A stretch of 32,336 nucleotides of DNA from Planctomycetota bacterium (GTDB lineage Bacteria > Planctomycetota > JACQVV01 > JASMLP01): positions 1 through 32,336 of the forward strand of contig JASMLP010000121.1 in NCBI GenBank assembly GCA_030748635.1. The letters run 5' to 3'. Under the pieces are notes generated by a model that was not told the origin of the DNA, did not search any database, and was given only the letters and a program-made list of their open reading frames with translations. Every line of letters starts with the position of its first letter. The stretch's first letter is position 1. This document shows positions 1 to 32,336 of this stretch, piece by piece. The translations under genes were made by a program, and so were the position numbers.

Positions 1-468
1 CAGGGGAATACCGTCGAAAAGCACCTCCATATCCTCCAACGAACTGACCGCGACACCGCAACGCCCAACCTCTCCCAGCGAGCGAGGATGATCGCCGTCG
101 AGTCCCATCAAGGTGGGCATATCAAAAGCCACGGAAAGTCCTGTTTGACCGTGCCGCAACAGATACTTGTACCGCTCGTTGGTATCAAAAGCGGTCCCAA
201 ACCCGGAAAACTGTCTCATCGTCCAGAGACGTCCCCGATACATGGTTGGATACGGACCTCGCGTATACGGATATTCTCCGGGAAGTCCGAGCGACTCGTG
301 GTCATAGGAAGAATCCTCGGCGTCAGGAACCCCCACGATCGGAACTTCCATACCGCTAAGAGTCGTAAATTCCGCATCGCGCTCCACCCACTCCCGGGCA
401 TTGCGCTCTTTCCAGGAATTCAATTTTGTTTTTTCATCTGTTTGTGTCATCGGTTCGGTCGGTTTCAT
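1..468 (-). CDS. mcmA: Methylmalonyl-CoA mutase, N-terminal part (cut by window edge)
   Basis: The visible 156 residues are the N-terminal region of the large/catalytic subunit of adenosylcobalamin-dependent methylmalonyl-CoA mutase, which interconverts methylmalonyl-CoA and succinyl-CoA in the cytoplasm. Seen directly: the family signatures [20 protein letters not shown], then [19 protein letters not shown], then [20 protein letters not shown], which form the start of the TIM-barrel substrate-binding domain. The ATG at 468-466 is chosen because GGAGGAGA lies just upstream at good spacing; a second in-frame ATG 18 nt downstream has no such site. The gene begins 23 nt after the meaB stop, so it is the last visible member of the acyl-CoA operon. 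The cobalamin-binding domain is outside the window. A related acyl-CoA mutase such as isobutyryl-CoA mutase cannot be fully excluded from this fragment, but the neighbouring meaB fits methylmalonyl-CoA mutase. Confidence 0.92.
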
Positions 469-491
469 AATAACCGCTCTCCTCCCATCAT

Positions 492-1520
492 TTAGGATGA
501 TGCATCCTGTGAATCCCGGTCGAGGAAGTTCTGCACGAGACGCCCAACCGCCCGGTGCAAGGTCTCCTCACGAACTTCGGCGAGCCTGACGGCCTCCTCG
601 AAATCCGAACGCATCCGGGAACTCCCAAAAAAGAGTCGCTCCATACGTTCTGCCAGCATGGCGCGAAGTTGACGAGCTAGATTCTCTCGACGACGTCGGG
701 ATAGTCGCCCTTCTCGTTGCATGAATTCTTGATGTCGATCGATGGCCTCGATCAGTTCGAGAATACCCATTCCGTTTGCCGCGCTGGTTCGAACGATCTC
801 TGGCTGACGCTTCTCCGAGTGATCGTCCAGGATATCCTGAGTCAATAAAAGTTCTCGTTCGAGGCGATCGGCCCCTTCCCGGTCACACTTGTTTACGACA
901 AAGAGGTCGGCCACTTCCATCAGGCCTGCCTTCAAGGCTTGAATCCCATCGCCAGATTCGGGAGATATGACGACCAACGTGGTATCCACCGCCTCGGCCA
1001 CGTCAATCTCACTTTGCCCCACACCGACCGTCTCGATGAATACGATATCCAATCCGAACGCGTCCATGAGAAGAGTCGCATCCAGAGTCGCTCCGGAAAG
1101 CCCTCCAAGACGACCTCGACTGGCCATGGACCGGATAAATACACCTCGATCGGTCGCGAATTCCTGCATGCGAACCCGATCTCCCAGCAGGGCGCCTCCC
1201 GTGAATGAACTGCTCGGATCGACAGCCACGACACCCACGGTTTTTCCCGCCTCCCGGTATTGCCGTATAAGCGCAGAAACCACCGTGCTCTTTCCCGCTC
1301 CCGGGGGACCGGTTACTCCCAACCGAATCGCTCGACCGGCTCGTCCGTGCACCCGTTCGAGAATCTGTTCCGACTCTCCCCCGCCCCGCTCGATCCGAGT
1401 CAGGGCCTTGGCCAGCGCTAGGCGATCTCCGGCAAGAAATCTTTCAATGAGATCTTCGATATCCACTGTCGATGAAGCTCGAATCGACACCGCTGGGACT
1501 AAATCCAACTCGGTCGTCAT
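492..1520 (-). CDS. meaB: Methylmalonyl-CoA mutase-associated GTPase MeaB
   Basis: G3E-family P-loop GTPase of the MeaB/ArgK group that loads and protects the B12 mutase. Known of the family: it gates adenosylcobalamin delivery and prevents inactivation of the mutase. Seen in the 342-aa product: Walker [10 protein letters not shown] at residues 71-79, the switch-like GDRVRM at 113-118, ETVGVGQSE at 163-171 and the guanine-specificity motif NKCD at 210-213. Length is normal for the family. Its ATG overlaps the stop of the upstream acyl-CoA dehydrogenase by 4 nt (ATGA), and the mutase gene follows 23 nt later, which implies translational coupling and a shared role. Nothing is missing or odd. 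Confidence 0.96.
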
Positions 1521-2680
1521 TCGGTCTCCTCCCGAAGGAGGTTCCGAGCGATCACCATCTTCTGAATTTCACTCGTCCCTTCATAAAGTTCCACAATTCG
1601 GGCATCCCGGAAAATGCGCTCGATTCGAGTACCCACCAATCCGGCGGATTCGAACACCTCACTCATCGCCATCCGCACCACCTCATTGGCTGTCCGGCTG
1701 GAATGAAATTTGGCCATGGAAGAAGCTCTCGAATGCCCGACCCCCTGATCTCGCATTTCCGCCGCTTGCCGGACCAGAAGGCGAGAGGCTTCGATCGCTG
1801 TAGCCGACTCCGCCAACGCCCACTCCACCTCTTGCGATGCCAGGAGGCGAGGCTCGCTTCGCACCGCATCCAACATGGAATCGAGCGCGGAACGAGCAAT
1901 GCCCAGAGCCTGACTGGCGATTCCGATCCGTCCGCCATCTAACCCCGCCATCGCGACTCCGAATCCACGATCGATCTCTCCCAGCAAGTTCTCTTCCGGA
2001 ACCAAGAGTCCATCATAAGCTGTTTCGATACAATGACTTGCGGATAGTCCCATTTTCGTTTCCGCCTTACCAGCCGTGAAGCCTTCCCAACCGGTCTCGA
2101 CCAGAAAAGCGCTGATTCCTCGCGAAGGTTTGCTGGGAGATTCGGAAGTCCGAGCGAACAGGATAAGCACATCGGCCACATCACCGCTGGTCACGAAGTT
2201 CTTGGTCCCTTCGATCCGCCACCCCCCCTCGACCCGCTCAGCCCGGCAACCAAGACCGGCCGCGTCCGACCCCGAACGAGGTTCGGTCAAACTGTAGGCT
2301 CCGATCCACTCACCCGTTGCCAGACGTGGAAGATACTTGTGACGAATGTCTTCTCGAGCCCACTGTTCGATCAGATACGAGGTCAATGAGGTGTGCACAC
2401 TCAACATGGTTGCTGTCGATGGACAGACCCGACTCACCTCTTCGATGATCCGACTGGACTCGACACTCCCCAGACCGAGCCCACCGTATTGGGAAGCGAT
2501 CGTAACACCAAATATTCCCGCTTGGGCCAGTGCCCGGATTCCAGATTCGTGATACCGCCCCTCCGCGCACACCTGCTCGACTTCGGGCTCAATCACCTCA
2601 CGACAGATTTGTCTCACCTGTTCGAGCACTTGTTCGGAATCGCAAGATTTTCCTTCCATCACATCAATCCCGGTAGTCAT
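1517..2680 (-). CDS. Acyl-CoA dehydrogenase (short/medium-chain type)
   Basis: FAD-dependent acyl-CoA dehydrogenase, 387 aa, making trans-2-enoyl-CoA and passing electrons to an electron-transfer flavoprotein. Seen: the FAD/substrate motifs YSLTEPRSGSD and NFVTSG in the middle domain, FRDARI, and the C-terminal LYEGTSEIQ motif whose Glu367 matches the catalytic base of butyryl-CoA-type enzymes. Length is typical. The gene overlaps the dehydrogenase gene upstream by 17 nt and meaB downstream by 4 nt, so it belongs to the same transcript. The context suggests a short or branched acyl-CoA substrate; chain-length preference cannot be read from sequence alone. Confidence 0.93.
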   Translation of the reverse strand: MTTGIDVMEGKSCDSEQVLEQVRQICREVIEPEVEQVCAEGRYHESGIRALAQAGIFGVTIASQYGGLGLGSVESSRIIEEVSRVCPSTATMLSVHTSLTSYLIEQWAREDIRHKYLPRLATGEWIGAYSLTEPRSGSDAAGLGCRAERVEGGWRIEGTKNFVTSGDVADVLILFARTSESPSKPSRGISAFLVETGWEGFTAGKAETKMGLSASHCIETAYDGLLVPEENLLGEIDRGFGVAMAGLDGGRIGIASQALGIARSALDSMLDAVRSEPRLLASQEVEWALAESATAIEASRLLVRQAAEMRDQGVGHSRASSMAKFHSSRTANEVVRMAMSEVFESAGLVGTRIERIFRDARIVELYEGTSEIQKMVIARNLLREETE

Positions 2681-3521
2681 AAAAGCCTCTTCCGCTCTTC
2701 TTGCCTAACCGACCCGCTTCGACCATCTTGCGTAGCAAAGGGCTGGGGCGATATTTATCATCGCCCAACTCACGATGAAGGACCTCCATGATCGACAAGC
2801 AGGTATCCAGGCCGATGAAGTCCGCCAAAGCGATCGGACCGACCGGATGATTCATCCCGAGTTTCATAATTCGATCCACCGCATCGGGAGTTGCAACCCC
2901 TTCGTGCACGGTCTGAATCGCTTCGTTGAGCATCGGGAGAAGAACCCGATTGGATACAAAACCGGGAAAATCCCGAACTTCTATCGGCGTTTTACCCAGC
3001 TTTTCACACCACCCGATCACGGTAGAAACGGTCTCATCCGAAGTCTCGAGCCCCCGGATAATCTCCACCAGAGTCATCAACGGAACCGGATTCATGAAAT
3101 GCATGCCGATCACACGATCGGGTCGAGAGGTCAGCGCCCCCAGTGAAGTAATCGACAGACTGGAGGTGTTGGAGGCCAGAATGGCCGAAGAACCGGTCAC
3201 ATGATCAAGATTCGTAAAAATAGTTCTCTTCAGTTCAACAATTTCCGGGACGGCCTCGACCACGAGTTGAGCCCCGGCAGCCGCATCGATATCGCTGGCG
3301 TAGGTAAGCCGATCCAGAGCGACTCCCCGCACCTCATCGGTCATACGACCCTTGCGGACCAGTTTCTCCAGGCTGCTCTCGATACCCTGCCGACCTCGAT
3401 CCAGACACTCCTGAGAGATATCGATCAAGGTCACGGGGTGAGAACCTACCGAGGCAAAAACCTGAGCGATCCCGCTACCCATCTGTCCGGCCCCGATCAC
3501 CGCGACGTGTTCCAAACTCAT
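2664..3521 (-). CDS. hbd: 3-hydroxyacyl-CoA (3-hydroxybutyryl-CoA) dehydrogenase
   Basis: NAD(P)-dependent dehydrogenase, 285 aa, interconverting 3-hydroxyacyl-CoA and 3-ketoacyl-CoA. Seen: the N-terminal Rossmann motif GAGQMGSGIAQ, NTSSLSIT, the catalytic-His region GMHFMNPVPLMTLVE, and GFVSNR leading into the C-terminal helical domain. The length matches stand-alone Hbd/PaaH enzymes, not the large FadB fusion. The ATG at 3521 is chosen because it begins the nucleotide-binding domain directly. The thiolase gene lies 118 nt upstream and the acyl-CoA dehydrogenase overlaps downstream. Pairing with a thiolase suggests beta-oxidation or acetoacetyl-CoA reduction. No enoyl-CoA hydratase is visible in the window. 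Confidence 0.94.
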   Translation of the reverse strand: MSLEHVAVIGAGQMGSGIAQVFASVGSHPVTLIDISQECLDRGRQGIESSLEKLVRKGRMTDEVRGVALDRLTYASDIDAAAGAQLVVEAVPEIVELKRTIFTNLDHVTGSSAILASNTSSLSITSLGALTSRPDRVIGMHFMNPVPLMTLVEIIRGLETSDETVSTVIGWCEKLGKTPIEVRDFPGFVSNRVLLPMLNEAIQTVHEGVATPDAVDRIMKLGMNHPVGPIALADFIGLDTCLSIMEVLHRELGDDKYRPSPLLRKMVEAGRLGKKSGRGFYDYRD

Positions 3522-3563
3522 TGTCCCTAGCCACTCCTAATCATGCGAAACGCAACGAAAACC

Positions 3564-3585
3564 CTTTTCCGAAAACTCGGAAAAG
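3564..3585 (-). other. Intergenic hairpin between thiolase and hbd genes
   Basis: Within the 118-nt gap 3522-3639 there is a perfect 9-bp inverted repeat, CTTTTCCGA at 3564-3572 and TCGGAAAAG at 3577-3585, with a 4-nt loop. On the minus strand it is followed by GGTTTTCG rather than a clean T run. It could be a weak terminator, an attenuator or an mRNA-stability element separating expression of the thiolase from the downstream genes. I see no strong promoter in the gap. Confidence 0.45.
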
Positions 3586-3639
3586 AACTCCTCCCTTTCG
3601 ACAGATCTCTTTTTATACCAGTATGATGCGTCGAATATA

Positions 3640-4821
3640 CTAACAAGTTTCAACCGCAACAGCAACCGATCCACCGCCCCCCAGGCAGAGCGTTGCCAGA
3701 CCGGTTTCGCCTCCTCGGTGCTTCAAAGCGTGTAGCAAAGTGGTCAGGATACGCGCCCCGGAACAACCGATCGGATGACCGAGCGCGACGGCTCCTCCAT
3801 GAATATTCACACGATCCTGATCCAGTCCGAGTTTGCGAATCAAGGCCACAGTGCTGGCACTGAAAGCCTCGTTGATCTCCACCAGATCGAAGGATGCGGC
3901 CGATACGCTTAGCCGTTCCTCGACCTTTTTCACCCCCTCTAACGGGGCCATCATCACCCATCGAGGCTCCACGAATCCGCTAGCATAGGCCGTGATTTTA
4001 GCCAGCGGCTGAACTCCGAGTTCTTCCACTTTTCGAGCACTGGCCACGACCAGAGCGCTCGCTCCATCGTTGATCGTGCTCGCATTCCCCGCCGTGACCG
4101 AACCTTCCCGATCAAACGCGGGCTTGAGTCGACCGAGAGATTCCGCAGTCACCCCTTCCCGTGGTCCCTCATCTCGAGCGAAGAGGAGTGGGTCTCCCTT
4201 CCGCTGAGGTACCTTGACCGGAACGATTTCACGATCAAACAGCGATTTTTCCTGAGCTTTCAATGCCCGCTCATGACTCCGAGCCGCATACGCATCCTGA
4301 TCCTCCCGACTAATACCAAACTCCCGGACCACCAGTTCGGCAGTCATGCCCATATGCTGATCGTCATACGGATCCCAGAGACCGTCATAGATCATTCCAT
4401 CCAGTACGCGTCCATGGCCTAGCCGGATTCCCGTTCGAGCATCCGGCAGATAATAGGGCGCCTGGGACATCGACTCCTGCCCCCCAGCGAGCAGTAGATC
4501 CGCGTCGCCGGCTTTGATGGCCTGCGCCGCCAGACAAACCGCCTTGAGACCGGAGCCACAGACCTTGTTGATCGTCAATGCGGGAATCCGATCCGGCAGT
4601 TCGGCCCGTCGTGCCGACTGTCGGGCAGGCGCCTGACCAGCCCCTCCCTGAAGAACATGCCCAAGAATCACTTCATCCACGTCTTCAGCACTAGCACCGG
4701 AACGGGACAAAGCCTCCTTCAAGACCACCCCACCCAGTTCGGCGGCCGGTAAACCCGACAGGGTTCCCTGAAACCGACCGATAGCCGTGCGAACCGCACT
4801 CAAGATATATACGTCACTCAT
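3640..4821 (-). CDS. atoB: Acetyl-CoA C-acetyltransferase (thiolase)
   Basis: Biosynthetic/degradative thiolase, 393 aa, that condenses two acetyl-CoA or cleaves 3-ketoacyl-CoA. Seen: the nucleophile Cys88 in NKVCGSGLKAV, GHPIGCSGARI with His349, and CLGGGG with Cys379. These are the complete Cys-His-Cys set, at positions typical of the family. Length is normal. It heads the acyl-CoA gene group, 118 nt before hbd, and lies 94 nt after the stop of the selenoprotein glutaredoxin gene. No good Shine-Dalgarno is obvious before the ATG at 4821, but the protein begins in register with the family (MSDVYILSAVRTAIGRF). Whether it acts in acetoacetyl-CoA synthesis or in beta-oxidation cannot be decided here. 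Confidence 0.95.
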   Translation of the reverse strand: MSDVYILSAVRTAIGRFQGTLSGLPAAELGGVVLKEALSRSGASAEDVDEVILGHVLQGGAGQAPARQSARRAELPDRIPALTINKVCGSGLKAVCLAAQAIKAGDADLLLAGGQESMSQAPYYLPDARTGIRLGHGRVLDGMIYDGLWDPYDDQHMGMTAELVVREFGISREDQDAYAARSHERALKAQEKSLFDREIVPVKVPQRKGDPLLFARDEGPREGVTAESLGRLKPAFDREGSVTAGNASTINDGASALVVASARKVEELGVQPLAKITAYASGFVEPRWVMMAPLEGVKKVEERLSVSAASFDLVEINEAFSASTVALIRKLGLDQDRVNIHGGAVALGHPIGCSGARILTTLLHALKHRGGETGLATLCLGGGGSVAVAVETC

Positions 4822-4858
4822 GATGAGCGAAACCCTATCCTTCCCAATAGAAATGAAA

Positions 4859-4880
4859 CTCCGGGCCCATGGGAGCGGAG
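4859..4880 (-). terminator. Possible weak terminator after the selenoprotein glutaredoxin gene
   Basis: On the minus strand CTCCG (4880-4876) pairs with CGGAG (4863-4859) around a segment containing the palindrome CCCATGGG. It is followed by the T-rich stretch TTTCATTTCT. It lies 36 nt beyond the glutaredoxin stop and before the thiolase gene. The stem is short and has an internal mismatch, so this is only a candidate. Confidence 0.3.
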
Positions 4881-4915
4881 CAAAAGATCTCGTACCGAGT
4901 TACCAGGCAGCGATC

Positions 4916-5155
4916 TCAACCCGCGAGAGCCGCTTCGATTTCCGCCTGCCGAAAACCGACAATCACCTTGTCACCTACGACAATCGTAGGGGTTCCCATA
5001 CTCTTGTAGGTCTGAACCAGTTCCATCTGAGCTTCAGGATCGGTTGCGATATTCTTCTCCTGATATTCGACCCCCTTGGACGAAAGAAACTCCTTCGCCG
5101 AAGTACACGGGCCTCAGTGAGGACTGCTGAATACGATCACTTTCTTATCGGACAT
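4916..5155 (-). CDS. Glutaredoxin-like selenoprotein with U-G-P-C active site (in-frame TGA)
   Basis: A 79-aa glutaredoxin/thioredoxin-fold protein is encoded if the TGA at 5116-5114 (codon 14) is read as selenocysteine. Seen: beta strand KKVIVFSS, then PHUGPCTSAKEFL with U14 and Cys17, then KGVEYQEKNIATDP, the cis-proline motif MGTPTIVVGD and a C-terminal helix EIEAALAG ending in TGA. A normal member has Cys at the U position, so the TGA falls exactly on the catalytic residue. A 12-bp stem-loop downstream fits a bacterial SECIS. The start at 5155 has AGGA about 8 nt upstream. Likely role: cytoplasmic thiol/disulfide or selenol redox chemistry, substrate unknown. It resembles the family NCBI calls Uxx-star glutaredoxin-like (seleno)proteins, from memory. 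Standard ORF calling misses the gene because of the TGA. Sec machinery genes are not in the window. Confidence 0.87.
5075..5103 (-). promoter_or_regulatory. Bacterial SECIS element of the glutaredoxin-like selenoprotein
   Basis: On the minus strand CTTCGGCGAAGG (5103-5092) pairs with CTTTCGTCCAAG (5086-5075) around the loop AGTTT. That is a 12-bp stem with one C-C mismatch and two G-U pairs. The apical loop starts 23 nt after the UGA and has G as its second base. Both properties agree with the published bacterial SECIS model (loop about 16-37 nt downstream, G among the first two loop bases). It would recruit SelB with Sec-tRNA. Confidence 0.78.
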
Positions 5156-5360
5156 GATTCTTTTCCTTTCCGTGGTGAGAGGATAACCGTCTGGGCTGAA
5201 AGCCACACCCGGCGTGTGTGAGTGAAACGAAACTTTTGCCTATCCTACGCTCTGAAGGTCCGGTAGGGAATACGGGACCGTACCCCGGAGAAAAGAGGCC
5301 CCAATACCCCTTTCTTCTCTCCCGGTTCGGGAAAATACCTCCACGATCAGGAACCGTTGA

Positions 5361-5716
5361 TCAGACCCCGATCCCCTTCTGTTCTCCGTTCGAGTTGACT
5401 CGAATCCGACGAAACACCAACCCCATCTCGATCACGAGCCAGACCGAAAGGATCAAAGTGGAGAGCGGAAAACTCCTTTTTCCGCGGGAGCGGAGAGATT
5501 GCTACACAGACTCAAAACCGTTGCCGTCCCGGTGGCCACCATCATGAATAACATCGGAACCAACGTGTACCGAACGGGTCGCTGTCACCCAGAAAGAGAC
5601 ACACTGACGATGAAAAGCCCCAACCCGGCCAGCAACTGATGGGTAGTGCCGTCCAGGAGGTGGGCGACCACGAAACCAGCCCCACAGATCAAATCGATTC
5701 CCAGCGCATGAATCAT
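5361..5716 (-). pseudogene. cstA: Decayed remnant of a CstA-type carbon-starvation/peptide permease C-terminus
   Basis: On the minus strand, one frame reads TTHQLLAGLGLFIVSVSLSG, a TGA at 5590-5588, then RPVRYTLVPMLFMMVATGTA. After a frameshift near 5500 another frame reads SLRSRGKRSF and then LILSVWLVIEMGLVFRR, before a stop at 5363-5361. In order, these resemble the last helices of CstA permeases (GATNQLLAG, RRGRPxWYTLVPM, and the final xLWLVxEA helix), judged from memory. The upstream two thirds are absent. The internal TGA is preceded by GG and would be a one-base change from CGA (Arg), which fits decay. The remnant sits between the two selenoprotein genes, starting right after the redoxin stop. 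The 205 nt between its end and the glutaredoxin start (5156-5360) show nothing coding. Alternative: a short two-helix protein of about 44 aa (ATG at 5716). Confidence 0.55.
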
Positions 5717-5720
5717 TCGG

Positions 5721-6323
5721 TCATTTTCCATCCGACCGCGAACGGCCCTGATCATCGTAAAAAAGAGACCATTGATCCGGGCGATACCGATCCAGAGCGT
5801 GCAAAAACTCCAGCGGCAAGGTCAACTCCTCCTCCTCGTGAGGTCCCACCAACGGTTGACCGTGCAAATAACCGTCTCGGTCGATGACATAGGTGGTCGG
5901 ACTCCCGGGAATTCGGGCCTTGCCGTAGATCCGTCCGTAGGCGGTCACAACCCCCAAATCTCCCCGAACCGTTCGAACGCGCGCTCCTTCGCCCAGATGC
6001 ATTCTCCGAAACCGACTCAACCGATCCTCATCACAGGCCTGCCCATTGCCGGTGATGCATACCAGAACGACCTCTAATCCAACCCGCTTCCAGGCCGGAT
6101 CCGTGGCGATCCGGCCCACGGCCGGCATCATCTGCGTCGCCATCCTTCATCCCGGTTTGAAAAAAATCAGAAGCACCAGTTTTCCCCGAAGATCCTTCAA
6201 TTCGAGAATACGCCCCGATCCTTCCTGCAGCGCGAAGGACGGCGCACGGCGCAAACGATCTACCGACTCTTGAGCCATACCCCATCCTCCCAGGAAAACC
6301 AGGAGAAGAAGAATCGACCTCAT
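5721..6323 (-). CDS. Exported TlpA-like redoxin, candidate selenoprotein (U-R-M-A, in-frame TGA)
   Basis: A 200-aa thioredoxin-fold protein results if the TGA at 6149-6147 (codon 59) is read as selenocysteine. Seen: signal peptide MRSILLLLVFLGGWGMAQE; APSFALQEGSGRILELKDLRGK, the usual TlpA/AhpC-like lead-in; LVLLIFFKPGURMATQMMP with U59 where family members have the catalytic Cys; Cys89 and Cys97 as possible resolving residues; and RIPGSPTTYVIDRDG with cis-Pro142. The motif is UxxA, so no CxxC-type partner is present. The ATG at 6323 overlaps the gatB stop by 4 nt (ATGA), which fixes the start and implies coupling. A SECIS-like hairpin follows the TGA. It likely acts outside the cytoplasmic membrane in thiol or peroxide redox. 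A decayed gene with a nonsense codon is the alternative, but the frame stays intact on both sides. Confidence 0.82.
6108..6129 (-). promoter_or_regulatory. Candidate bacterial SECIS element of the redoxin gene
   Basis: On the minus strand GAT-G-CCGGCC (6129-6120) pairs with GGCCGG-ATC (6116-6108) around the loop GTG. The stem is 6 G/C pairs plus 3 pairs beyond a single bulged G on the 5' side. The loop starts 28 nt after the UGA and its first base is G, again within the known bacterial SECIS rules. The GC-rich stem makes it stable. Confidence 0.68.
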
Positions 6324-7750
6324 GACCCCGATGCCAGAAGCTCTTCGATCAACCCTCGAACGACCTCCGGGTTACCGCGCCCACGGGTCTTTCCCATGAC
6401 TTTCCCGAACAGAGCGTTCTTGGCCTTGTCTTTCCCACCTCGAATATCCTCGACGATTTTGGCCTGCTCTCCGAACACTTCTTCCACCAAAGGCCGAAGA
6501 GTGTCAGGGTCGGAGATCTGACCTCCACCCAGCTTTTCGATCAGTTGATCCAGCGACGCATCCGAACCGAGCATGGAATCGAAAACCTTTCCTGCCATCC
6601 CCTTCGACAGGTCGCCTGAATCGACTCGAAGAAGTAACTCGGACAGTCGATCCGAACTGACCGGGCACTCTGCGACGGGAATTTTCCTCTCGTTCAAAAC
6701 CGCTGAAACCTGATTAGTCACCCAGTTCGCCGCCAATTTCCCTTGCCCAACCCGACCGGCGAGATCTTCGAAGTAGTCGGCCAAAGCGCGGTCACGAATA
6801 AGCACTTCCGCATCGTATTCGGAAAGATCGTAATCCGCCTGAAAGCGTTGCCAGCGGGTTCGTGGCAATTCGGGCAACTCCCCCCGTATCTGCTCCACCT
6901 TCTTAGCATCCAGAACGATCGGCGAAAGATCAGGCTCAGGAAAATAGCGATAATCGTGAGCGTGTTCCTTGGTTCGCATGACCGAGGTCTCTTCACGGTC
7001 CTCATGCCAGAGCAAAGTCGCCTGCTCGATCACTCCCCCGGCCACGAGTGTGCGAATCTGACGCCCCGCCTCATAGGTCAACGCCTTCTCGACGCCCGAA
7101 AAAGAATTCATGTTCTTGATTTCGGTCTTGACTCCGAGTTCCTTCTGACCGACCGGACGTACCGAGAGGTTCGCATCACAACGCAGCGACCCCTCTTCCA
7201 TATTGCAGTCGCATACCTCCAGATATTCCAGCATGCGCTTGAGCTCTTCCAGATACGACCGAGCTTCCTCCGGAGAGGAGAGGTCCGGTTCGCTAACGAT
7301 CTCCATGAGCGGCGTACCGGCCCGATTCAAGTCGACCAAACTCCCCAGCGGTGTATGTACCAGTTTCCCCGCGTCCTCCTCCATATGAACCCTCACCAGC
7401 CGAATCGACTTCTCACCTCCAGGAGTGGAGATAGGAACCGACCCACCTTCAGCGAAGGGCAGATCGTATTGACTGATCTGGTAATTCTTGGGCAAATCCG
7501 GGTAGTAATAATTTTTGCGATCGAATTTCGTGAAAGAGGCCAACTCACACCCCAGAGCGACCGCGGTGCGAAGAGACATGTGATAGGCCGACTCGTTGAC
7601 AACCGGCAATACTCCCGGCAACCCCAAGCAGATGGGACACACCAAAGAATTGGGCCGTTCTCCGAACCGGACCGGACAGCCGCAAAACATCTTGGTCCGG
7701 GTCGCCAACTGGGCATGAACCTCCAAACCCACAACCACTTCGTATTCCAT
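6320..7750 (-). CDS. gatB: Asp/Glu-tRNA amidotransferase subunit B
   Basis: GatB, 476 aa, is the tRNA-binding and kinase subunit of the GatCAB complex that turns Glu-tRNA(Gln) or Asp-tRNA(Asn) into the amidated forms. Seen: EYEVVVGLEVHAQL at the start, the zinc-site cysteines in CGCPV and CPICLGLPG, SQYDLPFAEGG, and the C-terminal tRNA-binding tail domain ending near KVMGKTRGRGNPEVVRGLIEEL. The frame is open for another 69 codons upstream, but the ATG at 7750 is chosen because it starts the family's N-terminus and overlaps the gatA stop by 1 nt (TGATG). The downstream selenoprotein redoxin overlaps its stop by 4 nt. Confidence 0.97.
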   Translation of the reverse strand: MEYEVVVGLEVHAQLATRTKMFCGCPVRFGERPNSLVCPICLGLPGVLPVVNESAYHMSLRTAVALGCELASFTKFDRKNYYYPDLPKNYQISQYDLPFAEGGSVPISTPGGEKSIRLVRVHMEEDAGKLVHTPLGSLVDLNRAGTPLMEIVSEPDLSSPEEARSYLEELKRMLEYLEVCDCNMEEGSLRCDANLSVRPVGQKELGVKTEIKNMNSFSGVEKALTYEAGRQIRTLVAGGVIEQATLLWHEDREETSVMRTKEHAHDYRYFPEPDLSPIVLDAKKVEQIRGELPELPRTRWQRFQADYDLSEYDAEVLIRDRALADYFEDLAGRVGQGKLAANWVTNQVSAVLNERKIPVAECPVSSDRLSELLLRVDSGDLSKGMAGKVFDSMLGSDASLDQLIEKLGGGQISDPDTLRPLVEEVFGEQAKIVEDIRGGKDKAKNALFGKVMGKTRGRGNPEVVRGLIEELLASGS

Positions 7751-9228
7751 CAGAGCACCTCCGCCGGCATTCGGCCCGATCCCTCGTAGCGAACCTCGAA
7801 AGCCCGAGCGATTCCCAGCAGTGTTTCCTCCTCGAACGGCCGGGAAACCAGGTGGAGTCCCACGGGAAGAGATCGGCCCTCTTCCTCGACAAACCCGCAC
7901 GGAACCGAGATGGCCGGAACACCCGCCAGTGAAGCCGGCGCGGTCATGATATCGCAAAGATACATCTGCATCGGATCCTCCACCTTCTCCCCCATACGAA
8001 AAGCGGGAATCGGCGAAGTCGGGCAGAGCAAAGCATCCACCTGCTCGAATGCCGCATCGAAATCCTGTCGAATGAGCTGACGAACCTTGAGCGCCCGGAG
8101 GTAATAGGCATCGTAGTAGCCACTAGAGAGCGCAAAAGTTCCCAGCATGATTCGGCGCTGGACTTCATCTCCAAATCCCTCTGATCGGGATCGACAACTC
8201 ATCTCCACCAACTCCTTGGCTTCCTGGTTGCGATGCCCGTAATGGACTCCGTCGTAGCGGGCGAGATTGGAGCTCGCCTCGGCGTTGGCCACCAGGTAAT
8301 AGGTAGCGATGGCGTGTTTTGTGTGGGGCATCGGCACCTCGACCACTTCCACTCCCAGATCGCGATAGACCTGCGCGGCCCGCTCCACACACTGGCTGAT
8401 TCCCGCATGCATCTCGAATTCGAAGTATTCCCGAGGAATCCCGATTTTCTTTCCCTCCAGACTTCCTTCCAGAGTCCCGAGGTAATCGGGCACGCTCGCG
8501 GCGATGCACGTCGAGTCCTGAGGGTCTTCCCCCGCGAGAACCGAAAGGGTCAAGGCGACTCCGGAGATATCCATCGCAAACGGACCGATCTGATCCAGAC
8601 TGGATGCGAAGGCGATCAACCCGAAACGGCTGACCCGTCCGTAGGTCGGCTTCAATCCCACAACCCCACAAAGAGCCGCAGGCTGACGAATGGAGCCTCC
8701 GGTGTCACTTCCAAGAGTAATCGTGGCCAACCCCGCCGCCACCGCGGCCGCGCTCCCCCCCGAAGACCCTCCGGGAACTCGATCCGGGTCCCAAGGGTTC
8801 ACGGTCCGTCCCAAACCGGAGTTCTCGCAGGACGATCCCATGGCGAATTCATCCAGATTCAGCTTTCCTAGGATCACAGCCCCCGCATCCCGCAAACGCT
8901 TCACAACCTCGGCGTCATAGGGAGAAACAAAGCCCTCGAGAATTCTGGAGGCGCAGGTGGTTGGCAAACCTCGAGTGCAGATATTGTCCTTGATGCCCAC
9001 CGGGACTCCGGACATCGGTCCGGGAGGCTTCCCCGCCGCGATGTCACGATCCACGGCACGAGCTTGCTCGATCGCCCCTTGAGTATCGACCTGAAGAAAC
9101 GCGCCGACCTTGTCATCCAATCGATCGATCCGTTCGAGAAAATGTCGGGCCACCGTTTCCGCGGTCACTTCACCGGACCCGACCGCCCCGGCGATTCGAT
9201 CCGCCGCCCAGCAATGGAAGTCGCTCAC
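7750..9228 (-). CDS. gatA: Asp/Glu-tRNA amidotransferase subunit A
   Basis: GatA, 492 aa, is the amidase that releases ammonia from glutamine for tRNA transamidation. Seen: the complete amidase-signature triad Lys80 (VGIKDN), Ser155 (GGSSGGSAAAVAAG) and nucleophile Ser179 (GSDTGGSIRQPA). Normal length. The start is a GTG at 9228-9226, immediately after the gatC stop; GGAGG inside the end of gatC gives the ribosome site. gatC-gatA-gatB are contiguous, so the subunits are made together. Confidence 0.97.
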   Translation of the reverse strand: MSDFHCWAADRIAGAVGSGEVTAETVARHFLERIDRLDDKVGAFLQVDTQGAIEQARAVDRDIAAGKPPGPMSGVPVGIKDNICTRGLPTTCASRILEGFVSPYDAEVVKRLRDAGAVILGKLNLDEFAMGSSCENSGLGRTVNPWDPDRVPGGSSGGSAAAVAAGLATITLGSDTGGSIRQPAALCGVVGLKPTYGRVSRFGLIAFASSLDQIGPFAMDISGVALTLSVLAGEDPQDSTCIAASVPDYLGTLEGSLEGKKIGIPREYFEFEMHAGISQCVERAAQVYRDLGVEVVEVPMPHTKHAIATYYLVANAEASSNLARYDGVHYGHRNQEAKELVEMSCRSRSEGFGDEVQRRIMLGTFALSSGYYDAYYLRALKVRQLIRQDFDAAFEQVDALLCPTSPIPAFRMGEKVEDPMQMYLCDIMTAPASLAGVPAISVPCGFVEEEGRSLPVGLHLVSRPFEEETLLGIARAFEVRYEGSGRMPAEVL

Positions 9229-9537
9229 CTAATCCTCCAGAACATCTTCAGTATCCACCACAACCGGCACTCGAAACGTATCACCCTGACGGTCCGCGGT
9301 GCCCGCTAACACCTCCTCGGTTCCCAGAGGTTCATGAGGATGATCCGCCCGAAACTGATTGGTCACTTCTACCGCATGGACTCGGGGCTGAACCGATTCC
9401 AGATCGAGATCTGCCAGCGATTCCACGAAGGTGAGAATATCCATCAACTGCCCCCGAAACCGTTCGAGTTCGGAATCGGAAAGTTCCAGACGACTCAGGT
9501 GAGCAATATGCTTGACGGTCGAGACTTCGAGTTCCAT
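9229..9537 (-). CDS. gatC: Asp/Glu-tRNA amidotransferase subunit C
   Basis: GatC, 102 aa, is the small stabilising subunit of GatCAB. Seen: VKHIAHLSRLELSDSELERF at the N-terminus, ILTFVESLADLDLE in the middle, and the C-terminal FRADHPHEPLGTEEVLAGT and GDTFRVPVVVDTEDVLED, all characteristic. The ATG at 9537 is preceded by AAAAGGAA. It is the first gene of a long minus-strand run and is divergent from the exported STN protein. Confidence 0.95.
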   Translation of the reverse strand: MELEVSTVKHIAHLSRLELSDSELERFRGQLMDILTFVESLADLDLESVQPRVHAVEVTNQFRADHPHEPLGTEEVLAGTADRQGDTFRVPVVVDTEDVLED

Positions 9538-9712
9538 TTCCTTTTCATCCTGTGAAACAAAATGACTTCCTTCATTCCGGGAAACCTTGTTCCCCTTGTC
9601 ATTCGGGGTGAATCAAGCCGGATCCAAGTCGACCTGTCAAGTGGTTTCCTTTCCCCGATCTCGGTGCTACGATACGCAGCTTTATATACCCCACGAATCG
9701 CCTGCTAAAACC
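9538..9712. promoter_or_regulatory. Divergent intergenic region between gatC and the STN protein gene
   Basis: These 175 nt must hold promoters for both directions. On the plus strand, TACGAT at 9668-9673 preceded by TGC resembles an extended -10, about 40 nt before the ATG at 9713. The matching -35 (TTTCCT at 9645-9650, 17-nt spacer) is poor. I found no convincing minus-strand promoter. An ORF frame extends from 9587 into this region but has no family-like sequence before 9713. Confidence 0.3.
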
Positions 9713-10987
9713 ATGTTTCGATCCCTCTGGGTCCTCATCACCCTCCTCTCGCTGACCGGCTTTCTTCAGGCCGAAGAAGAATTCCCCTACCGCTATCGGG
9801 GCATTCTAGGTCGATTCGCTCTACTCGAGAACCCCCGGAACGGCAAACAGGTACTGGCTCGTCCCGGTGTTACGATCGAAGGCTGGAAGGTTGTAAGCCT
9901 CGACCGCAAGAACATTCGTCTCACTCGTAACGGTCAACAGATCGATCTGCCCTTCGAAAAGCTGCCTCCGGAAGAGTCCGGATACACCCCTCCTCCGTAT
10001 CCCTACGAGATTCCACTCTGGAGGCTGGAAGTCCAGCGAAGACTACGAGAATTCTTCGTCAAACTGGACTACACAGCGGTTCCTCTCCAGAAAGTGCTCC
10101 AGGATCTATCCGACAAATCGCAGATCCGATTTATCTCCTCACCTCGGATCGAAGCTGAAATACCGGCGGAAAAACGGGTCATCAGCATCCAGTCCCCTCC
10201 GGTCCCACTCTCCGAAGCCCTTCAACTCGTCCTCGCGATTCCCGACTTGCACGCCTATCCCGACAAGAAAGGCATCCGAATCGCCTTGCGCTCCCAATCC
10301 CCTCCGATCGACCGCAGTGAGGAAATTCTTCAGAACATCGAATGGGCTCGCCCCCACGCGTACAAAAACTGGAATACGGGTTCCGGAGAGAAGTCCAAGA
10401 CCACCACCCAGATTTCTCAAGAAGAGTTGAGGTCTCATCGGGTAACTCTCCACACAGAAGACCCTGATTTTCATCGGATTTTGAGGCAGTTACTCAAAAA
10501 CCTCTCCATAACTCCGGTTGTCGCCATCTCCATCTATCCGGTACTGGACGCCAAAAAACCTTTTCAGATCGACGCTTCCAACGAGTCCCTGGCCGAGGTG
10601 CTCGACAAACTACTCTCTCCACTCGAACTCGACTATATCGTTCGAGGCTCAGTGATCTTTATCGACCGACGAGAAAAAATTCATGCTCTCAAAGTGAGGG
10701 AAAACCTTCGCTTGGGCAACATCGACTCTCCCTCTGATGAACACAAACAACTCCGAAAAATACAGGTGGACATCCCTTCCAACCCTCTGCCCATACTGGA
10801 ATTTCTCAAAACGCTCGAGAAACAGTCGGGCCTTCCGGTCCGCCCCGGCCGAGATGTATGGCGAATGAACCTTCGCATCGAAATTCCGGCCGAAAAAACC
10901 TCCCTGTTCGATATCCTGGAGCACCTGGCCCAGGAGTACCGTATCTACGGATCTATTCAAAACAACACCCTTTACCTCGTTCGATAG
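9713..10987 (+). CDS. Exported protein with three STN/secretin-N-like modules
   Basis: A 424-aa exported protein of unknown function. Seen: signal peptide MFRSLWVLITLLSLTGFLQA; an N-terminal beta-rich segment (30-85); then three repeats of about 75 residues (116-194, 243-317, 350-424). Each has an amphipathic helix of the type LxxVLxxLSDKS or ILEFLKTLEKQSGLP followed by beta strands ending in IRIALR, VIFIDRR or NTLYLVR. This is the pattern of STN/secretin-N domains found in secretins and TonB receptors. There is no secretin pore domain. The start is placed at the signal peptide although the frame is open 42 codons upstream. rmlB begins 13 nt after the stop. It may be a periplasmic scaffold or ligand-binding protein; the exact role is unknown. 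Confidence 0.75.
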   Translation: MFRSLWVLITLLSLTGFLQAEEEFPYRYRGILGRFALLENPRNGKQVLARPGVTIEGWKVVSLDRKNIRLTRNGQQIDLPFEKLPPEESGYTPPPYPYEIPLWRLEVQRRLREFFVKLDYTAVPLQKVLQDLSDKSQIRFISSPRIEAEIPAEKRVISIQSPPVPLSEALQLVLAIPDLHAYPDKKGIRIALRSQSPPIDRSEEILQNIEWARPHAYKNWNTGSGEKSKTTTQISQEELRSHRVTLHTEDPDFHRILRQLLKNLSITPVVAISIYPVLDAKKPFQIDASNESLAEVLDKLLSPLELDYIVRGSVIFIDRREKIHALKVRENLRLGNIDSPSDEHKQLRKIQVDIPSNPLPILEFLKTLEKQSGLPVRPGRDVWRMNLRIEIPAEKTSLFDILEHLAQEYRIYGSIQNNTLYLVR

Positions 10988-11000
10988 ACGCGGATTACTC

Positions 11001-12029
11001 ATGACTCAACACATCCTTGTAACCGGCGGATTCGGATTCATCGGTTCCAATTACATTCGACACCTCCTCGAGACTACCGATGGAGATACCCTGATCACCA
11101 ACCTCGACCATGTCACCTACGCCGCCAATCCGGAGAATCTTGCGGATATCGACACCGACCCTCGATACGAATTCGTTCACGGTGACATCGCGGACTCTCG
11201 AGCGGTAGAAAAGGCCTGGTCCAAAGAAGTCGATATCGTGGTGAACTTCGCGGCGGAAAGTCACGTGGACCGGAGCATCGAATCCTCCGAGGCTTTCATA
11301 CGCACCAATGTCCTGGGAACCCAGGTGCTACTCGAAACCGCGCGCAGTCGTGGAGTGAAACTCTTCCTTCAGGTGAGTACGGATGAAGTGTACGGATCCC
11401 TTCCCCTGGACACCCAAGACGTCTTCCTCGAAGACACCCCCATCGCTCCCAACAGCCCCTACGCGGCTTCCAAGGCGGGCGCGGACCTCCTGGTCCAGTC
11501 CTATTTCGAAACCCACGGTTTCCCCACCTCCATCACCCGCTGCTCGAACAATTACGGTCCCTACCAGTATCCTGAAAAATTGATCCCACTCTTTGTGACC
11601 AACGCTCTCGACGGACACGCTCTCCCACTCTACGGCCAGGGAATCAATATTCGGGACTGGATCCACGTCACCGACCACTGCCGAGCCATCCAAGCCGTAG
11701 TCGAACACGGAACCCCCGGAGAAGTTTTCAATATTGGCAGTCGAAACGAACGCAACAATCTCGACGTAGCTCGAGCGATTCTCGCGGCGACCGATGCGGA
11801 TGAATCCCTCATCACCTATGTCACCGATCGCCCAGGACATGACCTCCGGTATGCCATCGACCCGGCCAAACTGGAACAGCATACGGACTGGAAACCTCTT
11901 ATCGACTTCGAAGAAGGATTGACCCAGACCGTGGCCTGGTACCGAGACAATCGCACCTGGTGGGAACGGGTTCGCAGCGGAGCCTTTCGGGAATACTACG
12001 ACCGACGCTACGGGGCGATTCACGAGTGA
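11001..12029 (+). CDS. rmlB: dTDP-glucose 4,6-dehydratase
   Basis: Short-chain dehydrogenase/reductase of 342 aa that makes dTDP-4-keto-6-deoxyglucose, the second step toward dTDP-L-rhamnose and other deoxysugars. Seen: NAD-binding GGFGFIG at 9-15, VNFAAESHVDRSI, the catalytic Thr127-Asp128-Glu129 in VSTDEVYGS, Tyr154-x3-Lys158 in SPYAASKAGAD, and RCSNNYGPYQYPEKLIPL. These are diagnostic of RmlB/RfbB. Normal length. It lies 13 nt after the STN gene, and its TGA overlaps the GTG start of rmlD. rmlA and rmlC are not in the window. Confidence 0.96.
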   Translation: MTQHILVTGGFGFIGSNYIRHLLETTDGDTLITNLDHVTYAANPENLADIDTDPRYEFVHGDIADSRAVEKAWSKEVDIVVNFAAESHVDRSIESSEAFIRTNVLGTQVLLETARSRGVKLFLQVSTDEVYGSLPLDTQDVFLEDTPIAPNSPYAASKAGADLLVQSYFETHGFPTSITRCSNNYGPYQYPEKLIPLFVTNALDGHALPLYGQGINIRDWIHVTDHCRAIQAVVEHGTPGEVFNIGSRNERNNLDVARAILAATDADESLITYVTDRPGHDLRYAIDPAKLEQHTDWKPLIDFEEGLTQTVAWYRDNRTWWERVRSGAFREYYDRRYGAIHE

Positions 12030-13192
12030 GTCGCATCCTGATTGCGGGCGGTACCGGGCTCTTAGGCTCTGAAGTAGCTCGCCTCGCTATCGCCAGAGGC
12101 GACGAAGTCTACGCTCTTTCTAGCCGAGAAATGGACATCACCGAACCGGATACGGTCCGCAATACCCTGCATGAAATCGACCCCGAAGTCGTGATCAACT
12201 GCGCCTCCTATACCGCGGTGGACCAGGCTGAATCGGAGCCGGAGCGATGTTTTCAGATCAATGCGGACGGCGCGAAGAACCTGGCCACAGCTTGCAAGCC
12301 CGACTGTTATTTTCTCCACATTTCCACCGACTTCGTTTTCGACGGCACACTCGGTTCCGCTTACTCCGTGGAATCCTCTCCCAACCCTCTTTCGATCTAC
12401 GGTAAATCGAAACTCGAAGGAGAGCAGAAAGTTCGCCAACGCGAAGGATCCACCGCAATCGTCCGGACTGCCTGGCTCTTCGGGCTGGGCGGTCCCAATT
12501 TTGTTTCCAAAATCCTACTCGCCGCTCACGAAAAAGGGAGTGTCCAAGTCGTGAACGATCAGAAAGGTTCCCCAACCTTCACCAGCGATCTCGCCCACTG
12601 CCTGCTGACGTTTGGCCAGAAGAGGATGACCGGACTCTGGCATGTCACCAATTCCGGTGAAGCCACCTGGTACGACCTCACGCGGGAAGCGGTTCGGATC
12701 GCGGGAATCGACGCGAAAGTGACGCCCACAACCACCGATTCCTTTCCCCGCCCGGCTCCCCGCCCCGCAGATTCACGCCTGTCTGAATCACGCCTCGAGT
12801 CGCTGGGCCTCAACCTACCCGACTGGCGCGATGGCCTCTCCAGATATTTAGGGGGTGGCTTTGCGGATTCTCTTCAGCAAGAGAGTTTGCGGTGGTTCGA
12901 AATTCACCTCTCTCGTCCAGTGAACCGCACAGCCGCTCAGATTCTCATTCAAAATCTGAAGAACATCCCCGGAGTCGTACGCGCCTCCCTCCCTTCCGAC
13001 TCAAGAGAGACAACGGAACTCCTTCTGGCGGGAATCGACGACACGGCTTCGAAGGATTCAAACAGCTTTTCGGTTACTGACTTCGTTCTCTCCTTGCAAC
13101 AAGCCGAACTCCCGGATGGCCTCCCCGTCGCCACCCGTATGGTCTCAAGAGCCCCCGCTCCGATTTCTCTCCCCGATTCCATCGACCCGTGA
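12026..13192 (+). CDS. rmlD: dTDP-4-dehydrorhamnose reductase with extra C-terminal domain
   Basis: NAD(P)H-dependent reductase completing dTDP-L-rhamnose. Seen: GGTGLLGSE at 8-16, NCASYTAVDQAESEP, STDFVFDG, the catalytic Tyr125-x3-Lys129 in IYGKSKLEGE, and GLWHVTNSGEATWYDL. The GTG start at 12026 overlaps the rmlB stop (GTGA). The product is 388 aa, whereas ordinary RmlD ends near 290. Residues 277-388 form an added segment (RWFEIHLSRPVNRTAAQIL, then LKNIPGVVRASL, then a second half ending in LPVATRMVSR) whose strand-helix-strand alternation suggests a ferredoxin-like fold. I do not recognise that segment; see findings. Confidence 0.9.
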   Translation: MSRILIAGGTGLLGSEVARLAIARGDEVYALSSREMDITEPDTVRNTLHEIDPEVVINCASYTAVDQAESEPERCFQINADGAKNLATACKPDCYFLHISTDFVFDGTLGSAYSVESSPNPLSIYGKSKLEGEQKVRQREGSTAIVRTAWLFGLGGPNFVSKILLAAHEKGSVQVVNDQKGSPTFTSDLAHCLLTFGQKRMTGLWHVTNSGEATWYDLTREAVRIAGIDAKVTPTTTDSFPRPAPRPADSRLSESRLESLGLNLPDWRDGLSRYLGGGFADSLQQESLRWFEIHLSRPVNRTAAQILIQNLKNIPGVVRASLPSDSRETTELLLAGIDDTASKDSNSFSVTDFVLSLQQAELPDGLPVATRMVSRAPAPISLPDSIDP

Positions 13193-13292
13193 TCACCGCG
13201 CCCGAAAATCCGGTCCACGCGCCAATCCTTGCGGACCCCTTTCCGACTCCACTCCCACAGGATCCTCGCCATCCGGTCTACCGGAGAGATCT

Positions 13293-15950
13293 ATGAACTC
13301 GGCAGAACGCCACATCGCTCTGGTCGATGCCGCGCTGGGCATGGGACTGCTCGGTGAAGAAGACCGTGATCGCCTCCTCAAAAGCGAACAGCCGCCCCTT
13401 CGTCAACTGGTCGATGTTCACGGCATCGAGTCGACCGACATTATCCGTCTTCTGGCGCATACATACCGTCAGGACCCACCCTCACAACCCTCGAATCGGG
13501 ACCGGGTATCCACGGTCCACGAAGAACGCCCCGACCCTCTCGAAGGCCGTACAGCTCTAGGACCCTACCGAATTCTGGAAGAACTGGGCCGTGGCGGCAT
13601 GGGCATCGTTTACAAGGCCCACCAGATCGTTCTCGACCGATTCGTCGCCTTGAAAGTGATCCAGGCCACGGGGGACGCTCAACACCCGAAGATGGCTCGC
13701 TTTCGACGAGAAGCGCTTGCGGCCGCTCGCCTGAGTCACCCCAACATTCTTCGGGTATACGACTTGGGCTATACCGATGGAGTTTACTTCCTCGCGATGG
13801 AATTGATCGAAGGCTATCCCCTCGATCTCTACATGTCAGATCTTGGTCGTGATCCTCGCGTCATCATTCCCATAGTCAGTACCATCGCAAGCGCGTTGGA
13901 GTATGCCCACCAACAAGGAGTCATCCACCGCGATGTAAAGCCATCCAATATTCTTATCGACGGAAGAGGAACTCCTTTCCTGGCTGACTTTGGGGTCGCC
14001 AAACTGATCGGAGAACACGCCCCCTTGATCTCCACCCGCCTGGGAAGTCTGGTGGGCACCGTGCAATACATGTCTCCAGAACAACTCCTCGGACAACACC
14101 CTTCGGTCGATGTCCGCACGGATATCTACGCACTGGGCGTCACGCTCTATGAGCTTCTCACTCACCGCCTCCCCTACGACCCCCACCAGGAGCGCAACCC
14201 GACCCGGTGGGACGAGGCCCCTCCCCCCTCACAATTCAATCCAGCGGTCAATCACGATCTCGATCAGATCAACCTAAAAGCATTGCATCTTCGCCTGGGA
14301 GCTCGGTACCGATCGGTGGAAGATTTTCGGAACGATCTTCAACGATATCTCCACGGCGAACCGATTTCTCTCAGCACATCTCGAACCCACCGTTACTCCT
14401 TTCTGGCATTCAAGTGGCTGAACTGGAAACCCATCGGCGCGGGAATGTTTCTCGGCCTGATACTCGGCCTGGCCGTCTGCCTGTCACTTTTTTCATCCAG
14501 CCGATCGCCGACCCCGACGAATCTTCTCTCGAACGATCATTTTTACTCCTCCGCCCGACGTTCGGCCGGAATCGTCGATCATCTATCCCTGTACGGACTG
14601 GAACGAGCGATAAACGAACTCGAACGGATCGCCCGTGAAGAGCCGGATAACCCGTGGATTCCTCTGAATCTAGCGCGACTCCGTTGGCGTGAGAGCGATC
14701 GCAAAAATGCGCGATCCCTTCTTCATGCCATGAAAGCGCCCCGACTGCCCGAGGCGGTCTTTCTCCTTGGACTCGATGCTCTCCTCGCCGGACAACCCGA
14801 ACGGGCCCTACCTTACGCTCTCAAACTCGGAGATTCCGGCAACGGGACCTGGAGCCTTTGCGCCGAAGCCCAAATTGCCTGGAGCCGCGCTCTAGAGAGT
14901 CAAACAGCCCAAGGCCGCCAGCAAAACCTCGACCGAGCCGATCGGATTCTCCAAGACATTCTCGAAGAAGAGCCCGACTTCGAACCCGCCTTATTGCTTC
15001 GGCAGGAGATGTTAGTCCAGAGAGGAAAGTGGAAAGCGGTACATCTTCTTCTCCAACAACGTCTAAGGTTGCGCCCCGAAGGACACGACCTCATCTGTCG
15101 CCAAGGCGAGCTTCTCCTGGAACGCAAAGAATGGACCCAAGCTCGCAGACAATTCGACCGGGCTCTGAAGTTGATTCCCAGTAGCGTTCGGGCCCGGATC
15201 GGCCGGGCACGTTCTTGGTACGCCCCCGAACAACTCCCTCGAGCCCTCCGAGAAATCGATCATGCCCTGGAAATCGATCCGAGCCGAACCGATGCCTGGA
15301 TCGCTCGGGCTTGGATCCGAGATTCTCTCGAGAACTTCCAGTCGGCATTGCAAGACTTTCAACAAGCTCAATCCCTAGCTCCTAACGATCCGATTGTGCT
15401 CATTTCTCGTGCGAAACTGTGCTTACGTCGCGGCCAACAGGAACAGGCGATGAAAGACCTCCAAAAGGCCCTGACGGTCGCCCCCGCCGCCCCCCACGCA
15501 CACGCTTGCCTCGGAGAAGTCCACCTCGCCCGATCCCAATATGAGAAAGCTCGTACGTCATTCCGACGAGCCCAGATATTACAAGACAACCGCTCCGTTC
15601 GAGTGCAAGCCGCGCTGGGGGCGACCCGAGCCCTCTCTGGCGAACTCGAAAAGGGGCTGAAAATCCTAGACGCCACCCTCCTGGAAGACGATGACGACCC
15701 ACGGATCCACGCGTGGCTGGGGCAGATTCATTTCGCCCGAGACTCATTCAACGATGCCAGGAATCATCTCAATCGTGCGGTTCGCCTAGATAGCCGCTGC
15801 CCAGACTATTACTTATTACGCGCTCAAGTCCGGAAAGCGATCGGCAAGCACTCCGAAGCCCGATCGGACCGAAAACGGGCGCAAGAACTGATGAATCGAT
15901 TCGAAATCTCGCCCCCAAAGCCCCCCTCCTCGCCATCGGTCCCAAAATAA
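13293..15950 (+). CDS. Membrane Ser/Thr protein kinase with C-terminal TPR domain
   Basis: Hanks-type (PknB-like) kinase of 885 aa. Seen: a short helical N-terminus (1-60), kinase domain about 90-355 with GRGGMGIVYKA at 99-109, Lys121 in VALKV, HRDVKPSNIL with Asp214, DFG at 232-234, GTVQYMSPEQL and DIYALGVTLYELLT; a transmembrane helix near 381-401; then at least a dozen TPR-like helical pairs from about 440 to 870. All catalytic residues are intact. The ATG at 13293 is chosen for its GGAGA ribosome site; the frame is open 59 codons upstream but overlaps rmlD. The topology predicts a cytoplasmic kinase and an extracytoplasmic TPR sensor or scaffold. Common in Planctomycetota and Myxococcota. 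No clear terminator was found in the 164 nt before the convergent lipoprotein gene. Confidence 0.92.
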   Translation: MNSAERHIALVDAALGMGLLGEEDRDRLLKSEQPPLRQLVDVHGIESTDIIRLLAHTYRQDPPSQPSNRDRVSTVHEERPDPLEGRTALGPYRILEELGRGGMGIVYKAHQIVLDRFVALKVIQATGDAQHPKMARFRREALAAARLSHPNILRVYDLGYTDGVYFLAMELIEGYPLDLYMSDLGRDPRVIIPIVSTIASALEYAHQQGVIHRDVKPSNILIDGRGTPFLADFGVAKLIGEHAPLISTRLGSLVGTVQYMSPEQLLGQHPSVDVRTDIYALGVTLYELLTHRLPYDPHQERNPTRWDEAPPPSQFNPAVNHDLDQINLKALHLRLGARYRSVEDFRNDLQRYLHGEPISLSTSRTHRYSFLAFKWLNWKPIGAGMFLGLILGLAVCLSLFSSSRSPTPTNLLSNDHFYSSARRSAGIVDHLSLYGLERAINELERIAREEPDNPWIPLNLARLRWRESDRKNARSLLHAMKAPRLPEAVFLLGLDALLAGQPERALPYALKLGDSGNGTWSLCAEAQIAWSRALESQTAQGRQQNLDRADRILQDILEEEPDFEPALLLRQEMLVQRGKWKAVHLLLQQRLRLRPEGHDLICRQGELLLERKEWTQARRQFDRALKLIPSSVRARIGRARSWYAPEQLPRALREIDHALEIDPSRTDAWIARAWIRDSLENFQSALQDFQQAQSLAPNDPIVLISRAKLCLRRGQQEQAMKDLQKALTVAPAAPHAHACLGEVHLARSQYEKARTSFRRAQILQDNRSVRVQAALGATRALSGELEKGLKILDATLLEDDDDPRIHAWLGQIHFARDSFNDARNHLNRAVRLDSRCPDYYLLRAQVRKAIGKHSEARSDRKRAQELMNRFEISPPKPPSSPSVPK

Positions 15951-16114
15951 AATCTTTCGTGGAACGAGAACTTCCATCGCAAGGGGAGTCGGGAGGGAAT
16001 CTCCGCATGAGCGAACAGGCTCCTGGTCTTCCAGTCGATCTTCATGAGACTTTCCGCTCGAGGAGAAAATCAGAAACCGGGATCCTCGCGGCCTTTTACC
16101 AAACCAAAAACCGT

Positions 16115-17224
16115 TCAGTTATTTTTTCTTCGGGGTGTCGTTCCGGGTTCGAAAAAATCACCTCGAGACCCCTCTTCTTCGAAACCCGCCTCACGCTGCG
16201 GATCGAAAATAGCTGACCGTTTCCCCGAAGACTCTCTCGCAAATCCCGACTTCTTGAAACCGTAACGTTTGATCCGAAGTACACGCAAGATCAGCGAAGA
16301 ATACGGAGAAAGTTCCACGCTCTTGGAAGTCGGCTTCGTGTCCAACGACTCCTCTCCTGAGTCGGGCGTCTTGCCAGGTAAGGACGATTTCGGTGAGACC
16401 CGAGGGATCTCGTTGGTTGAACTTTTTTCGGGGCTCGAAGGAGATTCTTTTGCCACCGCGGGGGCCTTCGGTCTGGGCATAAATTCTCCAGATACGGCCT
16501 TGAGGCCGAAACGCCGAATCCAGTTTCCATGCTCCGACTTCGAGGTCGCTTCGGTCCCCTTCGCGGTCGCTTCGGTCACCTTCGGTTCCGGTGACGATAC
16601 CGATGGAACCTTTGGCACCCATTCTCCACTTTTTTCAACATCCCCAGACCGCTCGGCAAAATCGGGCGCATCCTGTTGGGTGGAGGGTTTCGGCGGTTCA
16701 AATCCAGAGGCTTTGAACCCGATTCGACGGATCCATTCTGTGCGGCGCAAAAGAGATTCCCGTTCCGCGGCAACCTCTTTCTTTTCGACCACCGCCTCCT
16801 GCAAGTCAGGCCAAACCCTCTTCCAACGATCGACCAGAATCTGATGGTCGATAAAAAGAGTCGATCCGGGATTGGAGGAGGAGTCAGAAGTGCCCGCTTT
16901 CATAATGATGAGCGCCCCGCTCACCTCGACCTGCCCTTCCTGGGGCAGAGGAGATTTCGAATACAAAACCACCTGTACCGAATCCACATCGATGTAGGCG
17001 ACATGCGGATGGGATGCCATATTCAACACGAAATGCTGGAGGGGACGAATCGAAAGAGCTCCCTCCAAAATGATGCGCTTTCCCCTATGTTGCTGAAGCT
17101 CCGAAGATTCGGATAGACGAACATACTCCTCACCACCTCCGGCTGAGGAGGGAGGTCCCGCTTGGCACCCGAGCATCGCTACCCAAAGCGAGATGCTCGC
17201 CACGCATGTCCAGCACCGAATCAT
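16115..17224 (-). CDS. Putative lipoprotein with a thrice-repeated basic motif
   Basis: A 369-aa protein of unknown function. Seen: a signal-like N-terminus MIRCWTCVASISLWVAML ending in LGC (Cys20), a plausible though imperfect lipobox; a globular, probably beta-rich domain at about 35-110 (RGKRIILEGALSIRPLQHF, YIDVDSVQVVLY, GQVEVSGALIIM) that could be an OB-like fold; then a long Ser/Pro/Lys/Glu-rich region holding three similar motifs: WIRRIGFKASGF (164-175), WIRRFGLKA (235-243) and RIKRYGFKKSGF (317-328). The ATG overlaps the aminotransferase stop by 4 nt (ATGA), so it is the last gene of the sugar operon. It may be an envelope anchor or accessory for the glycan made by its neighbours; that is inference. 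Confidence 0.68.
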   Translation of the reverse strand: MIRCWTCVASISLWVAMLGCQAGPPSSAGGGEEYVRLSESSELQQHRGKRIILEGALSIRPLQHFVLNMASHPHVAYIDVDSVQVVLYSKSPLPQEGQVEVSGALIIMKAGTSDSSSNPGSTLFIDHQILVDRWKRVWPDLQEAVVEKKEVAAERESLLRRTEWIRRIGFKASGFEPPKPSTQQDAPDFAERSGDVEKSGEWVPKVPSVSSPEPKVTEATAKGTEATSKSEHGNWIRRFGLKAVSGEFMPRPKAPAVAKESPSSPEKSSTNEIPRVSPKSSLPGKTPDSGEESLDTKPTSKSVELSPYSSLILRVLRIKRYGFKKSGFARESSGKRSAIFDPQREAGFEEEGSRGDFFEPGTTPRRKNN

Positions 17225-18372
17225 GGCATTACCTTCCAACCATATTCTACAGCATCCATAGCCCGGACCAAACGGTCCAAAATTTCAGAAATTTCTTCTG
17301 CCCCCAATTCGTGGTGGAACGGAAGAGCTAGCAAGCGCCGACCGGCCTCTTCCGTAACGGGGAAATCACCTTCCTTCGATCCCGTTGCTTCTCGAATATG
17401 CGGAAACAGGTGCAATGGAGGAAAATACGCTGCCGAGGCGACACCCTGGGTAAACAGATGCGCGCGAACCAGATCCCGATCCAGAGATGGAGGCAACCAG
17501 ACAGGGAACACAAACCACGATCGTCTGGTATCTACCGATTCCGAGAGAGGCTCGATAGCAGGGAACGAATCCAACTGTTTACAATATTCCTGCGCGACAA
17601 CGGTACGCCTGGATAGGATCTCTCCCAGGCGATCCATCTGAGCCGATCCCAGCGCCCCGGATAATTCACTCATGCGATAGTTGTATCCGAGTTCTTCATG
17701 AGCCAACCAATCGCCGCCAGCGACTCGACCGTGATTGCGTAAACGCCGGGCGCGTTCGGCGTATTCCCGATCCCCGGTTACGACCATCCCCCCTTCCCCC
17801 GTGGTGATCTGCTTGTTGGGGTAAAAAGCGAAGGTGGCAAGATCTCCGAAGGAACCAGCGGGGCACCCCTTATCGATCGCGCCGATCGCTTCACAGGCAT
17901 CTTCAAGCAAGGTCACACCGGACTCATTTGCGATCTCTCTCAACTCGGTCATTCCCGCCGCCGAACCGAAAATATCTACTCCGAGAATTCCACGAGTCTT
18001 TGGACCGATCGCTCGACGAACCGCGTCGGTATCGAGATTCAAAGTGACTGGATCTACATCCACAAAGACAGGTCGTGCTCCCTCATAGAGCAAACAGTTG
18101 GTGCTAGCGATGAAGCTGAACGGAGTTGTAATGATCTCATCCTCATCTCCGTCCCCCCATCCCAGAATCCGAACGCAAAGATGAAGCGCGGAAGTGCCGG
18201 AGTTGGTCGCGATACCGTGCGAAACCCCCGCCCCAACGGCGACCTGATCCTCGAACCGCTCCACCCAGGGACCAAGCGCCAGTGTCGCCCCCTCGAGGAC
18301 TCTCCCCACAGCCGAACGTTCATGATCGGAGAGATCGGGACCTGACAGATGGAATTCGAGGGGAACACTCAT
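17221..18372 (-). CDS. DegT/DnrJ/EryC1/StrS-family sugar aminotransferase
   Basis: PLP-dependent aminotransferase of 383 aa that aminates a nucleotide-linked keto sugar. Seen: NSGTSALHL at 58-66, FSFIASTNCLLYEGARPVFVD, LLEDACEAIGA with Asp158, the PLP lysine Lys187 in FAFYPNKQITTGEGG, and LGYNYRMSEL. These are typical of the PglE/PseC group. It starts in ATGA overlap with the 4,6-dehydratase gene, which most likely supplies its 4-keto substrate, and its own stop overlaps the lipoprotein gene. The product is probably a UDP-4-amino-4,6-dideoxy sugar. Which stereoisomer is made cannot be read from sequence. Confidence 0.9.
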   Translation of the reverse strand: MSVPLEFHLSGPDLSDHERSAVGRVLEGATLALGPWVERFEDQVAVGAGVSHGIATNSGTSALHLCVRILGWGDGDEDEIITTPFSFIASTNCLLYEGARPVFVDVDPVTLNLDTDAVRRAIGPKTRGILGVDIFGSAAGMTELREIANESGVTLLEDACEAIGAIDKGCPAGSFGDLATFAFYPNKQITTGEGGMVVTGDREYAERARRLRNHGRVAGGDWLAHEELGYNYRMSELSGALGSAQMDRLGEILSRRTVVAQEYCKQLDSFPAIEPLSESVDTRRSWFVFPVWLPPSLDRDLVRAHLFTQGVASAAYFPPLHLFPHIREATGSKEGDFPVTEEAGRRLLALPFHHELGAEEISEILDRLVRAMDAVEYGWKVMP

Positions 18373-19385
18373 GACAACTTGAACAGACCCGCATCTCGCA
18401 GCAACGTACGAATGCCCTCGACATCCAGAAGGGGAGCCCGGTCGGACAAATACTCCTCCGGCGCAATGGGCTCGCCTGAACCCAGCACGTGAGACGGAGG
18501 AATCACAAAAACCTCATCACCCATCTCGGCTCGTTCGGCTTCCTCCGCGGTCATGAGCGCCTCGTGCAACTTCTCTCCTGGCCGTTTCCCGATCGTTTTG
18601 ATCTCAACACCACTAGGATCTAAATTCAAAACAGAGGACCACTCCTCAACCAATACCTGAAGTAAGTCACAAACTTTCAACGCGGGCATGCGAAGAATAA
18701 ACATCTCCCCACCCCGAGACTGGCAAAGCGCCTCCAGGACGAGTCCCACGGCCTTGGGTATGGGCATCATGAAACGAGTCATCGCGGGATCGGTCAACGT
18801 CACTGGCCCACCACGCTGCACCTGCTTACGAACCAACTGCGTAATCGATCCACGCGACCCGAGAACATTTCCAAAACGGACAGAACAGAGGACGTGACCT
18901 TTTGTCCAGGACTGACTGGAAGAGACGATTTTCTCCGCTAAAAGCTTGGTCGCCCCCATGGTACTGACTGGACTGACCGCTTTATCCGTACTGATCGTAA
19001 CCACCCTCTTCACACCGGCCTCCAGGGCAGCCTGCAACACCTGTTGAGTGCCGTACACATTCGTCTGTACCGCTTCGAATGGGTTGTATTCGCAACTTGG
19101 AACATGCTTCAGCGCCGCAGCGTGAAACACATAGTCGATCCCCTGCATCGCGCGGCGGAGCCTGGATCCATCTCGTACATCTCCAATCAGATAACGCAAA
19201 TTGGACCGACTTCCGAGTTCCTCCTGTAAATGATATTGCTTGGTCTCATCCCGGGAGAAAATACGCACGACAACAGCTCCAAGATCTAGCAACTGACGCA
19301 CAATTTCAGATCCGATAGACCCCGTACCACCGGTAACGAGAAAGGAAGACTCACGAAAAAATTCGGGGGACATCGAACGCATCAT
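18369..19385 (-). CDS. UDP-GlcNAc 4,6-dehydratase, soluble PglF/WbpM/CapD-type
   Basis: Extended SDR of 338 aa. Seen: GGTGSIGSE at 19-27, FHAAALKHVPSCEYNPFEA, TNVYGTQQVL, VVTISTDKAVSPVSTMGATK with Thr133-Asp134-Lys135, and Lys147. The residue before GATK is Met143. From knowledge of the family, Met here marks the PglF/WbpM type, whereas PseB/FlaA1 have Tyr, so the product is more likely the bacillosamine-pathway 4-keto sugar. The N-terminal membrane domain of WbpM/PglF is absent. The start at 19385 overlaps the glycosyltransferase stop (ATGA); an ATG four codons later is also possible. The stop overlaps the aminotransferase start. Confidence 0.88.
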   Translation of the reverse strand: MMRSMSPEFFRESSFLVTGGTGSIGSEIVRQLLDLGAVVVRIFSRDETKQYHLQEELGSRSNLRYLIGDVRDGSRLRRAMQGIDYVFHAAALKHVPSCEYNPFEAVQTNVYGTQQVLQAALEAGVKRVVTISTDKAVSPVSTMGATKLLAEKIVSSSQSWTKGHVLCSVRFGNVLGSRGSITQLVRKQVQRGGPVTLTDPAMTRFMMPIPKAVGLVLEALCQSRGGEMFILRMPALKVCDLLQVLVEEWSSVLNLDPSGVEIKTIGKRPGEKLHEALMTAEEAERAEMGDEVFVIPPSHVLGSGEPIAPEEYLSDRAPLLDVEGIRTLLRDAGLFKLS

Positions 19386-20383
19386 GAACTCCTGACATCA
19401 AGGGCTTGTAGAAAAACAGGGGATATCGCTTCCTTCGACCAGTGACCCACCGCGCGCTCTCTTGCTGCGCGACCCATTCGAACCCGCAAATCTTCATCAT
19501 TGGCAAGTGCCCGGAACGCTCGCCTCCAGCCTTCGGAATCCGAAGCGACAAAACCGGTTTCCCCGTCGATAACGATATCTCGGTTGACCCCTACCGGACT
19601 GACGACACAAGGAAGACCCGTTGCCATGTAGAGAAGAGCTTTCATGCCACATTTCCCCCGGGTCCAGGTATTGTCAGGAAGTGGCATCACCCCGGCATCA
19701 AATGAGCGAAGAATCGGAACCTCCCGGTCTGAACTCCACTCGGTAAATTGGAATGAAAGGCCAGAAGGTGAGTCCAATCCCTCAGAACTCCCACTGACAG
19801 CATGAAGGAGATAGCTCCTTTCCTGTTCCATTGGAGCCGGAAAATCTTGCAAAAGTGTTCTTAGATAGGTGTTCGTACTGGTACTTCCAATCCACCCCAA
19901 AACGAAAGGAGAATCGTGATCGATTCTTTTCGCCTCGGAAGGGGGAGAATAGTGTTCCGTATCGACCACAGTCGGAAGCAATTGAACCGGAGAGTCACAC
20001 ACATCACGAGCCACCCCCGCAAGGTAGGAATTTCCGGCCAACACCAGATCGGCCGACCGAACCGTTCTTTCAAACCGCTTCCTCAATCGCAAGGAAGGTG
20101 TTCCATCATCTTTGCACCAGACAGCGTCGTCCACATCATAGATCAAGCGTCGCGCTCGCTTACGAAGCCGCTTCAAATAGATCCGCCGCAGTAGACGTTT
20201 CTGCACGATAACCACATCGGCTCCCTGCGCGCACTCGAGAACCATTCCAAACCGAACTCCACGTCGAGCCAGAAAGATCGTCTGAACAGTCACTCCCCGA
20301 GATTCAAGGTCGGGAAGAAATTGAGCAATTCGATACCGATAGCTTGGTTTTCTCCTTCGGCTGGTCAAAACCAATATCTTCAT
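19382..20383 (-). CDS. GT4-like glycosyltransferase
   Basis: GT-B fold glycosyltransferase of 333 aa (346 if a GTG at 20422 is used). Seen: MKILVLTSRRRKPSYRYRIAQFLPDLESRG opening, YDVDDAVWC in the first domain, VLGWIGSTSTNTYLR at the domain junction, and GKCGMKALLYMATGLPCVVSPVGVNRDIV with the C-terminal donor-binding GETGFVA. These resemble group-1 glycosyltransferases acting on NDP-sugars. The ATG at 20383 fits the family start; the GTG at 20422 has GAGAGGAG just upstream, but with short spacing. It is first in the four-gene operon, so it probably transfers the amino sugar made by the next two genes or a sugar next to it. Acceptor unknown. Confidence 0.85.
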   Translation of the reverse strand: MKILVLTSRRRKPSYRYRIAQFLPDLESRGVTVQTIFLARRGVRFGMVLECAQGADVVIVQKRLLRRIYLKRLRKRARRLIYDVDDAVWCKDDGTPSLRLRKRFERTVRSADLVLAGNSYLAGVARDVCDSPVQLLPTVVDTEHYSPPSEAKRIDHDSPFVLGWIGSTSTNTYLRTLLQDFPAPMEQERSYLLHAVSGSSEGLDSPSGLSFQFTEWSSDREVPILRSFDAGVMPLPDNTWTRGKCGMKALLYMATGLPCVVSPVGVNRDIVIDGETGFVASDSEGWRRAFRALANDEDLRVRMGRAARERAVGHWSKEAISPVFLQALDVRSS

Positions 20384-20552
20384 GGGCGCATAGCATACAG
20401 TTCCTTTGAGCTTTTCGTCCACCGCTCCTCTCGCTCTTCTAGTTCCCCAGAAGATGAATTTCCATTCCCCCAGGAACAGCCTGACAGGGATTCCGAGATT
20501 CGTAGCCGAAAATTTTGCGGATTCTCCAGTTCAACATCCCCCTTTCAGTAGG

Positions 20553-20582
20553 TTGACCCATCCCGAACCCGATCCCTACAAT
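20553..20582 (+). promoter_or_regulatory. Sigma70-like promoter of the MBL-STAS gene
   Basis: TTGACC at 20553-20558, an 18-nt spacer and TACAAT at 20577-20582 give two 5-of-6 matches to the consensus. Transcription would start near 20589, about 30 nt before the ATG at 20618. It lies in the divergent gap 20384-20617, where I found no equally good minus-strand promoter. Confidence 0.6.
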
Positions 20583-20617
20583 GAAGTGGGGAAGAAAAAA
20601 CAGAGGCCTAACTGGTA

Positions 20618-21814
20618 ATGAAAGTCAAATTTTGGGGTACACGCGGTTCGATCCCCACTCCCGAACCCGAATTCATGAAATACGGGGGAAACACCTCCTG
20701 TGTCGAGATCAGAACGTCTGCTGGCGAACTGATCATTCTGGATGCGGGAACAGGAATCCGGCGACTTGGACTCTCTCTTCTCGAAGACCCCGAATTTCGT
20801 GATCGTGGCCATATCTTTATCTCGCACTATCACTGGGATCATATTCAGGGTTTTCCTTTCTTCACGCCCGCCTTTCTCAAAAGCAATAAGTTCCACATAT
20901 ACGGACAGTTCAAGGTCGACGGAAGGCTCTTTGACGTCCTCAACGGCCAGATGGCCAATCTCTATTTTCCGATCCGAATGGATGGGATGCGCAGCCAGAT
21001 CAGTTTTCACGAACTGATCGAACAGGAAGTCACGATCGGCGATACCATCATCCGAACCGGACACCTGAATCACCCGCAGGGAAATCTCGGATTCAGGATC
21101 GAAGATCCCGACGGCATCGTTGCCTATGTCACCGACACCGAGCATCCCGAAGAAGGTCTCGACGAGAAGGTTCTCGAAATCGCGGCGGATGCGGATCTTT
21201 TCATTTACGACGCCATGTTCACACCTGAAGAGTATCCGAACCACCGGGGTTGGGGACACAGCACCTGGGAGACCGGGGTCCAACTGGCAAAAGCCGCGGG
21301 AGCAAAACGCCTGGCCCTATTCCACCACGATCCCAAAAAAGACGACCTGACCATCGATCAAATAGTCAGTCTCGCTCAGATTCAGTTCCCCAACACCTTT
21401 GCGTGCGAGAGGGACCAGGAGATCTTCATTCATTCGACCACCGATGTCTCCTCCAACGCGACTCCTCCAACCCTCTCCTCCATCTTGCGGACCAAACACC
21501 GCATTCAATCCGTGGACAAAACAGTTACCGTCCGCCCCTCCTCCTTCATTGAACATTTCATCTCCGAATCTTTTCTCAGCGATGTGTGTGCACAGATTTC
21601 CCACGACATCCAGGAAGTCATCCTAGACTTTTCGACCCTCCAGGAGATCGACAGCCTCGCCCTAGGAACCCTGGCGCAAATCCTCGAAAAATGCGAATCC
21701 GCGGGAGCGACTCTTTCCATCGTCCATGCGAGCGACTTGATCCGAGACGTCCTGGAAATTACCCGATTTTCCCAGGTCATCCAGATCGTAGACGCTCCCG
21801 GTCAAGCCGTCTGA
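20618..21814 (+). CDS. Metallo-beta-lactamase-fold hydrolase fused to a STAS domain
   Basis: A 398-aa cytoplasmic protein. Seen: residues 1-270 form an MBL-fold hydrolase starting MKVKFWGTRGSIPTPEPEFMKYGGNTSCVE style, with the metal motif His70-x-His72-x-Asp74-His75, His152, Asp173 and His236, like RNase Z/phosphodiesterase-type MBL proteins. Residues about 300-395 form a STAS domain (VILDFSTLQEIDSLALGTL, then CESAGATLSIVHASDLIRDVL), as in anti-anti-sigma factors. In the segment usually DSSGLG it reads DSLALG, so the second serine, the usual phosphosite, appears to be replaced by Leu347. The fusion suggests a hydrolase of a small-molecule or cyclic-nucleotide signal linked to partner-switch regulation. 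It has its own promoter, and its 3' end overlaps the convergent VWA gene. Confidence 0.86.
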   Translation: MKVKFWGTRGSIPTPEPEFMKYGGNTSCVEIRTSAGELIILDAGTGIRRLGLSLLEDPEFRDRGHIFISHYHWDHIQGFPFFTPAFLKSNKFHIYGQFKVDGRLFDVLNGQMANLYFPIRMDGMRSQISFHELIEQEVTIGDTIIRTGHLNHPQGNLGFRIEDPDGIVAYVTDTEHPEEGLDEKVLEIAADADLFIYDAMFTPEEYPNHRGWGHSTWETGVQLAKAAGAKRLALFHHDPKKDDLTIDQIVSLAQIQFPNTFACERDQEIFIHSTTDVSSNATPPTLSSILRTKHRIQSVDKTVTVRPSSFIEHFISESFLSDVCAQISHDIQEVILDFSTLQEIDSLALGTLAQILEKCESAGATLSIVHASDLIRDVLEITRFSQVIQIVDAPGQAV

Positions 21815-24371
21815 ACATTCGATCCCAGAATCCTCGCCCCCCCCACCCCGCGAGGAGAATAACCAGCCCGGCAATCGCGAGCCCAGGCCGAAGATCCAGT
21901 CGAGAACCTCCGCCAGCGATCCGCGAACTTCGCAAAAGATCGATCTCATCATCCACCCGGCCACCCGTCTCCCGAGCGACCCACTCCAATAACTCCCTAT
22001 CTGGCCGAGTATCGGCCATCTCCATCTCATAGGGATGAACCAGAACACGACGAAGTCGACGCACCCCTCCAGCATCACGCACGATCAATTGGACCGGATG
22101 AGTCCCGACCTTCATCGGAACTGGACGACTTTTCCAGCGATCGGTCGCGAAGAGTTGTAAAGGGATCTCACCGCCCACCCCAGGGACTCGCAGGGAAACG
22201 CGAGGAGTGGTTTGCCCCTCCCCCGGAACTTCACGACGAGCGGCTCGAAAAATCATACCGTCTGGAGTCGAAAAACTTTGGACTTGAAAATCGGTCCGGA
22301 CCTGACCGGTTCGGACCCAGGAGATGAGATGCCCCCAGAACAGTCCCGCATCTCTCCAGCGAGTCCAGGGCTCGCTCCAGAAACCCGCCGGTTCCGAAGT
22401 AAACGCCATGACTCGCCCCAACCCAACCGACCACATCGCCACAAGGGGCTCTTGGAGCTCACCCACCCTCGCGGCCACCACAGCGCCCACTTTGGGAGAA
22501 GTCCGATCGTACCCCTGCAGAGGGGGAGCTTTCTGAGGAACCCGTCCCCTCCACAGGGTGACATCTGGCTCCATGGAGACCGAACTGGACCCCCTGCGAA
22601 TCAATTCCCCTGAAGTACTGCGTACATCACGCCTAAATATCTCACTAAGATCTTGCAGATCAGATACCCGGTAAAAACGTCCTCCGCTATTCAAGGAAGC
22701 CGAGCGCAACGAATCGATACCCACCGAATGATTGTCTTGCGAACCCAAAACCACCGCGCTCAAGCTGATTCGAAGTCGATCGATTTCGCTACGGATTGTC
22801 TCGAACGATTCATCGGTCACTCCATCCGAGAGCAAGAGAAGATGCCGAATAGGAGCTTCCGTTTCTCGCAGGAGTTCAACCCCACGTTCGAGAGCAGGAA
22901 CAATCCGGGTTCCCCCCTGAGCCGTCCCCAAATCCACGCTCAATAAACGATCCCGATCGGCTTCCTGTTCTACCGGTGTCAAAGAGAATAATACGGAAGG
23001 TTTCAAATTGAATGCAATCAAACCGGCAGAGTCTCCCTTGTGAAGAAAGCCGACCAATTGCCGAAACCCGAACGAAGCCTGTTCGAGTTTCTCGCCCGCC
23101 ATCGACCCCGACCGATCCAGAATTACGACCACTGCTACCCCTCGGTTCTGAGGCTTCCTAGGAAGAACCCATACCGGCGAAACCGTTTCCAGTGGAGTCC
23201 GATCCCATCCACCCGCGCCAAACCCTTTTTCACCTCCACACAACAAAAGCCCTCCACCCAGAACCTCCACATAATCTCGAAGCGCCTGGAAAGTCGACGT
23301 TCCAAGCTGAGCTCCCTCTACCCCCTCCAGGATCACCATTTCATAACCCGCTAACAGACCCAGGTCCACAGTGGAGTCCTGCGGATTGTGTAGGGTGACA
23401 TCCAACTCCTCGCGTTCCTGAAGCCCTTTCGTGAACGCGTTTCCTCGAACATCATTCCCCAAAACGAGAACACGCCCCGGGTCCGCCGGCAAGATCCAGG
23501 CCGGATAGAAATTGTTATCGGGAAACGGATCTCGCCTTCCGTCCACAAGCTGAGCCTGCGCCGTGAATTGAGCTCCGCCCGAATCGATTTCGACCCAGAA
23601 ATCACAAAACCTCACCGCACCCGCCGTCAAGGCCAAGCGCTGAATACCCAGTTCCTGACGCCCGCCCTGGGCCAGCAAACGGACCTGAGCTTCCACATCT
23701 CCTCCGCATCGAACGGAAACCCGAACCCGGACCCGCTCTCCGGCTGCGGCCTGTGCAGGAACGTCTACCCCCAGTATCGCCAGATCGTGTTCTCCCGGGT
23801 AGGTATCGGCAACAAATGGATGTATGCGGATTCCTCTCCGTCCTAGATCCATGATCAGATGACGAACGCGCTCCGAATCTCGGCACCGACCATCACTCCA
23901 GAGATACACATCACCCCCGGCAGGAAGCCAGCTTGACAACTGCTCGAGCGCTCCACCGAGATCGGTAATCTCCACCCCAGTGGTCAAGCCATCGAGGGCG
24001 ATAACGCTCCTCTCCGAAGTCGGCGAACGGAATTCACGCAAAACAACGACTCGCCGCCCAAAAGCCATCACCCCCAATCGGTCCTCAGGTTCAAGGAAGT
24101 CGGAAGCCTCTTTCACCCACTTCTGGATCGTTTCATCCACCGAATTCCCCAGAACGGGTCGATGAGATTCAGAAACATCGATCAAGAGGACCACACGCCG
24201 TCCTGGAGAACCTCTCTCCCATACGGGTTGGGCGAGGGCCAAAACAGCCAGAAAGACCGTCATCCCACCGAACAGGATCTCCGTGCGGGGAGCGCCCCGT
24301 CTTCGCAGGACCCCGAGCCAGACCAGGACGGGACCCGCAACCAGAAAGTAGAGAGGTTCGAGAAAATACAT
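21777..24371 (-). CDS. Membrane protein with two VWA domains and a GATase-1-like segment
   Basis: An 864-aa protein of the BatA/VWA-glutamine-amidotransferase-like type. Seen: two N-terminal membrane helices (about 3-21 and 33-50); a first VWA domain with MIDAS DVSES at 65-69; a beta-rich part to about 290; a class-I-amidotransferase-like fold around 300-403 (VLVLGND, then YVEVLGGGLLLCGGEKG) with no clear catalytic triad; a second VWA with DRSGS at 419-423 and LLLLSDGVTD; and a last membrane helix near 836-856. The start at 24371 is chosen because MYFLEPLYFLVAGPVLVWLG is the typical opening; the frame is open 42 codons upstream. Probably an envelope-anchored protein-interaction machine related to Bat proteins. 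Its 3' end overlaps the MBL-STAS gene by 38 nt. Confidence 0.87.
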   Translation of the reverse strand: MYFLEPLYFLVAGPVLVWLGVLRRRGAPRTEILFGGMTVFLAVLALAQPVWERGSPGRRVVLLIDVSESHRPVLGNSVDETIQKWVKEASDFLEPEDRLGVMAFGRRVVVLREFRSPTSERSVIALDGLTTGVEITDLGGALEQLSSWLPAGGDVYLWSDGRCRDSERVRHLIMDLGRRGIRIHPFVADTYPGEHDLAILGVDVPAQAAAGERVRVRVSVRCGGDVEAQVRLLAQGGRQELGIQRLALTAGAVRFCDFWVEIDSGGAQFTAQAQLVDGRRDPFPDNNFYPAWILPADPGRVLVLGNDVRGNAFTKGLQEREELDVTLHNPQDSTVDLGLLAGYEMVILEGVEGAQLGTSTFQALRDYVEVLGGGLLLCGGEKGFGAGGWDRTPLETVSPVWVLPRKPQNRGVAVVVILDRSGSMAGEKLEQASFGFRQLVGFLHKGDSAGLIAFNLKPSVLFSLTPVEQEADRDRLLSVDLGTAQGGTRIVPALERGVELLRETEAPIRHLLLLSDGVTDESFETIRSEIDRLRISLSAVVLGSQDNHSVGIDSLRSASLNSGGRFYRVSDLQDLSEIFRRDVRSTSGELIRRGSSSVSMEPDVTLWRGRVPQKAPPLQGYDRTSPKVGAVVAARVGELQEPLVAMWSVGLGRVMAFTSEPAGFWSEPWTRWRDAGLFWGHLISWVRTGQVRTDFQVQSFSTPDGMIFRAARREVPGEGQTTPRVSLRVPGVGGEIPLQLFATDRWKSRPVPMKVGTHPVQLIVRDAGGVRRLRRVLVHPYEMEMADTRPDRELLEWVARETGGRVDDEIDLLRSSRIAGGGSRLDLRPGLAIAGLVILLAGWGGRGFWDRMFRRLDRERLRSG

Positions 24372-24444
24372 GGACTCATTCTTAGTGTATCGTGTTCTGC
24401 CCAGGAACCGAGTCTCGAAACGTAATTCCTGTCTCCAGCCAACG

Positions 24445-24472
24445 TTGCCTCCCCGAATGACCCTGGTATACT
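24445..24472 (+). promoter_or_regulatory. Sigma70-like promoter upstream of the coiled-coil membrane protein
   Basis: TTGCCT at 24445-24450, a 16-nt spacer and TATACT at 24467-24472, 90 nt before the ATG at 24563. It lies in the divergent gap 24372-24562. The -10 is 5 of 6 and the -35 is 4 of 6. Confidence 0.45.
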
Positions 24473-24562
24473 CCGCCCGATCGGTCCCTACTCGCAAGTT
24501 TCCGCCTATCCGATCCGTGCTTCCCCATCCCCCTTATATCCCCCGGAACGAGATCCAACCCC

Positions 24563-25636
24563 ATGACATCGATTCGTGACGATGCGCATCAAGAACGTCC
24601 AACTCGGATCGCCCGACAGTTTCTCGAAAAAGAAAATACCGCCGATTCCGAACCTTCCCCCCCCTCCTCCGATTCGACAAGCCAGGACCTTCTCCATCAG
24701 TATCTATCCAAAACCATTGAACTGATCGAACAACTCCGCCGGAAACAGACAACCGGCCCGACCGACTTAGAAGAGGACCTACGCTCCTCGATAGAGGGTG
24801 TCCTCCACGAAATCGAAGGATTGAGAACCGAACACAAAACTCTCAACTTGCGAGTCGCCCAGATCCAGAACTCCAGTCGAAATTTTTCTCCTGCCTACTT
24901 TCTGATCTGTTTACTGGTCGGAATAGGAACCGGAATATTCGCCGGACAAATCCTCGATTTTTCTCGCACCCCCACCCCCCCCCCTCCGACCCCAATCTCC
25001 AACGACCTGGTTTCTCCTCGAGATTCATTGGAATCAAAAATACCTCCGCGCCTTTCCTCCCTGGAGAACCAGATGGAAACAGTGCTCACCCAACTCACCG
25101 ATGTCCGAATCCTCCAGGAAGAGTCCGGAACCGCCGCCCAAGCGCGTCTCGCCGAACACCGCCGACTGATTCAACGAGTGGACAAGGCGCTGGATGCCCT
25201 GCGAGCGGTTCCATCTCCACCTTCGCCGGAAAAATCCTCCCCTCAAACCCAATCCTCTCCACAAACCGATGTCGATCTCGAAGCGTTCATCAAAAGCCTG
25301 AACCGACTCTTTGCCGACACCAAAGGGCAACCGCTCATCCAGTTTCGGCGTATCCGAGAACTGAAGCCAGGTCGGATGCTCTCGGTCACAGCCGACGAAG
25401 TCTCTGCGAACGGCGAAGTCCTTCGTCATATCGAAGCCCGGGAGTGCCTCGTACGAATCGAAGCCCGTAGTCGCCGAATCGTTTTCGAGTTCAAAACCTG
25501 TCGTCTTCTCTCCCGCGCTTCCAAACCGTCTCCTCTTTCCACCCTTGAGCTTCCCTCCTACGGTATCGACCTTTTCGACATCGATCCGATCTCCTGGATC
25601 CAGATCCTGGGCAAGGTCGCAACATGGGAAAAATGA
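24563..25636 (+). CDS. Single-pass membrane protein with coiled coils, function unknown
   Basis: 357 aa, not recognised. Seen: a charged, Ser/Pro-rich N-terminus; predicted coiled coil at about 41-103 (LLHQYLSKTIELIEQLRRK and following); one transmembrane helix at 110-131 (AYFLICLLVGIGTGIFAGQI); a proline run right after it; a second coiled coil at about 157-205; then a Ser/Pro/Gln linker and a folded C-terminal domain from about 235 with LQ/RIRELKPGRMLSVTADEV and RIEARSRRIVFEFKTCRLL. The last domain could be beta-rich. The stop overlaps the next gene by 4 nt (ATGA), so the two are coupled. A cell-envelope structural or scaffolding role is a guess from layout only. Confidence 0.7.
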   Translation: MTSIRDDAHQERPTRIARQFLEKENTADSEPSPPSSDSTSQDLLHQYLSKTIELIEQLRRKQTTGPTDLEEDLRSSIEGVLHEIEGLRTEHKTLNLRVAQIQNSSRNFSPAYFLICLLVGIGTGIFAGQILDFSRTPTPPPPTPISNDLVSPRDSLESKIPPRLSSLENQMETVLTQLTDVRILQEESGTAAQARLAEHRRLIQRVDKALDALRAVPSPPSPEKSSPQTQSSPQTDVDLEAFIKSLNRLFADTKGQPLIQFRRIRELKPGRMLSVTADEVSANGEVLRHIEARECLVRIEARSRRIVFEFKTCRLLSRASKPSPLSTLELPSYGIDLFDIDPISWIQILGKVATWEK

Positions 25637-25938
25637 GTAACTCCCCCGCGCCTAACGATTCGTCTCCCGAAACTCCGTCTCTTCAGTGCCCACTATGTAA
25701 CTCGGAGCTCCTACGGATCTCATTGGTTTGCCCTCACTGCCGAGGAGAAATCGAAGAGTTCATCCTTTCCGCTCTACAGTCCTCCTCCAAAAACCGATCT
25801 TCTACGACCTTTCCTCCTCTCTCGGAGGAAGATCGGAATCGAGAGAAGAGAAACCGCCGTGACCTGAATCGAGCCACCCTCGTCGTCATGCTCTCACTGG
25901 CGCTCACCTGGTTCTTTGTCTACGTTCTGACGGCCTGA
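25633..25938 (+). CDS. Small zinc-ribbon membrane protein
   Basis: 101 aa. Seen: a zinc ribbon with Cys19-x2-Cys22 and Cys33-x2-Cys36 (CPLCNSELLRISLVCPHC), a charged linker rich in Glu/Arg, and one C-terminal transmembrane helix (ATLVVMLSLALTWFFVYVL). The start at 25633 is chosen because its ATG overlaps the previous stop (ATGA); an ATG three codons upstream is possible. Function unknown. The topology puts the ribbon in the cytoplasm. It is coupled to the coiled-coil membrane protein and may be its partner. Confidence 0.72.
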   Translation: MSNSPAPNDSSPETPSLQCPLCNSELLRISLVCPHCRGEIEEFILSALQSSSKNRSSTTFPPLSEEDRNREKRNRRDLNRATLVVMLSLALTWFFVYVLTA

Positions 25939-25971
25939 ACTGACAGGTGGTTTCTGCTTCTTTGATCGGCG

Positions 25972-25977
25972 TATACT
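25972..25977 (+). promoter_or_regulatory. -10-like TATACT placed for a leaderless or near-leaderless transcript
   Basis: TATACT lies 7 nt before the ATG ATG at 25985-25990, so a start at the usual distance would fall at or next to the first codon. There is no Shine-Dalgarno in between and no good -35 at 16-18 nt. The alternative is that the gene is read from the upstream operon, 46 nt away. Confidence 0.3.
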
Positions 25978-25984
25978 GCTTGGG

Positions 25985-27004
25985 ATGATGTGGATTTCCC
26001 GTTTTCGATATAGCTTCATATGTCTCGCCCTCTTGGTCGGAACCGAAGTGGTAGGAGACACTATTTTCTTAGACCACGGCAAAGCGATCGAGGGGACTAT
26101 CGTAGAATCCACAGCCGATCACCTGATTATTGAACTCGCCAACGGCCAGGCCCGAGTCACGCTTTCCCGCAAGCAGGTTTTGCAGGTCGTCCCGGGGGCT
26201 AACCGCTACGATCACCGACTTCGGCAAGGATACTCTCTGCTGAAATCGAATCGTAACGCCGAGGCCTTGCGGGTCTTCTCGCTCGCCCTGACCTTGCGTC
26301 CCACCGCAGCCGATCCCCATCGAGGACGGTCCCTCGCTCATGCCCAGCAAAACCGATTTAAACAAGCGATTCGAGATATTCGACTGGCCATTCTTCTGGC
26401 CCCCCAGGAAGCTGAACACCGCATCACACTCGGTATGCTGCTTGCCAAAACCGGGAAGTTTGTCCAGGCCGAAAAAGAGCTTCGAATCGCCTACGGTCTC
26501 GACCCCTTTGGACCCGCGGGTGCGCGAGCCACCCGAGCGATCCAAACCGTGCGTAGCCTGGCCCACGCCAGCCGATTCAACCCGAAAGACAAGAACCACC
26601 GATTGGATTTCGACAAGAACCTGGGAAACACCCGGGAAGCGGCAGAAATCGGGGCATTCTGCTTGCAGACCCGAGATCAATTACACCCACTTTTGCCGAT
26701 GGATGTTTATATCGAACTGAAATGTTCTGCCCAGGCTGAATTCGAGTACCGTGCTGGCGGCCCGATCAAATCCTACCGAGCGAACATCCTGGTCGCCCAG
26801 ATATCAGCCCGAGTCGAAGGAGCCCACTGGACCTCGTTGCACCCCGAGGAGATCCGAACCCTTACCCGGGGCTGGCTGATATATCTGAAAGACCGGTTTC
26901 CCATCGCGACCTGTATCGCCATCGTAGCGGATAACCGGGGGATACGAACCGAGGCGATCTGGAGCGACCTTCGACAGGACATCGTCCTGCACCGACGGCG
27001 TTGA
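25985..27004 (+). CDS. Exported TPR protein, function unknown
   Basis: 339 aa. Seen: a signal peptide (about 1-24, ending VVGDT); an SH3-like beta segment at 25-70 (DTIFLDHGKAIEGTIVEST, HLIIELANGQARVTLSRKQV) of a kind often found before TPRs in Planctomycetota secreted proteins; TPR repeats at about 73-175 (GYSLLKSNRNAEALRVFSLAL, then RFKQAIRDIRLAILLAP, then KFVQAEKELRIAYGLDP); and a C-terminal domain from about 190 with IELKCSAQAEFEYRAGGP and IATCIAIVADNRGIRTEAIW that I do not recognise. It converges on the heparinase-like gene with a 24-nt gap. Confidence 0.72.
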   Translation: MMWISRFRYSFICLALLVGTEVVGDTIFLDHGKAIEGTIVESTADHLIIELANGQARVTLSRKQVLQVVPGANRYDHRLRQGYSLLKSNRNAEALRVFSLALTLRPTAADPHRGRSLAHAQQNRFKQAIRDIRLAILLAPQEAEHRITLGMLLAKTGKFVQAEKELRIAYGLDPFGPAGARATRAIQTVRSLAHASRFNPKDKNHRLDFDKNLGNTREAAEIGAFCLQTRDQLHPLLPMDVYIELKCSAQAEFEYRAGGPIKSYRANILVAQISARVEGAHWTSLHPEEIRTLTRGWLIYLKDRFPIATCIAIVADNRGIRTEAIWSDLRQDIVLHRRR

Positions 27005-27028
27005 CTCCAGACCACCCAACGCCCCTAT

Positions 27029-29257
27029 TCAGGGAGCGCTCCAGACACGCTTACCCGCAACTCCGCTCCCGGTAAACATCCGAATCGAAAGTCCGTCGCT
27101 GGTAGTAAAAGCGCTCGTACCCCGCGTCGCCGGCACCTGAACCTTACGATGGTCCGGGTTGGAAACCACGATATCGATCCGTCCATTGAGTTCGATCCGA
27201 AGAGCGATAGCCCCCTGACCAACCGGCACACTCCAGACCTTCGGAGTCGCCGCCCCCGTGGCGGCTGTCGCGATCGCGGTCAAGAAACGGACCTTCCTGC
27301 CTCGTGCCGTGTACTCGATCGATTCGTGCCCCTTTGGGCTTTCCCCGACCGAATCCTCACGCTTCCTGGTGTTCAAGCGAATCGAGGCTGTCGCTGTGGA
27401 CCCAACCGCTACGGGAACCTTCTTCCGATTGGTCTGATAGGTCACCGTGTTTCCAGAGATCGTCAGTGGACGGTCCTTATCGGCTCCGGCATTGGCCTGC
27501 ACGATAGTGGTAAAATCCTTGGTCCACCAACTCTTGCACCGATCCTCGACCAGAAGGTAGCGATTCTCGACCGCGGCGATCGTTCGACGGATCGTCGAGC
27601 TACGATATTTGCTCTCGACTTCGACCGAACGGACCAGAGACCCCGCTCCGGTACGAGCTCCCGAAAGGATCCGGGCATCGTTAGGACTCGGTTTCCATGG
27701 ACCAAAACCCATCCACTTGTGAGCGGCTTTGGGTCCCTTTCCGTTGACCAGAACCATCGAGTGATGTTCGGCACGATTGGTTTTTTGAACCTGCGAAAAA
27801 CCGAAGTAACCGGGATCGATGGTAATCAGGTCGCCCTGGGCGTAGTAGAGATAAGCTCCCTGATCGACAGAGTCGTGTCCACCGCCATGGGATCGTACTT
27901 CCCCCTGCTCAGCCACGACCAGCGCATAAGAGTCTTTGGAGCCCCATCCGGTGCGAAGAACGGCCTGCCCTTGTTTGGGAAGGATTCGGGTCGCAGCGAC
28001 CAGAGGCCCCGACAACCGGGACGCCGTGCGAACCCGAGCTCCACTGGGATCGTAGGCAGCCATTAGAAATGAGCCCCTCCGGCCCTTCATCCCAGGAAAA
28101 TTCTGACGCTGGTAATCCCAGAGAAACGCCAGTTGATCGGTAGAGTTTCGAACCCCACGCCGAACCTGAGAGAGGAAATATCCGGGAGTCGTATCCTTGA
28201 GCAGGCATGAATTGTCCACTGGAGGACGGCGGCCATCAGGAAGTTGAAGGTCAACCATCCAGCGCGCGCCACGATTCACCAGATCGCTGGCCATAAAGGG
28301 CACCCCACCTCCGCGATGAAATCGATTGTAGGAGTGAAAAAACGGAAGATAGAGATCCGCCGCATAGTGATAGTAGCTCGACCCCTCGGCATAAGCGCCC
28401 GTTCTCAACTGGTATCTCAGATCGCTACCGCGACCGGTCGGATGGAGTTCACGAACCGCCATCTTCATCCACTTGGAAGGACGGTAACGCCAGGTCGAGG
28501 ATCTCCACCAGCGATACCGATTGAGTCGGTTCATTGTCAGCGCCGCGACTCCAAGCGCGCTAATGACACGAATCCCATGATTGTTATTTTGCGGATCCAC
28601 CGTCCAGTGCCAGCGCCTGAAATCCGCGGCGAAGTGACTGAGAGAAGTTTCTGCACCGCTCAAGGAGGGTCGCAAGTTCTTGGGCAAAGCGGAAAGAAAA
28701 TCGAACGCCACGCAGTGCATGAGAAGTGAATCCGCAGCCACGATCCCTCGATTGATGCACTTGAATCCGCGATAGCAGGGCCAATCATCGTACATGGTGC
28801 GGATGGTCGATGCCGATTTCGCGGCCTGATCTTTTACCCACCCCTCGGAAGTCGATTGGCCCGACTTCTTGGGAAGAGGAAGCCAGGAGACACGCATTCC
28901 CTTGCTATAAAGCCAGGCGACCATCGCTTTGGCCGCGGCAACATCGCCGTTACGACTTTCCTGAGCATAAAGCTTGTTATAGGGATCGTCCTGACCGGAC
29001 CAACCGGTCTTGGAGTGATGTTTGGTGGTTCCCTTGGTGGCTTTGCGGTGCAGTTCTTTATAAGCACCGGCCCAGGGAGATTCGTTTCGTTCGATCCGCC
29101 GTATCAACCTCTGAATATGTGCGGTGTCCCGCCCATCCACGACCAATCGAGGACGGTGCTTCACATCCGAACGGTATTTTGACCCCGCGAACGCAACGGT
29201 CGAAACCGAAGCCATCAGCAGGCAGGTGGTTCCCAGAAACCAGCCCCATTTCGTCAT
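27029..29257 (-). CDS. Exported heparinase II/III-like polysaccharide lyase
   Basis: 742 aa. Seen: signal peptide MTKWGWFLGTTCLLMASVSTVAFA; an alpha/alpha-toroid domain with NNNHG at 224-228 and GAYAEGSSYYHYA at 287-299; then the heparinase II/III beta-sandwich signature HGGGHDSVDQGAYLYYAQGD followed by DPGYFGF (His457, His461, Asp462). The NNNHG Asn/His and the Tyr-rich motif match catalytic positions in PL15/PL17-like lyases. It should cleave an acidic polysaccharide, perhaps alginate- or heparin-like, outside the cell; the substrate is not readable. The start at 29257 has AAAGGGG 8 nt upstream; an ATG at 29275 with GGAGG two bases away is an alternative. The frame is open further upstream without family-like sequence. 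Confidence 0.85.
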   Translation of the reverse strand: MTKWGWFLGTTCLLMASVSTVAFAGSKYRSDVKHRPRLVVDGRDTAHIQRLIRRIERNESPWAGAYKELHRKATKGTTKHHSKTGWSGQDDPYNKLYAQESRNGDVAAAKAMVAWLYSKGMRVSWLPLPKKSGQSTSEGWVKDQAAKSASTIRTMYDDWPCYRGFKCINRGIVAADSLLMHCVAFDFLSALPKNLRPSLSGAETSLSHFAADFRRWHWTVDPQNNNHGIRVISALGVAALTMNRLNRYRWWRSSTWRYRPSKWMKMAVRELHPTGRGSDLRYQLRTGAYAEGSSYYHYAADLYLPFFHSYNRFHRGGGVPFMASDLVNRGARWMVDLQLPDGRRPPVDNSCLLKDTTPGYFLSQVRRGVRNSTDQLAFLWDYQRQNFPGMKGRRGSFLMAAYDPSGARVRTASRLSGPLVAATRILPKQGQAVLRTGWGSKDSYALVVAEQGEVRSHGGGHDSVDQGAYLYYAQGDLITIDPGYFGFSQVQKTNRAEHHSMVLVNGKGPKAAHKWMGFGPWKPSPNDARILSGARTGAGSLVRSVEVESKYRSSTIRRTIAAVENRYLLVEDRCKSWWTKDFTTIVQANAGADKDRPLTISGNTVTYQTNRKKVPVAVGSTATASIRLNTRKREDSVGESPKGHESIEYTARGRKVRFLTAIATAATGAATPKVWSVPVGQGAIALRIELNGRIDIVVSNPDHRKVQVPATRGTSAFTTSDGLSIRMFTGSGVAGKRVWSAP

Positions 29258-29392
29258 CACCTTGACCCCTTTCATCGCCTCCGTAAAGGTCGATGTGCGA
29301 TGCCACCCACCAGTCATAGTGCGCAGCCCCTTGTTTCTGTCGTACCGAAAACACGGTTGAATCCGCAATTCTCGTTCCATTAAACTCCTCAA

Positions 29393-29756
29393 TTCTTAAA
29401 AACGGCATTCCGACGACCCAAAGGCCTTTCTGAGACCGTTTAAGCCTATTTCCTGACCCCGATCCCGACCCTTTCTTGCTCACTCCCGTTCATTTTTCGA
29501 TCGGTTTCGTGCATCCGAGCCCGCTGAAATTTCAACGAGCCCCTCGCATAACCGATTGAGAATCTTCCCGAGAACAAGTCCGTCCGGACCTGGCCTTTGA
29601 AATCCTGAGAACGAAAAGATTCGAACTGTTTTCCGTTTTTCGATTTTTTTTTGAAAAACGGCGGAACGGGAAACCGTTACCGGACCCTACGGAGAGATTT
29701 ACGGTCCGGAACGAAACAGATCACCCGAAACGATAATCTTCGAATCAGAGCGTCCG
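29393..29756. other. Intergenic region with two hairpins, no gene seen
   Basis: Between the mmuM stop and the heparinase start region there are about 360 nt with no convincing ORF. Two inverted repeats stand out: CCGTTTTTC (29633-29641) with GAAAAACGG (29653-29661) around an 11-nt loop containing nine T; and CCGGACC (29680-29686) with GGTCCGG (29703-29709). The second lies 48 nt past the mmuM stop and may be a weak terminator. The heparinase promoter should be in this region, but I could not identify it. Confidence 0.45.
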
Positions 29757-30680
29757 TTAGGAGTCTCTCAAACCAGCGATGAGACGGACAAGTTCGGGTC
29801 CGGTCCGGCAACATCCCCCGAGAATCTGGGCCCCGGCATCCACCCAGCGCCGCAGGAGATCGGCTCCTATCTGGGGTCTTTTTTTCTCAATCCAACCGTG
29901 CGACAAAGAGTCCCAACACTCTCCGGAGTTGGGATATACGATAATCGGCTTTGAAGTCGCTGACTTCATCGTCTCGACGATCGAATCGATCCACTGGGGA
30001 CCGGTGCAATTCACTCCAACCGCAACGACCCGCTCCATCTGATCAACCAACTCCACCGCCTCCTGAATCGATTCTCCGCTCGAGAGAGAACGATCATCTC
30101 GACAGCTAAAACTCAACCAGGCCTCTACAGCGGTGTACTCACGAAGCAGGTGACTATACGCTCGAGCCTCGGACAGACACGGAACCGTCTCCAACGCAAG
30201 AAGGTCGACCCCCGTCGCGGACAGACAGCCAAATCGATCCCGATGAAAGTCGACCAGCTCTTCGGTCCCAATCTCGTAGTCTCCTCGATACTCGGATCCG
30301 TCGTGTCGATAGGCTCCGTACGGTCCAATCGAGGCCGCCACGAGAGGTCCGACACGCCCATCCTTACCCCGCCCACCGATCTCCGCCACCGCTTCCACCG
30401 CGAGTTGAACCGACCGGAGAAGCAGGTCACGAGTCCTCCCGGCACTCAAACCCCTCTCTCTGAATCCCTGGAAAGTTGCCTGATAGCTCGCCGTGGTGAG
30501 GATGTCCGCCCCGGCTTTCAGATAATCGACATGCACTTTCCGAATCGCATCGGGATCTTCGAGAAGAACCCGAGCCGACCAAAGTGGATCCTCAAGATCG
30601 TACCCCCTCGCCTCCAACTCCGTAGCCAGAGCCCCATCGAGCACCAAAAATTCATGTTCTTCGAGGAGTTCCCGCAACAT
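29757..30680 (-). CDS. mmuM: Homocysteine S-methyltransferase
   Basis: Zinc-dependent methyltransferase of 307 aa that moves a methyl group from S-methylmethionine or SAM to homocysteine, giving methionine. Seen: LVLDGALATELEARGYDL, TTASYQATFQGF, LLALETVPCLSEA, and the zinc ligands Cys225 (VGVNCTGP), Cys290 and Cys291 (LGGCCRTGP). Length is normal for stand-alone MmuM/YagD enzymes, with no B12 domain. Relatives can methylate selenocysteine or selenohomocysteine, which is worth noting in a genome with candidate selenoproteins, though the distance of more than 20 kb makes a direct link speculative. It is divergent from the small zinc-ribbon gene. Confidence 0.93.
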   Translation of the reverse strand: MLRELLEEHEFLVLDGALATELEARGYDLEDPLWSARVLLEDPDAIRKVHVDYLKAGADILTTASYQATFQGFRERGLSAGRTRDLLLRSVQLAVEAVAEIGGRGKDGRVGPLVAASIGPYGAYRHDGSEYRGDYEIGTEELVDFHRDRFGCLSATGVDLLALETVPCLSEARAYSHLLREYTAVEAWLSFSCRDDRSLSSGESIQEAVELVDQMERVVAVGVNCTGPQWIDSIVETMKSATSKPIIVYPNSGECWDSLSHGWIEKKRPQIGADLLRRWVDAGAQILGGCCRTGPELVRLIAGLRDS

Positions 30681-30857
30681 ACCCGCATGTTAACAAGATG
30701 AAGCCCTTCCCCATCGCACCCCCTCCACCTTTCCAAAGAACCCGTGCCCACCCCGATTCACCCGAATCGACTACCTCTCGTAAGTCCGTTTGACATCCGC
30801 GCCAAATCTATTCACGAAAATTCCTTTCATTCCAGCACACCAAAACACCTCAAGTCA

Positions 30858-30887
30858 TTGACACCTATCAACTTCCAGGAATATCTC
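30858..30887 (+). promoter_or_regulatory. Possible promoter of the small exported zinc-ribbon gene
   Basis: A perfect TTGACA at 30858-30863 is followed 17-18 nt later by ATATCTC, a poor -10 (TATCTC at 30882-30887). It lies in the 285-nt divergent gap 30681-30965, about 80 nt before the ATG at 30966. Another TTGACA at 30791-30796 has no -10 at all. Confidence 0.3.
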
Positions 30888-30965
30888 GAAACGGCACCCC
30901 ATTCGCTAATAGATTCATGAGCCTCGAGTAACCGAAAGAACCTGAAACCTACGGAGGTACCCACC

Positions 30966-31328
30966 ATGCGACCCCTACTCCTTCTCTTCTTGGCCTTCTT
31001 TGTCTGGACCCCCCTGGCCTCGGCCGATCGACACGCCTCCTGTTCTGAATGTGGAAAAATCTATGTCCTTAGCAGGAAGGGCGTTGGATTTGCTCGAGAC
31101 CACCGAGGAGCCTGCGCCAATTGCAGGACGAAGATCGAGGTGGATGTCACAAAACTCCCGACCTCGTTGCCAACTCCGTGGGACCTCCTCCTGGCCTTTG
31201 CGGATGCTCTCACCGGAACCGACAATCGGTTTGGGGACCACGATCACGACGGTATCTTCAACGTCCACGACACCGACTACGAGGGAGTCCTCTGGTCCGC
31301 TGGAGCCGTCACCGTCCGACGACAATAA
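30966..31328 (+). CDS. Small exported protein with zinc ribbon and EF-hand-like loop
   Basis: 120 aa. Seen: signal peptide MRPLLLLFLAFFVWTPLASA; a four-cysteine zinc-ribbon-like motif, Cys26-x2-Cys29 and Cys50-x2-Cys53; then a linker; and at 91-104 an acidic loop DHDHDGIFNVHDTD that matches the spacing of calcium-binding EF-hand/dockerin/thrombospondin-3-like loops (DxDxDG...DxD). GGAGGT sits just upstream of the ATG. Not recognised as a known family. Export of a Cys4 motif suggests either metal binding or disulfides in the envelope. It stands alone between mmuM and the chelatase gene. Confidence 0.75.
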   Translation: MRPLLLLFLAFFVWTPLASADRHASCSECGKIYVLSRKGVGFARDHRGACANCRTKIEVDVTKLPTSLPTPWDLLLAFADALTGTDNRFGDHDHDGIFNVHDTDYEGVLWSAGAVTVRRQ

Positions 31329-31385
31329 AAGTACACGAGGAGCAAAGGTACACAAAAGGTATCTGAGACGGTATTCTCCGGGCCC

Positions 31386-32336
31386 ATGTCTATATTTCCC
31401 TTCGTTTCGATCGTCGGTCAGTACGCCATGCGAGCAGCCCTCTGCCTCGTCGCAGTCGACCCTGAAATCGGAGGGATACTCCTCTTCGGTCGACGTGGGA
31501 CCAGTAAGAGTACCGCGGTTCGCGGACTGGCCGATCTCCTGCCCACACTGGAGGTACCCGAGGGATGCCCCATCCAGTGCACACCCAACGAGACCGCTGG
31601 GCTCTGTCGGGTATGCGAAAACGGAAATCAGCCCGAACGAGCCGAAACCCCAACTCCATTGATCACCCTCCCACTGGGGGCGGCCGAGGAGGCGGTTACC
31701 GGCAGCCTCGATCTAGGTCGCGCGCTCACCGAAGGCGTCCGCCGATTCGAAGCCGGCTGCCTGGGCCGAGCCCACCGGGGAATCCTCTACGTGGATGAAG
31801 CCAATCTTCTCGAGGATCACCTCGTCGATCTCCTCCTGGATTCGGCTGCCAGCGGAATCAATGTTGTCGAACGAGAAGGCATCAGCGTTCGCCACCCGGC
31901 CCACTTCCTCCTGATCGGTTCAGGCAATCCCGAGGAGGGAGAACTCCGCCCCCAATTCCTCGACCGCTTCGGACTCTTGGTTCAGGTAGAAAGCCTATCA
32001 AGAGAAGAAGACCGGGTCGAAGTGGCTCGACGCCGAATACACTTCGATCGCGATCCGAAACAGTTTGTGGAGAAAGTCGATGCGGAAACGGATCGTCTGC
32101 GCCACGCGATCGCGGATGCCCGCAAACGTGTTCAATCGATCGAACTCACCGAGACCGATCTCCTGCTCATCACCCGCGCAGCGGCTCGCCTCGATCTGGA
32201 AGGACATCGTGGAGAGATCGCCTGGGCTCGCGCCGCTCGAGCGCTCGCCGCTCTCCTGGGCGAAAGCCAGGTCAGTCCGGCCGCTCTTCGAGCGACCGCT
32301 CCGCTAGCGACTCTCCATCGCATGCATCGCGACCCC
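31386..32336 (+). CDS. bchI: Magnesium-chelatase ChlI/BchI-type AAA+ ATPase (runs off the window)
   Basis: 317 codons are visible and open to the edge. Seen: the typical opening FPFVSIVGQYAMRAALCLVAVDP, Walker A GRRGTSKST at 35-43 (Ser40 where the family usually has Gly), Cys61-x3-Cys65 and Cys74-x2-Cys77 as found in part of the family, ITLPLGAAEEAVTGSLDLGRAL, Walker B GILYVDEANLL, and sensor-1 IGSGNPEEGELRPQFLDRFG. In photosynthetic organisms this subunit drives Mg insertion into protoporphyrin; in other bacteria relatives serve cobalt chelation for B12 or unknown MoxR-like roles. B12 use (mutase, MeaB) makes cobaltochelatase plausible. The C-terminus and any ChlD neighbour are outside the window. 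Confidence 0.9.
   Translation, partial: MSIFPFVSIVGQYAMRAALCLVAVDPEIGGILLFGRRGTSKSTAVRGLADLLPTLEVPEGCPIQCTPNETAGLCRVCENGNQPERAETPTPLITLPLGAAEEAVTGSLDLGRALTEGVRRFEAGCLGRAHRGILYVDEANLLEDHLVDLLLDSAASGINVVEREGISVRHPAHFLLIGSGNPEEGELRPQFLDRFGLLVQVESLSREEDRVEVARRRIHFDRDPKQFVEKVDAETDRLRHAIADARKRVQSIELTETDLLLITRAAARLDLEGHRGEIAWARAARALAALLGESQVSPAALRATAPLATLHRMHRDP

Follow-up and report, generated by a model that had tools for sequence, protein, structure and literature searches.

The question raised by this locus is whether a TGA that interrupts a small glutaredoxin frame in a planctomycete genome is a selenocysteine (Sec) codon or a lesion. The window, i.e. the whole stretch of 32,336 nucleotides that was analysed, corresponds to contig 121 in an assembly of 4.25 Mb that is 93.7% complete and divided into 217 contigs.

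The frame, its homologs and the selenocysteine machinery

The original prediction had described a glutaredoxin-like gene in which a TGA takes the place of the first cysteine of a CxxC site in a frame otherwise intact from ATG to TGA, with a cis-proline motif in its downstream half and no counterpart in ordinary ORF prediction. All of these points were borne out. The coordinates given were correct and the strand, which had been left unstated, is minus (Table 1). The translation, MSDKKVIVFSSPHUGPCTSAKEFLSSKGVEYQEKNIATDPEAQMELVQTYKSMGTPTIVVGDKVIVGFRQAEIEAALAG, contains a single internal TGA, at codon 14, and the GTPT motif is assigned to the cis-Pro region by analogy. The ORF listing (at least 70 amino acids) has no minus-strand ORF at this place, and a mechanical plus-strand ORF (4787-5221) overlaps the gene. 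With C substituted for U, the protein scored 60.7 bits against Pfam Glutaredoxin (PF00462, cut-off 22.9). The best NCBIfam model was GlrX_YruB (TIGR02196), whose curated cut-off of 88.55 was narrowly missed at 85.3 bits; because this model scores best and yet stays under its cut-off, we refer to the protein as YruB-type rather than as a filed member of the family. PADLOC gave no result.

Table 1. Positions of the genes, codons and hairpins discussed in the text (positions refer to the window unless a contig or locus is named)
Feature	Position	Strand	Remarks
Predicted Sec-containing glutaredoxin CDS, 79 aa	4916..5155	minus	ATG at 5155, terminator TGA 4916-4918; site H-U-G-P-C
In-frame TGA, predicted Sec codon 14	5114..5116	minus	same codon is TGA in 8 further matches
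Putative bacterial SECIS	5079..5099	minus	stem of 9 bp without a break, loop GUU at 5088-5090 with an A-U closing pair, UGA-to-loop distance 23 nt, -8.9 kcal/mol
Remnant of CstA-type transporter C-terminus	5507..5683	minus	nonsense TGA 5585-5587; best rule-type hairpin -3.1 kcal/mol
TlpA/ResA-like (AhpC-TSA) protein, 200 aa, TGA at codon 59	5721..6323	minus	ATG overlaps gatB stop (ATGA)
In-frame TGA, probable Sec codon 59 of the TlpA-like gene	6147..6149	minus	
SECIS-like hairpin CCGGCC-GUG-GGCCGG	6111..6125	minus	27 nt after UGA, -10.3 kcal/mol
selD with in-frame TGA (GGUAAKIG)	own genome contig 160, locus L018 1501-2439		probable selenoprotein
Three neighbouring glutaredoxin copies	locus L183, G164 contig 42, 257142-257954		one Sec with SECIS, two Cys without
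Putative N-terminal Sec-glutaredoxin (PGUSSC-like) + DinB-like extension	L066 874-1642	minus	same SECIS
Putative N-terminal Sec-glutaredoxin (PGUSSC-like) + DinB-like extension	L059 2809-3570	plus	same SECIS

The TGA is not peculiar to this genome. Matches to the protein at E <= 0.001 were found in 26 of the 119 genomes of the relatives set, and besides the window eight of these matches, distributed over six other genomes, contain one TGA, which in all eight aligns with codon 14. A search of 392 genomes of the phylum at E <= 1e-8 gave 102 matches, which come from 86 genomes; a single TGA occurs in 20 of these matches and in 17 of the 32 that score at least 61 bits (counted by hand from the table). 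Only TGA (Sec) or Cys codons occupy the codon-14 position in the aligned homologs, in agreement with the replacement of the first CxxC cysteine that had been proposed. A gene tree of 29 rows joins the window protein to the Sec forms of G001 and G020, with branch support. The best tree requires five changes of the Sec/Cys label, of which two are forced by branches with support.

The genes selA, selB, selC and selD, which the original prediction had named as the ones to look for, are all present in the assembly, each above its curated cut-off: selA scored 565.1 bits, selB 360.8 bits, selD 328.4 bits and tRNA-Sec 71.3 bits, the last with the anticodon tca according to ARAGORN. Among 14 control genomes, the cut-off was passed by five for tRNA-Sec, one for SelA, two for SelB and two for SelD. 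The selD gene has one in-frame TGA of its own, and the SelD of this genome is probably itself a selenoprotein. The selA and tRNA-Sec genes adjoin on opposite strands (contig 111, 29758-31333). Within the relatives set, selA was above its cut-off in all seven genomes with the TGA form, which is weak evidence because 84 of the 119 genomes pass anyway. The latter number indicates that Sec use looks common within Planctomycetota; selenoproteins are already known in planctomycetes of the alga Porphyra, according to the available text of PMC4807772.

No support was found for a reading of the UGA as another amino acid, through suppression or a reassigned code, and it is extremely improbable, since the glutaredoxin gene itself terminates with TGA, the genome encodes a complete Sec machinery, the aligned homologs show only TGA or Cys codons at this position, and a SECIS candidate follows the codon.

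The hairpin downstream of the UGA

The published rule for bacterial SECIS elements, as worded in the available text of PMC13188914, requires a loop of 3-9 nt with a G in its first two positions, a stem of 4-16 bp, a distance of 16-37 nt from the UGA and a stability of -7.5 kcal/mol or below; it was applied here with a purpose-written scanner for contiguous stems, not with bSECISearch. The hairpin in the window lies within these limits in loop, stem, distance and stability (Table 1), as had been claimed, and the 23-nt spacing that had been given likewise holds when measured from the UGA to the loop. The 12-bp stem of the original prediction stands as an interrupted stem that runs across a mismatch, and not as an unbroken one, which has 9 bp, or 8 bp when the loop is written AGUUU. 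In the plain fold, three extra pairs form beyond a one-base mismatch, and the earlier figure may have been derived from counting them.

When the codons were shuffled synonymously 2000 times, a hairpin of the rule type with -7.5 kcal/mol or less arose in 10 shuffles, and the observed -8.9 was reached in nine. Folded plainly, a 48-nt piece did not stand out from its dinucleotide shuffles (z -0.35; 69 of 200 shuffles did as well), and Rfam at gathering scores had no match anywhere in the window. The case for this putative SECIS stands on comparison, not on single-sequence stability.

Protein similarity identified nine Sec genes, in which three pairs of the stem were invariant and the pairs 21-33 and 22-32 were standard in seven of nine genes each, with the types AT, CG, TA and TG. 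The exceptions were two genes of G002 (L029 and L047), of which L047 (the same as L189) has another hairpin of -11.4 kcal/mol. Furthermore, genome contigs were scanned with a UGA-plus-stem pattern, which returned at least 119 stretches; 117 of those listed were usable, L083 (cut by the record end) and L101 (short frame) being dropped. The scan pattern fixes much of the motif, so that a test is provided by the two free pairs only. Among the matches listed, these were standard in 115 and 116 of the 117 usable frames, and pair 21-33 was AT in 78 and CG in 37 of them. In 79 of the 80 pattern-found loci among the matches listed (L101 dropped, L083 kept), 157 of 158 cells were paired, and none of 5000 permutations, in which relatedness was ignored, reached 157 (mean 119.5, maximum 133). 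In these alignments, the hairpin pairs covary among the TGA homologs.

The distribution of the hairpin was also compared between Sec and Cys forms, using all 17 TGA-containing rows and 11 of the 15 rows lacking a TGA from the 32 matches of at least 61 bits. Under the strict SECIS rule, 13 of the 17 Sec rows and none of the 11 Cys rows passed; the Sec rows that failed the limit of -7.5 kcal/mol were L184 (-7.2, from the same-order relative), L195 (-2.8), L200 (-2.9) and L046. When phylogeny was controlled for, this association could be assessed in just two independent pairs on supported branches, with a median p of 0.5. The cleanest contrast is a natural one inside a single genome, G164, in which a Sec copy with the stem lies near two Cys copies without it. 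In another genome (G235), the Cys form has lost the 3' arm of the stem.

These comparisons bear on the possibility that the TGA arose by nonsense mutation or sequencing error in a Cys-type glutaredoxin, which would make the gene a pseudogene. Such a reading could draw on the division of the assembly into 217 contigs and on a decaying gene, the cstA remnant, which carries a nonsense TGA 430 bp upstream of the glutaredoxin gene. That TGA, by contrast, aligns with an arginine and has no comparable hairpin (Table 1), whereas the remaining frame and motifs of the glutaredoxin gene are intact. Eight matches in six other genomes share the TGA together with a covarying stem, which makes a sequencing error implausible, and the homologs have largely refuted this explanation already, leaving it with only a very slight probability.

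Neighbouring genes

The glutaredoxin gene has a probable selenoprotein gene as a neighbour, which was absent from the original prediction. The TlpA-like protein encoded upstream scored 33.2 bits for AhpC-TSA (cut-off 26), and its single close homolog in the 392 genomes, in G001 of the same order, has a TGA at the same place; the next match scored 51.7 bits with a query alignment that included the window and G001 sequences. The active-site context is FFKPGURMATQ in the window and FFRYGUGTC in G001, where the hairpin CCCGGC-CGUGC-GCCGGG follows 26 nt after the TGA (-11.1 kcal/mol). The copy in the window (U-R-M-A) is without the resolving Cys that its G001 relative has. Seven of 15 TlpA-like loci were examined: the five that had been chosen for their TGA all combine an active-site U with a hairpin below -7.5 kcal/mol, and the other two have CxxC. 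The TlpA-like protein is probably extracytoplasmic because its N-terminus starts with a stretch that is hydrophobic by eye, and it may have a role related to that of the Sec-glutaredoxin. Sec in Prx-like thiol:disulfide oxidoreductases is already known from the available text of PMC13188914.

In G001 the gene order is tlpA(U)-cstA-grx(U), with an intact cstA gene (L049 2823-4634); in the window, the place of cstA between the two selenoprotein genes is held by a remnant only. The remnant aligned with the CstA of its own genome at a score of 82 and with the CstA of G001 at 63, and none of 2000 shuffles scored as high in either case. Two results speak against this identification: the match to Pfam CstA (E 4.5e-4, 19.5 bits) is below the 27-bit cut-off, and BLASTP of the remnant against the G001 CstA gave E values of 0.42 or more only. 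Contig 109 of the same assembly carries one intact cstA. We asked whether the same small membrane ORF with its TGA might be a third selenoprotein and rejected this, since it aligns with the CstA C-terminus and its TGA has the arginine position and poor hairpin described above. Thus, of the three in-frame TGAs in this stretch of about 1 kb, two have the look of Sec codons, and the third is plain decay.

Proposed function and a possible wider class of Sec redoxins

With a probability of about 95%, we read this gene as a YruB-type glutaredoxin whose UGA codon 14 is translated into selenocysteine with the help of SelB, tRNA-Sec and the downstream hairpin, and whose Sec14 and Cys17 form a selenol/thiol redox couple. 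SelB and tRNA-Sec, together with the hairpin 3' of codon 14, would insert Sec at the UGA. In the resulting Sec14-Gly-Pro-Cys17 couple, the selenolate would attack a disulfide or an oxidised partner, Cys17 would resolve the intermediate as a selenenylsulfide, and a cellular reductant, presumably glutathione or thioredoxin reductase, would reset the pair. The present data show the frame and its motif, the machinery genes, the covarying SECIS and the conserved UGA; the production of the protein, its catalytic cycle, its reductant and its partner are what we infer; the attacking role of Sec14 and the resolving role of Cys17 are assigned by analogy with Grx1 of Clostridium oremlandii.

The nearest solved relative is PDB 7c10, a glutaredoxin with a CPHC site (45% identity over 74 amino acids), and from their CPHC and monothiol sites 7c10 and 7c12 would both represent C. 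oremlandii Grx1. A further structure of the same family, the 'thioredoxin' of PDB 3zij (52 bits in phmmer), differs in having CPPC without Sec, and we take it to be Bacillus cereus BC3987. According to the available text of PMC3720550, BC3987 is a small redoxin that can reduce class Ib ribonucleotide reductase, and thioredoxin reductase is stated there as the reductant for Trx-like proteins generally. C. oremlandii Grx1 is natively a Sec glutaredoxin, CPHC replacing the native Sec site in the form described; its proposed substrate is the selenoprotein MsrA and its proposed reductant is glutathione (PMC7642778, available text). The window protein shares with it a site of the U/C-P-x-C type, compactness and a ..VGF.. 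motif near the C-terminus, and differs in its HUGPC site and in its planctomycete host. Sec-glutaredoxins have also been listed for Geobacter sulfurreducens, Alkaliphilus and Moorella in the available texts of PMC1794560 and of a 2026 review (PMC13188914); compared by description only, they are likewise members of the glutaredoxin family with Sec, shown as UxxC in the table of the review.

A different function has been considered, in which the selenoprotein would mainly bind a metal, a metalloid or selenium, as for UXX-star, instead of reducing disulfides. Uxx_star (NF041212) was the second-best NCBIfam model (C for U), and the Sec of that family may be a metal ligand (PMC13188914, available text); its score of 50.6 bits is, however, under the curated cut-off of 66, the window protein has a resolving Cys17 and a cis-Pro region of the Grx type, and its closest relative of solved structure is a glutaredoxin. 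We regard this function as unlikely and retain disulfide reduction by the Sec14/Cys17 couple. The UXX-star family and the ArsC family (seleno)proteins (NF041106) resemble the window protein in carrying Sec in a thioredoxin fold, although it falls below the cut-offs of both. The same SECIS pattern also found an ArsC-type gene (L070) that is above the NF041106 cut-off.

Regular-expression sorting of the 119 listed stretches gave 41 PGUSSC-like, 38 YruB-type, 32 ArsC-like, five of the WKPGUTGC type and one other, with two excluded; the class calls were made mostly by eye, seven stretches being scanned with profiles. Bacillus-like frames sorted with the 38 of the YruB-type class among the matches listed. 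A C-terminal extension was present in all six PGUSSC-like frames that were inspected, and it was DinB-like in the two scanned against Pfam (24.3 and 25.7 bits, cut-off 24.8); no NCBIfam model was above its cut-off for the one PGUSSC-like frame scanned. Further frames of this PGUSSC-like and DinB-like kind occur among L056-L174. The titles, which were available for 80 of the 119 listed, place such frames in records of Betaproteobacteria or Burkholderiales, Alphaproteobacteria and others. Sites of the form ULDC or UTDC were also seen in four glutaredoxin-like frames (L064, L090, L105 and L137), three of them in records titled Peribacillus (L064), Pseudomonas sp. ISL-84 (L090) and Bacillus (L105). 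A link between DinB and selenoproteins was not found in the available texts of the literature searched, the word DinB is absent from the available text of the review PMC13188914, and none of the sought terms occur in the deep-Sep paper (PMC12013277).

It is conceivable, at somewhat less than even odds, that a single SECIS design, CGNNRG-AGUNY-CUNNCG, which encodes E[FY]L[SA] right after UxxC, is common to glutaredoxins, ArsC-like proteins and fusions of glutaredoxin with DinB in many groups of bacteria. The RNA element would thereby have fixed a part of the protein sequence and would mark a class of Sec redoxins that is large, poorly annotated and includes the window gene.

A planctomycete Sec-glutaredoxin was not found described in the available texts of the literature searched, supplements aside. 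The kind of protein is already known, and the present gene extends the Sec-glutaredoxins to a planctomycete, which is a confirmation rather than a surprise. The analysis shows that a gene which ordinary ORF calling overlooks here is real; with its TlpA-like neighbour it forms a probable pair of selenoprotein genes that a relative of the same order has in the same arrangement, and the DNA pattern obtained from it picks Sec redoxins out of environmental genomes.
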